NCBI GenBank assembly: GCA_947644195.1
Contig: CANRZB010000001.1
Coordinates: forward strand, 62,001 to 126,000
Direction: 5' to 3'
DNA length: 64,000 bases
Origin: an uncultured Clostridium sp.
GTDB taxonomy: Bacteria > Bacillota > Clostridia > Lachnospirales > Lachnospiraceae
Below the pieces are notes generated by a model, which had not been told where the DNA came from, searched no databases, and saw nothing but the letters and a program-made list of their open reading frames with translations. This document shows, piece after piece, positions 1 through 64,000 of this stretch; positions within the stretch are counted from its first letter, which is position 1; every line of letters begins with the position of its first letter. Position numbers and translations under genes: made by a program.

Positions 1-1407
1 ATTATCCTGGAACACTTGCTGGTCCAGCGTTCGGATATGATTGGCCAAAACAGCAGAATTATAACTGAATATCGTCTTGATATCATTTCGTTCTGCTGCC
101 GGTACCGGATCACCAGTTACTGTCAAGACATTATTGACCCCCTCAATATTCAGACCCAGTAGCAAAGCCTTGGTCGCATTCATGTTGCGGTCTCTACATG
201 TCATATGCGGAATGACTGGTATTCCGATCTCGCGCATCACTTTGCAGGCCAGGACACTACTGTCAATCCTGGCTCTTGCAATAGGACAATCTGCAATATC
301 AATGGCATCTACCCCTGCCTGTCGATATCTGGCAGCACCCTCCATAAAAAATCCAATCTCCGGCTCTACCGGTGGATCCAACTCCACTACCAGTACTTTT
401 TCCCCACGCAGCAATTTTCTGGCAAAGGCATTGCGGTCATTGTTCATTGGATCGGAAGAATCTGAGTACTCCGGCTCCAGGTCTTCCCGCATGGAAGAAA
501 CCTGAGAACGATCTCTCCCGGAAAGCGGTCTATTCTGTAATTCCTGCTGCAACGCCCGGATATCCTCCGGCCCTGTACCACAACATCCTCCCAAAATAGA
601 AACTCCTTGTTCCGCCAATGCATGCATACTATGTGCAAAATAACCATGGCTGCTGCCAAAGTAAGTACGGTTACCAACTACCGTTGGATAACCAGCATTA
701 GGCATGACAGTAATATATTTTCCAGCGTTCTGCACCGGTAATTTTTGAATCATTTCCGAAATATGCTTTGGCCCGGAGATACAGTTAAATCCCACCGCAT
801 CCACCTCTGGCAACTGCAACGTATTCTGATACAGACTTCTACCGTAAAATCCACTTCGGGTAAATCCTTCCGGCGACACTCCATAAGATACCATTACAAA
901 AGAGTCTGATATTCTCTTTTTAATATATGCGGTAACTTCTGCTAAGCCTTCCATGGAATCCATTGTCTCAAAGATAAAATAGCGGACATCCTGCTCCAGA
1001 AACCGATCTACCAGAGAAAGATATATCTCCGCTGCAGATCCTCCGTCCGGTGTCTGCACGGGTCCAATATCGGCAAATAAAAAATGCGTATTGTAGCCTC
1101 CTGCCGTTTCTGTACTGGCAATCGCCTCTCTGGCGATCTGTATCCCCCTTTGGATACTCTGCTCCATCTGGTCTGGATCCTGTGAAAAAGTAACTGGATT
1201 TGCTCCAAAAGTATTGGTTTTAATTGCCACTGCACCTGCATCCAGATAAGCACGATGGATTTCTCGAATCACTTCCGGGTGCGTTATATTTAATCTCTCA
1301 CAAATCTCCGTTTGGTATTGTGGATACTGTTCTGAGAGATACGTCCCCATGGCTCCGTCAAATAGCAACGGCTGTCCGGCCAAATATTCCCAAATGTCTT
1401 TTTTCAT
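1..1407 (-). CDS. yitJ: Bifunctional homocysteine S-methyltransferase / methylene-THF reductase, 3' end outside window
   Basis: The reading frame is open from an ATG at 1407 to the window edge (469 codons seen), so the protein is cut at its C-terminus by the window. Residues about 10-290 form a homocysteine methyltransferase barrel (FDGAMGTYL near 16-24; zinc ligands C209 in GFNC and C275/C276 in GGCCGT). Residues from about 325 start a methylenetetrahydrofolate reductase barrel (VELDPP, HMTCRDRN at 401-408, TGD at 431). This order matches Bacillus YitJ. In the family the C-terminal part makes methyl-THF and the N-terminal part passes a methyl group to homocysteine in methionine synthesis. 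The start is supported by GTGGGGA upstream. The 130-nt leader folds strongly (separate entry), so regulation through the leader is likely. The cobalamin-binding domains of full MetH are not seen in this part. Confidence 0.9.
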   Translation of the reverse strand, partial: MKKDIWEYLAGQPLLFDGAMGTYLSEQYPQYQTEICERLNITHPEVIREIHRAYLDAGAVAIKTNTFGANPVTFSQDPDQMEQSIQRGIQIAREAIASTETAGGYNTHFLFADIGPVQTPDGGSAAEIYLSLVDRFLEQDVRYFIFETMDSMEGLAEVTAYIKKRISDSFVMVSYGVSPEGFTRSGFYGRSLYQNTLQLPEVDAVGFNCISGPKHISEMIQKLPVQNAGKYITVMPNAGYPTVVGNRTYFGSSHGYFAHSMHALAEQGVSILGGCCGTGPEDIRALQQELQNRPLSGRDRSQVSSMREDLEPEYSDSSDPMNNDRNAFARKLLRGEKVLVVELDPPVEPEIGFFMEGAARYRQAGVDAIDIADCPIARARIDSSVLACKVMREIGIPVIPHMTCRDRNMNATKALLLGLNIEGVNNVLTVTGDPVPAAERNDIKTIFSYNSAVLANHIRTLDQQVFQDN

Positions 1408-1513
1408 GATAATCCCCACTCCGAAGCGTATGCAACGGGGAGATGAGATATTCGCGCTGGCGATTTCTCATCTCCCATCAAGGCTTATTTGTGACGCTCC
1501 AGCACAAATAGCC
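1408..1513 (-). promoter_or_regulatory. Structured leader with two hairpins upstream of the yitJ-like gene
   Basis: Read on the minus strand, hairpin B (1482-1513) has arms GGC(T)TATTTGTG and CACAAATAGCC (11 pairs, one bulge) and hairpin A (1438-1476) has perfect 11-bp arms GGGAGATGAGA/TCTCATCTCCC. The 9-nt loop of B (CTGGAGCGT) holds GCTGG-type complementarity to CCAGC in the loop of A, and AGCGT complementarity to ACGCT just before the Shine-Dalgarno. The 3' arm of A (TCTCCCC) could also pair with the GTGGGGA ribosome site. This is compatible with a translational switch. I do not see the SAM-I or cobalamin riboswitch consensus. Function is inferred, not shown. Confidence 0.5.
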
Positions 1514-1537
1514 AACATAAACATGTACAACGTGACG

Positions 1538-3820
1538 TCATTGCCGACGGTATAAATGGTATTCCCCCTCCGCATGTTCCAGTTCAAAATTGGAAGAAAA
1601 AGCGCTTTCCTCAGAAATTCCATAATTATAACGTTCGCTTGGCCCAACCAGAATATAATCTACCCCATACTGATCCAGTAATGCCTGATCTGCAGGGTTG
1701 GCATACATCTGCCCCACAGCAATCTCAGCCTGCTGATATGGCATTCCATGATAATATAGGATGGAAGAAGATCCGCACACGATGTTCCGCCCCGTCAGGG
1801 AGGATATCGCATTATTGTGTCGGGTATCTGTCAGAATAACAGCATCCGGCTCCAGCACATCTTCAATATACCTGCACATTTTAAGTTCATCGGCAGGATA
1901 CAATTCATAATGTGACACAGCCTCCCGCCCCATCGTAAGAATCGCCGAGATTGTCATGATGAACAGGGAAACTGCCAATAATACTCCACGCACTACTTTT
2001 CGCCTTTGTAATTTCTCCCAAAGTTTTAGGATCCATTCCGAGACTAACATTGCAAAAAACAGATAGCCCACGAGAAGAACCTTATTGTTATCATATGAAT
2101 TTGGCTGAAAGATCACTAATTCCGAAACATACCAGATAAAAAATGCCGGGCCAATCTTCCATAAAGTTTTCCTATTCATACTGAAAACTGCCACTATCGT
2201 AAACACAAACATCAATCCTAAGTTTTTCAGATAAAAGGAAAGAAAATGCTCATTCTCATTACACCAGTTAAAACTCCCCCGAAGAAATTGTTCCCCTTGC
2301 GCCTGTTGAAAAGTCCAGATAAATAACTGTGGCAGTGCAAAAAGCAGAACCAACCCCAAAAAGATTCCCCATAGAATGACAGTCTGTTTGCCGCCAGAAA
2401 ACCCTGTCCATCTATTTGCCCGCGTTTTCCTCCCTGCCTTAGTTTTATGGTCCGCCTTGGCAGATGTTCCACGCCTGGTCTTCTGTGGCTTTGCGTGAAC
2501 AACTGCCACCTGTTTCCATCCCTGCCAGACCATCCAGATACATAATGATGTGATTATCACTGCTCCACCCACAGCCAACCCCAACAATAGATTAGGACTG
2601 AGTTTTGTGGTTTTGGATATATGCGCAAAGCTCAGAAAATTAAAGAGCAGAAATCCTAATAGAAAGAGCGCTCTCTCTAACACCGGTTTCTGATCCATCC
2701 AGTCCGGATGCATCTCCTGCAGCAGAGAACCCAATAACCAGATCGCACCAACAAAAGCCATGGCAACGAACGAATGGGTATGAATCATCGGCAGGGCTCC
2801 CGTCAAAATTCCTGCCAAAACGATATATGACCGCTTTTTCTTTTTGAGCGCTAAAGCTAAAACTAAGATCGTTGGAAACAGAACTGCCCACCCAAACAGC
2901 GTGGCACGCTGGGGCAGAAGCATATCCACCACAACATTTGTCCAACGCACGTTATCATCAATCAAATTCGTCGGTGTCTGGTAAAATTCCGTAAAAATAC
3001 GGGTAAAATTACCGATTCCTTTCTCGCCAAACACATTTACGAAATATAAAAATCCCAGCCCACCGTCAAAGAAAAACAGGATCCAGGTTAAAATACCACT
3101 CCATTTGCGGAACAATGTGGACGCCAGCAGGTATACACCACCCATAACCTGCCAAAAAGCAACCAGCATCGGTAAATTATATGCCAGCCGTAGACTGGAA
3201 CCCCAGAGATAAATACTAGAAGAAATACTATCACACAGAAATGGATAACAGATCCGATGCCCTGGCAAGATCGAATACTCTGGCGGGAAAACTCCCTGAC
3301 GCGCAATACTGGTAATAAAAGAAAAATGCATGTTCATATCACCATACGTAGCTTGTCCCGTACCATATGCGCCAGAATCTTCCGGCAGTAATGTATGTGT
3401 TTTTAATAAGTAGCAGAAGAATAGGAACATAATCGCAGATAAAACCAGAAACAACTTATCCTCCCCCGAAATTTTTGACACAGACTTTTGTCTGGCACTT
3501 CCTTTCTTATTTCTGGTGCGTTTCGTCTGTCTGCCTGTGTTGTTTTCGGCAGTTACCGTAGTTACATACCAGGTCACTCCAATGGTAAGAGCAAGCAAAA
3601 AGACCAATGCCATCGCATGGGCGCCAACCGTGAACCCCATCGGAATTGCACATAACAAAGGAAGCCACTGCAGCAAGACCGATCCTGCCACACTTCCCAC
3701 TAAGACACGTACTCCTAAACTCTCTTTTGCAAAAAGACGCCAGGAAATCCAAATGCCTGCAGCCATAAACAAAGCCCAATATCCAACTCCTACCATATTC
3801 CCCCACAATGAACCGTCCAT
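1538..3820 (-). CDS. Large polytopic membrane protein, GT-C glycosyltransferase-like
   Basis: This 760-aa protein has about 14-16 hydrophobic segments, a basic loop near residues 95-115 (QTKRTRNKKGSARQKS) and a second basic loop near 450-470, and a soluble C-terminal tail of about 120 residues after the last membrane segment. A conserved-looking extracytoplasmic stretch (LLPEDSGAYGTG, GDMNMHFSFI, YPFLCD) near residues 145-200 follows the early membrane helices, the position where GT-C enzymes carry their acidic catalytic loop. I therefore suggest a lipid-linked sugar transferase or related integral membrane enzyme, but no family motif is decisive. It starts at ATG 3820 behind GAGGATTAGTT. The gene is the only one between its structured leader and the yitJ-like gene, 130 nt downstream. 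Confidence 0.6.
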   Translation of the reverse strand: MDGSLWGNMVGVGYWALFMAAGIWISWRLFAKESLGVRVLVGSVAGSVLLQWLPLLCAIPMGFTVGAHAMALVFLLALTIGVTWYVTTVTAENNTGRQTKRTRNKKGSARQKSVSKISGEDKLFLVLSAIMFLFFCYLLKTHTLLPEDSGAYGTGQATYGDMNMHFSFITSIARQGVFPPEYSILPGHRICYPFLCDSISSSIYLWGSSLRLAYNLPMLVAFWQVMGGVYLLASTLFRKWSGILTWILFFFDGGLGFLYFVNVFGEKGIGNFTRIFTEFYQTPTNLIDDNVRWTNVVVDMLLPQRATLFGWAVLFPTILVLALALKKKKRSYIVLAGILTGALPMIHTHSFVAMAFVGAIWLLGSLLQEMHPDWMDQKPVLERALFLLGFLLFNFLSFAHISKTTKLSPNLLLGLAVGGAVIITSLCIWMVWQGWKQVAVVHAKPQKTRRGTSAKADHKTKAGRKTRANRWTGFSGGKQTVILWGIFLGLVLLFALPQLFIWTFQQAQGEQFLRGSFNWCNENEHFLSFYLKNLGLMFVFTIVAVFSMNRKTLWKIGPAFFIWYVSELVIFQPNSYDNNKVLLVGYLFFAMLVSEWILKLWEKLQRRKVVRGVLLAVSLFIMTISAILTMGREAVSHYELYPADELKMCRYIEDVLEPDAVILTDTRHNNAISSLTGRNIVCGSSSILYYHGMPYQQAEIAVGQMYANPADQALLDQYGVDYILVGPSERYNYGISEESAFSSNFELEHAEGEYHLYRRQ

Positions 3821-3835
3821 AACTAATCCTCATTT

Positions 3836-3893
3836 CTGCACTGCCGTGTAACTCCTGTCCTGTCTGTACCGCAGTGCAGGAACAGACAGGACA
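3836..3893 (-). promoter_or_regulatory. Predicted H-type pseudoknot leader
   Basis: Two perfect helices cross. Bases 3856-3867 pair with 3882-3893 (12 bp, TGTCCTGTCTGT type), and bases 3836-3844 pair with 3871-3879 (9 bp, CTGCACTGC type), the latter lying in the loop of the former. On the minus-strand transcript the connecting loops are 2, 3 and 11 nt, a geometry that fits an H-type pseudoknot. The 3' end of the second stem is three bases from the GAGG ribosome site of the 760-aa membrane protein gene. A perfect TATAAT (minus strand, 3900-3905) would place the transcript start near 3893, the first base of stem 1; no good -35 box accompanies it. Confidence 0.6.
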
Positions 3894-3996
3894 TATGTTA
3901 TTATATTACGACATATTTCCATACTGCGCAAGCAGCATCTGTCCCACCCAGATATCCTATCGAAGACATATTTCCCAACCAAGTCTGGACGACATC

Positions 3997-4025
3997 TTGA
4001 CATTTTTTCATTTCCTTTGTAGAAT
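3997..4025 (+). promoter_or_regulatory. SigA-type promoter of the CNNM/HlyC family gene
   Basis: TTGACA (3997-4002, perfect -35), 17-bp spacer, TAGAAT (4020-4025, five of six). The predicted transcript starts near 4032 and gives a leader of about 125 nt before the coding region. Confidence 0.75.
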
Positions 4026-4157
4026 TAGCTTGATATCTTGCAGTTGTTATTCAGGCAAGAACCGGATATTTACTATGACTACTTGATTTCTTTCAAAACT
4101 TCAACCGGTACCTGCCAGAGTAATTTAATTACATCCATACAGATGGGAGTTGATTAT

Positions 4158-5489
4158 TTGGATCCTAGTGACGCCTCGATGATTACTATTTTATTAATCT
4201 TACTGATATTCTCTGCATTTTTTTCTTCTGCAGAGACATGTTTAACAACAGTAAATAAGATGCGCATCAAATCAATGTCCGAGGAAAATATCCGCAACGC
4301 ATCGCTGGTGTTGCGGCTCATTGAAAATCCAACGCGGATGCTGAGCGCCATCCTGATTGGAAATAACGTCGTTAATTTATCGGCTTCTTCGCTGACAACT
4401 TCGTTTGCCATTAATTTGTCTAAAAAAGCAGGTATGACACAAAATGCCAGTCTTTGTACTGGAATCGCAACAGGTATCCTGACATTATTAATCTTGATTT
4501 TCGGTGAAATTGTCCCGAAATCCATGGCAACGATCAATGCAGAAAAATTGGCTCTGATCTATGCGAAACCGATTTATGCGATCACAACTCTTCTACGGCC
4601 GGTCTCCTATATTATGAACAAGATCTCAGACGGTCTCCTGATCCTGTTACATGTGGACTCCAAGGATCGTCCAGCGATTACAGAAAACGAGCTATTAACC
4701 ATCGTGGATGTCAGCCATGAGGAGGGAGTCATTGAAAGCGAAGAACGCCAAATGATTACTAATGTGGTTGATTTCGGTGATTCTCTGGCAAAAGATGTTA
4801 TGGTTCCGAAAATGGATGTGGGGTTTGTCAATGAAGACATTACATACAAGGAATTGTATGAATGTTACAACGAGTACAAATTTACCCGGATGCCTGTTTA
4901 TCGGCAGAACCGAGACAATGTCGTAGGTATCATTAATTTGAAAGATCTGTTTTTTTACCAGGGCGCCCAAAAAGATTTCAAGCTCAGTAAAATTATGAGA
5001 GAGCCCTATTTCACTTATGAATATAAGAAGATTTCGGAATTGTTTTTTGAAATGAAGCAGGATTCCATCCCAATGGCCATCGTTTTGGATGAATATGGCG
5101 CAACAGCGGGTATTCTTACGCTGGAAGATCTGATCGAGGAGATTGTTGGCGAGATCCGGGATGAATATGATGCAAATGAGGAAGATGATATTACACCGTT
5201 AGATCATGAAAACTATATTTTGCTCGGCGTTGCAAAGTTAGATGACATTGATGCCCAGTTGGGGATTCGCATTGAATCCGAAGATTATGATTCCATCGCT
5301 GGACATATCATCAAACTATTAGATCATTTCCCGGATGCCGGTGAAACGATCAGCGATCAGTATGCGGAATATCGGGTTTTGGAAGTATCCAAAAATCGAA
5401 TCGAAAAAGTAAAACTGCATCTTCTGCCACAGGATCAATCAGAAGATGAAACCGATGCCAACGGCGAAACCGAAACGATATCGGCATAG
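4158..5489 (+). CDS. CNNM/HlyC-CorC family transporter-like protein (DUF21, CBS pair, CorC domain)
   Basis: This is a hemolysin C/CNNM-type membrane protein, a family linked to magnesium or other cation efflux. The DUF21 membrane domain with about four helices covers residues 1-175 (SAFFSSAETCLTTVNKMR near the start, FGEIVPKSMA near 110). A CBS pair follows (about 200-325, VPKMDVGFVNED, RMPVYRQNRDNVVGIINLKDL, DEYGATAGILTLEDLIEEIVGEI) and a C-terminal CorC/HlyC domain ends the protein. I prefer the TTG at 4158 because GGGAG sits 8 nt before it; the in-frame ATG at 4143 lacks a ribosome site and would add only five residues. The family call is firm; the transported ion cannot be read from sequence. 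A terminator follows directly. Confidence 0.9.
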   Translation: MDPSDASMITILLILLIFSAFFSSAETCLTTVNKMRIKSMSEENIRNASLVLRLIENPTRMLSAILIGNNVVNLSASSLTTSFAINLSKKAGMTQNASLCTGIATGILTLLILIFGEIVPKSMATINAEKLALIYAKPIYAITTLLRPVSYIMNKISDGLLILLHVDSKDRPAITENELLTIVDVSHEEGVIESEERQMITNVVDFGDSLAKDVMVPKMDVGFVNEDITYKELYECYNEYKFTRMPVYRQNRDNVVGIINLKDLFFYQGAQKDFKLSKIMREPYFTYEYKKISELFFEMKQDSIPMAIVLDEYGATAGILTLEDLIEEIVGEIRDEYDANEEDDITPLDHENYILLGVAKLDDIDAQLGIRIESEDYDSIAGHIIKLLDHFPDAGETISDQYAEYRVLEVSKNRIEKVKLHLLPQDQSEDETDANGETETISA

Positions 5490-5524
5490 GAACTCAAAAG
5501 CATTGAAACAAATTTGATACATGT

Positions 5525-5552
5525 AGCCCCTTCCTAGACGAAGGGGCTTTTT
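5525..5552 (+). terminator. Rho-independent terminator of the CNNM gene
   Basis: A 9-bp stem AGCCCCTTC/GAAGGGGCT with a 6-nt loop is followed by TTTTT, 35 bp after the stop codon. Confidence 0.9.
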
Positions 5553-5626
5553 GATGCAAAAAACCTTGCTACTTTTCTTTAATAACCAGAGTTTGCATGT
5601 AAAAGAGTTTTGAATTTATTTCCTGT

Positions 5627-7480
5627 TCAGTACACATTATCCGGCTGACAATCTTCAAACAGGCAGGAACGCACCTTATGACCGATCCCCCGGTCCACGG
5701 CCCCTCCCCTGGAATCTGCCACACAACGTTTAAAATTACACTGTTCGATCATACCAGGTGTATTTCCATACATTCGAATTCCGGCACCATTCTTCTCCCG
5801 GCAGTTAATAAACACACATCTCCGCAAGGTACCGCCCTGCGTATAGACTGCCCCTCCCTGACAGAAGTTAAAGATAGAATCCTGGATATCTGGGGCATAG
5901 GCATTATAGATCGCTCTCCCCCCCTGCGTATTCCGAAAAATAGAACGGCGAACCCGCAGTCTCGTGCCATTTGCATGAATAGCACCCGTCTTGAGCATAC
6001 CATCAAAATCACAATGGCAGATCTCCGCATGTTTTGCGTGGTCCAGGATCATCATATCTCCTTTTTCCAATCCACCACAGACAATTCTGCTGTTTTCCAT
6101 CTTCAGGGTACCCCGGCACCGGATAGGATAATTCAGATATACTTTGGAATTCTCAATCAGAAGTGTTCCCTGGGATTTGACATCTACCGGACAATCCACA
6201 ATCACGGACTCCTGAATTGCTAACTGATCTGTAACCGTAATCCCTGCTTTATCGTATAAATACTGTACCAGCTCCGCACCGGACGGATGACAGTCTGCAT
6301 ATTCCAAATGATGCACTGCATTTCCAATCATCCCGTTGTAAAATACGGCAGCCCCATATTCGGACACACAACAATCTTCAAAATGACAGTGGTGCACGGA
6401 AATCCCTGGAACACTGTATACCGCCCCACCACGGTTTGCCTCACAATCCCGGAAATAACAATTCTTGATCTCTCCTGTTCCACCCCGGAGCATCAATGCT
6501 CCTCCATCCTCAGGGGAATAACACTCCGAGAACCGACACCGTTCCATCTGTATCCGCTCTCCCCAGAAACGGATGGCAGCCCCCCTTGTCGTCCGATATA
6601 TTTTCGTATCCGTCATCTCTACTGTTCCATCCTCTGCCCGGAGAAACATTCCCAAGTTCCGGCAGTCAGCGGCACTATCTCGAACCGTCAATCTCCCCCC
6701 CTGCATATGGATATTGATACAAGCTCGATGACGGTTACTCTTACGGATGATTTTGCTATTCTCAATCAAGAGCTCCCCACCCTCCAGAGCAATATTTCCA
6801 TAGATCCTGACCTCCGCATGGTCAATGACCAGACGCATACCGGATCGCAGAACCAAATCCTCATGGATCTCACTGCGGTCTACCAGATGAACCTCCCGCT
6901 CCTGCTCTAACTGCTCCTGTGTACAAACAATTTCTTTTCCTAATGGCATACTATAAAACTTTAATTCCGACTCTGACAGATCCGCTTCCAGACGATAAAT
7001 CTGTTCCGCCCATTTTTTACTCTGCTCCTGCTCCTCCTGCCTGACACTACCGATATAATCCCGTAAAAGCTGAGACCAGTTTTTATAGATCCCCAAAATC
7101 CGCTCCCACAGGTCGATCCATTCCTGTGCCTCCTGATCCCATCCACCGTCAGTATAGGATACGCTCAAGAGATCCAGCATAAATAATATCTTGTCGTGCT
7201 CTGTCACGATCAGATCGGATACCTGGTCAAGAACCTTACTCTCTTCGCCCGCAAGCTGAATTACCTTGGTCATCTGATTCCCAGACAACCCTAACCCTAC
7301 CTGTAGTACTCTCTCCAATTCCGTATTATTCAACACATTGCAATCCTTGCTGCGCTGCGCCTGTAAGAATAACGCCGCTCCATAATATTCTTTGAATTGG
7401 GAAGAACGCAGATAAAAACTATGTTTTGGCGTCATCCATAAACGCTTTTTTTCATTAAATTTCGTCAATATGTCCTGCAT
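5627..7480 (-). CDS. Cytoplasmic protein with TerB-like helical domain and long parallel beta-helix
   Basis: The 617-aa product has no signal peptide or membrane segment. Residues about 50-170 are helical and resemble the tellurite-resistance TerB fold (FMLDLLSVSYTDGGWDQEAQEW near 105-125). From about 205 to the end the protein consists of irregular repeats such as GGALMLRGGTGEIKNCYFRD and RGGAVYS, with Cys/Asn ladders, typical of right-handed parallel beta-helices. It is a paralogue of the 413-aa protein encoded 13 nt upstream and probably co-transcribed with it; GGAGGTGAATAG before the ATG overlaps that intergenic space. Beta-helix proteins are usually exported, so a cytoplasmic one is odd. 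The function is not known; a scaffold or a spatial marker partnered with the MinD-like protein is only a guess. Confidence 0.75.
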   Translation of the reverse strand: MQDILTKFNEKKRLWMTPKHSFYLRSSQFKEYYGAALFLQAQRSKDCNVLNNTELERVLQVGLGLSGNQMTKVIQLAGEESKVLDQVSDLIVTEHDKILFMLDLLSVSYTDGGWDQEAQEWIDLWERILGIYKNWSQLLRDYIGSVRQEEQEQSKKWAEQIYRLEADLSESELKFYSMPLGKEIVCTQEQLEQEREVHLVDRSEIHEDLVLRSGMRLVIDHAEVRIYGNIALEGGELLIENSKIIRKSNRHRACINIHMQGGRLTVRDSAADCRNLGMFLRAEDGTVEMTDTKIYRTTRGAAIRFWGERIQMERCRFSECYSPEDGGALMLRGGTGEIKNCYFRDCEANRGGAVYSVPGISVHHCHFEDCCVSEYGAAVFYNGMIGNAVHHLEYADCHPSGAELVQYLYDKAGITVTDQLAIQESVIVDCPVDVKSQGTLLIENSKVYLNYPIRCRGTLKMENSRIVCGGLEKGDMMILDHAKHAEICHCDFDGMLKTGAIHANGTRLRVRRSIFRNTQGGRAIYNAYAPDIQDSIFNFCQGGAVYTQGGTLRRCVFINCREKNGAGIRMYGNTPGMIEQCNFKRCVADSRGGAVDRGIGHKVRSCLFEDCQPDNVY

Positions 7481-7493
7481 CTATTCACCTCCC

Positions 7494-8726
7494 CTATCGA
7501 ATCTGCATCTCAACATCATCGGAATATACATGAAAAATCGGCTTTTGCTCCGGAGTACACGACTGGCAGATGCAGTCTTTCACTAACTGACCAAATTTAT
7601 GATACTTGAAATAAATGGCCGCACCCAGATATTTTGCCTGACAACGGTCAAAACGGCAATGGGTTATTCTCACATTTCCGATGGAATCGGAATAAACTGC
7701 CCCACCATACTCTGCACTTCCCTCGATAAAGGTACAATCTTCCACATTCATACCTGCGGCCTGCCCAATCGACAACAGACCTGCTCTGCCATGCCTGAAA
7801 TGACAGCGGCTAATATTCGCAGAATATCCTGAAAAGGTAAGCATATATGCCTTGGCCGCATGTAAGATCCGAGAATCGGCCATGATTAGCCTGCCCGCAT
7901 CCTGCGCCAGAAAACCACAATGTAATCCCAGATCAATTTCCGTATTTTCTATCTTAACTACCGCTGTCCGATGCAGTGTCAGCCAGTAATCCGTTTCACA
8001 TCCTCCAATCCGCACCGTGGCATCACGCATCCGAAATCTTCCACCATTCATATAAACCGATCCCTTCATCGAGATGTCTGCGCCATACAAAAGCAGGGAG
8101 CCTCCCCGTTCCACAATAATATCCCCGTCAATCTGAACAGGCCTGTCTAGCAGCAAAGTCTCCCCTGCCGCCACAGTCAATTTACCATAGCTGGTTTCCA
8201 AATGAAATCCGGGAAAGAAATGTTTGAGCGCCGCATACGATATTTCATAACCCTGCTCACAAAATCTCTCATAGGTCCGTACTGCAAGCGAACTATCATT
8301 GCGTTTGGCTGCTTCATTAAACTCTTGAAAAAAGGTTCGCTCCGCACCAGAAAAATGAAAAATCTGTATGTAATTTTCCAAAATATGTTCACAATAGTCC
8401 TGCGACCAAAGAGACAGATTATACAGCCGATATAGATCCAAGATAAAACAATAACGTTCCTCCTTGCGCTGCACACGATTGACCACCTCTGTCAAACGAA
8501 ATTCCAAATAATTATTGATATCAACGATGATCTGCTCTCTTTGCTTCAGAGGAAGATGAATCTCATCCAACATGGATCCAAAATAATCCTGCAACTCTGT
8601 AATGGCACGCATATTCCCCATTGCCATAACCCCCAAACCAAAACAATATAAATATTGGAAAGACGGTTCCGCCTGCGCATACGGATGCTCATAGGTACGA
8701 TATCCTGATAACTGTTCCTGCTCCAT
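7494..8726 (-). CDS. Second TerB-like/beta-helix protein
   Basis: This 410-aa protein has the same plan as the 617-aa neighbour but shorter: a helical N-terminal half (about 15-165, GLGVMAMGNMRAITELQDYF, CFILDLYRLYNLSLWSQDY) and a beta-helix from about 175 on (GGSLLLYGADISMKGSVYM, EYGGAVYSD, AAIYFKYHKF). No signal peptide is visible. I start it at the ATG at 8726, 10 nt after GGAG; two GTG codons lie just upstream in frame. Histidine and cysteine residues recur on the repeat faces (CHFRHG, CTFIEG, CRFDRC), as in the paralogue. It lies between the MinD-like gene (84 nt away) and the 617-aa paralogue (13 nt), and the three look like one transcription unit. I cannot assign a biochemical role. 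Confidence 0.72.
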   Translation of the reverse strand: MEQEQLSGYRTYEHPYAQAEPSFQYLYCFGLGVMAMGNMRAITELQDYFGSMLDEIHLPLKQREQIIVDINNYLEFRLTEVVNRVQRKEERYCFILDLYRLYNLSLWSQDYCEHILENYIQIFHFSGAERTFFQEFNEAAKRNDSSLAVRTYERFCEQGYEISYAALKHFFPGFHLETSYGKLTVAAGETLLLDRPVQIDGDIIVERGGSLLLYGADISMKGSVYMNGGRFRMRDATVRIGGCETDYWLTLHRTAVVKIENTEIDLGLHCGFLAQDAGRLIMADSRILHAAKAYMLTFSGYSANISRCHFRHGRAGLLSIGQAAGMNVEDCTFIEGSAEYGGAVYSDSIGNVRITHCRFDRCQAKYLGAAIYFKYHKFGQLVKDCICQSCTPEQKPIFHVYSDDVEMQIR

Positions 8727-8809
8727 TGACACCACACTCCTTACGCTCTGATCCTATTTCGTCTATTGTACCATGAAAAGTTAGTTCCCGAAAAGACAGG
8801 AAAGAAAAA

Positions 8810-9685
8810 TTAACGCTGCTTTTGTCTTTTTTCGCTTTGAACCGTCGGCGCCAGATCTGCAAAATTCAAATGACGGCTGCGTCTGACCCGAAGCATATTA
8901 TCCCGCAGCATAATAACCGCTTTTTTAACCTGCCTCATAAAATAATCATTTTCCCGCCCACAAGCTTTATAATAATTCATACTAAGAAACTGCAACAGTC
9001 TTCCCTGTGCTGCTGCGGACATTAACTCGATATTAAGCGGCACAACGCCTATCTGTCCTCGGCTGATTTGATACTCATAGCAGATCCTGCGTAAATTCAA
9101 TTCCAAATCCTTTTGATAGGCAGCAATCAGAAAGACCGATTTTTGTCGTAACGAGGCATGACCTTGAAAGAAATCATCTAACAATCTGGGATCCTGTCTG
9201 AGAGTAACCACTACCAGATCTGCATCTGATAAGATTGCGCTGGAACTTAAGTTCTGGTTTGTCTCGGTATCTACAAAAACATAGTCTGCGGTCTCTTCCA
9301 GACAACGGAACAACTCTTCCCGTACCAGGCCAAAATCATAATTAAACACTTCCCGATTGACAATATAGCTTTGAGGCAAATACATCTGTCTTTCATACAG
9401 CAGGGACACCGCTGACTGATGGATTACGTCGATTCCATTTCTACCGGAATAAATCTGTTTCAGCACATATTCCAATCCGTATTTTCCATAATAATTAGCC
9501 TGCTCCCGCAGCTCACTGCTCTGTTCCGCAGGTAAGACGACATCAGCAATGTTCCGTGCGGCATAATGATTTTCCAACAGGATAGTCCGACTGGCCCCTG
9601 ACATAGAGGCAATCCCCGCCATGCAAGCCATATTTGTCGTTACCCCCAAAGAACTTCTCACCGGACTCCAAAATGCAATTTTCAT
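8810..9685 (-). CDS. MinD/ParA-like protein with degenerate P-loop
   Basis: The 291-aa product has the fold signature of the MinD/ParA/CpaE class: an N-terminal beta-strand and P-loop position (residues 7-17, SPVRSSLGVTT), a Walker B-like strand YVFVDTETN near 175, and a DADLVVVTLRQDP strand. In active members the P-loop reads KGGxGKTT. Here both the signature N-terminal lysine and the catalytic GKT lysine are missing (GVTT), so ATP hydrolysis is doubtful. The start is the ATG at 9685 because GGGAGAA precedes it; a longer open frame reaching 9817 runs through the promoter and is not supported. It leads the operon with the two beta-helix proteins and probably acts with them as a localisation or regulatory factor (inference). 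Confidence 0.72.
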   Translation of the reverse strand: MKIAFWSPVRSSLGVTTNMACMAGIASMSGASRTILLENHYAARNIADVVLPAEQSSELREQANYYGKYGLEYVLKQIYSGRNGIDVIHQSAVSLLYERQMYLPQSYIVNREVFNYDFGLVREELFRCLEETADYVFVDTETNQNLSSSAILSDADLVVVTLRQDPRLLDDFFQGHASLRQKSVFLIAAYQKDLELNLRRICYEYQISRGQIGVVPLNIELMSAAAQGRLLQFLSMNYYKACGRENDYFMRQVKKAVIMLRDNMLRVRRSRHLNFADLAPTVQSEKRQKQR

Positions 9686-9795
9686 ATACGTTCTCCCTTT
9701 TTCAATGATGTGGTAAAAATCTGATACAAGGAATATTAAATCGTTTCGAATCTTTCCTGGAAACAAATTTCGTGTTCTTGTACTTGGTACTGCTA

Positions 9796-9824
9796 ATAAT
9801 AAGATTTTTCCAATCATACGTAAA
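9796..9824 (-). promoter_or_regulatory. Promoter candidate for the MinD-like/beta-helix operon
   Basis: On the minus strand TTTACG (9819-9824), 17-bp spacer and TATTAT (9796-9801), followed by an AT-rich leader of about 100 nt to the ATG at 9685. Confidence 0.45.
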
Positions 9825-9895
9825 GGGTTTTTTATCCAATTTTTGAATTTCTACATATTTGATAATTTGAGCAAAAAATTTCTGTAAAAATAACG

Positions 9896-9920
9896 AAAAA
9901 ATACCCCAATCAAAAGGGTA
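9896..9920 (-). terminator. Terminator after the FliB-like gene
   Basis: On the minus strand TACCC and GGGTA form a short stem (with an extra G in the loop flank) followed by six T residues, beginning about 20 bp after the stop codon. It would isolate this gene from the MinD-like operon. Confidence 0.6.
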
Positions 9921-9940
9921 CCTCTTCTTTTCTGCCATAT

Positions 9941-10948
9941 TTATTCATGACCCAAACATATATTCTGAAATACGGTTCGCATCACATCCTGGTTCCAAGA
10001 AGAAAAAAGCAGATGAATTCTATCCGCTAATTTCTGTCCATGCGCGGAGAAACGATACACCCAAAGAAGGATGTCCTGCCAATCTTCACGTACACAACCA
10101 CCATGTAGAACATATCTGCTGCATAGCATCATCCTCATTAAGCACAGTTCTCCCTGTATCTGCCGGCTTCTCTCCTCACTAGATTCTGTTGGGAACTCCA
10201 GAAATCGGCTGGGATAGCGATAGTATGTATATTGCTGTACAAAGGCATGCCAAGTTTTATCTGTTTCACGGAAAAATTGGGAAAAAAAATCTAAATCAGG
10301 TTCCTCCATTTCAAACAGGTCAAAAGAATCCTCCAGATAAGGAATCTCCCGAAAGCATACCAAAACTTCTAACACATCAAAAGCCAGATCCACCAAAACT
10401 TCAAAAAAAGCGGACGCTTCCCAAACGGATTCCGTAAACGTTTCCACTTCGGGCATACCCGTCAAACGCTGTAATTCGTTCCGCTGCCGTTGCGATATCG
10501 GATGAAGATGGTTGATTTCATCCAGCCATAACCAGGATACTGTACCATCAAGAATAGATTCTGCCACCACAGGGCAGGAGGCTGCCAAAGACAACCATAT
10601 CGTTTCATGATCTCCAGACACCTTCTGAGAAACAGAGGCTGTAATACGAGGAAATTTTCGACAGGTATGGCATAACATCTTCTCTCCGGCATTTCTCTGG
10701 ATACGACACAAACCATCGGCATCCAACATCCTACAAGTGCCATCGGTGCGATTCGCAAAACGGAACTGCCCATCCTGCTCTACCAGATTTCCCAATATAT
10801 CTTGCCGCAATCCATCATCTGGGATTTGCGTAAACCGTTGATAGGACGCATCATCCACAGTAATCTTCCAGCCCGAACAACAGGTCGCTGGACAACGATC
10901 TGCGATACAGGTAAATCCTGGATAGATACCTAACACATAGCCTTCCAT
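9941..10948 (-). CDS. FliB-like cysteine-cluster protein (flagellin lysine N-methylase family)
   Basis: The N-terminal third carries the cysteine-cluster pattern of FliB/YkgJ-like proteins: CIADRCPATCCSGWKI (residues 14-29), CRMLDADGLCRIQ (about 74-86) and MLCHTCRKFPR (about 93-103). FliB in Salmonella methylates lysines of flagellin, using an iron-sulfur cluster. No flagellar gene is in the window, so the substrate here may differ. The start overlaps the stop of a 50-aa membrane protein gene by one base (TGATG), which indicates translational coupling. The second half is acidic and helical with no known motif. The family call is good; the function stays open. Confidence 0.75.
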   Translation of the reverse strand: MEGYVLGIYPGFTCIADRCPATCCSGWKITVDDASYQRFTQIPDDGLRQDILGNLVEQDGQFRFANRTDGTCRMLDADGLCRIQRNAGEKMLCHTCRKFPRITASVSQKVSGDHETIWLSLAASCPVVAESILDGTVSWLWLDEINHLHPISQRQRNELQRLTGMPEVETFTESVWEASAFFEVLVDLAFDVLEVLVCFREIPYLEDSFDLFEMEEPDLDFFSQFFRETDKTWHAFVQQYTYYRYPSRFLEFPTESSEERSRQIQGELCLMRMMLCSRYVLHGGCVREDWQDILLWVYRFSAHGQKLADRIHLLFSSWNQDVMRTVFQNICLGHE

Positions 10949-11100
10949 CAGAATGTCAGATCGGACTTATCCCGAAGCAGCTTGGCACCTCTGGTAATCA
11001 CAATGACACCCGTTGCAATTCCTGAAAGAATCATCAAAATACCCATAACAATATTAAATGCACCTACTGATTTCATCGTCTTATATACCTTCTCTGCCAT
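10948..11100 (-). CDS. Small single-pass membrane protein (50 aa) coupled to the FliB-like gene
   Basis: An ATG at 11100 behind GGAGGGTATT opens a 50-codon frame ending in TGA at 10948. The product begins MAEKVYKTMKSVG, then has a hydrophobic stretch of about 24 residues (FNIVMGILMILSGIATGVIV, about 15-36), then a basic tail ending RGAKLLRDKSDLTF. The stop shares its A with the ATG of the FliB-like gene, so the pair is probably translated together. I know of no named family. It is likely a membrane anchor or partner for the methylase-like protein (inference). Confidence 0.72.
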   Translation of the reverse strand: MAEKVYKTMKSVGAFNIVMGILMILSGIATGVIVITRGAKLLRDKSDLTF

Positions 11101-11222
11101 AATACCCTCCATTCCGTTTTCCCTATGTTTCGTTTCATTGCCTGGTATCGTATCAATGAAATTGCTATTTCTCCTGCTGATACAAATATCATATCAAAAA
11201 TAGCGGCTTTACCGTTCCTTAC

Positions 11223-11900
11223 TTAATGTACACCATATTCTTCATAATATGCATCCATCCTTGCTTTTAATGCATCGTCAATCAGGATCTTACCTTGATA
11301 TTCCTGATTGTACAGACAAGTTATTACATCTTCCATCGTAACAATCGCATTGGCAGCAAAACCATATTTCTCCTGAATTTCTTCCAATGCACTGGCACTA
11401 GATGATAATCCCCGCTCCATACGATTCAGGGAGACCATTAAACCAATGATTTCTACATCCCCCTGTGCCTGGATAATCGGGAAAGTCTCTTCTATTGATT
11501 TACCGGAAGTAGTCACATCCTCAATAATGACCACTTTATCCCCATCCTGGATCGGACTGCCTAACAGAATACCCGTATCTCCATGATCTTTTACCTCTTT
11601 ACGGTTAGAACAGTAACGGATCTCTTTCCCATATAATTTGGCAAATGCAATTGTGGTCACTACGCTAAGTGGGATCCCCTTATACGCTGGACCGAATAAA
11701 ACATCAAAGTCTTCTCCATAGTTTTCATGGATTGCCTTTGCATAGTATTCCCCCAGCCGCATCAACTGTGTCCCTGTTACATAAGCTCCTGCATTCATAA
11801 AAAACGGAGATTTCCGTCCACTCTTGAGTGTAAATTCTCCAAACTTTAATACATTACTATCCACCATAAAACGGATAAATTCTTCTTTATACTGCTCCAT
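11223..11900 (-). CDS. pyrE: Orotate phosphoribosyltransferase
   Basis: The 225-aa enzyme joins orotate and PRPP to orotidine 5'-phosphate in pyrimidine synthesis. The PRPP-binding signature VVIIEDVTTSGKSIEE (about 120-135) and the N-terminal FTLKSGRKSPFFMN (about 23-36) are clear, and PAYKGIPL precedes the middle. Length is typical. The ATG at 11900 follows AGGAGG. It stands apart from the main pyrimidine cluster at 37-45 kb, between a coiled-coil protein and a small membrane protein gene, 42 nt after the former. Confidence 0.95.
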   Translation of the reverse strand: MEQYKEEFIRFMVDSNVLKFGEFTLKSGRKSPFFMNAGAYVTGTQLMRLGEYYAKAIHENYGEDFDVLFGPAYKGIPLSVVTTIAFAKLYGKEIRYCSNRKEVKDHGDTGILLGSPIQDGDKVVIIEDVTTSGKSIEETFPIIQAQGDVEIIGLMVSLNRMERGLSSSASALEEIQEKYGFAANAIVTMEDVITCLYNQEYQGKILIDDALKARMDAYYEEYGVH

Positions 11901-11942
11901 ATCTCATTTTCCTCCTAAATCAATATTTTGTATACCACGGTA

Positions 11943-12959
11943 TCACTGATGTGCTTCCATATAGGACAAAATCTGTTCGACAAAACTCAATCCCATCCGA
12001 TAGAAAATATATAGCAAAGTGCATGCCAGAAGGAGTACCAGCAACCGGTACAATATATATGCCCTGGCAAATGCCTTTTTTTCCTTTGGTGTCTTTCTGC
12101 GGCATGCAATCACAACCATATACCAAAACCCCACAACAGGAATATGCATCCAGCAAAATGTTTGAAACCAGGTACTCATCCGTCCCCAGGATTCCAGCCT
12201 TTCCTCCGGTTCTTCTACCATATCCTCTGCATCTTGAACCGCACGTTGTTCCCGCCTTTTTTTCTCTAGTACAGCTGATGACTCTGGTTGTAATTCACTG
12301 CCATGGACATCCATAATGACCAGATCACTAAAATCCTGAATTCCATCCGAATCATTTTGCTTGGTATCCGCATTTGTTTTTTTCTGGGGCATCTCGCTCC
12401 CCAACACATTCTTCTGTTTTTCTTTTGGTACTTTGACTGTTTTGCTTCCCTTTTGTTGCGGATCAGACGCTTCTCCGGCATCTTCCGGCTCTTTTTCCTC
12501 CATGATATCTGAAATCTGCTGCAATAAAAGATTCTGCAATTCTCTGGTTTCCGGTGAGGTATGATGTATCTTTTTTTCCGCTTCTCTCTGCGCCGCAATT
12601 AATTCTGCCGCTTTTCTTGCTGCTTCTTTCTTCTCTGCACGGCGTTTCGCTGCTTCATATATCATTGCCTGTCTGGCAGCCTCCCGGGAAGCCTCCTGTT
12701 GTTTTAAAGCTGCCGCAGATTTCCCCTGCTCCTGACTCTGCATAGAGTCTGTGACACTCTTACGGCTGACGGCAGCTTCCTGAGCAGCCGACTTCTGCAT
12801 GGAAGCTTTCTTGGCAATCTCCTGATGTCTGGCAAGTTCTCTCGCTGCAGCCTGAAGTTCCCGCTGCATTTTTTCATTCGCCTGCTGCGCTTTTCTGGCT
12901 CTTCGCATCGCTTCCTCTGCCTTCTGGTTTTTGATTCTGATTTCCTCTTCTTTTTCCAT
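11943..12959 (-). CDS. Coiled-coil membrane protein of unknown function
   Basis: The 338-aa product starts with about 130 residues of charged Ala/Glu/Lys/Arg-rich helix (EEIRIKNQKAEEAMRRARK onward), a likely coiled coil. A hydrophilic linker follows, and two hydrophobic segments lie near 265-285 and 300-325 (HIPVVGFWYMVVIAC, LYRLLVLLLACTLLYIFY). No signal peptide is present, so the coiled coil is predicted in the cytoplasm. It lies 19 bp after the PBP1A gene, whose C-terminus also is coiled, suggesting a cell-wall-related accessory role, but this is inference. Ribosome site AGGAGG precedes the ATG. Confidence 0.65.
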   Translation of the reverse strand: MEKEEEIRIKNQKAEEAMRRARKAQQANEKMQRELQAAARELARHQEIAKKASMQKSAAQEAAVSRKSVTDSMQSQEQGKSAAALKQQEASREAARQAMIYEAAKRRAEKKEAARKAAELIAAQREAEKKIHHTSPETRELQNLLLQQISDIMEEKEPEDAGEASDPQQKGSKTVKVPKEKQKNVLGSEMPQKKTNADTKQNDSDGIQDFSDLVIMDVHGSELQPESSAVLEKKRREQRAVQDAEDMVEEPEERLESWGRMSTWFQTFCWMHIPVVGFWYMVVIACRRKTPKEKKAFARAYILYRLLVLLLACTLLYIFYRMGLSFVEQILSYMEAHQ

Positions 12960-12978
12960 CGGTTCCTCCTATCCCTAT

Positions 12979-15819
12979 TTACTGTGCAGGAGCCGCAGTC
13001 GGCAAACCCGCTTCCGGCGCCTGGGTTGCCGGTACATTTGGCACCGACGTTCCAGCTGGCGTATTTCCTGTATTATCTGTCGGATTAGAAGCAGTTCCCG
13101 AAGAGTGTGCCTCATCATATTCTGCTTTCGTTGGTAAAGCCTGTAACGCATTCCGATATGATTGATAGGTCCGGTTCAGTGACGCATATTCACTATACTT
13201 CCGACATGCATCCACAGCCTCTTTCGCTGCACGGAGTAACGCCTCCATATTGGAAGGCTGATAACTGTAACCAGTCAATGCCTGCAGTCTCGTTTTCGCC
13301 AAATTAATTCGATTCTGCTTCTGCTGTGCTTCCCGCGCCTTTTTCGCCGAAGCCGCTTTCTTTCTGGCTAACTCCTCATTCGCCTCTTTCTGCTGCTTTT
13401 CGTATGCTTGTACTACTTTTTTCCATTCAACCGTTTCATCCTTGAGCGAATCATATTTATCCTTGACACGCCTTGCATACGAATTACGAATTTCCTCGTC
13501 TTCAATCGCCGAAATCATATCCCGCAGTTCTCTGTATTCGGTCTCCAGGGTATAATAATCTGCAATACTTTCTATTACCAATTTTTCAAAAGCTTTTAAT
13601 CTTTTCAAGACTTTTTTCTGATACTGCTCTGCTGCCAGTTCTGCCGCATAACTCGCTTTATCCTTGAGGATCGTCGTAGAAAAATAGTCTTTTCCTTCCG
13701 TCCGATGAAGGTCCGTCTTATCTTCCGTCCCTTCCACAAAATTACCGTCACTGTCGTAGCTCGCCAGACAGATTCCCGCCGGCGCAATGAAATCCTCTGG
13801 CTCTTTGTTCTTGTGAATTTTGTTCATATAATCTTTCCAGATCACACCAGGCAGAGATGCACCAGATACCCCTGGCATTGCCCGCGGCGTATCGTATCCA
13901 CACCAGACGACGGTCGTAAAATATTTGGTATAACCACAGAACCAAACATCTTTGCTGGAGTTCGTAGTCCCGGTCTTGCCGGCTGCAATCTGTCCACCAT
14001 CCAACTTTAATGCCCGACCGGTTCCATACCCTTCCTCAATGACGCCCTTTAAGACATCTGTCATCATCCAAGCCGCATCTTCTGAATATATTTGGGAAGT
14101 TTCCTCTGTGTTATTGTAAACCATGCCATCCGATGCATGACCAATCTTTCGGATGCAAGTGCGGTCACTGTATGTTCCATTATTTGCCAGAGTAGAAAAT
14201 CCCTTCGCCATATCCACAACCCGGACTCCCTCTGTAAATCCTCCCAGGGAGAGGGAAAGATTATCATTGTCAATATAGCTCAGATTATGAAAATGCATGG
14301 CATCCAGGAAAGACATTCCATATGCTGGAGTAATTTTGTCCAGAACCTGCCATGCCACCGTATTCAGAGAGCGCGCCACTGCTTCCCTGACATGTACCCT
14401 GCCATAATAATTTCCACCGGAATTTTTCGGACCATCTTCAATGACGTGGTCGTCAACCACCGTAGACGGAGAATATGCTCCACTTTCAAATCCCGGAGCG
14501 TAATCAATTAATGGTTTGATCGAACTGCCAGACTGTCTTGCCGAAAGATAGGCACGATTATAGGAATCTTTGGTTCCTCTACCTCCCACAATAGCCACAA
14601 CGTAATTGGAAGAATTGTCCACGCAGACTGCCGCCCCCTGTAAGGCATATTTCGTCCGCTCTTTATTTTTTTCGGTGTTAAATGCCAAACCTTCATTGAC
14701 AGATTTTTGCAGCTTTTTCTGCTTCTTCATGTCAATGGAAGTATATAGTTTATATCCACCAGAACGAATCTCACTGCTCTTCTCACTGTAGGCATTGTTA
14801 TAGCGGGTCTGATATTTTTCGTAATCCTCCTTATTTTGAAAGGTATATTGAAAGACAAAACCTTCTTTTTCCATCATGGCCAGAGCAGCACAATGAATTG
14901 CATAACTGACAACATATCCTTCATTCGTTCCCTCCGTCGTGATCTGAAGAACCTTGATTTCCGTTTTTTGCGCTACATTGTACTCTTTGTCGGTAAGCAC
15001 TCCCTCTTTATTCATAGATGCCAATACTTCATTCCGTTTTTTGAGCGCTGCCTCGGGATGATTGATGGGATCATATGCAGCAGGACTATTAGATAATCCA
15101 ATTAACAGAGCCGCCTCCTGAGGTTCCAGATCCTTCGCCTCTTTTCCAAAATAATAAGCACTGGCGGCACCGACTCCATAGCATCGATTTCCATAGAAAT
15201 TACTGTTACAGTAAAATTCCATAATCTGATCTTTGCTATATTCCGCTTCCACCTTTGGCGCCAATAAAATTTCTGCCATTTTACGAGTATAGCTCTTTTC
15301 CTGCGTCAATAAATTATTTTTGATTACCTGCTGGGTAATGGTACTCCCACCCTGTGTAATTTCTCCTTTATGCTTAACCAGGGAAATTCCGGCACGCATC
15401 GTGGCAAGAACATCCACACCGGCATGCGTCTTAAAACGTTTATCTTCCACTGCAATATAGCCTTCATAGATATAGGGCGAAATATTTTTAATCTCAACAT
15501 ATTGGTATCTGCCGGCATTTACTGATCCTACTTCCTGGTCATCTTTATCATATACCACCGTATCTTCTTTCATGATAAAGTCATCCTTACTCATATTGAC
15601 CAGTTTGTCAAACACAGCTTCCCTGGCTTCTGTAAAATCAGGAAGGAATTTCGCATAGAGACAGATTCCCACGATCGTACAGACAATTAGAACAGACGCC
15701 AGAATTCCCAGAATCGTACCCAGAATATTGGATACCACTCCCAGATATCCTCCTATGACACCGAAAACCAGACGAACGACATCGCCTATTCCATTGACAT
15801 ATTTCTTAATCTGTTTCAT
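12979..15819 (-). CDS. Class A penicillin-binding protein (PBP1A type)
   Basis: A bifunctional peptidoglycan synthase. After a single membrane segment (about 30-58), the GT51 glycosyltransferase domain shows VEDKRFKTHAGVD (124-136) and GGSTITQQ (157-164). The transpeptidase has SSIK (432-435, SxxK), SLN (484-486) and KTG (615-617). At 946 aa it is longer than usual because of about 250 extra C-terminal residues: a charged coiled coil (about 725-860) and a Pro/Thr/Ala-rich tail. Ribosome site GGGAGG lies just before the ATG. It probably works in side-wall synthesis at the outer membrane face of the cytoplasmic membrane. I would not choose between ponA-like paralogues by name. Confidence 0.92.
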   Translation of the reverse strand: MKQIKKYVNGIGDVVRLVFGVIGGYLGVVSNILGTILGILASVLIVCTIVGICLYAKFLPDFTEAREAVFDKLVNMSKDDFIMKEDTVVYDKDDQEVGSVNAGRYQYVEIKNISPYIYEGYIAVEDKRFKTHAGVDVLATMRAGISLVKHKGEITQGGSTITQQVIKNNLLTQEKSYTRKMAEILLAPKVEAEYSKDQIMEFYCNSNFYGNRCYGVGAASAYYFGKEAKDLEPQEAALLIGLSNSPAAYDPINHPEAALKKRNEVLASMNKEGVLTDKEYNVAQKTEIKVLQITTEGTNEGYVVSYAIHCAALAMMEKEGFVFQYTFQNKEDYEKYQTRYNNAYSEKSSEIRSGGYKLYTSIDMKKQKKLQKSVNEGLAFNTEKNKERTKYALQGAAVCVDNSSNYVVAIVGGRGTKDSYNRAYLSARQSGSSIKPLIDYAPGFESGAYSPSTVVDDHVIEDGPKNSGGNYYGRVHVREAVARSLNTVAWQVLDKITPAYGMSFLDAMHFHNLSYIDNDNLSLSLGGFTEGVRVVDMAKGFSTLANNGTYSDRTCIRKIGHASDGMVYNNTEETSQIYSEDAAWMMTDVLKGVIEEGYGTGRALKLDGGQIAAGKTGTTNSSKDVWFCGYTKYFTTVVWCGYDTPRAMPGVSGASLPGVIWKDYMNKIHKNKEPEDFIAPAGICLASYDSDGNFVEGTEDKTDLHRTEGKDYFSTTILKDKASYAAELAAEQYQKKVLKRLKAFEKLVIESIADYYTLETEYRELRDMISAIEDEEIRNSYARRVKDKYDSLKDETVEWKKVVQAYEKQQKEANEELARKKAASAKKAREAQQKQNRINLAKTRLQALTGYSYQPSNMEALLRAAKEAVDACRKYSEYASLNRTYQSYRNALQALPTKAEYDEAHSSGTASNPTDNTGNTPAGTSVPNVPATQAPEAGLPTAAPAQ

Positions 15820-16002
15820 TGATATCCTCCCAAAACTCCAAAATCAATTATTCATCAATAGAACCCACTGTGTCCTACCGTAATCTTCCCACTTCGCCGG
15901 CCCATAATGGCACGGTTGAGTTACGTCAAAGTATATCATGAGACCATACAGGCGTCAATAAAAGTTCGAATTTTGCTACGACATCTCCAGACAGGAAAAG
16001 TC

Positions 16003-16629
16003 TTAGTTATTTTCCAAAAGAATCGTTTTTAATTCCTGATACAACCTGGCTACCGGCAATCCAACGACATTGTTATAATCTCCATTGATGCCCCTCACAT
16101 ATACTGCAAAATCCCCCTGAATCCCATAAGATCCCGCCTTGTCAAAAGGATCTCCGCTTTCTATATAATGTAGGATTTCTTCTTCCGAAAGAGCCGCAAA
16201 CGATACCTCGGTTTTTTCATAAAAAGAATGCCTTATCACTTCTCCCTTGGAGGAATCCAGGATGATACAAATTCCTGTATAAACCTGATGGGTCGTACCA
16301 GATAATAGATGCAGCATTTTACAGGCGTGCTCTCTACTCTGTGGTTTTCCCAAAATCTGATTTTGATACACTACAATGGTATCCGCACCAATTACCAGAA
16401 GGCGCCTTTGATCACAAGATCCGTCATCCTGTTTGCGCAAGTAAACCTCGTCCGCTTTTTGTCTTGCCAACTCCAGTACTACCTTTTCCGGCGAAACGGC
16501 ATGAATCTGCTCCTCCCCTGTCGCCGGTAATATTTCAAAGGGTAGATGTAATCTCCCCAATAATTCCTTTCTTCTTGGCGACTGGGAAGCCAACACAATC
16601 TGATAATTTTCTAATATTTTTTGTAACAT
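16003..16629 (-). CDS. maf: Maf-like nucleoside triphosphate pyrophosphatase
   Basis: The 208-aa protein matches the Maf/YhdE family: N-terminal LASQSPRRKELL (13-24), central VIGADTIVVYQNQILGKPQ (about 88-106), and DPFDKAGSYGIQG (about 160-172). Members hydrolyse dTTP/UTP or modified nucleotides and have been linked to septum control in Bacillus. It ends 184 bp before the PBP1A gene on the same strand and starts at ATG 16629 behind GGAGGAACG. Confidence 0.93.
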   Translation of the reverse strand: MLQKILENYQIVLASQSPRRKELLGRLHLPFEILPATGEEQIHAVSPEKVVLELARQKADEVYLRKQDDGSCDQRRLLVIGADTIVVYQNQILGKPQSREHACKMLHLLSGTTHQVYTGICIILDSSKGEVIRHSFYEKTEVSFAALSEEEILHYIESGDPFDKAGSYGIQGDFAVYVRGINGDYNNVVGLPVARLYQELKTILLENN

Positions 16630-16991
16630 CGTTCCTCCATTCCATGAATCCTCTCTTACTAATTTGTGCTAACTATTTCTGATCTTTTACCAGTATATGG
16701 TTTGTTCTAAAATTACGCAAGCTGCTGAAAACTTCAATTTTTCAAATGATCCCATATTCCTAGATTGGTCATATTGTATCTTTTTCCAACCCTTTTTTGT
16801 AACTATTGTACGAAATTCAAATATTTTTCCAATGCTTTTTTGACAAAACCGATCTTTTTGACCGTATTTTTCTATTATTTTATCAATAGATTTTTAACAA
16901 CTATATCATTATACTGATTGCATACGGTAGATTTTGTGTCATAACAAATAGAATCGAAGACAAGTATCATTAGAATAGAAACGAGGTTATT
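16630..16991. other. AT-rich divergent intergenic region
   Basis: A 362-bp gap between maf (leftwards) and the Rpn-type gene (rightwards). It is much richer in A/T than its surroundings, with T-tracts and partial -35/-10 matches (for example TTGACC near 16857 with TATCAA 17 bp later), none convincing alone. No protein or RNA gene is supported. Confidence 0.5.
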
Positions 16992-18155
16992 ATGGAAGAA
17001 CAACCGAAACAATTTGAACTACAGGAACTATCCAAACTACATGGACCTATTGATATTCCACTGACAAATGATTATCTCTTTCGCGCCTTGCTACAAAAAA
17101 ATAATCAGGTATTAAAAGCCATTCTCTGTGCACTTCTTCATTTAAATCCAGAACAGGTGAAAAAAGTATCTGTCGAAAACCCCATTGAACTGGGAAAAAG
17201 CTATGAGGAAAAAGATTTTATCCTGGATATCAAAGCATTACTGGATGATAACTTGATAACTAATCTGGAAATGCAGGTCATTAATGAACACAATTGGCTA
17301 GATCGGTCTTTATCTTATCTTTGTAGGTCATTCGATCATTTAAACAATGGCGATGCATATACGCAGGCCAAACCAGCGATACAGATTGGTTTCCTAAATT
17401 TTACTCTCTTTCCGGAACATCCAGAATTCTATGCCACCTATTCTATGATGAACGAAAAAACATATCAAAAATATAGTGACAAACTCCGACTGATTGTGGT
17501 AGACTTAACACAAATAAAATTGGCAACAAAGGAAGACCGCGTATATGGCATCGACCAGTGGGCTAAATTTTTCAAATGCAAAGATTGGAGTGAGTTAGTC
17601 ATGTTAGCAAAAGAAAATTCAGATATCCAGGCCGCAGTAGGAACCGTGTATCAATTAAGCAGAGATGAAAAAATACGACAACAATGCGAAGCAAGAGAAG
17701 ATTATTACCGCCGGGAATTAGACCGCCAGCTACAAAATGAACATATGGAAAAAACGAAACAGGAAATTGCACTGAATTTGAAAAAACTATTGCTGGGCAG
17801 AAAAGAATTGGCTCAAGGACAACAAGAGTTAGCCCAAGGACAACAAGAATTAGCCCAAGAACAGCAAAACCTAGCTCAAGGACGGCAAGAGTTGGCTCAA
17901 GAACAACAAGAGTTGGCTCAAGAACAACAAGAGTTGGCTCAAGAACAGCAAGACCTAACCCAAGGACAGCAAGAGTTAGCCAAAGAACAGCAATCTCTGG
18001 CTCAGAAACAGAAAGAATTAATTCAAAAACAACAGGATCTAGCACTGGAAAAGCATAAAATAGAAGAAAGCAAAAAAATGCTTCACGAATGGGAACTAGC
18101 CATAGAAAAAAAGATACAAACATTAGAAAAATTATCGGAAAACGAATCTAATTAG
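16992..18155 (+). CDS. Rpn/PDDEXK-family nuclease-like protein with heptad-repeat tail
   Basis: Residues about 15-270 match the Rpn recombination-promoting nuclease/PD-(D/E)XK transposase-like family: IPLTNDYLFRALL at 23-35, a metal-site strand pattern FILDIKA (76-82) ... NLEMQV (91-96), RSLSYLCRSF (105-114) and the FYATYSMMNEKT block. Members cut DNA and are often mobile or rapidly copied. Residues 272-355 are twelve tandem heptads of ELAQEQQ type, an unusually regular coiled coil, followed by a helical end. Base composition is more A/T-rich than the neighbours, consistent with acquisition. A ribosome site ACGAGG precedes the ATG. Confidence 0.82.
   Translation: MEEQPKQFELQELSKLHGPIDIPLTNDYLFRALLQKNNQVLKAILCALLHLNPEQVKKVSVENPIELGKSYEEKDFILDIKALLDDNLITNLEMQVINEHNWLDRSLSYLCRSFDHLNNGDAYTQAKPAIQIGFLNFTLFPEHPEFYATYSMMNEKTYQKYSDKLRLIVVDLTQIKLATKEDRVYGIDQWAKFFKCKDWSELVMLAKENSDIQAAVGTVYQLSRDEKIRQQCEAREDYYRRELDRQLQNEHMEKTKQEIALNLKKLLLGRKELAQGQQELAQGQQELAQEQQNLAQGRQELAQEQQELAQEQQELAQEQQDLTQGQQELAKEQQSLAQKQKELIQKQQDLALEKHKIEESKKMLHEWELAIEKKIQTLEKLSENESN
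17805..18056 (+). repeat. Twelve 21-bp tandem repeats coding for heptads
   Basis: Twelve consecutive 7-codon units of the form (E/N/D/S)LAQ(E/G)QQ. Several central units are identical or nearly so at the DNA level, so copy number may change by slippage in multiples of 21 bp without breaking the frame. Confidence 0.9.
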
Positions 18156-18174
18156 TACACCTTTTCTCCATACT

Positions 18175-18200
18175 GGGCAGACCACAAAACGGTTCTGCCC
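18175..18200 (+). terminator. Terminator after the Rpn-type gene
   Basis: GGGCAGACC and GGTTCTGCCC form a stem with one bulge, followed by TATTAT. The T-tract is weak. Confidence 0.5.
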
Positions 18201-18270
18201 TATTATCATATACAATGTCTAAAAAATGTTTCAAAGAACCAAGATAGAGACAACCTAACGAAATTCTCTA

Positions 18271-18299
18271 TTGTCTTCCCATGTTTAATCATTTATAAT
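18271..18299 (+). promoter_or_regulatory. Promoter of the amino acid ABC transporter operon
   Basis: TTGTCT (18271-18276), 17-bp spacer and perfect TATAAT (18294-18299); the start codon is 34 bp further on. Confidence 0.75.
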
Positions 18300-18332
18300 A
18301 ATCCATAGAATTCAGAAAGGGAGATAAGACCA

Positions 18333-19865
18333 ATGAAAAAGATACATCCGCAGCCTATGGCGGTCCGACTGCTGATCCCATGCCTGGCATTGATTTTGGC
18401 GCTGGGAGGCTGTAGCAGCAAAAAGTCAGACCAGAAGCAAGCTTTGAAAGTAAATAATGTAGATGAACTGGAAGGCAAAGCAATCGGCGTACAGCTAGGA
18501 ACCACTGGTGACAGCTATGCCAGCGATTACGAAGGAGATGATGCCGGAACAGTCATTGACCGTTTTAACAAAGGAAACGATGCTGTCCAGGCTCTGAAAC
18601 AAGACAAATTGGATGCGGTCATCATAGATGAGGAACCCGCCAAGGCATACATAAAAGCAAATCCCGAATTAGTGATTCTGGATGAAGAATTTGCCAATGA
18701 AGATTATGCTATCTGTGTTTCCAAAAACCAGCCGGAGCTGAAAGAAAAAATCAACGAAGCGCTTGCTACGCTTAGCTCCAACGGAACCCTGGAACAGATT
18801 CAGAAAAACTATACCGGTACCGATCAGGAAAAGGGAACGTATCCTTACCTCAAAAAAGAGGGAAAACGGCCAAATGGCAAATTAGTCATTGCAACCAATG
18901 CCGCTTTTAAGCCTTACGAATACTATGAGAATGGCGTGATGACCGGCTTTGATATCGATCTGTTACAGGCGATCTGCGACGAGCTTGGCATGGAACCGGA
19001 AATGGAGGATATGGAATTTGATTCCATCATCAGTGCCGTACAATCCGGAAAAGCCGACGTGGGAGCTTCCGGAATGACAATCACAGAAGAACGCTTAAAA
19101 AACATAGACTTTACAGATTCCTATATTAATGCCAGACAGGTTATCATTGTCAAAGATCCAAATGTCAAAGTAGATCAGCTTAGTTTTACGGAAAAATTTA
19201 AACAAAATTTTATGGAGGAAGGCCGTTGGAAATATCTGGCAAAAGGACTTCGAAACACCATAGTGATCACTGTCTTTGCTGCTATCATCGGTATCATCCT
19301 TGGATTCGTGATTGCAATCATCCGATCCTGGCATGACAAACATGGCGGACTGATCATTCCCAATATTATCTGTCAGGCTTATCTGACCGTGGTACGCGGT
19401 ACTCCAACCATGGTGCAATTATTAATTATTTACTATGTCATATTTGCCAGCGTTGACGTAAATAAAATTGTTGCTGCTGTTATTGCATTTGGACTCAATT
19501 CAGCCGCTTATGTTGCTGAAATCGTCCGCTCTGGCATCCTGTCCATTGATAATGGACAATTTGAAGCCGGACGCAGCCTGGGATTAAACTTTACGCAAAC
19601 AATGCGCTTTATCGTACTGCCACAGGCATTCAAAAATGTGCTGCCTGCACTGGCAAACGAGTTCATTGTCTTAATCAAAGAGACATCCATCAGCGGTTAT
19701 ATTGGACTGGCAGACTTAACCAAAGGCGGCGATATCATTCGAAGCATTACCTATGAAGCGTTGCTTCCATTGTTGGCAGTCGCCTGTGTCTACCTGGCGA
19801 TCGTCATGGCTCTGTCTGCAGGAGTTCATAAACTAGAGAGGAGGCTTGCAAACAATGGAAAATAA
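18333..19865 (+). CDS. Polar amino acid ABC transporter, fused lipoprotein binding domain and permease
   Basis: The 510-aa protein starts with a lipoprotein signal (LALGGC, lipid cysteine 27). Residues about 40-161 look like the second lobe and C-terminus of an amino acid binding protein ([20 protein letters not shown] ... [10 protein letters not shown]). Residues about 183-275 look like the first lobe ([16 protein letters not shown] ... [14 protein letters not shown]). So the usual lobe order is reversed. From about 300 a HisM/GlnP-type permease follows with five membrane helices and the EAA-like loop [28 protein letters not shown]. Fused systems of this kind import glutamine or other polar amino acids. 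The ATPase gene overlaps its 3' end by 11 bp. Confidence 0.85.
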
Positions 19866-20610
19866 ATCAAACAGCAGTAATCCGGTACTTTTAGAGGTTT
19901 CCGGGCTAAAAAAAAGCTTCGGGGAAAACCATGTATTGCAGGGAATTGATACCACAGTCAGAAAAGGGGATGTCATTGCAATTATCGGTCCATCGGGTTG
20001 TGGAAAATCAACCTTTTTACGCTCTCTCAACCTTTTGGAGGAACCTACTTCCGGCACGATTGCATTTGAGGGAACTAATATTACGGATCCATCGGTAGAT
20101 ATCAATAAAATGCGGGAAAAGATTGGCATGGTATTTCAACAATTCAACCTCTTCCCCCATATGACCGTTCAAAAAAATATTACACTGGCTCCGGTTCAGC
20201 TTGGCATCCTGAACGAGGAAGAAGCCACAGCCAAAGCGAAAGAACTTCTGGAACAAATTGGTCTGCCCGACAAAGCAGACACCTATCCATCCATGCTATC
20301 CGGTGGACAAAAACAGCGAATTGCAATCGCGCGTTCCCTTGCTATGCAGCCGGATATCATGCTTTTTGACGAGCCAACGTCCGCATTGGATCCAGAGATG
20401 GTCGGCGAAGTATTGGAAATCATGAAAAAATTAGCTGAGGATGGAATGACAATGATTATCGTAACCCATGAGATGGGATTTGCCAGGGAAGTATCCAACC
20501 GGGTAATGTTTTTCTATGAAGGTGTCATCGCTGAGGAAAATGATCCCGTATCTTTTTTTGACCACCCGCAAAACCCAAGGTTACAAGATTTTCTCTCCAA
20601 AGTATTATAA
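19855..20610 (+). CDS. glnQ: Polar amino acid ABC transporter ATPase
   Basis: The 251-aa ATPase has Walker [10 protein letters not shown] (near 45), Q-loop [12 protein letters not shown], signature LSGGQKQR, Walker [14 protein letters not shown] and the H-loop VTHEMGF, all typical of GlnQ/HisP. It powers the fused binding/permease protein encoded directly upstream. ATG 19855 is chosen because GGAGG lies about 10 nt before it; a TTG at 19846 is too close to that site. The start lies inside the permease gene, so translation is probably coupled. The substrate is likely glutamine or another polar amino acid. Confidence 0.95.
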
Positions 20611-20637
20611 CAACACAATAAAGAAATGAGGATTGTT

Positions 20638-21513
20638 ATGGAAACATCGTTACATTTTACAAAATTTGGATTTATTGGATTTGGCCTGATCGGAGGCTCT
20701 GTTGCCCGCGCGATCCGGGAACTCTACCCAGATGCTGAAATCATGGCATACAATTACTATAAAACCAGGCCGCATCCCCGTCTAAATCAGGCATTGGCAG
20801 ACGGGGTCCTGTCAACAGTTTCCAATCAATTAGAAGATTTTTCAGACTGCCATGCAGTCTTTTTATGTGCCCCTGTGAAAACCAATGTCAAATATCTCCG
20901 GGAACTGGCGCCTTTCCTGAATGAACAATGTATGCTGACCGATGTCGGCAGTGTCAAAGGCGATATTGTGGCTGCCATCCGGGAAATCGGACTGACACGC
21001 CAGTTTATCGGCGGTCATCCCATGACAGGGTCTGAAAAAATTGGATATGAATATGCGGATTCCCGTTTTTTTATCAACAAATACTATTTACTAACTCCCA
21101 TGGCAGATACCAGGCCCGAATATATCGAATGGATGAAACAATTTATCCATGCCGTGCGCTCCTACTGTATGATCCTGGATCCTGCTAGACATGATGCGGT
21201 CGTCGCTGGGATCAGCCATGTTCCTCATGTCATTTCTGCCGCCCTGGTCAACTCTGTATCCGCCCTGGATCACGATGACACCTATGGCAGACTGGCGGCT
21301 GGTGGATTTCACAGTGTAACTCGGATTTCCTCCTCTTCACCAGAAATGTGGCAGAACATATGCGAGGCGAATCAGGAAGAAATTCTGCGGTTTCTGGACC
21401 AGTTTTCTGACCAGATCGCTAACTTCCGATCCAAAATTGAATCGGGAGACTCCGAGGCATTGCTGGAATTATTTGAACGGGCAAAAACTTATCGGGACCA
21501 TATTTTACAATAA
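20638..21513 (+). CDS. tyrA: Prephenate dehydrogenase
   Basis: NAD(P)-dependent step to 4-hydroxyphenylpyruvate in tyrosine synthesis. The dinucleotide motif GFIGFGLIGGS is near the start, then LTDVGSVKGDI (about 101) and the catalytic-region block GGHPMTGSEKIGYE (about 123-136); ISHVPHVISAAL follows near 190. No ACT or chorismate mutase domain is attached (291 aa). The ATG at 20638 has GAGGA five nt before it; the ATG at 20626 does not. It follows glnQ by 27 bp, and no other aromatic gene is nearby. Confidence 0.92.
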   Translation: METSLHFTKFGFIGFGLIGGSVARAIRELYPDAEIMAYNYYKTRPHPRLNQALADGVLSTVSNQLEDFSDCHAVFLCAPVKTNVKYLRELAPFLNEQCMLTDVGSVKGDIVAAIREIGLTRQFIGGHPMTGSEKIGYEYADSRFFINKYYLLTPMADTRPEYIEWMKQFIHAVRSYCMILDPARHDAVVAGISHVPHVISAALVNSVSALDHDDTYGRLAAGGFHSVTRISSSSPEMWQNICEANQEEILRFLDQFSDQIANFRSKIESGDSEALLELFERAKTYRDHILQ

Positions 21514-21627
21514 GCGCCAAGGTTCCCTTGTACGGTTAAAATATCGTATTCAGGAAACCATGTTGTAATTTGTTTCTATGAAAACAATGGACAGATCGCT
21601 TCTTAGAAAGAAAGGGAAAGATACATC

Positions 21628-24084
21628 ATGAGAATTTTAGAGGGATTAAACGCAGAGCAGGAAAAAGCAGTCAAACATTTCAAGGGGCCTCTGCTCATCC
21701 TTGCCGGCGCCGGCTCTGGCAAGACCCGTGTCCTGACCCACCGCATTGCCTATCTAATCGAAGAGTATGGTGTCAATCCATGGAATATTCTTGCAATTAC
21801 ATTTACCAATAAAGCTGCCGGCGAGATGCGGGAACGTGTGGATCAAATTGTGGAAAACGGCGCAGAATATATTTGGGTCAGTACGTTCCACTCTACCTGC
21901 GTCCGTATCCTACGCCGCTATATTGAAGCGCTGGGTTACTCGCGCAACTTTACTATTTATGATGCCGATGACCAGAAAACTCTGATGCGGGAAATCCTGA
22001 AATATCTGCAGCTTGATCCAAAGAAATACAAGGAACGTGCCGTCCTCAGTGCGATTTCGTCCGCCAAGGATGAACTGATCTCCCCAGAGCAGTATGAACT
22101 CCGGGCACAAGGAGATTTTCTGAAAGAAACCTACGCACGCGCTTACCGGGAATACGAGAAACGGCTGCGGGACGCCAACGCATTGGACTTTGACGATCTC
22201 ATCTGCAAAACCATTGAATTATTAGAAAATCATCCGGAGGTACTGGATTATTACCAAAACCGCTTCCGCTATATCATGGTAGACGAGTACCAGGATACCA
22301 ATACCGCACAATTCCGTCTGATCTCGCTATTAACAGATACTCCGGGAGAAAATGGAGAAACGGAACAAAATCTCTGCGTCGTTGGCGATGATGACCAGTC
22401 TATCTATAAATTTCGCGGCGCTAATATATATAATATATTAAACTTCGAACAAGAATATCCAGATGCCACGGTGATCAAATTGGAGGAAAATTACCGCAGC
22501 ACCCAAAATATCCTGGATGCTGCCAATGCCGTAATCCAGCACAACTCCATGCGCAAAGATAAATCTCTGTGGACGGAAAAGGAAAACGGTGATACCATCT
22601 ATTTCTCCCAATTTGAAAATGAATACGAAGAAGCCGCTGGTATTGCCGAAGGGATCGCCAATGCGGTCCGCTCCGGGGAGGCAGACTACAGTGACTTTGC
22701 CATTCTCTACCGAACCAACGCACAGTCCCGGGTGTTCGAGGAAAAATTGGTCAGTGCCAATATTCCCTATCGAATCGTAGGTGCGGTCAACTTCTACCAA
22801 CGCCGGGAAATCAAAGATATTCTGGCCTATCTGAGAACCATTGACAATGGATTGGATGATATCTCGGTGAAACGGATTATCAACGTCCCAAAACGGGGAA
22901 TTGGATTGACAACCATAGACCGCATTACCCAATATGCCAATGAGCATGAAACCAGCTTCTATGGCGCCCTGCAAAGCTATGAATACATTGACGGAATCAG
23001 CCGCAGTGCTTCTAAACTGGGCTCTTTCGTCAGCCTCATAGAATCCTTCAAACGGCATCTGGAGGATCCTGCCTACGGTCTGGAAGACCTGGTACGGGAA
23101 ATCCTGGAAGAGACTGGTTATCTCCGCAAACTGCAGGAGGAGGATACCGAGGAAGCCAACGGGCGAATTGAAAATATAGAAGAACTCATTAACAAAGTTG
23201 TCTCCTATGAAGAAAACTGTGAAGAGGAACCAACTCTGGACGGCTTCCTGGAAGAAGTTGCCCTGATTGCCGACATTGATACACTGGATAGCGATACGGA
23301 CCTGGTTCTTCTGATGACCTTACACAGCGCCAAAGGACTTGAATTTCCATATGTCTATCTGGTCGGCATGGAGGATGGTATTTTTCCTGGATACAGCGCT
23401 GTTATGGGCGATGACCCCGAAGAAATGGAGGAAGAACGGCGCTTATGTTACGTCGGCATTACCCGCGCAATGGAAAAACTGTCCTTAAGCTGTGCGCGCA
23501 GTCGCTTTCGAAATGGCGAACAACAGTACAACCGTCCCTCCTGTTTCATTGGCGAAATCCCTCGTTTTCTGTTAAAACAAAATGCTTTGCCAATGCGGGA
23601 CAACCAACTCTATCAGATACCGTTTGATAAACTGCCAGGAAGATCAGAAAACTTGTCGTTTTCTAATACCGCAAATCATCACTCTCTGTCAAAAAACGCA
23701 CCATCCACAAACAACGCTTCCACCTGGAATCCGCTTTCTGAAACCCAGGCAAAGCAAGCGGTCAGACGCAGTTCTGGGCAGGATCTTTTTGCGGGGAATC
23801 CATTCATTTCCCGTGGATTCGACAAAGCATCAACGGACTCACGCTATTCCGGAAACCAAGCTACTGCTGCCACCCCTTATACCAAATCAGGCAAAACTAC
23901 CGGCAGTTCTCAAACAGTACACATTAGTTATGGCGAAGGAGATCGTGTAAAACATATGAAATTCGGCGAAGGCGAAGTGACTGCCCTGGTGGAGAAATCT
24001 GGCGATTATGAAGTGACCGTTTCGTTTGACAGTGGAACCACAAGACGTATGATGGCCTCTTTTGCAAAACTTACCAAACTTTAA
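21628..24084 (+). CDS. pcrA: ATP-dependent DNA helicase PcrA/UvrD
   Basis: This 818-aa SF1 helicase shows Walker A AGAGSGKT (27-34), ITFTNKAAGEMRERV, VSTFHSTCVRILRR, DEYQDTN, VGDDDQSIYKFRGA, TLHSAKGLEFPYVYLVGMEDGIFPG and RRLCYVGITRAMEKL, all seven motifs in order. The C-terminal region from about 660 is a variable linker ending in a Tudor-like segment (GDRVKHMKFGEGEV), the RNA polymerase-interacting part of PcrA. It works in nucleotide excision repair and replication restart. Upstream ribosome site AAAGAAAGGGAAAGA lies before the ATG. Confidence 0.96.
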   Translation: MRILEGLNAEQEKAVKHFKGPLLILAGAGSGKTRVLTHRIAYLIEEYGVNPWNILAITFTNKAAGEMRERVDQIVENGAEYIWVSTFHSTCVRILRRYIEALGYSRNFTIYDADDQKTLMREILKYLQLDPKKYKERAVLSAISSAKDELISPEQYELRAQGDFLKETYARAYREYEKRLRDANALDFDDLICKTIELLENHPEVLDYYQNRFRYIMVDEYQDTNTAQFRLISLLTDTPGENGETEQNLCVVGDDDQSIYKFRGANIYNILNFEQEYPDATVIKLEENYRSTQNILDAANAVIQHNSMRKDKSLWTEKENGDTIYFSQFENEYEEAAGIAEGIANAVRSGEADYSDFAILYRTNAQSRVFEEKLVSANIPYRIVGAVNFYQRREIKDILAYLRTIDNGLDDISVKRIINVPKRGIGLTTIDRITQYANEHETSFYGALQSYEYIDGISRSASKLGSFVSLIESFKRHLEDPAYGLEDLVREILEETGYLRKLQEEDTEEANGRIENIEELINKVVSYEENCEEEPTLDGFLEEVALIADIDTLDSDTDLVLLMTLHSAKGLEFPYVYLVGMEDGIFPGYSAVMGDDPEEMEEERRLCYVGITRAMEKLSLSCARSRFRNGEQQYNRPSCFIGEIPRFLLKQNALPMRDNQLYQIPFDKLPGRSENLSFSNTANHHSLSKNAPSTNNASTWNPLSETQAKQAVRRSSGQDLFAGNPFISRGFDKASTDSRYSGNQATAATPYTKSGKTTGSSQTVHISYGEGDRVKHMKFGEGEVTALVEKSGDYEVTVSFDSGTTRRMMASFAKLTKL

Positions 24085-24268
24085 ATAAGATTGGATGGTA
24101 TACCACTGTATCTGTGAAGAAGGCAACTGGTTTCTTGACAGATTTATCCTAAAATACATGAAAAAGGATAGATATTATTGCAAATTTATGATATACTTTT
24201 AAATATATGAGATCCTGAGATTCATTATCCTGAAACGAAGGGATCAAAAACAGAAAGGATGTGGAGAT

Positions 24269-24556
24269 ATGAATCTGAACATGAGCAACAAATTAGACGA
24301 ACTGATGAATGTAGCAAAGATTAATGAATTACTGCACAAAAAGGAATTAGAAGAAAAAAATAAGAATGGTATTCTAATTGCCTTGGCAGTGATTGGAGCA
24401 ATCGCTGCGGTTGCTGTCATTGCTTATTTTGTATACGATTATTTCTTTGTACCAGATTATCTGGACGACTTTGATGCAGATGATTTTAACGACAACTTTG
24501 AGGATGATTTCATCGAATTCTCTGATGAAGAAACCAAACCGGAAGCAGAGGACTAG
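24269..24556 (+). CDS. Small single-pass membrane protein with acidic tail
   Basis: The 95-aa product has a charged N-terminal helix (KLDELMNVAKINELLHKKELEEK), one hydrophobic segment (about 35-55, GILIALAVIGAIAAVAVIAY) and an Asp/Glu-rich C-terminal tail (about 63-95). It has AGAAAGGATG upstream. It is followed by a strong terminator and precedes argH on the same strand. Similar small proteins are common in Lachnospiraceae, but I can give no function. Confidence 0.7.
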   Translation: MNLNMSNKLDELMNVAKINELLHKKELEEKNKNGILIALAVIGAIAAVAVIAYFVYDYFFVPDYLDDFDADDFNDNFEDDFIEFSDEETKPEAED

Positions 24557-24654
24557 TGTAACCGTACACCGTACCCGATCTTCCAAACAACGGAACGCAA
24601 ATTCCGTATCCGGTTTTTCATTCGGGAATCCGGCATCGTACCTAACTATCCTGA

Positions 24655-24685
24655 TACCGAAATGGTTCTGCCATTTCGGTATTTT
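24655..24685 (+). terminator. Rho-independent terminator upstream of argH
   Basis: Perfect 11-bp stem TACCGAAATGG/CCATTTCGGTA with a 5-nt loop and a short T-rich tail. It ends 100 bp before the argH start, so it closes the small membrane protein transcript and may limit read-through into argH. Confidence 0.8.
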
Positions 24686-24785
24686 CATGAGACAGACAGA
24701 TCTCTGCTCATTGAGATACCAACAGAATCATGGAAGCAACCAGCATTTTAGCCATCTTCCATGGCACAGAAAGGAAGGACCTATT

Positions 24786-26159
24786 ATGAAACTCTGGGGA
24801 GGACGTTTTACCAAAGAAACGAATCAGCTCGTACATAACTTCAATGCTTCTCTTCCATTTGACCAAAAATTCTACGAGGAAGACATTGCGGGAAGTATTG
24901 CCCATGTTACCATGTTGGCAGAACAAAACATTTTGACACAGGAAGACTGTGACCTTATCATTCAGGGGCTGGAAGGCATCCGAGAAGACATCCGCTCAGG
25001 TAAACTAGAATTTTCCGAAGAACACGAGGATATTCACAGCTTTGTAGAGGCACATCTGATCGAACGTATCGGCGATGCAGGTAAGAGACTGCATACTGGC
25101 CGAAGCCGTAACGATCAGGTTGCACTGGATATGAAGCTGTATACCCGCAAAGAAATTCTGGAAATGGATGGATTATTAAAAGATCTCTTATCCAGTATTT
25201 TGAAAATCATGAAAGAGAACACAGGCACGATCATGCCGGGGTTTACCCATTTACAAAAAGCGCAGCCAATCACGTTAGCCCATCATCTGGGAGCCTATTT
25301 TGAAATGTTTACCAGAGACCGTTCCCGCCTGCAGGATATCCATGACCGCATGAACTACTGCCCTCTTGGATCTGGCGCCCTTGCCGGCACCACTTATCCC
25401 TTAAACCGGGAACGCACAGCGGCATTACTGGGGTTTGCCGGACCAACGCGTAACAGTATGGATTCCGTATCCGATCGGGACTACCTCATTGAATTTTCTG
25501 CTGCTATGTCCATCATCATGATGCATTTAAGCCGTTTCTGCGAAGAGATCATTATCTGGAATACCAACGAATACCAATTTATAGATATTGATGACTCCTA
25601 TTCCACGGGAAGCAGTATCATGCCGCAAAAGAAAAACCCGGATATCGCTGAACTGGTTCGCGGAAAAACCGGACGTGTCTACGGCAGCCTGATCTCTTTG
25701 CTAACCACTATGAAAAGCCTTTCCCTGGCCTATAACAAGGACATGCAGGAAGATAAAGAATTTGTCTTTGATGCCATTGACACGACCAAGGGCTGTATCG
25801 TGCTCTTCCATGGCATGTTGGATACGATGACTTTCCATGCAGACCGGATGCGTGCCAGCGCAGAAGGAGGATTTACCAATGCAACCGATGCTGCGGACTA
25901 TCTGGTCGGCAAAGGTGTCCCATTCCGCGATGCCCATGGTATTGTCGGACAATTGGTACTATACTGCATTGAACATAACCTGTCGTTAGGAGAAATGTCA
26001 ATAGAAGAATACCGAAAGATCAGTCCGGTATTTGAGGAAGACATTTATGATGCTATCCGTATGGAAACCTGCGTGGAAAAGAGGAACACCATTGGCGCAC
26101 CTGGCACAGAAGCCATGGCAGAGGTCATAGCGGAATACGAAAAATATCTGGCACAGTAA
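24786..26159 (+). CDS. argH: Argininosuccinate lyase
   Basis: The last step of arginine synthesis, splitting argininosuccinate into arginine and fumarate. The 457-aa length is typical. Clear motifs are MKLWGGRF at the start, HTGRSRNDQVALDMKLY (about 104-120), GFTHLQKAQPITLAHH and the flexible catalytic loop GSSIMPQKKNPDIAEL. The ATG at 24786 has GGAAGGA upstream. The frame stays open 131 codons further upstream, but that stretch crosses the terminator and has no homologous sequence, so I do not extend it. No other arg gene is in the window. Confidence 0.96.
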   Translation: MKLWGGRFTKETNQLVHNFNASLPFDQKFYEEDIAGSIAHVTMLAEQNILTQEDCDLIIQGLEGIREDIRSGKLEFSEEHEDIHSFVEAHLIERIGDAGKRLHTGRSRNDQVALDMKLYTRKEILEMDGLLKDLLSSILKIMKENTGTIMPGFTHLQKAQPITLAHHLGAYFEMFTRDRSRLQDIHDRMNYCPLGSGALAGTTYPLNRERTAALLGFAGPTRNSMDSVSDRDYLIEFSAAMSIIMMHLSRFCEEIIIWNTNEYQFIDIDDSYSTGSSIMPQKKNPDIAELVRGKTGRVYGSLISLLTTMKSLSLAYNKDMQEDKEFVFDAIDTTKGCIVLFHGMLDTMTFHADRMRASAEGGFTNATDAADYLVGKGVPFRDAHGIVGQLVLYCIEHNLSLGEMSIEEYRKISPVFEEDIYDAIRMETCVEKRNTIGAPGTEAMAEVIAEYEKYLAQ

Positions 26160-26241
26160 GACAGCGCAACTGCTCGCCAGCTTTTCCTGTATTCCACAAC
26201 CAAATTCACATTCTGAGGAACAGAAACCTGATCATTACAAC

Positions 26242-26287
26242 AGAAGACGGATACAAGCGATTCGATTTCCCTTTATATCCGTCTTCT
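26242..26287. terminator. Hairpin between convergent argH and the secreted-protein gene
   Basis: Perfect 12-bp arms AGAAGACGGATA/TATCCGTCTTCT around a 22-nt loop, in the gap between two convergent genes. The T-tract is poor on both sides, so it is a probable bidirectional terminator or transcript-end structure. Confidence 0.6.
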
Positions 26288-26341
26288 ATATTCTTAGGAA
26301 GATATCAAAATAAATCTGATGTTACAAAAGTAATGATAAAC

Positions 26342-27622
26342 TTAATCATAAATCCGTTCTTCATCAACGAAAACAGGAAGATCCGGGTCATCGGATGGAA
26401 CCCTGTTCTCCGTATCCATCAGACGAATGACGGTTTTTTCACATCCCTGTGACAATCCGCGTGGAATCTGGAAGAAATAGCTGTAATATGGCATATCGCA
26501 AGTCACGCACTGACCTTCTTTCACATGATCGATCCTCTCCACGTTCAGATGCAGCGTCTTCTCTTCGATGTCCACTTCAACCGAAGCCAAAGTATATTCA
26601 AATCCTCTGGAAACATTCATCGTATTGACATAAAGAACATGATCTTCAAAATAATCCTGTTCGATCGTCCCTAATTGATCAAAATACCCCAGCAGCGTTT
26701 CATATCCGAACCTATAATACTCGAAAACTTTTTCATCGGCCATTTTTTCCTCTATAACGTTGATCTGGTCCTGTATTTGGTTCATCAACGTTTGTAACTG
26801 CTCATACGAATCAATCCTCTGATTCCCCAGGAAATTTCCGTCAGGAATATTATCGTTATAATTCCCAAACAGCAATTTTGCTTCTCCGCTGATAATCGCT
26901 CCTCCGGTTGCAGAATCTGCAGGATCCTCCGGTATCAACGCACCTCCTGGCTGCGTTGGCTCTGACACAGATGGATCTGTTCCCGGCTGATTTGGCATCT
27001 GCCCAGCCACACCAGACTGTCCAGTTCCCGACTGATTCGGCATCTGCCCAGCCTCGCCGGACTGACCTGTTCCCGACGGATTCGGCATCTGGACCGCATT
27101 ACCGGACTGCTCTGTTCCCGACTGTTTGGACATCTGGACTGCTTCCTCAGATCGATTCGATCCCTCCTGGATCGCTGGCGTAGAATTGCTCTCCATTTTG
27201 CCGGAAGCAGAATTCTTTCTTGTCAGTTTCCTTACCGATACCTGACAGGAAAGACGATAGCTCTTACCACCTTTTGACGGCTCCATGACAGCCGTGATTC
27301 TGGCAGTTCCCTGTTTCTTTGCTTGAATCTTTCCCGCCTTTGACACAGTTGCAATTGCCTTTTTGTTACTTCTCCAGGATACAACAAAGCCCTTTTTGTT
27401 TTTTACCGTCAATTTCGTCTTTTTCCCAACACCCATCTTCAATTTCTTTTGCGATAATGCCGGTTTTTTTGCTGCGGCCTTTGAAACTTCCGGCTGTATC
27501 ACGATTCCCAACATCCCCAGGAACAATACGCTTCCTGTCAGCAGTCGCCGGAAAGAATATGTTTTACTACGATTCTCTATCTCTCTGCATGTAATACGTT
27601 CTATTTTGCTTTTCATTATCAT
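26342..27622 (-). CDS. Secreted Ig-like (BIG2) domain protein
   Basis: The 426-aa product carries a signal peptide (about 22-52, LLTGSVLFLGMLGIVIQPEVSKA). A BIG2-like Ig domain follows (about 55-130, KLKMGVGKKTKLTVKNKKGF, IATVSKAGKIQAKKQGTARITA). Then come four 15-residue repeats of type SGTGQSGEAGQMPNQ (about 158-217) and a C-terminal domain (about 270-420). That domain is related to the extracytoplasmic part of the anti-sigma protein encoded directly upstream. I use the ATG at 27622 (GAGG 8 nt before); a GTG at 27631 overlaps the upstream stop. It is probably a surface protein under control of the adjacent sigma factor (inference). Confidence 0.7.
   Translation of the reverse strand: MIMKSKIERITCREIENRSKTYSFRRLLTGSVLFLGMLGIVIQPEVSKAAAKKPALSQKKLKMGVGKKTKLTVKNKKGFVVSWRSNKKAIATVSKAGKIQAKKQGTARITAVMEPSKGGKSYRLSCQVSVRKLTRKNSASGKMESNSTPAIQEGSNRSEEAVQMSKQSGTEQSGNAVQMPNPSGTGQSGEAGQMPNQSGTGQSGVAGQMPNQPGTDPSVSEPTQPGGALIPEDPADSATGGAIISGEAKLLFGNYNDNIPDGNFLGNQRIDSYEQLQTLMNQIQDQINVIEEKMADEKVFEYYRFGYETLLGYFDQLGTIEQDYFEDHVLYVNTMNVSRGFEYTLASVEVDIEEKTLHLNVERIDHVKEGQCVTCDMPYYSYFFQIPRGLSQGCEKTVIRLMDTENRVPSDDPDLPVFVDEERIYD
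26972..27151 (-). repeat. Four 45-bp tandem repeats (15-residue units)
   Basis: Imperfect tandem units coding for variants of SGTGQSG(E/V/N)A(G/V)QMPN(Q/P), forming a Gly/Ser/Gln-rich linker in the secreted protein. Confidence 0.8.
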
Positions 27623-27627
27623 ATCAT

Positions 27628-28878
27628 TCACCTCATTTCTGTCTTGCTTTTCAAGTTACTTTGTTCCATGGATACTCCAGTAACTACATCAGAATACTGA
27701 AAATCAACACGATCACACTGTCTGGCAATTTTCTTCGAAACACGCACTATGCTAACAGAATACTGCCATCCACCCCCAAAATCCTCTTGACCAAGTATAC
27801 AGTCAAACTGGATATTCAGGCGCTTTCCCCCCTCCTCTGCTACATCCAAAAATACACGGTTTAATTCCAATTCCAACCCTTCCTTTTTTATGACGACATC
27901 CATACAAAGTGTATCAGAATCAAAATCTTTGGGTTGATACTTCTGCAAATACAACAGAATTCTCTGCAAAGAAGCATCGGGATCCTGATCTAGCTTATTC
28001 TGAATCACTCCGATCATGAGTTGCAACTCTTCATAGGAATGAATCATCTTTTCTTGGAAAATCTCCCCCAAAACCCCTGTTTCGACATCAACAGTAGGCT
28101 TACCCTCCGGCTTACCGCTAGGAAAAAGTATATCAGGCCGAGTAAAAGAAAAACTCTCCACACTGCATAATGCAACATAATTCTCTGATGGAAACACCAT
28201 ACTCGGCGGTACGGGTACTTCCGGTTCTACCCCTGGATGGACTGGCTCCTTGTCCTGTGGCCTCTCAGGATCCCTCCCATCCTCCTGCTCTCCCGGCTCT
28301 GTATTACTAGTTACCGGTGGAACAGAAGGTTTGGATCCTGGCTTTTGTTGCTTGGAATCAGATTTCCCTGAAAAGGAATCTACGGTTTCTTTTGCCTCTC
28401 CCTCATTTTTTTGTGACTTAGTGTACTTTCCAGGAAATTCTCCCACCCCCGTTGTGTTACTGTTCCTTTCGCTGCTTCCTCTTCCGTTTTCCTGCGGAAC
28501 ATCCTGTTTCCGATCAACATCCGTTTCCTCTTTTTGATCTGTCTGTCTCTTTGTTTCTACCTGATCCTCTCGACCCACGGGATGTTCCGTTTCCCTTGGT
28601 ACTTGATCCTCTTTGAGCGCTACATCCTGTTTTACAGGCATCCCAGGATTCCGTAATTTCTCCCGCCCAAAGATCTGTATCCCAAATCCCACCAATAAAA
28701 TCATTCCGGCACAAGCAACAGCCAGGAACATTTTATGGTACCTCTCTTTTTTTTTCCAAAAAGGCGCTTCCACCTCCCTTTTTTTCATCTCCAGGATCAC
28801 GGTCCGGCAAAACTCCAGGGAAGGTGTCTCCTGATCCTTATATGCCTGCTTTAACAAATCATCCAGACGATACTTCAT
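27628..28878 (-). CDS. Anti-sigma factor-like membrane protein
   Basis: The 416-aa protein starts with a short cytoplasmic region (1-47, YRLDDLLKQAYKDQETP), then one membrane segment (about 48-70, MFLAVACAGMILLVGFGIQIF). A long hydrophilic Pro/Glu-rich linker (about 80-230) and an extracytoplasmic domain (about 235-400) complete it. Its start lies 20 bp inside the sigma gene, the classic ECF sigma/anti-sigma arrangement. The C-terminal domain (IHSYEELQLMIGVIQNKL, ELELNRVFLDVAEEGGKRLNIQF) resembles that of the secreted protein downstream. It is inferred to hold the sigma factor at the membrane until an outside signal arrives. No zinc HxxxCxxC anti-sigma motif is seen. Confidence 0.72.
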   Translation of the reverse strand: MKYRLDDLLKQAYKDQETPSLEFCRTVILEMKKREVEAPFWKKKERYHKMFLAVACAGMILLVGFGIQIFGREKLRNPGMPVKQDVALKEDQVPRETEHPVGREDQVETKRQTDQKEETDVDRKQDVPQENGRGSSERNSNTTGVGEFPGKYTKSQKNEGEAKETVDSFSGKSDSKQQKPGSKPSVPPVTSNTEPGEQEDGRDPERPQDKEPVHPGVEPEVPVPPSMVFPSENYVALCSVESFSFTRPDILFPSGKPEGKPTVDVETGVLGEIFQEKMIHSYEELQLMIGVIQNKLDQDPDASLQRILLYLQKYQPKDFDSDTLCMDVVIKKEGLELELNRVFLDVAEEGGKRLNIQFDCILGQEDFGGGWQYSVSIVRVSKKIARQCDRVDFQYSDVVTGVSMEQSNLKSKTEMR

Positions 28879-29398
28879 ATCCCCGCACCTCCAATCTTTT
28901 ACGAATCTTATTTTTTGCCAGCCGTAGCCTGCTCTTTACAGTCTCTCTCGGAATATGCAGCAAACCAGCGATTTCTTCCATACTCATTTCTGCAGAATAA
29001 AACAGATGTACTACCAGTCTTTGTTTCTCTGGCAATCGGCCAATCTCTTTCTGGACTTCTACAACTAATTCCTGCTTTATCACCTGATCCTCTAACATCA
29101 TTTCATCCGCCTGATGGACAAAGGTCTCCTCCAGGGTTTCCTCCGGTGCTATTCTTTGACGCCTGCGCTTTTTTCTCTGGAGATTTTTCCAAAGATGTAC
29201 TGCTATCCCAATCAAGTAGTTTCTAGTATCTCGTTCTGTGCCACCGCAAGGGAATTTGTGGCTCAATTCCATTGCTTTTAAAAAGGTATCCTGACATAAA
29301 TCTTCTGCGTCTAACCGATTTCCTGTCAGATAACAACAAAACTGAAAAACAGAAGAAAGGTGTGTTTCCACTAGATATTCTATTTTCTCTGAAGACAC
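28859..29398 (-). CDS. ECF-type RNA polymerase sigma factor
   Basis: The 179-aa product has sigma region 2 (SVFQFCCYLTGNRLDAEDLCQDTFLKAM, about 15-42) and region 4 (LPEKQRLVVHLFYSAEMSMEEIAGLLHIPRETVKSRL, about 120-158), with no region 1 or 3. It is co-transcribed with the anti-sigma gene, which it overlaps. The start is GTG at 29398 with GGAGGA 8 nt before it. It probably drives its own operon and surface functions; the signal is unknown. Confidence 0.9.
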   Translation of the reverse strand: MSSEKIEYLVETHLSSVFQFCCYLTGNRLDAEDLCQDTFLKAMELSHKFPCGGTERDTRNYLIGIAVHLWKNLQRKKRRRQRIAPEETLEETFVHQADEMMLEDQVIKQELVVEVQKEIGRLPEKQRLVVHLFYSAEMSMEEIAGLLHIPRETVKSRLRLAKNKIRKRLEVRGYEVSSG

Positions 29399-29502
29399 GA
29401 AACCCGTCCTCCTCTCTCATTCCATTGCTCTGTATGCCTTTCTATCATATATTGTCCTAACCAGAGCAAGGGGGTCAAATTATTTTCAAACCAGGAAAAG
29501 TA

Positions 29503-29549
29503 AAAGAGCTTTTATCTAACAGACGGAAATCTGTCAGGTAAAGCCCTTC
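29503..29549 (-). terminator. Terminator after corA
   Basis: On the minus strand a long imperfect stem (GGGCTTTACCTGACAGA with TCTGTTAGATAAAAGCTC) ends in TTTTAC, 80 bp after the corA stop and 105 bp before the sigma factor start. Confidence 0.7.
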
Positions 29550-29631
29550 CAATTCTGGCTATCAATCAAAAAAAATTTTCATGATCATCTCTATGAATAT
29601 TTACTGCCATTCCCTACCGCCGATTCGACAG

Positions 29632-30573
29632 TCAAAATATTTTCTTCCTTTTTAAAACGAACAACGTTACTGTACAAATTACCATAATCAACAGACAGAT
29701 AATTCCAAACCCATATGGAGCCGCCGATAAGGGCATCCACTCTCCCGCCACGTTCATGCCGTACAAACCGGAAATTAAAGTAGGAATACCCATAACCAGT
29801 GTTATGACCGTCAATGTCTTCATCACGTTATTCAAACGGTTGTCCAATACCGACGACATCAGCTCCCGGGTACCGTTTATGATATCCCGGTAAATCATTG
29901 TCATCTCAATCGCCTGCTGGTTCTCCACAATAACATCCTCTAACAGATCCTTATCATCGGGATACTGTTCCAGCCTCTTATAACGGGTTAGACGATCTAA
30001 GACAACTGCATTGGCGCGCAGAGAAGTGGCAAAATAAACCAGTGTGGATTCCAGTGTATGCAGATCAATTAAATCAATATCCTCGGTCGCACTGTCAATT
30101 CGTTCCTCAATCTCTGTACGCTTTTTGTCAATAATGCGCAGATTTGCCTGATACAGAGAAGATACTTTATACAAGATCTGATACACAAACCGCAGCTTCT
30201 TTTTCGTGCTGAACTCCTTGACCCTGCCGTTGATAAACGCCATCAATACAGAAGTTTCCTCCGTACAGACCGTAATAATCTCATCCATAGTCAAAATGAT
30301 ACCCAAAGGTACTGTCGTATATGCTTCCTTATCATGTCTGATTTCTTTTGCCGGAATATCCACCAGAATCAAAGTATATCCATCCTCCAATTCTACACGG
30401 GAACTTTCCTCCTCATCCAAGGCTGCCAGTAGATCATGGACATCTAAATTTAACTCCTCTGCAATTTCCTCTGCCTCGGTCACGGTAGGATTGACCATAT
30501 TGATCCAAACACCTGGGGCAATCTTGCCTTCTTCATGGATTTTCCTGTCATCTGTACGATAAATCGTTACCAT
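29632..30573 (-). CDS. corA: CorA-family magnesium/metal ion transporter
   Basis: The 313-aa protein ends in two membrane helices with the signature LYGMNV (GMN motif) between them (about 270). The N-terminal cytoplasmic funnel domain (about 1-240) has the typical long helix (IDKKRTEIEERIDSATEDIDL). CorA forms a pentamer and imports Mg2+ or Co2+. The start is the ATG at 30573; GGTGA lies 5 nt before it. In-frame TTG and GTG codons up to 30585 would add four residues. It stands between glgB and the sigma factor operon. Confidence 0.93.
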   Translation of the reverse strand: MVTIYRTDDRKIHEEGKIAPGVWINMVNPTVTEAEEIAEELNLDVHDLLAALDEEESSRVELEDGYTLILVDIPAKEIRHDKEAYTTVPLGIILTMDEIITVCTEETSVLMAFINGRVKEFSTKKKLRFVYQILYKVSSLYQANLRIIDKKRTEIEERIDSATEDIDLIDLHTLESTLVYFATSLRANAVVLDRLTRYKRLEQYPDDKDLLEDVIVENQQAIEMTMIYRDIINGTRELMSSVLDNRLNNVMKTLTVITLVMGIPTLISGLYGMNVAGEWMPLSAAPYGFGIICLLIMVICTVTLFVLKRKKIF

Positions 30574-30660
30574 CTGATTCACCAACTTCCCTTATTATTC
30601 CATCCAGATTTGTCGCGGGAAAAGCAACATCACTGCATGTATTCTATCCTCTCCGGTCTA

Positions 30661-33117
30661 TTATTTCTTTGCCGGTTTTTTTGTCTTCTTCTCGGTTCCG
30701 TCTTTCGGCATCTCTGCCCTGGTACAGCGAAATACACAAATGCTCAGTGGTGGCACCGTGATGGACAGGGAATGTTCCCTGCCGTCCCAGGCTACCTCTT
30801 TGGAAGACTTCTGCCTTGGATTCGTAAATCCATTTCCACCATATTCGGTATGGTCACTGTTAAAGATCTCTTTATATTTTCCTTCATAGGGCACTCCCAT
30901 TTTAAAATTTTCATATACCACTGGAGTAAAGTTACAGATTACCAGTAGATCTTCCGCTTTCATTCCCTCCTGGCCAGAATAACGCATAAAGGAAATAATG
31001 CTGTGATCCGCATCCATGCTACTTAACCACTCAAAACCTTCTGGATCATCATCCAGCCGATAGAGCGCCGGATGAGACTGATAAAACTTATTCAATGCCC
31101 TGACATATTTCTGCATATTTTGATGGTCTGGCAACGCTGCCTCCTCCCACGGCAGACTGCACTTCTCATTCCACTCACTCTCCTGTGCAAATTCCTGTCC
31201 CATAAAGAGCAATTTTTTTCCCGGATGCATTGTCATCAAGCCGTAGGCAGCCCGCAGGTTAGCATACTTCTCCTCCATGGTTCCCGGCATTTTCGTCAGC
31301 ATGGAACCCTTGAGATGCACTACCTCATCATGGGAAAATACCAGAATAAACTTCTCACTGTAGGCATATACCATGCTAAACGTCAACATTCCATGCCTAC
31401 CCTTGCGGAACAACGGATCTGTCTGCATATAAGTGGTAAAATCATTCATCCATCCCATATTCCATTTCAGGTCAAACCCCAGACCATCCTCTTCCGGTAA
31501 TCCGGTCACCTTAGGCCAAGCCGTGGATTCCTCTGCAATCAGTAAGGCACCATCCTTTCTCTCGTGAAAAGCCTCACTCAAATTCTGCAGTAACTCAATG
31601 GCTTCCAGATTTTCATTCCCACCATAGAGATTTGCCACCCATTCTCCATCCTGTTTCCCATAATCCAAATATAGCATAGATGCCACCGCATCCATGCGGA
31701 TACCGTCTGCATGAAACTGGTCCACCCAGTACAGTGCATTGGCAATCAGAAAATTTGCTACCTCCGGCCGGCCATAATTGTAGATTAACGTCCCCCAATG
31801 TGGATGTTCTCCCTGTCTGGGATCCAGATGCTCGTACAGACATGTCCCATCAAAGCGTGCCAGTCCATTGGCATCTTTCGGAAAATGTGCCGGCACCCAG
31901 TCTAAGATCACACCAATTCCCTGCTCGTGCATATAGTTCATAAAATACATGAAATCCTGCGGGGAACCATACCGCGATGTCGGCGCAAAATATCCGGTTA
32001 CCTGATAGCCCCAGGATTCATCCAGGGGGTGTTCCATCACAGGCATCAGCTCAATATGGGTATACCCCATTCTCTTGACATAATCTGCCAGATCCGGTGC
32101 AATCTCCCGATAATTTAAGAATTCTTCTCCAGGCTGTAACGTTTCCTGTTCGGTCGCAGATACAACTCGTTTCTTCCAGGACCCCAGATGCACCTCATAG
32201 ATAGAGATTGGGGAAGTCGATGCATCCAAGGATTTCCGGGCCCGCATCCACTTCTGGTCAGACCAGGAAAAACCGGCCAGATTTGTCACAACACTGGCGT
32301 TCGCCGGACGAACCTCACAGGCAAATCCGTAAGGATCTGTCTTGAGCAGCGTTTCCTGATGAGCCGTCTGTATCTCATATTTATACAATTCTCCCACAGA
32401 TACACCGGGAAGGAACAACGAAAACACGCCGGAATTTCCCTGACGCATCATCATATGCTGCCTTCCATCCCAGTGATTGAAATCGCCTACCACGCTGACA
32501 CGCCGTGCACAGGGAGCCCATACTGCAAAATGAGTACCATAGACCGCCCCTGCCACATTCTTTTTTCTGGACGACTTCTTTTCCGTCTGGGAAGCTCCTC
32601 CTGCCTTTTCCTGACCTGAAGCTGCCGCCAAATCCATACAAGCAGGATTCTCCGGTTCCACGTCCATAAGTATATCACACTGATCCAACCATCCGGTAAC
32701 CATAGCCGGATGCGCCCCCATATGACGATAGATCTCGTAATGAATCCCCTCTTCAAACCGCTTTATATGATTCATTCCAAATAAATCCTGATATAAATAG
32801 GGATCTGCCAGAATCTCCTCCTTGCCGTCACGATCCTGGACGACAAAACGGTAATCCGGCACCTCCTTGCCGGTAAAAGAACGCGTCGATAACAGCAGTG
32901 CATAGACGCCTGCCTCATCTGCCTGTTCCATCTCATACCGTTTTCCATTTTCCATAAGTTGCAGAAATACCTTGGCTGCCTCTGGAAAAAAAGCATGTAC
33001 GAGAACTCCGCCCCGTACTTTATGCGGTCCCAGAATCCGTTCTGGATGATCCTCATCCGCATATACGATTGCCTCAATCGCCTCCCAATCCATCAAATCA
33101 TACAACCTCTGTTTCAT
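30661..33117 (-). CDS. glgB: 1,4-alpha-glucan branching enzyme
   Basis: This GH13 enzyme makes alpha-1,6 branches in glycogen. A CBM48 module (GTHFAVWAPCARRVSVVGDFNHW, about 193-215) precedes the catalytic barrel with VPAHFP, DGIRMDAVASM (nucleophile Asp), LLIAEEST (acid/base Glu) and LVFSHDEVVH. At 818 aa it is longer than most branching enzymes (about 630-740), owing to an N-terminal module, a Lys-rich insert near 165-190 and a basic tail. No glgA, glgC or glgP is nearby. ATG at 33117 follows GGAGAAGAG. Confidence 0.95.
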   Translation of the reverse strand: MKQRLYDLMDWEAIEAIVYADEDHPERILGPHKVRGGVLVHAFFPEAAKVFLQLMENGKRYEMEQADEAGVYALLLSTRSFTGKEVPDYRFVVQDRDGKEEILADPYLYQDLFGMNHIKRFEEGIHYEIYRHMGAHPAMVTGWLDQCDILMDVEPENPACMDLAAASGQEKAGGASQTEKKSSRKKNVAGAVYGTHFAVWAPCARRVSVVGDFNHWDGRQHMMMRQGNSGVFSLFLPGVSVGELYKYEIQTAHQETLLKTDPYGFACEVRPANASVVTNLAGFSWSDQKWMRARKSLDASTSPISIYEVHLGSWKKRVVSATEQETLQPGEEFLNYREIAPDLADYVKRMGYTHIELMPVMEHPLDESWGYQVTGYFAPTSRYGSPQDFMYFMNYMHEQGIGVILDWVPAHFPKDANGLARFDGTCLYEHLDPRQGEHPHWGTLIYNYGRPEVANFLIANALYWVDQFHADGIRMDAVASMLYLDYGKQDGEWVANLYGGNENLEAIELLQNLSEAFHERKDGALLIAEESTAWPKVTGLPEEDGLGFDLKWNMGWMNDFTTYMQTDPLFRKGRHGMLTFSMVYAYSEKFILVFSHDEVVHLKGSMLTKMPGTMEEKYANLRAAYGLMTMHPGKKLLFMGQEFAQESEWNEKCSLPWEEAALPDHQNMQKYVRALNKFYQSHPALYRLDDDPEGFEWLSSMDADHSIISFMRYSGQEGMKAEDLLVICNFTPVVYENFKMGVPYEGKYKEIFNSDHTEYGGNGFTNPRQKSSKEVAWDGREHSLSITVPPLSICVFRCTRAEMPKDGTEKKTKKPAKK

Positions 33118-33201
33118 GCTCTTCTCCTCTCGTTGGCAATATTTACTCTGGAACTATACTAATGTACGGACCGGCTAATATCAACAGGTCCATACACTAG
33201 T

Positions 33202-33840
33202 TTATTCTTCTTTTGACAGACTAGCCTCAGAACAATAGGTCTGCAACACTGGTTCTAATACCTTTGCCTGGGCATATCCCAACAGACCCGGCCACAGGAT
33301 CACCAATGGCGGAAAGGTATAGAACGCAAAAGCCATACCAGCAAACAGCATTATTTCCATAACGGCTAACCGGAATGTAACTCCTCCATGTAAAACCGAC
33401 ATCTGGAAACTACTTAGAAGCAGTCTTCCTACGGTAACTTCAAAACGAGACAATAATGGAAATCCATAGGACATCAAAACGAATAATGTAATCAGGATGG
33501 CCAGAAATAGGGCTCCAAAAATCATTCCAACATTCCCCAGATCCATGGTAACAACCAGATAAAGATTGCCAAACATCAGGCTCGCCACCAAAACGCACAG
33601 GATCCCTACTCCCATTCCCTGTTTGAAATTTTCCTTAAAACAATGGACAAATGCTTTGACAGCCTGTCCCTCGCCATGATAGATGGACTTGACTACCGTA
33701 TAATATAACGAAGTCAACGCACAGCCAATCGTGATTACCGGAAGACAGGCAACCGTAAATAGAATACTGACAATTACCATATCCAGGATTTTGGCAAAAA
33801 ACTGCATGATCGGTCCATCCGGCGCTATTATTTCTCTCAT
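33202..33840 (-). CDS. YesL/DUF624 family membrane protein
   Basis: The 212-aa protein has five hydrophobic segments and the YesL pattern (FFAKILDMVIVSILFTVACLPVITIGCALTSLYYTV near 14-48, YGFPLLSRFE). YesL genes usually sit near carbohydrate uptake genes; here the neighbours are glgB (85 bp downstream) and a DUF1015 gene (20 bp upstream). The function is unknown. Confidence 0.85.
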   Translation of the reverse strand: MREIIAPDGPIMQFFAKILDMVIVSILFTVACLPVITIGCALTSLYYTVVKSIYHGEGQAVKAFVHCFKENFKQGMGVGILCVLVASLMFGNLYLVVTMDLGNVGMIFGALFLAILITLFVLMSYGFPLLSRFEVTVGRLLLSSFQMSVLHGGVTFRLAVMEIMLFAGMAFAFYTFPPLVILWPGLLGYAQAKVLEPVLQTYCSEASLSKEE

Positions 33841-33860
33841 GTTGTATCCCCGTTTCTGCC

Positions 33861-35099
33861 CTATATTTTATGAATCAGCAATCCGCTGCGCAATTTTGGT
33901 TCAAACCAGGTCGATTTTGGCGGCATGAGTAATCCCGCATCTGCAACAGAAAACAATTCCCCAATGGAGGTCGGATACATGGCAAAAGATACTTTCATAT
34001 CGGAATCTGCCCGTCTCTCTAATTCCTCCAGTCCACGGATCCCCCCAATGAAATCAATTCTCGCATCCGTTCGCGGATCCCCAATGCCCAGGACAGGCTC
34101 CAGAAGATAGTCCTGCAGCAAAGAGACATCCAATGATTTTACCGGATCCTGAATCATCATCAGTTCCTCTGACGCTTTCAGCTGATACCAACGTCCCTCC
34201 AGATACATCGTAATCTCGCCTTTGTTCTGCGGGTGTTCTGCCTGATTCAATTCTATAACGGAAAAATGCTCACTAATCTGCTGCAGAAATTCCTCCACTG
34301 TCCGTCCATTCAAATCCTGGACAGAACGGTTATAATCCATAATCATCAACTGCTCATCGGGAAAGAGCACCGACAGGAAATAATTAAATTCCTCCGTCCC
34401 GTCATAACCAGGATGCTCCTCTCTGCGTTTTAGACCTACCTTAACTGCGGAAGCAGCACGATGATGTCCATCCGCAATATAGATATCCTGTATTTCTGCA
34501 AACGCTTCCTGGATCTGTGCAACCTGATCCACTCCCTGAATTTTCCAAAGTCGATGCCCAATCCCATCCAATGAGACAAAGTCATAGAGCGGCGATTCCT
34601 CCACCATAACCTGATTCACAATACTGTTAATCACTGCATTGGCACGATAAGCCAAAAAAATCGGCCCCGTCTGAGCACTCAGGGTATCAACATGCCGAAT
34701 ACGGTCCTGTTCTTTTTCCTCCCTGGTATTCTCATGTTTTTTAATCACACCGGACAGATAATCATCCACACTGGCCAAGGCAGCAATCCCGGTTTGCTTC
34801 CTACCATCCATGGTCAACTGATAGATATAGTATGCCACATCGGTATCCTGAATATAAATCCCATCTGCCTGCATTTGTTCAAAAATTGTCCGGGCTTTGT
34901 CATAAACCTCCGGTGCATAGGTATCCACTTCATCGGCCAACTGTGTCTCCGCCCGGTCAATCCGCAAAAAAGATAACGGTTCCCGTATCGTTTCCTCCTT
35001 TGCCTCCCTGCGGTTATAGACATCATACGGTAATGCCGCCACACGGTCCGCTACCGTCTTCTCCGGTCTGACTGCCTGAAATGGTCTGATTTGTGCCAT
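33861..35099 (-). CDS. DUF1015 family protein
   Basis: The 412-aa protein matches DUF1015: start MAQIRPFQAVRPEKTVADRV, VIKKHENTREEKEQDRIRH (about 120-138) and the IADGHHRAASA motif (about 205-215). The HHR-type motif resembles ParB/SerK-fold kinases. In related genomes it is often next to serine biosynthesis genes, but here it is followed by yesL. Its real activity is not established here. Ribosome site AAAGGACG precedes the ATG. Confidence 0.85.
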   Translation of the reverse strand: MAQIRPFQAVRPEKTVADRVAALPYDVYNRREAKEETIREPLSFLRIDRAETQLADEVDTYAPEVYDKARTIFEQMQADGIYIQDTDVAYYIYQLTMDGRKQTGIAALASVDDYLSGVIKKHENTREEKEQDRIRHVDTLSAQTGPIFLAYRANAVINSIVNQVMVEESPLYDFVSLDGIGHRLWKIQGVDQVAQIQEAFAEIQDIYIADGHHRAASAVKVGLKRREEHPGYDGTEEFNYFLSVLFPDEQLMIMDYNRSVQDLNGRTVEEFLQQISEHFSVIELNQAEHPQNKGEITMYLEGRWYQLKASEELMMIQDPVKSLDVSLLQDYLLEPVLGIGDPRTDARIDFIGGIRGLEELERRADSDMKVSFAMYPTSIGELFSVADAGLLMPPKSTWFEPKLRSGLLIHKI

Positions 35100-35220
35100 G
35101 ATAAATTCCGTCCTTTCTGTATCTAACGTTGCATCTTTTCCTGTAATGCGTTATACTTATTTTATGAAAACTAATACCCTGGAAATCAAGGGATGGTCCA
35201 ATACTGTTGATTTTTCAGCA

Positions 35221-35249
35221 TTGCCCGAAACTTTCTTGAACATTATACC
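35221..35249 (+). promoter_or_regulatory. Promoter candidate for the HAD-GNAT gene
   Basis: TTGCCC (35221-35226), 17-bp spacer, TATACC (35244-35249), 41 bp before the start codon. Confidence 0.4.
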
Positions 35250-35289
35250 ATGAATCTGGATTGGGGAAAATGGGAAAGGGGAATTTTTT

Positions 35290-36288
35290 ATGTTAAAAGT
35301 GCTAATTTTTGAAATGAATGGGATCATTGTAGACAAGGAATACCAACACGCTCAAGAAGGTTATCAGCCGCTTCCCGGCATCATTGACCTGCTCAGGCGG
35401 CTTTCACAAACTGATATCCGCTTAGCCATCGCTTCCTCCGCAAGCAGGGATGAAATCCGGGATACCATTATGTCTCTGCACATCCAGGATTATTTTGAAC
35501 AGGTCATCTCTGTGAACGAAGTCTCACGGAGCAAGCCTGCACCGGATCTCCTGAAACTGACTTTGAAAAAAATGGGAATACATGCTGAGGAAGCTCTGGT
35601 CATCGAAAATACTGATAACGGTGTAGAGGCAGCAATCGCGGCCCATCTGCCCTGTATCGGTTTCCTAAATCCACGATTTGGCCAACACAATTTACCTCAT
35701 GCCGATTATCTTTTGGAAAGTTTCGATGGATTAAATCTGTCATTTTTTTACCAGGTCTATCAGCGTTACCATAATCTGCCACTCCAAATCGCTTCCACCA
35801 GTCGCCTGACTATTCGGGAACTAAAGACTAAGGATCTTCCCAAATTCTATCAGCTCTGCGAAAGCCCGGCTATTCGCCCCCATATTACGGGATTACTAGA
35901 CTTTCGCAAAGACGAATTGGATCGACAAAAGGCATATATTCAATATGTATATCGATTCTATGGCTATGGACTATGGGGAATCTTCCCCAAAAACGCCAAT
36001 ACCCTGATTGGTGGATGTGGCTTTGAAAACCAGATCATGGATGGAAAGGAAGAAATTATGCTATCCTATTTCCTCGATAAAAACTACCGAAGACAGGGAT
36101 ATGCATTGGAAAGCTGTAGAGCAGCCCTGCACTATGCAAGCGAGGAACTGGAAATTCATCGTATCGTGGCCGTCATACGTACCGATAATACATCCTCTAA
36201 GAAACTGGCCGCACATCTGGGAATGAAGCCCGAACGGGAAGTGATTTTTCAAGAACAACCTTCCATTCTATATGCGATCTCATTATAG
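35290..36288 (+). CDS. HAD-like domain fused to GNAT acetyltransferase
   Basis: Residues 1-135 resemble a beta-phosphoglucomutase-type HAD protein with the cap deleted (LIFEMNGIIVD, IASSASRDEI, SRSKPAPDLL, VIENTDNGVEAA). The catalytic motif I DxD is ExN (E8, N10) and the motif IV Asp is Asn106, so phosphatase activity is unlikely. Residues about 168-330 are a RimJ/RimL-type N-acetyltransferase (LTIRELKTKDLPKF, YRRQGYALESCRAAL, MKPEREVIFQ), which may be active. It is a one-gene unit read opposite to its neighbours. The target of acetylation is unknown. Confidence 0.82.
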   Translation: MLKVLIFEMNGIIVDKEYQHAQEGYQPLPGIIDLLRRLSQTDIRLAIASSASRDEIRDTIMSLHIQDYFEQVISVNEVSRSKPAPDLLKLTLKKMGIHAEEALVIENTDNGVEAAIAAHLPCIGFLNPRFGQHNLPHADYLLESFDGLNLSFFYQVYQRYHNLPLQIASTSRLTIRELKTKDLPKFYQLCESPAIRPHITGLLDFRKDELDRQKAYIQYVYRFYGYGLWGIFPKNANTLIGGCGFENQIMDGKEEIMLSYFLDKNYRRQGYALESCRAALHYASEELEIHRIVAVIRTDNTSSKKLAAHLGMKPEREVIFQEQPSILYAISL

Positions 36289-36330
36289 ATTTCCCCGTCC
36301 CACTGCCATCATGTTCCAATCCAGATTTAG

Positions 36331-36364
36331 AAAAAGAAGAACGGTCTCCCGGTTCTTCTTTTTC
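36331..36364 (+). terminator. Terminator of the HAD-GNAT gene
   Basis: A-rich left arm and AAGAACGG/CCGGTTCTT stem with a small bulge, followed by TTTTTC. Confidence 0.75.
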
Positions 36365-36439
36365 TATCTGATCAGATTACCTGTATGACATTTTTCGTAT
36401 TCGATCAAAAGGAACCATGAGGGTCTCTATGCGAAACGA

Positions 36440-36811
36440 TTACCTGTTTTTCGTATCTTTTGTTCGATCATTCGTCTTATTGTCTTTTGTGCTGTCCGTA
36501 GCATCATCCACGGTATCTTCAACAGCATCCCCGGCATCTTTGACAGCATTGCCGGCATCATCCAGCACATCCTCGGTACCATCGACTGCATCATCCAGCA
36601 CATCATCCGCACCATCTACTGCGTCATCCAGAACATTATCATCCGATTGATCTTTTTGCGCACGATCAGTAGCATCCGGTGTTTTTTCCAACGTATCAGC
36701 ACTTTCACTGGGAGATGTAGCAGAATTATTGGAATCCTTGGCTCCACATCCAGTTATGACACCGATAGTTAATACACATGCCGCTGCTAAAACGATTAAT
36801 TTTTTTCTCAA
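36440..36811 (-). CDS. Small acidic lipoprotein with 11-residue repeats
   Basis: The 123-aa product has a lipoprotein signal (ITGC, cysteine 22) and then an acidic Ser/Asp-rich region. Residues 60-103 are four consecutive 11-residue units (VLDDAVDGADD, VLDDAVDGTED, VLDDAGNAVKD, AGDAVEDTVDD), predicted amphipathic helix of hendecad type. It is probably anchored to the outer face of the membrane. No homologous function is recognised. It ends 151 bp after the convergent HAD-GNAT gene. Confidence 0.7.
   Translation of the reverse strand: MRKKLIVLAAACVLTIGVITGCGAKDSNNSATSPSESADTLEKTPDATDRAQKDQSDDNVLDDAVDGADDVLDDAVDGTEDVLDDAGNAVKDAGDAVEDTVDDATDSTKDNKTNDRTKDTKNR
36503..36634 (-). repeat. 33-bp tandem repeats in the lipoprotein gene
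   Basis: Four 11-codon units (VLDDAVDGxxD type); the first two are nearly identical at the DNA level. Confidence 0.8.
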
Positions 36812-36884
36812 AACTTTTCACCATACCTTTCTTTCCGAAATCTTTCCGTCATATCGTTGACACCAACTACTATGTCCAAAACGG

Positions 36885-36930
36885 AAAAAAATATACATCA
36901 GAGTGATTTGCAAACCAATCTGATGTATAT
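36885..36930 (-). terminator. Terminator of the pyrimidine/hydrogenase cluster
   Basis: On the minus strand a perfect 12-bp stem ATATACATCAGA/TCTGATGTATAT with a 16-nt loop is followed directly by a run of T residues, 47 bp after the pyrD stop. Confidence 0.9.
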
Positions 36931-36977
36931 TGGAAAGAAATTATATCCAGAAATAATTTTTTATCATAATTGCAAAT

Positions 36978-37880
36978 TTATTCCACACATCCGATCAGTT
37001 CCCGAATGTCCGAAACACCATGCCGGTCCATATATTCACAAATTCCTTGCAGAACCTGCATCGTGGCTGCCGGCTCATGAAAGTTCGCCGTTCCCACCGC
37101 TACCATGGATGCACCTGCCATAATAAATTCCAGGGCATCCTCTGCTGTACGGATCCCGCCCATCCCCAAAACCGGTATCTGTACGGCATGGGCAACTTGA
37201 TAAACCATTCGGACAGCAATCGGCTTCACCGCTGGCCCGGACATCCCTCCGGTCTTATTTGCCAGGGCAAAGGTCCGGCGTTCCACATCAATCTTCATTC
37301 CCGTCAGTGTATTAATCAGGGAAACTGCATCAGCACCTCCGGCTTCTGCAGCCTTCGCCATCTCTGCAATATCCGTTACATTGGGACTTAATTTCATCAT
37401 GACTGGCTGTTTTGCTGCCTGTTTGATCTGTGAGGTAATCCGTTCCACCTGTTTCGGGTCCTGGCCAAACGCAATTCCACCCGCTTCGACATTCGGGCAG
37501 GATATATTGATCTCCAACAATGCAATATCCTGTTCCGCCAAGCGTTCCACCACGGCGATATATTCTTCCGGCGTCCTGCCGCATACATTCACAATAATAT
37601 TGGTATCATACTGCTGTAAAAAAGGAAGGTCTCTCTGGATAAACAGATCTATTCCGGGATTTTGCAGACCGATCGCATTGAGCATACCACCATAGGTCTC
37701 ACAGATCCTCGGCGTAGGATTCCCCGGCCAGGGTTCACTCGCTACTCCTTTCGTCGTCACAGCGCCCAACCTGTTCAAATCCACAAACTCACCGTATTCC
37801 ATCCCGGAACCAAAGGTGCCGGAAGCTGTCGTAACCGGATTATTCATTGTTATTCCTGCAAAATCGACTGCCAGATTCAT
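36978..37880 (-). CDS. pyrD: Dihydroorotate dehydrogenase B, catalytic subunit
   Basis: The 300-aa flavoprotein oxidises dihydroorotate and passes electrons to PyrK for NAD+. Seen are TTASGTFGSGMEY (about 17-29), NPTPRICETYGGMLNAIGLQNPG (about 55-77), the active-site region EINISCPN (catalytic Cys) and MKLSPNVTDI, and the FMN-phosphate site GMGGIRTAEDALEFIMAGAS. It ends the cluster; pyrK lies 27 bp upstream. Ribosome site GGGAGG precedes the ATG. Confidence 0.95.
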   Translation of the reverse strand: MNLAVDFAGITMNNPVTTASGTFGSGMEYGEFVDLNRLGAVTTKGVASEPWPGNPTPRICETYGGMLNAIGLQNPGIDLFIQRDLPFLQQYDTNIIVNVCGRTPEEYIAVVERLAEQDIALLEINISCPNVEAGGIAFGQDPKQVERITSQIKQAAKQPVMMKLSPNVTDIAEMAKAAEAGGADAVSLINTLTGMKIDVERRTFALANKTGGMSGPAVKPIAVRMVYQVAHAVQIPVLGMGGIRTAEDALEFIMAGASMVAVGTANFHEPAATMQVLQGICEYMDRHGVSDIRELIGCVE

Positions 37881-37907
37881 TCATTCATCCTCCCTGTCGT
37901 CTCTCTC

Positions 37908-38696
37908 TCAAAAATCAATTTCTTCCGCATTAAAAACCGGACCGTCTTTACAGATCCGCTTATTATGCACATTACTATGACTGTCAATCTCCTTCGATTG
38001 ACACACGCACCCCAGGCACGCTCCAATTCCGCATGCCATCCGTTCTTCCATGGAGATTTGCGCCTGAATCTGATGTTCCGACGCATAGGCCTTAACTCCC
38101 CGGAGCATGGGAAGCGGACCACAGGCATATACGGTATCAGCCTCCAACCCTTCCGCCTGTATCGCATCAATCACATTCCCCTTGGTCCCCACGCTTCCAT
38201 CCTCGGTAGATACTGATACCTGTGCATATTCTTCAAACTCGGATTTCAAAAACAAATTGCCATCCCGGTATCCCAAAACCACCTGTACTTCTCTCCCCTG
38301 TGCCTGGAATTCTTTTGCCAGTTGTAACATCGGAGGAATCCCAATTCCCCCACCAATTAAAATGGCTTTACCCTCCTGCAGTGCAAAGCCATTTCCGAGA
38401 GGCCCTACCACTTCGATCGCATCTCCAGCCTGCATTTCGGAAAATTCCTTCGTTCCCGCTCCGGCTACCCGATAGACCAGCCGCAGCCTGGCCCCTTCGG
38501 AATCAATCTCACAAATACTGATGGGACGTGGCAACAGCCTGCTCCCCTCCCTGCTATATAAGGAAACAAATTGCCCTGCCGCAGCCATCGCTGCCATATT
38601 ATAATCCGCAGGGAATTGCAGCCACATACTGTAAATCTTCTCTGCCAGGGCATCCTGGCTGGCAATCACTGCCTGCACTTTCCTTTTTTCCGCCAT
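37908..38696 (-). CDS. pyrK: Dihydroorotate dehydrogenase B, electron transfer subunit
   Basis: The 262-aa PyrK is a ferredoxin-reductase-like FAD protein (RLLPRPISICEI for FAD binding, IGGGIGIPPMLQLAKE for NAD) and has the 2Fe-2S cysteines CGIGACLGCVC with a later Cys (about 222-247). It transfers electrons from PyrD to NAD+. The stop lies 27 bp from pyrD, consistent with one transcript. GGAGGTG precedes the ATG. Confidence 0.95.
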   Translation of the reverse strand: MAEKRKVQAVIASQDALAEKIYSMWLQFPADYNMAAMAAAGQFVSLYSREGSRLLPRPISICEIDSEGARLRLVYRVAGAGTKEFSEMQAGDAIEVVGPLGNGFALQEGKAILIGGGIGIPPMLQLAKEFQAQGREVQVVLGYRDGNLFLKSEFEEYAQVSVSTEDGSVGTKGNVIDAIQAEGLEADTVYACGPLPMLRGVKAYASEHQIQAQISMEERMACGIGACLGCVCQSKEIDSHSNVHNKRICKDGPVFNAEEIDF

Positions 38697-38797
38697 GCCT
38701 GCACCTCCTCATCCATTTTCCTTTTGTTTATTACCATCTGATCCAGCGGAACGTTCGCTATATTCCTTACCATACCGATCTAACAGGACCCTCCCAC

Positions 38798-39724
38798 TTA
38801 ATTCCGGATTGCCCCATTGATATCCTGAATCATATCAACCACTGCCTGCCTGGAAGCCTCGGCATAGTTTTCTGCCCCATACTTCGCATACTTCTCCTGC
38901 TGATAAGCACAGATGATCCCCCGCGAAGAGCTCACGATTGCCCCCAGGCCATCCTCATTGAAATAAGGCGCCAGTTCTGCGGCAGTACCACCCTGTGCGC
39001 CATATCCCGGCACCAGGATATAAGCCTTTGGCATCACTTTCCGCAGTGTTTTTCCCATCTCTGGATAGGTGGCGCCCACAACGCAGCCAACGGCGCTGTA
39101 GCCACAGCTACCCATACATTCTGCGCCCCACTCATTTACCTTCTCTGCAACCCATTCATAGAGCGGTCTTCCATCAATCAAACGGTCCTGAAATTCTCCG
39201 CTGGATGGATTGGAGGTTTTTACCAGAAGAAAAATCCCACGATCCTCCTCCTGGCAAACTTTTAGAAACGGCCTGACACCATCCGAACCCAAATAAGGGT
39301 TCACGGTTACAAAATCCTCATTAAAGGCGGCATGGGACTGGCTTCCTACCGTTACCTTTCCCAGATGTGCGGTCGCATAAGCCGCCGAGGTCGAACCGAT
39401 ATCCCCGCGCTTCGCATCCCCGATCACCACCAGCCCTTTCTCTTTACAGTATTGTACTGTTTTTTGAAACGCCTGCATCCCTGGAACACCAAACTGCTCA
39501 TACATGGCAAGCTGAGGTTTTACTACCGGAATTAAATCATAGACCGCATCCACAATCCCCTTGTTATACTGCCAGATTGCTTCCGCCGCTCCCTCTAAAG
39601 TCTCGCCATGCTCCGCAAACGCAGCCTGCGTAATCTGCTCTGGAACATAAGAAAGCATCGGATCCAGCCCCACCACGACCGGGGCATCTTTTTCCTGAAT
39701 TTTCTTTACTAACTGATCAATCAT
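38798..39724 (-). CDS. pyrF: Orotidine 5'-phosphate decarboxylase (type 2)
   Basis: Makes UMP from OMP. The 308-aa long type has the catalytic signature VVIGDAKRGDIGSTSAAYA near 95-113 and GLDPMLSYVPE near the start. It belongs to the pyrF2 family, longer than the 240-aa B. subtilis enzyme. It is followed by pyrK after 101 bp and preceded by a 98-bp gap with a strong hairpin after hydA. Confidence 0.94.
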   Translation of the reverse strand: MIDQLVKKIQEKDAPVVVGLDPMLSYVPEQITQAAFAEHGETLEGAAEAIWQYNKGIVDAVYDLIPVVKPQLAMYEQFGVPGMQAFQKTVQYCKEKGLVVIGDAKRGDIGSTSAAYATAHLGKVTVGSQSHAAFNEDFVTVNPYLGSDGVRPFLKVCQEEDRGIFLLVKTSNPSSGEFQDRLIDGRPLYEWVAEKVNEWGAECMGSCGYSAVGCVVGATYPEMGKTLRKVMPKAYILVPGYGAQGGTAAELAPYFNEDGLGAIVSSSRGIICAYQQEKYAKYGAENYAEASRQAVVDMIQDINGAIRN

Positions 39725-39762
39725 CTCTCATTCTCCCAATTTCTTTTTTCAACTGCTGACGT

Positions 39763-39814
39763 AGATGTTCTTCGGCGATATGCCCACACGCACATCGTCG
39801 ATATTAGAACATCT
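39763..39814 (-). promoter_or_regulatory. Structured leader between hydA and pyrF
   Basis: Outer perfect 9-bp helix AGATGTTCT/AGAACATCT encloses an inner 8-bp helix (CGATGTGC with GCATATCG, one G-U pair) with a 6-nt loop. No T-tract follows on the minus strand, so it is not an ordinary terminator there; it could stabilise the end of the hydA message or control pyrF. Confidence 0.45.
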
Positions 39815-39822
39815 TTTTACTA

Positions 39823-41550
39823 TTATTTACCATAGTGCACATGCAATAACTCATGTGCACGATCACGCAGCATACCGCTCTCATAGAGATTCAACAGTGT
39901 CGGATTTTCCTCGGCACGTTTCACGATGGCAGATTTATCCGCCTTATACATTCCGTTTGCACGTTCCTGTTTCACCGCCTGGTAACCAAACGGCTGGCCG
40001 GCACCGCCAATACATCCGTATGGGCATGCCATGACTTCCACAAAATCCAGTTTTTCCTCTCCCCGCTGTAATTTTTCAATCAGGACTTCCGCATTGCCAA
40101 GGCCGTTTACCACACCGACGCGGAGCATTTTTCCTCCGATCTCGACCTCTGCAATCTTGGTCCCTTCCAATCCACGGATCCCGGAGTATTCAATTTCCCG
40201 CAGCGCTTCATTATTTTTGTCTGCCACATGACGGAGCGCTGCCTCCATCACACCGCCAGTCACGCCAAAAATCACGCCGGCGCCGGAACTAATAGAAAAC
40301 GGCATGTCGGGAGCGCCTGGTTCAATTTCATGAAACTGAATTCCCAACTCTTTGATCATAGCAATCAATTCTTTGGTCGTAATAACATAATCCACGTCCG
40401 GAACATTCTCGCGTTTGAATTCCTCCCGGCTTGCCTCATATTTCTTCGCCACACAAGGCATTACCGCTACAGACACCGTTTCAACCCCTGTTTCCTGATC
40501 AGCCGGTTTATAGTATTCCTTAATAACCGCACCGAACATCTCCATCGGAGATTTGCAGGTAGAAACATATGGCAACAATTCAGGATGCTTCGTTTCCACA
40601 AAGCGAACCCAGGCCGGACAGCAGGAAGTAAACAATGGCATGGAATTGCCCAAAGGATACTTCTTCTCACCATTTTCCAATTTATACACTAATTCCTCGG
40701 CCTCTTCTTTGACCGTCAAGTCAGCGCTAAAACTGGTGTCAAAAACGGTATCAAAACCTAACATCCGCAGGGCCGTAAAGATCTTGCCCACACTGTTTTT
40801 GCCAGGTGCCAGCCCAAATTCTTCTCCCACAGCCACACGGACTGCCGGGGCAATCTGCACAACCACTCTCTTATTCGGAGCATAGAGGGATTCCCATACT
40901 CCCTTGAGATCATTTTTGATCGTAATCGCCGCCGTTGGACAGACCGCCGCACACTGCCCACAGTTGACACAATCGGTATCAGCAATCTTGCGGTTAAACG
41001 CCGGACTGACGATCATATCCGCTCCGCGGAATGCAAAATCAATTGCGCCTACATGCTGTACCTCGTTACACATCCTCACACAGTCGCCACAGAGAATACA
41101 TTTGCTGGGATCCCTGACGATGGACAGAGAGGAATCGTCAATGCAGCGTTCCGGATGAGTATTTGGGAACCTTACCTCCGTCAAATGGAACCTGGCAGCC
41201 AGCATTTGCAGACGGCAGTTCCCGTTTTTATCACAGGTAGTACAATCTCTGCAATGGGACGCCAACAGAAGTTCCAAAATCATCTTCCGGTGCTGATGCA
41301 ATTTAGACGTATTAGTTTTAATTACCATCTTATCTTTAGGTGGAGTAGAGCAGGACGCTAAAATCCCTCCTCTCTCATCCTCAACCACACACATCCGGCA
41401 AGCACCATAGATCGACATATCGGAATAATAACAAAATGTAGGTACATGAATTCCTGCCTTATGAATTACTTGTAGTATATTTTTTTCATCGGTAAATTCG
41501 GTGCGAATCCCGTCAATTACCATGTATTTTTTTGTCGCATTTGTACTCAT
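39823..41550 (-). CDS. hydA: [FeFe] hydrogenase catalytic subunit, NADH-linked HydABC type
   Basis: The 575-aa protein has an N-terminal 2Fe-2S domain (CYYSDMSIYGACRMC), a Cys/His cluster site (HCRDCTTCDKNGNC), two 4Fe-4S motifs (CILCGDCVRMC, CVNCGQCAAVC) and the H-cluster motifs TSCCPAW, MPCVAKKYE and ACPYGCIGGAGQP. The start is the ATG at 41550 (AGGAGG upstream); the open frame above it overlaps the hydB end. Together with hydB and hydC it forms the trimeric hydrogenase that, in characterised relatives, makes H2 from NADH and reduced ferredoxin together. Maturases HydEFG are not in the window. Confidence 0.95.
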   Translation of the reverse strand: MSTNATKKYMVIDGIRTEFTDEKNILQVIHKAGIHVPTFCYYSDMSIYGACRMCVVEDERGGILASCSTPPKDKMVIKTNTSKLHQHRKMILELLLASHCRDCTTCDKNGNCRLQMLAARFHLTEVRFPNTHPERCIDDSSLSIVRDPSKCILCGDCVRMCNEVQHVGAIDFAFRGADMIVSPAFNRKIADTDCVNCGQCAAVCPTAAITIKNDLKGVWESLYAPNKRVVVQIAPAVRVAVGEEFGLAPGKNSVGKIFTALRMLGFDTVFDTSFSADLTVKEEAEELVYKLENGEKKYPLGNSMPLFTSCCPAWVRFVETKHPELLPYVSTCKSPMEMFGAVIKEYYKPADQETGVETVSVAVMPCVAKKYEASREEFKRENVPDVDYVITTKELIAMIKELGIQFHEIEPGAPDMPFSISSGAGVIFGVTGGVMEAALRHVADKNNEALREIEYSGIRGLEGTKIAEVEIGGKMLRVGVVNGLGNAEVLIEKLQRGEEKLDFVEVMACPYGCIGGAGQPFGYQAVKQERANGMYKADKSAIVKRAEENPTLLNLYESGMLRDRAHELLHVHYGK

Positions 41551-41570
41551 GACACAATCCTCCTTTCTGT

Positions 41571-43460
41571 TTATACTTCCATGACCGCACCAAAACTGCA
41601 GCCATCTTTGCAGGCACCACACTTAATACATTTTGCAGGATCAATGACATGAGGCTCTTTTACTTTGCCAGAAATTGCCCCCACCGGACACATTCTCGCA
41701 CATTTCGTACAACCACGGCACAAATCCGGATCAATCTGTAATGTCATCAATGCCTTACACTGTCCCGCCGGACATTTTTTATCTACCACATGAGCAATGT
41801 ATTCCTCCCGGAAATATTTCAGTGTACTGATGACCGGAGAAGCCGCCGTCTTGCCCAGACCACAGAGCGCGGTAGCGGATATCGTATCCGCCAGTTTTTC
41901 CAGCAGCTCGATATGCTCCATCGTACCTCTTCCCTCCGTAATATCCGTCAACAGCTCTAACATTCGTTTCGTTCCCTCTCTGCATGGAACACATTTACCA
42001 CAGGACTCGTTCTGGGTAAAATTCATAAAGAACCGGGCCACCTCAACCATACAGCTCTTATCATTCATTACCACCAGACCGCCGGAGCCGATCATAGCAC
42101 CAACCTTTTTCAGAGAATCAAAATCTAGTTTCATATCCAGGTGGTCTTCTGTCGCGCTGATACAGAGACATCCACCCGACGGACCTCCAATCTGAACTGC
42201 CTTAAAATCACCGCCCTTGACTCCGCCGCCAATATCAAAAATAACTTCCCGCAGCGTCGTTCCCATCGGCACTTCAATCAGCCCGGTATTCTGTACATTT
42301 CCGGTCAACGCAAACGCCTTGGTACCATGATTTTTATCCGGTCCATAACCTTTGTACCACTCTGCTCCATTCAGGATAATTGGCGGTACATTACAGAATG
42401 TCTCAACGTTATTTAACACCGTCGGCTTGTCAAACAGACCATGTTCTACCGTTCGAGGTGGTTTCACCCTTGGCATGCCTCGGTTTCCTTCAATGGAAGT
42501 AGTCAACGCACTTCCCTCACCGCAGACAAAAGCTCCCGCTCCCTGGCTGATATGTAGATCAAAATCAAAACCAGATCCCAGGATGTCCTTTCCTAAGAGC
42601 CCTCTGTCCATCGCCTTGTCAATCGCTTTCTGCAACCGTTCCACTGCCAGAGGATATTCCGCGCGGACATAGATATAGCCGTGATGCGCTCTGGTAGCAA
42701 TCGCAGCAATCAACATTCCCTCAATCACTCTGTGGGGCTCCCCTTCCATCATGGAACGGTCCATGAACGCACCGGGATCTCCCTCATCCCCGTTGCAGAC
42801 GATATACCGTTCCTCCTCCGGCTGGTTGAGTACCTGCTGCCACTTTCTGCCGGCCGGAAATCCGCCACCGCCACGGCCGCGCAGGGATGCCTCGCTAATT
42901 TCATCTACAATCTCCTGCGGTGTCATATCAAATAACGCCTTTGCCACCGCACTGTATCCTCCCAACGCAATATATTCCGCAATACTCTCCGCATTAATAC
43001 GGCCGCAGTATTCCAATGCAATACGGGTCTGTTTTTTATAAAATGGAATATCTTCCTGTTTTACATAGGATTTCAGAGTATGATCCTGATAGACCAGATG
43101 TTCTACCACTTCATCATGGACAATGCTCTTTTCCACAATCTCTTCGCAATCCTCTACCTTTACCTTGACATAGAGCCACCCCATTGGCTCAATGCGAAGC
43201 AGCGGCCCCATCTCACAGAAACCATGGCATCCGCTCTTTTTCAATCCGACACTCTCATCGTGTGGCTCCTTTTCGAGCAGCACAGCACAGCGCAGACCTT
43301 TTTCTTCTATTATTTCCTTCATTCTGTCATAAATGTTAAGGGAACCACCTGCCACACATCCGGTTCCGGCACAAATCAAAATCTGTTTTTTTTGGCTGTT
43401 TAACGAAGCCTTATATTCTTTTTGTTTGGCAATCAGCTCTTCTCTGGTATTAATTCTCAC
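41571..43460 (-). CDS. hydB: NADH-binding hydrogenase subunit (NuoF-like)
   Basis: The 629-aa protein has an N-terminal thioredoxin-like 2Fe-2S domain (ICAGTGCVAGG, SGCHGFCEMGP) and a NuoF core with FMN/NADH sites GRGGGGFPAGRKW and CNGDEGDPGAFMDRS. A 4Fe-4S site SCGKCVPCREGTKR follows, and a C-terminal ferredoxin with two clusters (CRGCTKCARMCP, CIKCGACKDGC). This layout is that of HydB from electron-bifurcating hydrogenases. It overlaps hydC by 11 bp and precedes hydA by 20 bp. Confidence 0.94.
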   Translation of the reverse strand: MRINTREELIAKQKEYKASLNSQKKQILICAGTGCVAGGSLNIYDRMKEIIEEKGLRCAVLLEKEPHDESVGLKKSGCHGFCEMGPLLRIEPMGWLYVKVKVEDCEEIVEKSIVHDEVVEHLVYQDHTLKSYVKQEDIPFYKKQTRIALEYCGRINAESIAEYIALGGYSAVAKALFDMTPQEIVDEISEASLRGRGGGGFPAGRKWQQVLNQPEEERYIVCNGDEGDPGAFMDRSMMEGEPHRVIEGMLIAAIATRAHHGYIYVRAEYPLAVERLQKAIDKAMDRGLLGKDILGSGFDFDLHISQGAGAFVCGEGSALTTSIEGNRGMPRVKPPRTVEHGLFDKPTVLNNVETFCNVPPIILNGAEWYKGYGPDKNHGTKAFALTGNVQNTGLIEVPMGTTLREVIFDIGGGVKGGDFKAVQIGGPSGGCLCISATEDHLDMKLDFDSLKKVGAMIGSGGLVVMNDKSCMVEVARFFMNFTQNESCGKCVPCREGTKRMLELLTDITEGRGTMEHIELLEKLADTISATALCGLGKTAASPVISTLKYFREEYIAHVVDKKCPAGQCKALMTLQIDPDLCRGCTKCARMCPVGAISGKVKEPHVIDPAKCIKCGACKDGCSFGAVMEV

Positions 43461-43935
43461 CTTCCGCTTCCTCCTTTAATGTCTGTATCAATTCCCTGGC
43501 TTTTTCTGGTGTCATTGCCGGATGTACATGATCATTTACCGTACAGACCGGGGCCAGTCCACATGCTCCCAGGCAGGAAACCGTTTCCACCGTAAACAGC
43601 ATATCATCTGTCGTCGTCTTCTCCTCGCTCACTCCCAATGTCTTGCGGAATTCTTCCAGAATCGGAACAGAATGACGGACATGGCATGCCGTGCCGTCAC
43701 AGATCTTAATAACATACTTTCCTTTTGGCTCCAAAGAAAAGTTTTCATAGAATGTTGCAACCCCATAAATCTTCGCTTCACTCAATTTCAGTTTCTTGGC
43801 AATATAACATAATGCCTCCTCCGGCAGATACCGGTATACCTTCTGAATGTCCTGCATAATTGCAATTAATAAGGTACTGTTGTAGTCATGTGCCTGCAGG
43901 ATTTCATCCAGCCTGGCAATTTCCTGATGTGTCAA
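43450..43935 (-). CDS. hydC: Hydrogenase 2Fe-2S subunit (NuoE-like)
   Basis: A NuoE-type thioredoxin-like protein of 161 aa with 2Fe-2S cysteines in CDGTACHVRHS and CLGACGLAPVC. It passes electrons within HydABC. I put the start at TTG 43935 because AAAGGAGAGGG sits right before it; in-frame ATGs upstream (up to 43995) lie in a hairpin and lack a ribosome site. It is the first gene of the hydrogenase operon and follows pyrC by 93 bp. Confidence 0.9.
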   Translation of the reverse strand: MTHQEIARLDEILQAHDYNSTLLIAIMQDIQKVYRYLPEEALCYIAKKLKLSEAKIYGVATFYENFSLEPKGKYVIKICDGTACHVRHSVPILEEFRKTLGVSEEKTTTDDMLFTVETVSCLGACGLAPVCTVNDHVHPAMTPEKARELIQTLKEEAEGEN

Positions 43936-43964
43936 ATTTCCCTCTCCTTTCCTGACATTCATGG

Positions 43965-43988
43965 CGCCCATGGAAAAATCCATGGGCG
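43965..43988 (-). promoter_or_regulatory. Hairpin in the hydC leader
   Basis: Perfect 9-bp stem CGCCCATGG/CCATGGGCG with a 6-nt loop (ATTTTT on the minus strand), 30 bp upstream of the hydC ribosome site. It has no T-tract outside the loop, so it may shield mRNA or bind a regulator. Confidence 0.45.
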
Positions 43989-44028
43989 TATCCATGAAGT
44001 AGTCGGTATGCTCTTTTGTTCTATTCTA

Positions 44029-45303
44029 TTATATACTGTACACCCATTCTCCGTCTACCATTGTTTTTTCAATTCTTCCATAGACCCGTTTTCCATTAAA
44101 TGGTGTATTCTTCCCTTTTGAGACAAATGTCCTGCTGTCAATGGCATATTCTGTATCCAGTTCCGCAATCACTAAATCAGCCGCACTCCCCTCTGTCAGC
44201 CTACCTTTCGGAATCCCCAACACTTTGGCAGGATTCACACTCATCTTTTCCACCAAGGCAGATAAAGTCAAATACCCACCCAACACCAGCTGGGTATAGG
44301 CTAAGGCAAAAGAGGTTTCCAGACCTACAATACCAAATGGTGCCCGTAACATGGACTGATTTTTTTCTTCAGCTCCGTGAGGTGCATGATCGGTGGAGAT
44401 TACGTCCATAATACCATTTGACAATCCCTTTTGCAGTGCCTGAACATCTGCTCTGCTACGCAGCGGTGGATTCATTTTGAATCGTCCATGATCTTCTGTA
44501 ATCTCATCGTCTGCCATCGTAAAATGATGCGGACAAACCTCCGCAGTTACTGGAAGCCCCTGTTCTTTCGCAAGCGCCGTCAGAACCACACTGTCTGCCG
44601 TAGAACAATGGCATAAATGTAATTGGCAGCCGGTCTCTTTGGCCAGAAAAATATCTCGCGCCACAATCACATCCTCCACTGCATTGGTAATTCCCGGTAA
44701 TCCGAGTTCCTCTGCTTTCGGTCCGGCGTTCATCACTCCACCATCTACAAGTGCCTTATCTTCACAGTGGGAAAACATTGGCAGCCCAACCGCTGCTGCT
44801 GCCTGTAGTCCATGACGAAATACCAGGGTATCCATCACAGACTTACCGTCTTCACTCAGAGCAACCGCTCCTGCTTCTTTCAAACCTGCAATATCCGCCA
44901 GCTCTTTCCCATCCTGCTGCATGGTTACTGCGCCAATCGGCAGGATATGCACCGGCGCCTCCTCTGCCCGTTCCAATAAATCCCGAACCCGCTCCGGGCT
45001 GTCAATCACCGGATTGGTATTTGGCATCGGACAGATCGTTGTCACACCGCCCCTGGCAGCTGCCTGCGCACCTGTCATAATCGTTTCCTTGTATTCAAAT
45101 CCCGGTTCCCGGAGATGGACATGAAGGTCTATCAACCCCGGCATTATAATCCGCCCTGCCGCATCAACGACCTGCGCCGCAGGATCCTCAATGGTTTCTG
45201 CCACCTGTTGTACCTTTCCGTCCACGATTAACAGATCCCGGATGCCGTCTATTCCACCAGACGGATCCACCAGTCTTCCCCCCTGTATTAAATATCTGCT
45301 CAC
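44029..45303 (-). CDS. pyrC: Dihydroorotase
   Basis: Zinc amidohydrolase that closes carbamoyl-aspartate to dihydroorotate. Motifs are DLHVHLREPGFEYKETI (metal His pair, about 58-74), the GGVTTICPMPNTNP loop, HLCHCST and STDHAPHGAEEK (metal Asp). The 424-aa length is typical of the PyrC type I group. I use the GTG at 45303: AGGAGG is 6 nt before it but directly abuts the ATG at 45309. It heads the pyrimidine/hydrogenase cluster. Confidence 0.94.
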   Translation of the reverse strand: MSRYLIQGGRLVDPSGGIDGIRDLLIVDGKVQQVAETIEDPAAQVVDAAGRIIMPGLIDLHVHLREPGFEYKETIMTGAQAAARGGVTTICPMPNTNPVIDSPERVRDLLERAEEAPVHILPIGAVTMQQDGKELADIAGLKEAGAVALSEDGKSVMDTLVFRHGLQAAAAVGLPMFSHCEDKALVDGGVMNAGPKAEELGLPGITNAVEDVIVARDIFLAKETGCQLHLCHCSTADSVVLTALAKEQGLPVTAEVCPHHFTMADDEITEDHGRFKMNPPLRSRADVQALQKGLSNGIMDVISTDHAPHGAEEKNQSMLRAPFGIVGLETSFALAYTQLVLGGYLTLSALVEKMSVNPAKVLGIPKGRLTEGSAADLVIAELDTEYAIDSRTFVSKGKNTPFNGKRVYGRIEKTMVDGEWVYSI

Positions 45304-45338
45304 TGGCATCCTCCTTTATTTCAGCAAAAGAGAAAGAA

Positions 45339-45370
45339 AGGCATCCGCCAGTATATTCTGACGGGTGCCT
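45339..45370 (-). terminator. Terminator or attenuator before pyrC
   Basis: On the minus strand AGGCACCCGTCAG and CTGGCGGATGCCT pair with one G-U and one mismatch, followed by TTTCTTTCT, between the Nudix gene and pyrC. It would uncouple the two, or attenuate pyrC. Confidence 0.6.
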
Positions 45371-45378
45371 CCTTCCCC

Positions 45379-45783
45379 TTAATAAATCTCTGCACGCTCC
45401 AGATCTTCCAACATTCGGCTGTTATTGATCCATTCCTCAAAATCCTCGGGAGAAATCCATTTGGCATCCCGCAAATCCTCGGATAATTGTACTCCATCTT
45501 CATCCATATCGGTCAAACACAGATATGCCAGACCCAGATTGCACTCCGATCCAATCATAAAGGTCCAGGTATATAATACGTGGTCCATCACAGTAATCAG
45601 ACCGGTCTGCTCCTGCACCACACGAACCACGGCGGCATCTGGAGATTCACCAAATTCCGCTTCTCCATCAACGAACTCCCATTGATAAGGCTCAATAATA
45701 TTGTCATCATACCATTTCTCAACGATGAGATACCGGTCATCCCGTTTCACAATTCCCTTTACCAGAATACGATAACGCTCCAT
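45379..45783 (-). CDS. Nudix-fold protein with degenerate Nudix box
   Basis: The 134-aa protein has a Nudix-type fold. The box reads GEAEFGESPDAAVVRVVQEQ plus TGL; the consensus is GX5EX7REUXEEXGU. The first Glu after Arg is Val and the last metal Glu is Gln, so magnesium binding and hydrolysis are in doubt. It is followed by the pyrC terminator hairpin. It may be a ligand-binding or regulatory protein rather than a hydrolase (inference). Confidence 0.75.
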   Translation of the reverse strand: MERYRILVKGIVKRDDRYLIVEKWYDDNIIEPYQWEFVDGEAEFGESPDAAVVRVVQEQTGLITVMDHVLYTWTFMIGSECNLGLAYLCLTDMDEDGVQLSEDLRDAKWISPEDFEEWINNSRMLEDLERAEIY

Positions 45784-45854
45784 TAGTTACCCCCTATTCT
45801 TTATATTTTTTTCCGCTACCAAAATGAAAAACATCAAAACTTATCCATCAACTT

Positions 45855-46952
45855 TCATTTGGCTTTGATATATTCCTTTGCCGTCAACAGTTCTGCAGTC
45901 AGAACGGCTCCGCCCGCTGCACCGCGTACCGTATTGTGGGATAAGCCTACAAATTTATAGTCGAACACCGTATCCTCCCGCAGACGCCCCATGGAAACAC
46001 CAAAACCATTTTCATAATCCACATCCCGGGAAACCTGAGGACGATCCTCTTCTTCCAGATACTGAATAAACTGTTTCGGAGCACTTGGCAGACCCAATTC
46101 CTGTGGTAAGCCCTGAAACTCCCTCCATGCTTTCAATATCTGCTCTTTGGTCGGCTTGCTGCCCTCCTTGAATGTCACAAAGACGGCTGCTGTATGTCCA
46201 TCCAATACCGGAACACGGATACACTGTGTGGTAATTACCGGGCCATCCGCTTTGACGATTTCGCCATTTTCGATATGACCCCAAATACGAAGCGGCTCCT
46301 GCTCGCTCTTTTCCTCTTCCCCACCGATAAACGGAATAATGTTATGCTCCATCTCCGGCCAGTCAGCAAAGTTCTTGCCTGCCCCGGAAATTGCCTGATA
46401 TGTCGTGGCAACGACGGTCTCCGCCTCAAATCCTGCCTGTTTCAAAGCATGTAATGCCGGCGTATAGCTCTGAATGGAACAGTTTGGTTTTACTGCAATA
46501 AATCCCCGCTCCGTTCCCAAACGCTTCTTTTGGGATGCGATAACTTCCAGATGCTCTGGATTCAGCTCCGGCACCACCATCGGCACATCCGGTGTCCATC
46601 GGTGAGCGCTGTTATTGGATACCACCGGTGTCTCTGTTTTCGCATATTCCTCTTCAATTCTTTTTATCTCGTCTTTCGTCATATCCACAGCACTGAATAC
46701 GAAATCTACCGAAGACGCTACAGCGGCAACGTCACTGACGTCCTGCACAACAATTTTTTTCACACTCTCCGGCATCGGCGTCAGCATTTTCCAACGTCCT
46801 CCGATTGCTTCTTCGTAAGTCTTACCTGCACTTCGCGGACTGGCGGCAATCGTTACCACCTCAAACCAGGGATGGTTCTCTAATAAAGAGATAAACCTCT
46901 GTCCTACCATTCCTGTACCACCCAGGATACCTACTCTCAACTTCTTGTCCAT
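45855..46952 (-). CDS. asd: Aspartate-semialdehyde dehydrogenase, archaeal/fungal type
   Basis: Reduces aspartyl phosphate to aspartate semialdehyde for Lys/Thr/Met and cell wall diaminopimelate. The N-terminal NADP motif GILGGTGMVGQRF is at about 7-19. The catalytic Cys lies in PNCSIQ and the substrate site HRWTPDVPM is earlier (about 116-124). The 365-aa length fits. ATG 46952 follows GTGGAGGAAAC; the frame upstream to 47012 has no ribosome site. It lies between the Nudix gene and hisS. Confidence 0.95.
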   Translation of the reverse strand: MDKKLRVGILGGTGMVGQRFISLLENHPWFEVVTIAASPRSAGKTYEEAIGGRWKMLTPMPESVKKIVVQDVSDVAAVASSVDFVFSAVDMTKDEIKRIEEEYAKTETPVVSNNSAHRWTPDVPMVVPELNPEHLEVIASQKKRLGTERGFIAVKPNCSIQSYTPALHALKQAGFEAETVVATTYQAISGAGKNFADWPEMEHNIIPFIGGEEEKSEQEPLRIWGHIENGEIVKADGPVITTQCIRVPVLDGHTAAVFVTFKEGSKPTKEQILKAWREFQGLPQELGLPSAPKQFIQYLEEEDRPQVSRDVDYENGFGVSMGRLREDTVFDYKFVGLSHNTVRGAAGGAVLTAELLTAKEYIKAK

Positions 46953-47050
46953 AGTTTCCTCCACTATTTTAATCTCACCGGATCTGCCGGCTCTATTTCT
47001 CATTCCTGACATATAGGGTTATAGTACACTATTCCTGGGAATAAGTCAAT

Positions 47051-48289
47051 TTATCCAAAAAATTTTACGCCATCTTCCTGTCCGTAAACAGCAAAACCGT
47101 CATACCCTTCCGTTTCCAAACGATTGAGGAATTTTCCCAGTTTCTTTGGCCTGGCAATGACAGACACAATATATTCCTGCCGCAGTTCCTCGGCATAGGA
47201 AAGCGCCTGGGCATAGGTAGCCGTATCATAAAACACGGCAATCCTCTTTTTCTGGCCTGGAATGGCAAACCCCTGTTCCATCAGAATACTGAATATCCGT
47301 TCAAACCCAATGGAAAATCCCACAGCAGGGATATCTTCATTCAAAAATTTTCCGATCAGGTTATCATAGCGGCCGCCCCCGGCGACTGCCCCCGCATACC
47401 CCTCGGCTTCCACCTCAAAAATCGTGCCGGTATAATAGCCCTGTCCACGAACCAGGGAAGGGGTAAACTCGATTGTAAATGCACCGTTGGATACCGTATT
47501 TACTGTATCCATAATATATTGCAGGGATTTGACATCTTCCGCATCGCACACACGGGAAACGGCATCCAGATCCAGGGAATCACCTTCCAATAACCCCATA
47601 AATTTCTCCACGGCTGGTTCCGCAAAACCATTCTCCATCAATTCTCCACGCACACCTTCCATGCCAATTTTGTCCTGCTTATCAAAGATAATCGCTAATT
47701 TTTCGTGATCGGCCTCCCCGAATCCCGCATACGAAAAAATAGATTTCAGGATCCGTCTGTCATTGATTTTAACGGTATAATGGGAAAGTCCCACCCGCTC
47801 TAATGCTTTCGTCGTCGTCAGAATCAATTCTACCTCCGCATCCGCAGAAGCATTGCCTATAATATCAATATCACATTGCATAAACTCCCGCAGACGTCCT
47901 TTTTGAGGACGCTCCGCCCGATACACGCGGTCCATCTGGATTACCTTAAAGGGCGCCATCAGATCATTTCTGTTGTTAGCATAATACCGGGATAACGGCA
48001 GTGTCAGATCATAACGAAGCCCCATATCTGACAGTTCCATCTCTGTCACGTCTGTTTTCTGTAAAGCGGAGGATAACTTCTGACCCCGCTTTAATATTTT
48101 AAAGATGAGATTCAGATTTTCTCCACCCTCACTCTTATCCAGATTGACCGCATCCTCCAAAATAGGAGTCGCAATCCGCTCAAATCCTGCCTCCTCATAG
48201 GTCTGTCGGATCACATCCTGTAGATAATCCCGGATACGTACTTCCTTTGGAAGATAATCTCTGGTTCCCTTGACGGGTGTTGCTTTCAT
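47051..48289 (-). CDS. hisS: Histidine--tRNA ligase (HisRS)
   Basis: Class II tRNA synthetase of 412 aa. Motif 2 VYRAERPQKGRLREFMQCDIDIIG (about 122-145), histidine-A motif LVRGQGYYTGTIFEV, GGGRYDNLIGKF and motif 3 AVGFSIGFERI are visible, then a short C-terminal anticodon-binding-like domain. The A motif has Gly in place of the usual Asp, a substitution position that also varies in related Clostridia. HisZ, the HisG partner, is a possible alternative because it shares this fold; presence of the C-terminal domain and motif 2 Arg favour HisRS. Confidence 0.78.
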   Translation of the reverse strand: MKATPVKGTRDYLPKEVRIRDYLQDVIRQTYEEAGFERIATPILEDAVNLDKSEGGENLNLIFKILKRGQKLSSALQKTDVTEMELSDMGLRYDLTLPLSRYYANNRNDLMAPFKVIQMDRVYRAERPQKGRLREFMQCDIDIIGNASADAEVELILTTTKALERVGLSHYTVKINDRRILKSIFSYAGFGEADHEKLAIIFDKQDKIGMEGVRGELMENGFAEPAVEKFMGLLEGDSLDLDAVSRVCDAEDVKSLQYIMDTVNTVSNGAFTIEFTPSLVRGQGYYTGTIFEVEAEGYAGAVAGGGRYDNLIGKFLNEDIPAVGFSIGFERIFSILMEQGFAIPGQKKRIAVFYDTATYAQALSYAEELRQEYIVSVIARPKKLGKFLNRLETEGYDGFAVYGQEDGVKFFG

Positions 48290-48363
48290 ATGGTTCCATC
48301 CTTTCTGTCTCTGATTTCATGGATATCAGCACTCATCGCTTCTAGTGTACTAACCCGTGATCT

Positions 48364-50577
48364 TTACCGAATAAAATTCGTGCGAATCGGTTCTTCTTTT
48401 TCCGGCAGCCCATATTTTTGTTTTCCAAGGGCGATACTCCGAATTAAAAATCCCATATTCCTACCCAATGCACGCATGACCTGTAGACCCTCTCCATCTT
48501 GGGCTGCCTCCTGCGCATTATTTCCATGGATGCTGTTCCAATACTGACTGGAGGCAATCGGCATGCCGCTGATCGCAAAGAACTTGTTTAACTCATCGAA
48601 CGTGGCAGACAAGCCACCTCTTCTCGCAGAGACAACGGCAGCGCCTACTTTCATTCTCTTATCAAACGGCGTACTGTAGAATAATCTAGTCAGACAGGCC
48701 ACTAATGTGGCATTGGCAGAGGCATAATATACCGGAGATCCCACCAGCAACCCATCTGCTTGTTCCAATTTCGGCGCTAATTCCCGCACCACATCGTCAA
48801 AGACACAGCAACCGTTTTTCCTGCACTGGCCACATCCAATACAACTGCGGATGTCCAGATGTCCGATCTGGATCATCTCCGTTTCGATCCCCTGTTCCTC
48901 TAAGGTCTTTGCCACCTCTCGGAGAGCCAGCGCAGTCGAACCATCTGCATGTGGGGAACCGTTGAGGATCAGCACTTTTTGCGGACCAAGATCCTCTTTT
49001 TCTTCCAAAGGCACACTCCCAGCTTCCTCTGGCATTTCCTCCTGTGCTCTATCCATACTGCTTCCTGAACTGCCAGCCTGTGTTCCGTCAGACATATTTG
49101 CCCGGACATTTCCTGCCCCATCACTTGAGGTTCCATTCTGTTCAGAAATTACATTACCCTGTTCCAGTTTCCCAGATCCTGCTGCCCGTATCGGTACAGC
49201 TACGCTTCCCTCTGTCGTTGGATCTGTCTGTACGGTCTCCGCTCCCAGGTAGATGACCGTCCCTCGGTTCGCCGGGACAGTCACACGCAGATGCCCGTTT
49301 TCAAAGCTAAGGTTTTCTGCTATCCCAAGCAGATCCGTTGCCGCTTTCGCCCCCACCGGTGCGTTGATTTCTACCGTAGCAGAAGCATCATCGTTATTTA
49401 ACACGACCACAACTGCCGTATCGTTTAGGATTCTTCCATAGGCAAATTGGCGGTTCGTCAAGACAAGCTCCTGATATCTTCCCTCTGTCAGTTCCGGGTA
49501 ATCTTTCTTGCACTGCCCCAATTTTTTGCACAGCGCGGTAATGACATTTTCCTTTTCTGCATTTTCATAGTCCCGTAGATCCAGGCAAGGGCGCAGATTC
49601 CAGTCAGAACCGTTTTCCTTTCTGCCTTCGATGCCAAATTCTGAACCATAATATAGGGAAGGAATCCCATAAACGGTATAGTTTAACAGTGTGACCAGAA
49701 ACATATGCTCTTTATTGGTTAATTTAGAATAAATCCGCTCCACATCATGGTTATCCATAAAGGTATAAAGACGGAAATCTCCGCAGATTCCCAGCAAACG
49801 TTTGATCGAATGGGCAATTTCAAAATAGTTGTGGTCGTTATGCCCGGAATAGAGACCCTTATGCAGTTCATAATTAGTCACGGAATGAAGCATCTGATCA
49901 TTGACCCATCGGCTGTAATCTCCATGGATCACTTCCCCCATCAGCCAGAAATCAGGTTTCAGACTATCCGTCAACTGGCGCATATTATGCATCAGCCCGT
50001 GATCCAGGACATCCGCTGCATCCAGGCGAATCCCATCAATATCAAATTCAGAAATCCAAAAGCGAATCGCATCAAACAGATAATTCTGAACTTCTGGATT
50101 TTGCTGGTTTAACTTTACCAGCAGATTGTATCCCCCCCAGTTATCGTAGGAGAATCCATCGTTATACTCGTTATTGCCGCCAAAGTTCAAATTGCAGAAC
50201 CAGCTGCAATATGGTGAGGACTCTCTTTTTTCCTGCACATCCTGAAACGCAAAAAACTCCCTTCCCACATGGTTAAACACACCGTCCACAATGACATGCA
50301 AACCAATCTCATGACAGTAAGCCACAAATTCCTTAAAATCATCGTTTGTCCCTAAACGGCAGTCGACTTTTCGATAGTCCGTGGTTTCGTAGCCATGCCC
50401 TACTGACTCAAACAGGGGGCCAATATAAATTGCCGTACAATTGATTTTCGCGGCATGCGCTGCCCACTCCTTCAACTGGCCAAAATGAGATTCCGAGGTT
50501 CCTGTATTTTCATGTGCGCATCCACATAACCCCAGAGGGTAAATATGATAAAAAACTGCCTGATCATACCATGCCAT
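48364..50577 (-). CDS. Fusion of alpha-amylase-family (GH13) enzyme and flavodoxin-like FMN reductase
   Basis: One open frame of 737 aa. Residues about 1-445 form a GH13 glycosidase (VIVDGVFNHVG about 96; catalytic GIRLDAADVL Asp186, LMGEV Glu215, FMDNHD Asp278). A Ser/Gly/Glu-rich linker covers about 449-530. Residues about 532-737 are an NADPH-dependent FMN reductase/iron-sulfur flavoprotein domain (VLILNGSPHADGST, a Cys cluster CIGCGQCRKNGCC, GSPVYYASANATL). Start ATG 50577 has GGAAGGAAAC upstream. The join is odd: alpha-glucan hydrolysis and flavin redox rarely share a chain. I see no stop or frame change at the junction. Confidence 0.88.
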   Translation of the reverse strand: MAWYDQAVFYHIYPLGLCGCAHENTGTSESHFGQLKEWAAHAAKINCTAIYIGPLFESVGHGYETTDYRKVDCRLGTNDDFKEFVAYCHEIGLHVIVDGVFNHVGREFFAFQDVQEKRESSPYCSWFCNLNFGGNNEYNDGFSYDNWGGYNLLVKLNQQNPEVQNYLFDAIRFWISEFDIDGIRLDAADVLDHGLMHNMRQLTDSLKPDFWLMGEVIHGDYSRWVNDQMLHSVTNYELHKGLYSGHNDHNYFEIAHSIKRLLGICGDFRLYTFMDNHDVERIYSKLTNKEHMFLVTLLNYTVYGIPSLYYGSEFGIEGRKENGSDWNLRPCLDLRDYENAEKENVITALCKKLGQCKKDYPELTEGRYQELVLTNRQFAYGRILNDTAVVVVLNNDDASATVEINAPVGAKAATDLLGIAENLSFENGHLRVTVPANRGTVIYLGAETVQTDPTTEGSVAVPIRAAGSGKLEQGNVISEQNGTSSDGAGNVRANMSDGTQAGSSGSSMDRAQEEMPEEAGSVPLEEKEDLGPQKVLILNGSPHADGSTALALREVAKTLEEQGIETEMIQIGHLDIRSCIGCGQCRKNGCCVFDDVVRELAPKLEQADGLLVGSPVYYASANATLVACLTRLFYSTPFDKRMKVGAAVVSARRGGLSATFDELNKFFAISGMPIASSQYWNSIHGNNAQEAAQDGEGLQVMRALGRNMGFLIRSIALGKQKYGLPEKEEPIRTNFIR

Positions 50578-50621
50578 ACTTTGTTTCCTTCCTTTCTGAT
50601 CCATCGAAATGAACCCGGGTT

Positions 50622-51461
50622 CTACCGATCCGACGCATCCGATGTTTTTACTGTTTCTCTCTTTTTTGTATATGCCTGTATAGTATACCACAAACCTGCC
50701 GCAAAGCAAACGACCCCCACTAGAAATGTTACAAGGTACTGCGGAACCGAAACTGCTTTGTCCGCAGGAAACAGATAACCCAGTAGATAGTTGGTCGCAT
50801 TAAACGCTATATGGGTCAGAATATTAGCCAAAATCGTATCGGCAGCCCGACACACCAGACCCAGGAGCAGGCCGCACAGGAATGCATAGATCCCCTGGAT
50901 TACATTCATATGATATAGTCCAAAGAAAGCCGCCTGAAGCAGATTTGCGACCCAAAACGGATATGCCAGACGCAACCGGTCCAGAATGGCACCTCGGAAA
51001 ATCAATTCTTCGGCGGCCGGTCCCACCAATAAAACATAAACCAAGGTAAGTAAGGTTTCCCCCTGCTCAAACTGGTCCATCGTCTGTTGATATCCTACAA
51101 AAAACCGGGGAAATAGCATTTGCACGACGGAAAGCACCAGAGCAACCACAATGCATCCTCCCACCCCCACTCCCAGGAACGATGGAATCATTTTACCCGA
51201 AAATGCCTGCCGGTAATCAAAGGGGCGAATTCTCCAGGTAGAATGATAATATAACATCCCACACCATATCATGGTCAGAAAGGCACTAGCCAGGGACATC
51301 TGCATCAGCTTCGTACTGGAATCGGTCGTATCATGCAACAGCGAGGTAACTGCCATCCATAGCGCTGCACATAGGATCTGTACCAGAATCACGCCGAGCA
51401 GAATCATCAAAACCTGTGCCAGACTCCTTATTCTCAATAATTTTAAATCCTTTGGCTCCAT
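50622..51461 (-). CDS. CPBP family intramembrane protease (CAAX-type)
   Basis: The 279-aa membrane protein has about eight hydrophobic segments and the Abi/CPBP motifs AAEELIFRG (EExxxR), GLYHMN (FxxxH) and HIAFNAT (HxxxN). Family members cleave peptides within the membrane, some in peptide maturation or bacteriocin immunity. The start is ATG 51461 (GGGAAAGAGG upstream). It precedes the GH13-flavodoxin gene by 44 bp on the same strand. Confidence 0.88.
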   Translation of the reverse strand: MEPKDLKLLRIRSLAQVLMILLGVILVQILCAALWMAVTSLLHDTTDSSTKLMQMSLASAFLTMIWCGMLYYHSTWRIRPFDYRQAFSGKMIPSFLGVGVGGCIVVALVLSVVQMLFPRFFVGYQQTMDQFEQGETLLTLVYVLLVGPAAEELIFRGAILDRLRLAYPFWVANLLQAAFFGLYHMNVIQGIYAFLCGLLLGLVCRAADTILANILTHIAFNATNYLLGYLFPADKAVSVPQYLVTFLVGVVCFAAGLWYTIQAYTKKRETVKTSDASDR

Positions 51462-51592
51462 CCTCTTTCCCTTTCCTAACATCCAGGCGAAAAAAATGAT
51501 CCGAAAACGCACTTCCGTTCCGAACCATTTTCTCTTTATTCTCATTTACTGAATGTCACTGTATCAATCAATAACACAAGAACCTTACCCTA

Positions 51593-52780
51593 TTAACGTT
51601 TCCGCTGTAAAAATTCTGGAATTTTGATTCCCTCATCATTTTGGCGGTTATAAGACGGCGTTACCGGAGCTGCCTGTTTCCTGGCAGCGGCTGTCTGGGA
51701 TGCTCCCAACGCTGACGGAGAAGCCGGACGGCCGGACATCTGTCCCTCTTTCGTCGGGAAATTTGTCTTCGGCGCCTTCGTATTCTTTAAGAAACCTGGA
51801 GTAGCATCCATGGAAGCAGCCGACAGAGCATCTTCCTCCAAACCGGTAGCGATTACCGTGATCTTGACCGCTTCACTCTCACTGTCCTCACACATGACAC
51901 CAAAGATGATGTTGGTATTCTCCCCAGTCAGATTTTCTATGTAAGACGCAGCTTCATAGGATTCCTGCAATCCCACATCTCCCGAAATATTCAGAATCAC
52001 ATGGGAAGCTCCCTCGATCGTTGTCTCCAATAACGGACTAGATACCGCTTCCTTCACGGCATCGACACATTTATCCTCACCGGTACCCATACCAATACCA
52101 ATGTGGGCAATTCCCTTATCTTTCATTACCGTCTGTACATCTGCAAAATCCAGATTAATCAGACCTGGTACGTTAATCAGGTCGGTAATTCCCTGAACAC
52201 CCTGCTGCAACACTTCATCTGCTTTGCGCAGAGCGTCCGGCATAGAAGTACGCCGGTCCACAATCTGTAACAATTTATCATTAGGAATCACAATCAGTGT
52301 ATCTACACTTTCCCGAAGAGTATCAATACCGGATATTGCATTATTCATACGGCTTTTGGCTTCGAAGGTAAACGGCTTGGTAACAATACCTACGGTCAAA
52401 ATCCCCAGCTCCTTAGAGATCTCTGCCACAACCGGAGCCGCACCGGTTCCCGTACCGCCACCCATACCACAGGTAACAAATACCATATCAGCGCCTTTGA
52501 CCAACTCCGTGATTTCTTCTCTATTTTCTTCTGCTGCCGCTTTTCCCACTTCAGGATCTGCTCCTGCGCCCAGCCCCTTAGTCAGCTTTTCGCCGATCTG
52601 GACACACTGGTTTGCCTTGCATTTGGATAAATGCTGCTTATCCGTATTGATACAGACAAACTCCACACCCACGATTCCCTCTTCTATCATACGGTTGACA
52701 GCATTATTCCCACCACCGCCGACGCCGATAACCAGAATCTTTGCGGCCATATCTGTCTCGTTTGTTTTAATCTCTAACAA
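51593..52780 (-). CDS. ftsZ: Cell division protein FtsZ
   Basis: Tubulin-like GTPase that forms the Z-ring. [15 protein letters not shown] is at about 17-31, the GTP signature [10 protein letters not shown] at about 108-117, and the synergy loop NVDFADV-like segment [11 protein letters not shown] near 205. The conserved C-terminal tail is [11 protein letters not shown], which binds FtsA or SepF. I start it at TTG 52780 because AAGGAGG lies 7 nt before it; no in-frame ATG with a site exists. FtsA is not adjacent, so SepF may serve as tether (inference). Confidence 0.96.
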
Positions 52781-52862
52781 CGTTGCTCCTCCTTCATTAT
52801 GCCTATGCAATATACCATCTAAACGTAAATTTCCAAGTCATGTACAAAATTCCCTAAACTAT

Positions 52863-52891
52863 ATAATACAAATTTATCACAGAATAATCAA
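52863..52891 (-). promoter_or_regulatory. Promoter of ftsZ
   Basis: Minus strand TTGATT (52886-52891), 17-bp spacer, TATTAT (52863-52868), about 80 bp before the TTG start. It gives ftsZ its own transcript beside read-through from ftsQ. Confidence 0.7.
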
Positions 52892-52947
52892 GAGAATATG
52901 TGTTCTTTTTTTTAATTTTTTCGGTATATAAAATATCTTTGGATTTT

Positions 52948-53745
52948 TTATTCCTCTGGAAGATCCGGTGATGTCGTTGCATCCGGATCCGGTGATGCGG
53001 TATTTTTCGGTTTTTTCTCCTTGGAGTTCTTCGCGGCAGGCGGTGTAATCACAATTCGGTTTCCCGGCTGATAGTTTTCCATGTTGATCGATCCGGCCAG
53101 TTTGATCTTTTCCTCCTGTGCCTTCTCAATGACTCCCGCCAGATCCGCTAACGCATCATCATAGCGCTCTTTTTTTCCCAGATCGACTTTCAGGGAGGCA
53201 ATCACCAACCGGACGGCCCCATCCGAAATCTTGATTTCATCCACCGGAATTGCATAGTGACTGATCTGCTGGGATACATTCATAATGGAGTCAAACACGG
53301 AATCATCTGCTACCTGAAACGGCTGTCCCACGGTAAAATTGCCGAAATTGATTCCGGTTACCACCGGAATTCCTTCGATCTGTTCCGGAATGGTCTGCAG
53401 AACGATTCCATCCTTATCAAAGTATACATACTGCCCCAGATAATTAATACACCCACTGATCTTCTTGTCATAGACATGCAGGGTGATAGAGCGTGGATTG
53501 TGGTACTCTGCCTCAATTTCCTCGACAAATGGCAGCCTATTGATTCCAAAGAGCTTTTCATATAGAAAGAACATGATCTCATTATCAGAGAAATCCCGGA
53601 CAAAAACTGCCGCCTTGATTTCCTCATCGGTATAATATTCTGTTCCCTCCACTGTTACGGTATCTAAATGAAATATAAAGTAACATAGCAAAACCGCTGC
53701 TGCCAGACTGACGATTCCAATTAAAATCCTCTTTATTACTTTCAT
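52948..53745 (-). CDS. ftsQ: Cell division protein FtsQ/DivIB
   Basis: The 265-aa bitopic protein has one N-terminal membrane segment (about 8-25), then a POTRA domain (LDTVTVEGTEYYTDEEIK, about 27-44) and the FtsQ beta region (LPFVEEIEAEYHNPRSITLHVYDKKISGCINY). A Lys/Pro-rich tail ends it. It assembles the divisome with FtsL/DivIC. It sits between ftsW and ftsZ; ribosome site AAAGGAAAGG. Confidence 0.88.
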   Translation of the reverse strand: MKVIKRILIGIVSLAAAVLLCYFIFHLDTVTVEGTEYYTDEEIKAAVFVRDFSDNEIMFFLYEKLFGINRLPFVEEIEAEYHNPRSITLHVYDKKISGCINYLGQYVYFDKDGIVLQTIPEQIEGIPVVTGINFGNFTVGQPFQVADDSVFDSIMNVSQQISHYAIPVDEIKISDGAVRLVIASLKVDLGKKERYDDALADLAGVIEKAQEEKIKLAGSINMENYQPGNRIVITPPAAKNSKEKKPKNTASPDPDATTSPDLPEE

Positions 53746-53790
53746 ACTGCCTTTCCTTTCCTCTCCTGTAACCCCTCGCCGGAAGGTGCC

Positions 53791-54897
53791 TTAACGAATC
53801 CGATTAGACACCCCTAACACCAATCCCATTTCGGCCATCATGATTGTCGCAGAAGTACCTCCATAGCTAATGAGTGGCAACGGAATCCCGGTAGATGGAA
53901 TGGAATTCGTTACCACGGCTACATTAATGACAACCTGGATGGCAAGCTGGATCAACACCCCCATGCACAGCATTGTTCCAAACAGATCAGGCGCATGTAG
54001 GGCGATCGTCACGATACGCCAGAATAACACCAGAAATGCCAGAATCAGAAAGACCGCCCCGACGATTCCCAACTCCTCGCAAATCACTGCAAAAATCATA
54101 TCGTTATAAGCCTCCGGGATATATCCCAGCTTTTGCATACTCTGTCCTAATCCTTTGCCAAACACGCCCCCGGAAGCAATCGCATACAAACCCTGCTTGA
54201 TCTGATGGGCATTTTCATTAGTTTCCACATGCAGCCAGATATCAATCCGCTCCGCACGGAATCCTTCACCCAGAAAGATATAAGCCGTCCCGCCTACCAG
54301 AAGAATCACCATGCAGGCAACGAAGTATAGCTTTTTTCTACTGGCAATGAAGCACATTCCTACCACGATGCCCGCTACAATAATAGCGGAACTCATGTTT
54401 TCCACCAGAATCAGCACAATCGACGGGCCCATATAGAGCATGACCCGCAGAAAACCGGTAAAGTGATCCAATGACTGCCGGTTCCGGTAGACGGCATATG
54501 CCACAAACAAAATGGCGGCAATCTTGGAGATCTCAGAGGGTTGAAACTGAACAAAACCCAAATTCAACCACCGCTTTGCACCATTTTTTTCCACGCCGAC
54601 CACCAATACGGCAATCTGCATGGCAATCGCCACCAAATACGCAATATGTACCAGATTGAGACCAAATGGCCCCCACGGTTTTAGAAAAATCTGATAATCA
54701 ATCTTGGAAACTGCCAACATCAAAACGATCCCCAACCCCAAACCTAAGAGCTGCTGGGAAACAAAGCGGTAAGGCGATCCTACCACCTCCGCCGCATAAT
54801 AGCCGGCACTGTATATCATGAGTACGCCAAACAAGGCGATACCGATCGTCATAAATAGTAATGCATAATCATACTTGGAATGATATTTTCCCGCCAT
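53791..54897 (-). CDS. ftsW: SEDS-family division protein FtsW/SpoVE
   Basis: The 368-aa SEDS glycosyltransferase has about ten membrane segments and characteristic motifs KNGAKRWLNLGFVQFQPSEISKIA, NAHQIKQGLYAIASGGVFGKGLGQS and STGIPLPLISYGGTSATIMMAEMGLVLGVSNR. It polymerises lipid II together with a class B PBP. Its place after murD is typical. It could be the division FtsW or the sporulation SpoVE; the two cannot be told apart from one locus. Confidence 0.92.
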   Translation of the reverse strand: MAGKYHSKYDYALLFMTIGIALFGVLMIYSAGYYAAEVVGSPYRFVSQQLLGLGLGIVLMLAVSKIDYQIFLKPWGPFGLNLVHIAYLVAIAMQIAVLVVGVEKNGAKRWLNLGFVQFQPSEISKIAAILFVAYAVYRNRQSLDHFTGFLRVMLYMGPSIVLILVENMSSAIIVAGIVVGMCFIASRKKLYFVACMVILLVGGTAYIFLGEGFRAERIDIWLHVETNENAHQIKQGLYAIASGGVFGKGLGQSMQKLGYIPEAYNDMIFAVICEELGIVGAVFLILAFLVLFWRIVTIALHAPDLFGTMLCMGVLIQLAIQVVINVAVVTNSIPSTGIPLPLISYGGTSATIMMAEMGLVLGVSNRIR

Positions 54898-54911
54898 AGA
54901 TTTCTATGCCT

Positions 54912-56264
54912 CTACATTTCATGAACTATTTTTTTAAACAGATTCCCCCGCTCTTCATAATTCCGAAACATGCCCCAACTGGCACACGCCGGTGATAACA
55001 AAACTGCATACCCGGGCTTTGCCTGTTTCGCAGCCTCCTCTACCGCCTCCTCCAAGGTCTCCACCTTGGTTACAGCAGTAAAACCGGCCTCTTCTGCAGT
55101 CTTAGCAATTTTATCCTTGGTCTGCCCTAACAGAACCAGTCCCCTGACAATATCCCCAAACGAATCAATCCACTCCTCGTAGGTGGAATCTTTATCATAG
55201 CCGCCCCCAATGACTATCGTCGGAGAGACCATAGCCTCCACCGCTTTGATTGCAGCATCCGGGTTCGTCCCCTTGGAATCATTGTAGTATTTTACACCGT
55301 CTACTTCACGGACAAATTCAATGCGATGTTCTACCGCCTTGAAGTTCCGAATTACTTGACGGATCACTTCTACCGGCACTCCCGCCTTCATGGAGATAGC
55401 GACAGCCGCCATTATATTTTCATGATTATGCACGCCCAACAGTAATAATTCATCTGTTTGGCAGATGATAATCTCTTCGGTATCTCGATACACAATCTCA
55501 TGTCCCCGCAGAAAAATACCATGATCCAATTCCCTGGCACTGCTAAACCAGAATATTTCAGCCGGGATTTCCCCTGCCAGTTTTTGCAGCCAAGGATCTT
55601 CATAATTGAGTACACAGATCTCCTGTTTCGTCTGATTCATTGCAATCCGCGCCTTGGTCTGCGCATAACATTCCATGGTGTGGTGCCGGTTCAGATGGTC
55701 CGGCGTAATATTTAAAATGGCACTGACCTGAGGACAGAACCGCTGTACTGTCTCTAACTGAAAACTGCTGACCTCCGCCACCGTATATGTGTCCGGCTGC
55801 ATCGCGGAAACATATTCTGTATAAGGCATCCCGATATTGCCTACCACAAACACACTGTCATAATAGGCTTTCATAATTTCTCCGGTCAGAGCTGTTGTTG
55901 TAGTTTTCCCATTCGTTCCGGTAATCGCCAGGACATGCCCCTGTCCACACAGGTAGGCAAGTTCAATCTCTCCGATCACAGGAATCCCGGACTCCTGCAG
56001 CTTAACGACAAATGGCAGATCTGTCGGCACTCCCGGACTGAGCACAGCAATGTCAATCCGGCAGATCGTTTTTTCCGGCAAGTCTCCCAGAATCAAATCA
56101 TATGGTACTTCCGGTGGAAACTTCTCTGCAATCGCCGCCGGATCTAACGATGCATTTCCATCCATCAAAATCACGGAAGCCGACTGGGAAACTAACAGCT
56201 TCACTGCTGCCACTCCGCTGATCCCTGTTCCCACCACCAATACTGTCTTACCTGTAAAATTCAT
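54912..56264 (-). CDS. murD: UDP-N-acetylmuramoyl-L-alanine--D-glutamate ligase
   Basis: Adds D-Glu to UDP-MurNAc-Ala in cell wall precursor synthesis. The N-terminal GTGISGVAAVKLL, central ATP site AITGTNGKTTTTALTGEI and C-terminal YYNDSKGTNPDAAIKAVEAM and SPACASWGMFRNYEERG are present. 450 aa is normal. ATG 56264 has ATGGAGGAAGAAT before it; the upstream open frame overlaps mraY and is not used. It lies 23 bp after mraY. Confidence 0.95.
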   Translation of the reverse strand: MNFTGKTVLVVGTGISGVAAVKLLVSQSASVILMDGNASLDPAAIAEKFPPEVPYDLILGDLPEKTICRIDIAVLSPGVPTDLPFVVKLQESGIPVIGEIELAYLCGQGHVLAITGTNGKTTTTALTGEIMKAYYDSVFVVGNIGMPYTEYVSAMQPDTYTVAEVSSFQLETVQRFCPQVSAILNITPDHLNRHHTMECYAQTKARIAMNQTKQEICVLNYEDPWLQKLAGEIPAEIFWFSSARELDHGIFLRGHEIVYRDTEEIIICQTDELLLLGVHNHENIMAAVAISMKAGVPVEVIRQVIRNFKAVEHRIEFVREVDGVKYYNDSKGTNPDAAIKAVEAMVSPTIVIGGGYDKDSTYEEWIDSFGDIVRGLVLLGQTKDKIAKTAEEAGFTAVTKVETLEEAVEEAAKQAKPGYAVLLSPACASWGMFRNYEERGNLFKKIVHEM

Positions 56265-56287
56265 ATTCTTCCTCCATACCGTTCTGC

Positions 56288-57265
56288 CTATAGACCGGCC
56301 AGTCCCAACAGACAAAATAACGCCGTAATAATACAAAACACTGTAACAATTCTGGTCTCTGACCATCCACACTGTTCAAAATGGTGATGAATCGGAGCCA
56401 TCTTAAAGATCCGTTTTCCATTCGTCAATTTATAAAATACCACCTGAATCATGACGGATAACACCTCGAGCATATAGATCACGCCAACGATCAAAATAAA
56501 CATCGGCAATTTCAACAGAAGCGCAATGGAAGAGACAAAGCCACCCAGCGCTAGCGACCCGGTATCTCCCATAAACACACTCGCCGGATAGACATTAAAT
56601 ACCAGAAACCCCATCAATGCTCCTGAGACTGCCGCTGACACCGGCAATACGCCACTGCACACTCCGGCAGCTACTACGGTAAAAAAAATAGATACCAGCA
56701 AAGTCACCCCGGATGCCAGACCATCCAGGCCATCCGTAAAATTGGTTCCATTGACCGTGCCCAGCATAACAAAAAACACAAACAGAACGAATAACCAGTC
56801 CGGCATGGAAATATACAACCCCCGCTCCAGGCCTCCCGTAAAAGGAACCAGAAATTCCGGCTCTGCCTGAAGCCGAACCAGGTAGTAGTAGACAAAGACA
56901 GCCGTGACCACCGCCTGCAACAGAAGTTTCCGTAGCGGCGTCAGCCCTTCCGAACGGCACATGATAATCTTAATATAATCATCCAGAAATCCAATCAGGC
57001 CAAATCCAATCGTAGCGAATAGCACCGGGAGAATTTCCTGCACATCTTTTCGAAATATCAGAGAAGTGATGCCCACTGCAGCCAGGATAATGATGCCACC
57101 CATGGTAGGCGTCCCGGCTTTTTTTAAATGTGTCTGTGGTCCGTCTTCCCGGACATACTGCCCAAATTTCATTTTACGCAAAAACGGTATGACAAAAGGA
57201 CACAGCACCATACTGAGTCCAAAAGATATTACCAACGGAAAAATTGCGGTACCATAAGATTCCAT
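56288..57265 (-). CDS. mraY: Phospho-N-acetylmuramoyl-pentapeptide transferase
   Basis: The 325-aa membrane enzyme makes lipid I. Ten hydrophobic segments, the DDYIKI Asp pair, NGTNFTDGLDGLASG and the APIHHHFEQCGW His motif identify it. It lies in the usual place before murD. GGGAGGCAG precedes the ATG. Confidence 0.96.
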   Translation of the reverse strand: MESYGTAIFPLVISFGLSMVLCPFVIPFLRKMKFGQYVREDGPQTHLKKAGTPTMGGIIILAAVGITSLIFRKDVQEILPVLFATIGFGLIGFLDDYIKIIMCRSEGLTPLRKLLLQAVVTAVFVYYYLVRLQAEPEFLVPFTGGLERGLYISMPDWLFVLFVFFVMLGTVNGTNFTDGLDGLASGVTLLVSIFFTVVAAGVCSGVLPVSAAVSGALMGFLVFNVYPASVFMGDTGSLALGGFVSSIALLLKLPMFILIVGVIYMLEVLSVMIQVVFYKLTNGKRIFKMAPIHHHFEQCGWSETRIVTVFCIITALFCLLGLAGL

Positions 57266-57477
57266 ATCTGCCTCCCGGATTTACAGATGCTTGATCTGCC
57301 TAATCTTTCGTGCTGCTTTTCTGCAACCGTTTCCTCTCTGGTAATGGTAAGAACCGTCATGCGCCTTTTATTGTAATGCAATCAGAAAGAGAAATCAACC
57401 CGTTCCCAGCATGTAGTATAGCAACAACATTCCCTCGTTGCCCAGCCTCTGTTTTTTGCGAAGTGTTTCCAATAATA

Positions 57478-59244
57478 CTACTCTTCCTCCGATTTTTCTT
57501 CGGGTACTTCTGGTGATTTCTCCACTCCAAGATAAGGCAATGCATTATCCAGGAGATCTGAGATAACCGGTGCGGCAATCTGCCCGCCATAGTAAATCCC
57601 CTCTGGTTCGTCGATCAACACGATAGCCAGAACCTTGGGATCATTTGCCGGCGCAAATCCCAGACAGGAGGCAATATATTTATTGCTGCGCCTTGGCAGC
57701 TTTTCCGAGGTTCCCGTCTTAGCACCTACCTGATATCCTTCCACGGAGGCTTTCGAGCCGGAGCCCTCGGAAACCACAGTCTCCAAAATCATTTTCATAT
57801 TCTCCGAAGTTTCCTGGGAGATTACATTTTCCGTGACCGAATATTCCAAGGCATGAACCGCCTGCTCCTGCACGTTTTCCACACTGACTCCAAAATGTGG
57901 AACGATCATTCTTCCCCCGTTAATAACAGAGCTGACGGTCGTCAACAGACGAATCGGAGAGAGCTGGAAGGATTGCCCAAAGGATACCGTTGCCAGTTCC
58001 ACCGCACCCACATTTTCCTGCTGATGCATGATTGTCGAAGCCTCTCCCGGCACATCAATCCCGGTTTTGGATAAAATTTGCAGTTGTTTCAGCCCCCGGA
58101 ACATACCATCCACCCCTAATCTAGCTCCCACTTCCATAAAAACCGGATTGCAGGAGTTCTGTACTCCCTGCACAAATGTTTCGCTGCCATGCCCACGGGT
58201 CTTATGGCACCGGATCCGGCGGTCCTCCACAATTTTATAGCCAGGACAATGAAACTGGTCGGTTAGTTTTACCACACCTGCCTCCAGTGCGGATGTCGCC
58301 GTCACAATCTTAAACGTTGAACCCGGCTCATAGGTGTCGCTGACACAGGCATTCCGCCACATCTGATTTAATCTCTCATTTTTCTCTTTCTCGGATAGTT
58401 TTTCCATTTCCTGTTCGCTCATACCTGTTAATTGGTATGGACTGCCCAAAGAAAACTCCGGTGCGTTTACCATGGCATAGATCTCACCATTTTGCGGGTT
58501 CATCATAATGATTCGAACTCCGGCAGCATTTTTTGCTTTGCGCACCTTTTCTGCCGCCTGCGTCGCAAATTGCTGCAAATTGATATCCAGGCTGGTATAC
58601 AGATTATGTCCTGCCACCGGCTCCTGCCGTTCTTCTGCCTTCCCCTCAATCTCGATTCCTCTGGCATTGGTCGTCGTCAAAATCGCGCCATCCTGTCCCT
58701 GCAGCGATTTATCATATTTGACTTCCAAACCGATAATCCCCTGGTTATCCGACCCCGTAAAACCGATGACACGAGAAGCAAGATTGTCAAAAGGATAATA
58801 CCGTTTGTAATCTTCATCCACCATTACCCCAGCCAAGCCCAGATTTCGAATTTCATCTGAGACCTCTTTTTCGACATTAGTCTTGATCCGCTCAATGGAG
58901 GACACCTTTTCTACCCGTTTCCGCACGGTTTCTTCGGATAATTCTAATAATTCTGCCAAATGATGAATCACTTCTTCCGGCTCTTTGATCTGATTGTGAA
59001 TCACAGAAATGGTAGAAACCGGTTTATTTCCCGCCAGAACAGTACCATTCCTGTCATAGATCACGCCCCTCTGTGCCTTGACACGGCGCTCCCTCTGCTG
59101 TACGTCCTTGGCCCTGTTCCCATAATAGTCTGCTCTGCCAACCATCAAGTAGGCTAATCTTCCGGTCAAGGTTAAGGTCAGCGCTACAATACATACATAG
59201 GCAAAGATAATTCTCTGCCGTTGTGCTGTCTTACAATTTTTCAA
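57478..59244 (-). CDS. Class B penicillin-binding protein (SpoVD/FtsI type)
   Basis: The 588-aa transpeptidase has one N-terminal membrane segment (about 12-34), the class B dimerisation block RGVIYDRNGTVLAGN (about 54-68), and the active-site motifs STFK (EPGSTFK), SCN (NSCNP) and KTG (GAKTGTSEK). The start is a TTG at 59244 with GGGGATGG upstream. No C-terminal PASTA domains are seen. It follows a second class B PBP gene directly and is an FtsW/SpoVE partner candidate. Confidence 0.92.
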   Translation of the reverse strand: MKNCKTAQRQRIIFAYVCIVALTLTLTGRLAYLMVGRADYYGNRAKDVQQRERRVKAQRGVIYDRNGTVLAGNKPVSTISVIHNQIKEPEEVIHHLAELLELSEETVRKRVEKVSSIERIKTNVEKEVSDEIRNLGLAGVMVDEDYKRYYPFDNLASRVIGFTGSDNQGIIGLEVKYDKSLQGQDGAILTTTNARGIEIEGKAEERQEPVAGHNLYTSLDINLQQFATQAAEKVRKAKNAAGVRIIMMNPQNGEIYAMVNAPEFSLGSPYQLTGMSEQEMEKLSEKEKNERLNQMWRNACVSDTYEPGSTFKIVTATSALEAGVVKLTDQFHCPGYKIVEDRRIRCHKTRGHGSETFVQGVQNSCNPVFMEVGARLGVDGMFRGLKQLQILSKTGIDVPGEASTIMHQQENVGAVELATVSFGQSFQLSPIRLLTTVSSVINGGRMIVPHFGVSVENVQEQAVHALEYSVTENVISQETSENMKMILETVVSEGSGSKASVEGYQVGAKTGTSEKLPRRSNKYIASCLGFAPANDPKVLAIVLIDEPEGIYYGGQIAAPVISDLLDNALPYLGVEKSPEVPEEKSEEE

Positions 59245-59364
59245 TATTCCATCCCCTGCACTTTTCGATCAATTGCGGATACGATCTCTCCGCTACTATT
59301 ACCTTATTATTAAGATGCAAGGGTTATGACTGCTATCCTGGATTTCTCCACCCCATCCGGCTAC

Positions 59365-61536
59365 TTACTCTTCGTCTGGTTCCCCCATATGATCTGGATC
59401 TGCACTTTCGTCCGGTTCTGCCGTATGATCAGGGTCTGTGGTTTCGTCCGGTTCTGCCGGTTCGTCCCCCGGATTCGGGTCTGCCAAGCTGTCTTCTCCG
59501 TCCTCCCCGGATCCTGCCGTTCCATAATCCCTGTCACTATATCCACCCTCCGGCACCTCCGGAAGCAGATTATCTTTCCTGGTAGATGGCAGGGTAATGT
59601 TTGTTTTACTCTTGCCAGCACTTTTATATACTCCTAACAACGGCAGAATTTCCTCCAATACCTCACTGGAAAACTGTGTGGCATAGGTGCTGTGCGCTTG
59701 GTCCTGTACATGTGGCTGGTCAATTACCGTATAGATCAAAACCTCTGGATCGTCTACCGGCGTACATCCAATGAAAGAGACCAGATAATTCTTGTCTGCA
59801 CGGGGCAGCTTTTCCGCTGTTCCCGTTTTCCCACCAATCTCATATCCCTTGACCTGGGCCAACGACGCAGTACCTTCTTCCACCGTTTTCAATAGATAGC
59901 TTCGAATTCGCTCACTGGTCTTCTCGGTAATCACCTTACGCACCAGTTTATTTTCCATACTTTCTATCGTCGCTCCAGATTCACTCTGGATCTCTTTGAC
60001 AACATGAGGTTCATAATAATTTCCACCATTCACGACTGCTGAAATCGCGGCTGCCATTTGAATCATCGTCACCGTCTGGGATTGCCCAAAACTGGAAGTT
60101 GCCAACTGCGTACTTCTAAGGGTGTCCTCTGTGAAAACACTGCCTGCAAATTCTCCCGGTAAATCAATTCCTGTCTTGGAACCAAATCCAAAGGCATTGA
60201 CATACTGTAAAAATTTGCTTCCTCCCAGATCAGCTCCCATTTGCATTAATGCGTCATTACAGGATTCCATCAATGCCTGACAGATATTGACCGTACCATG
60301 ACCACCTTTGCTATATGCGACGCATTTGATGGTAGCATCCCCCACCTTTTGCGCACCGTCACAGACATAGCTTCGGCTCGGCGTTGTGACCCCCTCATCC
60401 AGGCAAGCCGCAACGGTAACCGGCTTAAATGTGGAACCAGGTTCAAATCCATCACTGATACAGAAATTGCGCCAGATTTCATTCCTCCAGATCTCCTCGA
60501 TACTCTCGTTTTTTTCCTGGTCACTCATCGATCCAATCTCTTCCTCGCTATACCGCCCCTTCTTCTTCAGAATTTCATTTTTCTCCTGATTGCCCATCTG
60601 TTCTATTTTATTCTCGCTATAGGGACCTGTCAGCTCATTGGGATGATTTAAATCAAATCCTGGCGAGGAAGCCATCGCATAGATTTCTCCATTCTTGGGA
60701 TTCATCACAATGACCCCCATATGCTCGGAACCAATTTCCCGTTGAAATTTCTGCATATGCTGTTCCACCATACCCTGCACATTGATATCTATGGTAGAAA
60801 TCAAGTTATTACCATCGACGGCATCTTTTACCGATTTGATTAAATTCAGATCCGAGTCATAGTATCCATAGCTTTTTCCCGGTGTACCATTCAATGTGGA
60901 ATTATACTGGTTTTCAATCCCCCAAATTCCATGATTATCCGAGGAACAAAAACCCAATACATTACTGGCTACAGAGGAATACGGATATTTCCTCACATAT
61001 TTTTCCTCAAACCAAACCCCCTGAATCTTCTTATCTTCTTCCGCAAGCGATTCAAATTCTTTTTTGACTTCAGAGGAAAATTCCTTTTGCTCATCCATCT
61101 GTACCATATAGTATCTGGAATTGGGATTGCTCTGAATGATTTTATCAATAGATTTCCTTTTCAAGCCCACGATATCGTTTAATGCCTCAGCCGTAGTATC
61201 CAGAATACCACTGTCAGATCCCAAAATCTGCGGATCTAAGATTAAATTATACATTTTGATATTCGTGGCAATCTTATTTCCATTGCAGTCTAAAATCTCA
61301 CCTCGTTTTGCCGGAATCGGATTATTCATATAACTTTGCTGCTGCAAAACCTTTCTCTCATAATCCGAACCCTGGTCGCGGTCCAGCAGGACCATTCTGA
61401 CAATCAGACCGATGCACGCCAAAACAATAGCACCAAACACAATCAGTAGCCGAACATACATCATGTGGGTGCCTCTCCTATTACGCTTTCTCTGCCTTCG
61501 TACTTTTTTCCCTGTTCCCCTGGCCTGTTTTCTCAT
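59365..61536 (-). CDS. Class B penicillin-binding protein, paralogue with acidic tail
   Basis: The 723-aa protein has a basic N-terminal cytoplasmic tail (RKQARGTGKKVRRQRKRNRR), a membrane segment, RGEILDCNGNKIATN, and the motifs STFK (EPGSTFKPV), SCN (MESCNDALM) and KTG (GGKTGTAEK). The last about 65 residues are Asp/Pro/Glu-rich and repetitive (PDETTDPDHTAEPDESADPD), which is not part of known PBPs. A helical insert (EEIGSMSDQEKNESIEEI) lies before the active site. Start ATG 61536 with GGAG upstream. It is the upstream copy of the PBP pair and probably the division-specific one (inference). Confidence 0.92.
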   Translation of the reverse strand: MRKQARGTGKKVRRQRKRNRRGTHMMYVRLLIVFGAIVLACIGLIVRMVLLDRDQGSDYERKVLQQQSYMNNPIPAKRGEILDCNGNKIATNIKMYNLILDPQILGSDSGILDTTAEALNDIVGLKRKSIDKIIQSNPNSRYYMVQMDEQKEFSSEVKKEFESLAEEDKKIQGVWFEEKYVRKYPYSSVASNVLGFCSSDNHGIWGIENQYNSTLNGTPGKSYGYYDSDLNLIKSVKDAVDGNNLISTIDINVQGMVEQHMQKFQREIGSEHMGVIVMNPKNGEIYAMASSPGFDLNHPNELTGPYSENKIEQMGNQEKNEILKKKGRYSEEEIGSMSDQEKNESIEEIWRNEIWRNFCISDGFEPGSTFKPVTVAACLDEGVTTPSRSYVCDGAQKVGDATIKCVAYSKGGHGTVNICQALMESCNDALMQMGADLGGSKFLQYVNAFGFGSKTGIDLPGEFAGSVFTEDTLRSTQLATSSFGQSQTVTMIQMAAAISAVVNGGNYYEPHVVKEIQSESGATIESMENKLVRKVITEKTSERIRSYLLKTVEEGTASLAQVKGYEIGGKTGTAEKLPRADKNYLVSFIGCTPVDDPEVLIYTVIDQPHVQDQAHSTYATQFSSEVLEEILPLLGVYKSAGKSKTNITLPSTRKDNLLPEVPEGGYSDRDYGTAGSGEDGEDSLADPNPGDEPAEPDETTDPDHTAEPDESADPDHMGEPDEE

Positions 61537-61593
61537 ACTATTCTCCAAAATTACCAATATGTTACGGCACCAGACTGCTGCCTAAACTGCTGT

Positions 61594-61762
61594 ACTAGTG
61601 TCTTGTCTCGTTGATATTTGATAAAACAACGCAGGCATATTTGTTCATCTGCAAGGCGAATTTTCGACAGCGTAGCGGTGGCTACGGTTAGAAAATTCAA
61701 CGTAGCAGATGTGCGAATTGGCAAGTTGGTTTGCCTAATTATCAATGAGACAAGATACTAGT
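61594..61762. mobile_element. 169-bp inverted-repeat (MITE-like) element between ftsL and the PBP gene
   Basis: The ends are ACTAGTGTCTTGTCTCGTTG... and ...TATCAATGAGACAAGATACTAGT, an imperfect 23-bp terminal inverted repeat (two mismatches). The interior folds further: GCGTAGC/GCTACG at the tip, GAATTTTC/GAAAATTC and CATCTGC/GCAGATG further out. No transposase is coded. It lies just after the ftsL stop (61773) and 58 bp before the PBP start, so it is transcribed as part of the leader between the two. Other copies in the genome would confirm it. Confidence 0.75.
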
Positions 61763-61772
61763 GCCGTTTCCC

Positions 61773-62300
61773 TTATCGGACTTCCGGGATGACCCCATAC
61801 TGCTTAACAGTATCACTTTTCTTACTTTTATAGGTGTGGATCTGGTTATCCCTCGCCTGTACCATACCCAGTTTTCCGGTTGCCTTGTCATAGACCTCCG
61901 ATAAATCCACAGAGTCCAGAATCTCCTGGTAGGCATCCGCATTGCCCTCCTTCTGAGAAGCAATGGAATACTCCATCTGAACCACCTGATTCTTTTGCTC
62001 ATACACCTGGTTCTGCGTCTGGATATAGGTAAAACATACATATAATGTCACTGCCACTGCCGCTGCCACAAACAAAACAGAAACTCTGTCCATTCCAGGC
62101 ATTTGGACAGGTTGTTGCAAAATTCTTCTACGAATGAGCCGTTTCCGACGTTCTTCCTCCCGTCTGCGCTCCTCTTCCCTTCTGCGTGGAAGTGTATCTA
62201 CACGGCGTACCGTATTTCCATCCACATAAGTATGGCGTTCGGTCGCAGAATAGCCTCGATAACCGGAGCTATATCTACTCGAATTTCTTCTAACTGCCAT
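61773..62300 (-). CDS. ftsL: FtsL-like division protein
   Basis: The 175-aa product has a long basic N-terminal cytoplasmic part (RRREEERRREEERRKRLIRRR), one membrane segment (about 75-95, VSVLFVAAAVAVTLYVCFTYI), and a short coiled coil outside (TQNQVYEQKNQVVQMEYSIASQKE). Size and place between rsmH and a class B PBP gene identify it as FtsL. Sequence of FtsL is poorly conserved, so position is the main evidence. Ribosome site AAAGGAG precedes the ATG. Confidence 0.82.
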   Translation of the reverse strand: MAVRRNSSRYSSGYRGYSATERHTYVDGNTVRRVDTLPRRREEERRREEERRKRLIRRRILQQPVQMPGMDRVSVLFVAAAVAVTLYVCFTYIQTQNQVYEQKNQVVQMEYSIASQKEGNADAYQEILDSVDLSEVYDKATGKLGMVQARDNQIHTYKSKKSDTVKQYGVIPEVR

Positions 62301-62364
62301 TTTTCATTAACTCCTTTCCATTTTCACAATGCTCCACAAAATATCTAAATAAAATCATACCTGT

Positions 62365-63300
62365 TTAACAATGCTCAAAAATTCGCAGCTTTGCACTTTT
62401 TGAGCGGGGATTCTCCTCTTTCTCCCGTTCTGTCGGCAAAACCGGTTTACGTGTTATGACCCTGCCTCTGGAAAGATTTCCACACACACAGACCGGAAAG
62501 TCCGGCGGACAGGTACAAGGGTTCTCCGCATTGCGAAACGTATTCTTGACTATTCGATCCTCCAGGGAATGAAAAGTAATAATACATAATCTTCCTCCGG
62601 GATTTAACAAATCAATCATATCGTTCAACGTCTGCTCCAAGACTTCCAACTCACGGTTCACTTCTATCCGAATCGCCTGAAAAGTCCGCTTTGCAGGATG
62701 TCCCCCCTGCTTTTTTATTTTCATCGGTATGGCCCGACTAATTACCTCTGTCAGTTTGCCTGTGGATCGAATCGGTTCTTTTTCCCTCTCCGCCACAATA
62801 TGTCTGGCTATATTTTTTGCAAATTTGTCTTCCCCATATCGACGGATCACATGAAACAGTTCCATCTCCGTATATTCATTAACTACCTTCTCTGCGGTCA
62901 ACTCCTGCCTGTCATCCATCCGCATGTCTAAAGGGGCATCCATTCGATAGGAAAATCCCCGTTCAGAAGTATCCAGTTGAAAGGAAGATACCCCCAGGTC
63001 CAACAGAATCCCATCCACATATGCAATTTTCTCCTGGCGAAGCACAGAGACCATATCAGAATAATTACTACGGATAATTCTTACCATATTCCCATAACTG
63101 CTGAGTCGTTCCGTCGCTGCCGCGATCGCATCTGCGTCCTGGTCAATCCCGATCAATCTGCCGGATGTTCCTAATCTGCTACACACAGCACTGGCATGCC
63201 CTGCGCCCCCCAGTGTGCCATCCACATAGATTCCATCCGGTTTTATCTGTAGTCCTTCCATCACTTCCTCTAATAATACCGATACATGCTGAAATCCCAT
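62365..63300 (-). CDS. rsmH: 16S rRNA (cytosine-1402-N4)-methyltransferase
   Basis: SAM-dependent methyltransferase RsmH/MraW, which modifies C1402 in the ribosomal P site. [13 protein letters not shown] (5-17), [13 protein letters not shown] (SAM motif I, about 28-40), [14 protein letters not shown] and [16 protein letters not shown] show it. 311 aa is normal. ATG 63300 follows GGGAGGAGGGAG. It lies 26 bp after mraZ, as in most Firmicutes. Confidence 0.97.
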
Positions 63301-63326
63301 GACGCTCTCCCTCCTCCCGAACTGCA

Positions 63327-63755
63327 TTAGAGAGAGATATCCAATTCATCCATGGCGTTCTCTAACAATTCTTCGTTTTCTGCAATATTTTCCTGTTCCA
63401 GACGTGCCTTGTCCCATATTTCCACATGGTTCATCATGCCTACAAAAACTACATCTTTCTCCAGATTTGCGATATCACGCAGTAAAGCCGGAATCAAAAT
63501 ACGCCCCTGCTTATCAAGCGTCACTTCCATCGCCTTTGATAGAAACTGTCTCTGGATTTGACGGTTTTTCAGGTTGGAAGGCAAATGCTGCAGCTTGTCC
63601 ACAAATTCCTGCCAAGCCGGTGATGGATACAAATAAAGGCAACCGTCCAAACCTCTGGTTACCACAAAGGTATCTCCTAAATCTTCACGGTACTTTGCCG
63701 GGATGATAGTTCTGCCTTTGGCGTCAATGGAATGTTCATATTGCCCCATAAACAT
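63327..63755 (-). CDS. mraZ: Transcriptional regulator MraZ
   Basis: The 142-aa protein has two MraZ/AbrB-like repeats: [22 protein letters not shown] (about 3-24) and [19 protein letters not shown] (about 75-93), each with the DxKGR or DxxGR turn. MraZ binds repeated GTGGG-type boxes in its own promoter and represses the division cluster; such boxes lie at 63908-63952. ATG 63755 follows AGGTGATAGCG; a GTG three codons upstream is less likely. Confidence 0.96.
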
Positions 63756-63907
63756 CGCTATCACCTGCCCTTCCCAGTATCTTTGCCCCGGTTACCGGGT
63801 TACTAAACAGAACGTTTCTTGTATTTTTCACACAAAAAACACTTTCACGATGGAGAAATGAATTTTAGCTGTTGGAACCCACAGATACTAAGTAAGTGCA
63901 CCGTCCA

Positions 63908-63952
63908 CCACTTTTTGGTTTTATCATCCACTTTCTCCCACTTCCCACCACT
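63908..63952 (-). promoter_or_regulatory. MraZ-binding repeats (operator)
   Basis: Four AGTGG boxes on the minus strand, occupying plus positions 63908-63912, 63928-63932, 63938-63942 and 63948-63952. Three are spaced exactly 10 bp and the fourth 20 bp, one face of the helix. They lie directly after the predicted transcription start, the place and period known for MraZ operators. Confidence 0.8.
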
Positions 63953-63961
63953 TTTCATGTT

Positions 63962-63990
63962 ATTTTACTATTTTTTTGGGAATCTGGCAA
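63962..63990 (-). promoter_or_regulatory. Promoter of the mraZ-led division cluster
   Basis: Minus strand TTGCCA (63985-63990), 17-bp spacer, TAAAAT (63962-63967). The transcript would start near 63955, immediately before the first AGTGG box, leaving a leader of about 200 nt before mraZ. Confidence 0.75.
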
Positions 63991-64000
63991 GTATTTTTTC

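Follow-up and report, generated by a model that had tools for sequence, protein, structure and literature searches.

Is the fold predicted in the leader of a gene for a 760-aa membrane protein a switch dedicated to that gene, as a preliminary description had proposed, or part of something more general? The gene occupies positions 1538–3820 of the minus strand of the window, i.e., the whole 64,000-nt stretch of DNA analysed, and its product has a weak match to Pfam Dpy19, under the curated cut-off, and no NCBIfam match at E ≤ 0.01. The leader contains two perfect helices on the same strand, read from pairing in the sequence and supported by covariation in the family described below. P1 (12 bp) joins the 5' arm TGTCCTGTCTGT (3893–3882) to the 3' arm ACAGACAGGACA (3867–3856), and P2 (9 bp), which crosses it, joins CTGCACTGC (3879–3871), located within the P1 loop, to GCAGTGCAG (3844–3836). 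The loops measure 2 nt (3881–3880), 3 nt (3870–3868), and 11 nt (3855–3845), the last (loop 3) linking P1 to the P2 3' strand. An H-type pseudoknot is present as originally described, coordinates and loops included, and it does adjoin the ribosome site: the Shine–Dalgarno (SD) sequence AAATGAGG (3835–3828) contains GAGG (3831–3828) four bases past P2, and the ATG at 3820 lies seven bases beyond GAGG.

The nested part of the fold alone was calculated at −27.3 kcal/mol (z = −2.69 against shuffles). The pseudoknot score, 53.5, is the highest among 30 paralogous copies and far above the 99th percentile (30.0) of 900 dinucleotide-shuffled sequences, a measure that is not specific by itself, as an element-free leader of the relative G010 (L388) reaches 32.0 via a different pairing. 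Rfam 15 gave no matches at the gathering threshold in the window and none at E ≤ 5 in 11 loci, in line with the initial remark that the fold fitted no class familiar to its author. Elsewhere in the window, a weak model match (15.1 bits) at 27630–27681 has no pseudoknot evident by eye and was taken as a chance hit, and two neighbouring genes at 5627–8735 of the minus strand encode repetitive proteins resembling beta-helix surface or carbohydrate proteins, as judged by eye from their translations.

The leaders of 20 orthologues of the 760-aa gene, from 19 congeneric genomes, were compared, the start sites being uncertain in some of them. The end of the element, CAGAAA(T/A)GAGG, occurs in none of the 20 leaders, and that of the closest orthologue (G010, 72% identity) scores 0. 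Other pairings take two leaders past 30, L006 to 35.0 (reached by 1 of 40 shuffles) and L016 to 34.0 (by none of 40); L012 scores 30.0, and the remaining 17 fall below 30. The crossing helices in L006 and L016 differ from those of the element, and a structure unrelated to it may exist in L006, L016 or L012. Loss of the helices or of compensatory changes in orthologous leaders had been named beforehand as evidence against the fold; this is what the orthologues of the window gene display, but in the family of copies as a whole such changes are plentiful. A gene-specific riboswitch was rejected, since the orthologous leaders are without the element and the genes found downstream of its copies are unrelated to each other, so the idea of a switch dedicated to the 760-aa gene had to be abandoned.

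Rather than being private to the 760-aa gene, the window feature is a single representative of a short repeated element. A search of the window's genome (G000) with GGCAGTGCAGAAATGAGGA, which covers the last part of the fold (the P2 3' strand with the bases that follow) and the SD, returned 30 occurrences at up to 3 mismatches, the window copy included, and none with the reversed control. An ATG is located 3–7 nt downstream in 29 of the 30. Although P1 was not used to pick these copies, 20 of them exceed the shuffled 99th percentile of the pseudoknot score, and the other 10 do not; in several of the 20 high scorers, the P1 arm matches the commonest arm at only 2–5 of 8 bases. When T or G was left unpenalised at the SD position, 16 perfect matches were obtained in G000, all of them with T. 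A covariance model found 81 matches in this genome at E ≤ 1, of which 38 pass E < 1e-3, and many of the weak ones are only SD-like.

Both crossing helices are backed by compensatory changes, and the element is an H-type pseudoknot RNA. Double-sided changes were detected at 11 of 17 pairs in 15 G000 paralogues (4.3 in shuffles), and sliding the partner by one base reduces pairing from 91% to 24–25%. In 88 copies from many genomes, 12 of 17 pairs carry double changes, with 122 double-change cells versus 29.3 in shuffles; P2 invariance and P1 pairing are inflated in this set, as in a larger set of 244 copies, because an exact P2 pattern served to select the genome-contig loci and P1 pairing raises the model scores. 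Under symmetric scoring of 237 copies, G·U outnumbers A·C by 129 to 22 in P1 and by 79 to 29 in P2. This large excess of G·U indicates that the paired strand is the transcript.

A complete copy spans about 90–95 nt and consists of a hairpin designated P0, the sequence GGCAAG, the H-type pseudoknot (P1 and P2), and AAATGAGG. P0, an A/T-rich hairpin with the sequence GAGTGAAAAATAAATTTTTCACTC or similar, lies upstream of P1 in many copies, including those close to the consensus, and the P0-to-GAGG distance is typically 90–94 nt (median 94, range 77–131, measurable at 24 of 30 loci). By pattern, P0 was found in 13 of the 28 genomes of the genus, most often in G026 (17 copies), and it was not found in G000 with up to 3 mismatches. 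Since the window copy is without P0, it was taken as old, and it is probably an old copy of the element. No terminal inverted repeats were seen on inspection, the left end GAGTGAAA and the right end AAATGAGG not being complementary. The linker between P1 and the P2 3' strand, by inspection, is often A-rich in other copies. An alternative hairpin, in which TGCGC or TGCAC of the linker pairs with the P2 3' strand and would compete with P2, was also noticed by eye, with exceptions.

The right end is tied to translation starts. Among the 244 copies, the eight-base stretch behind P2 reads AAATGAGG in 177, AAAAGAGG in 28, and AAACGAGG in 6; the stronger SD AAAGGAGG occurs in none of the 244, as though selection disfavoured a strong SD. 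In 237 of 244 distinct copies, an ORF of at least 40 aa starts 3–10 nt after GAGG, and random positions in the same loci have an ORF within 2–15 nt in 340 of 1880 cases. The start codon of the host gene most often lies 6 nt after the element's SD; an ATG exactly 6 nt after GAGG is present in 141 of the 244 copies. Ahead of P1, the window copy has a TATAAT on the minus strand (3905–3900, six bases upstream), which had been proposed to start transcription at the first base of P1. It matches the consensus of a −10 box and may act as one for this copy, but −10-like hexamers just before P1 number 30 over 224 copies, compared with a mean of 37 in equal windows farther upstream, and a transcription start at P1 was rejected as a family rule.

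To the left of P0, a strict SD-like sequence precedes 22 of 30 pattern-found loci and is absent from the other 8, versus 76 of 1334 background windows; for structure-found copies, an SD-like sequence is present on the left in 32 of 58, versus a background of 193 of 1873. Filled and empty orthologous sites were identified, a clean pair at rplN and a supporting one at rfbB. At rplN, four genomes are homologous over the S17 coding end and the SD, with G000 and G010 filled and G026 and G006 empty. The empty sites read GAATATGGAGGTAATC-ATG or a close variant, and the filled site of G010 reads GAATATGGAGTTAA, then P0-P1-P2-GCAGAAATGAGGAGAAATC, then ATG, G000 being filled at the same place. At the filled sites, an element of approximately 90 nt, equipped with an SD of its own, separates the ancestral SD from the start codon. 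At rfbB, CAGAATGGAGGAAA lies ahead of P0 in the filled copy; in two relatives without the element, ACAGAATGGAGGA is found about 12 nt upstream of the probable start. A possible target duplication (TAA/AAA at rplN, TTAC at a decarboxylase gene) is not consistent among the 58 structure-found copies. Insertion at the window gene is deduced from the family because the ancestral SD is gone there. Tandem copies occur on the minus strand of L100 (1501–1563 and 1595–1652) and L314 (1501–1561 and 1594–1661), where the second copy sits right behind the SD of the upstream one.

The downstream genes have no common pathway. They include genes for ribosomal proteins, gyrase, ATP synthase, NusA, tRNA ligases, and sugar metabolism. 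NCBIfam matched 23 of the 30 downstream proteins of G000, the best names being ATP synthase beta, gyrase B, NusA, L11, L14, proline and aspartate tRNA ligases, glutamate synthase small subunit, thioredoxin, mannitol transporter, phosphopentomutase, and glucanotransferase, some of them below the cut-off with queries of up to 400 residues. A riboswitch would be expected before genes of one metabolite or signal, whereas the genes here belong to many pathways. Counterparts of 34 downstream proteins were sought in three congeners and their leaders were read. Of 26 G000 genes with a counterpart in G010, the window gene included, 5 keep the element there, 2 have possible remnants, and 19 are without it, strict orthology being doubtful for some counterparts that are 54–69% identical or aligned from residue 24. 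The element is kept at rplN, rplK, gltD, nusA (with a degraded P1), and a gene that we take to encode a DUF4867-like protein, for which NCBIfam gave no match. As for the possible remnants, a galM-like gene keeps the 3' end, and the leader of the L036 gene has another end and pairing that scores 37.0. At gltD, both species share a rare P2 variant, and 5 of the 14 P1 pairs have changed double-sidedly, with 13 and 14 of the 14 still paired, a pattern that favours selection acting on the element where it stands. Clustering of the 237 downstream proteins placed only 45 in 20 clusters shared between genera, one gene being counted twice. The element is present in the gyrB-like leaders L303, L380, L110, and L393 (four genomes, two genera) and absent from that of the closest relative, G010, which reflects either repeated insertion or loss.

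With the first covariance model, matches were found in all 28 genomes of the genus, from 7 to 135 per genome (E ≤ 1). With the second, applied to one genome from each genus of the family, 24 of 174 were positive, and four had at least 20 copies, these counts being lower bounds as 31 candidates per genome were scored. In a sample of 299 genomes of the phylum, two genomes besides G000 had one weak hit each, and the genomes of the same family among those listed from this sample had none. A pattern scan of GTDB genomes returned at least 115 stretches, of which 80, several sharing a genome, were taken as loci; of these 80, 35 have Lachnospiraceae in their titles, and the others name Parablautia, Roseburia, Lachnoclostridium, Acetatifactor, Clostridium, Acetivibrio, Eubacterium, Ruminococcaceae or similar, or no genus. 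Both Parablautia intestinalis and [Clostridium] fimetarium belong to the Lachnospiraceae. The hits are nearly confined to one gut family, which, judging from these titles, is Lachnospiraceae. The exact element pattern is absent from the viral contigs of IMG/VR, and one canonical copy had no match in plasmids. A version with 74–77% identity is carried by 10 phage-filed records from human faeces; the four opened (MT836618.1, MT837311.1, MT838294.1, and MT836374.1; L498–L501) are flagged as unverified and carry no annotation; P0 follows an SD-like or purine-rich stretch in each, and the downstream ORF, readable in three of them, is chromosomal-looking on our reading. The phage-filed records may therefore be bacterial DNA.

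We consider it likely that the window feature belongs to a mobile, non-coding, multicopy pseudoknot element of one gut family that carries a ribosome-binding site and is retained as a working leader; its mobility, the relative age of the copies and the effect on translation are inferred from sequence comparison. The element would insert downstream of an existing SD and ahead of the start codon that this SD serves, leaving the old SD too distant, and its own SD would take over initiation, even in essential genes. Most G000 copies have no P0, while P1, P2, and the SD are retained, with compensatory changes, and the pseudoknot therefore appears to be selected as RNA in place. It would most likely provide a compact leader body that ends 3–4 nt before a modest SD and keeps it open. 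Such a body would set or modulate the access of the 30S subunit to an SD at nearly fixed spacing and, in the interpretation that we prefer, make a newly arrived element compatible with gene expression. As to the means of transfer, no transposase, reverse transcriptase or autonomous copy was identified, the enzyme search covering Y1 transposases (PF01797) in 8 genomes: Y1 genes were present in only 3 of the 8 and absent from G026, G214, G000, G008, and G010. Mobilisation of the IS200/IS605 type was not supported, since Y1 is missing from the copy-rich G026 and G214, genomes that are 83% and 86% complete. Compared with MITEs, short non-coding dispersed copies and filled and empty sites were found, and terminal inverted repeats were not.

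A more far-reaching version, to which we give about an even chance, is a mobile element class that targets SD sites, splitting the ribosome-binding site of genes, even essential ones, and installing a pseudoknot-guarded one; dozens of genes in each genome would then share one RNA structure and could be open to control by a single trans factor. The main competing explanation, which is possible but which we doubt, is a class of regulatory leaders, either riboswitches or protein- or sRNA-binding structures, with a broad regulon spread by duplication or recombination, which would sense a signal and gate the modest SD. The occurrence of the structure before the same gene in different genomes (pairs of gltD, metK, gyrB, cotJC-like, and valS leaders), the SD held at AAATGAGG or AAAAGAGG, and the recurrence of some genes across genera in the 20 clusters are consistent with it. 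However, no pathway is common to the downstream genes, 19 of the 26 associations are missing in the sister species, and the filled and empty sites point to insertion into the gap between SD and AUG.

Use regardless of the gene, location beside the SD, and copies inside operons, such as that of rplN directly after the S17 gene, would also suit an mRNA stabiliser, in which the pseudoknot would block 5'-to-3' decay by RNase J just upstream of the ribosome site. Exonuclease-resistant pseudoknots are known, but such a function is reasoned by analogy with them, and we regard it as unlikely. Still less probable is that the fold matters only as single-stranded DNA during transposition, as the end of an IS200/IS605-derived DNA transposon, with no use in RNA. 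Hairpins toward both ends and several near-identical copies fit this explanation, while copies without P0 retain P1 and P2 through compensatory change at orthologous places, and Y1 is absent from 5 of the 8 genomes. Chance complementarity in one leader, for which nothing speaks beyond the first sighting in a single sequence, was ruled out for practical purposes by 30 versus 0 repeats, scores above those of shuffles, and covariation, as the preliminary description had anticipated. The mobile, leader-forming element remains the preferred explanation.

The preQ1 and SAM-II riboswitches and the S15 and S4 leaders each serve one pathway or operon, with the SD usually buried in the fold. The present element resembles them in having an H-type or related pseudoknot beside the SD of an mRNA leader and differs in that its SD lies just outside the fold, its downstream genes are of many kinds, and Rfam gave no match. 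It shares with MITEs, BOX, RUP, Correia, and ERIC sequences the short, non-coding, hairpin-rich structure, the many copies, and the uneven distribution between species, but it occupies the gap between SD and start codon, brings its own SD, has no terminal inverted repeats seen, and keeps a pseudoknot by compensation. End hairpins, the lack of a clear target duplication, and possible insertion 3' of a short motif (GAGG..AA) recall IS200/IS605-derived palindromes and REP/REPIN sequences with their RAYT partner, from which it is distinguished by ribosome sites as the target and by the Y1 distribution described above. Like Rickettsia palindromic elements, it enters critical sites, essential genes included, without destroying them; those elements enter coding sequence in frame, whereas this one replaces the ribosome site. 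We know of no kind of element that enters the gap between SD and start codon and brings a ribosome site with a pseudoknot. In the literature covered, which leaves aside most subscription papers and all preprints, six element sequences had no match, and the element was not reported under descriptions of pseudoknots, structured RNAs, Shine–Dalgarno sequences or mobile elements; nor was a report of it found in PMC11109978, PMC8632094, and PMC8040213. Pseudoknot leaders and miniature repeats are known kinds, and their combination was not found within this coverage.

If this explanation is correct, a mobile element lands on the ribosome-binding site and survives there by supplying a new one, thereby rewiring the translation of ribosomal proteins, gyrase, ATP synthase, and metabolic genes species by species in a major gut family. 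Filled and empty orthologues and copies with and without P0 would then offer a comparative system for control of translation by a pseudoknot beside the SD. It would also caution against reading every leader structure in these genomes as a switch for its own gene.

Some leaders depart from the common form. L492 (G015:C176 near 19361) is a full-length element with a near-canonical P0, a wholly different 9-bp P2 (GCACACGCC/GGCGTGTGC), and the SD GGATGGAGG, which suggests further P2 types that the models could miss. L410, L392, L413, L478, L482, and L489 have a shortened P2 and an extra hairpin (e.g., GGTGAAC..GTTCACC) directly before TTGCAGAAATGAGG or a similar sequence. Finally, L412 and L428, which precede atpD and the L036 gene in G010, share AACGCTTCGGAATGGAGG and possibly represent a second repeated leader family.
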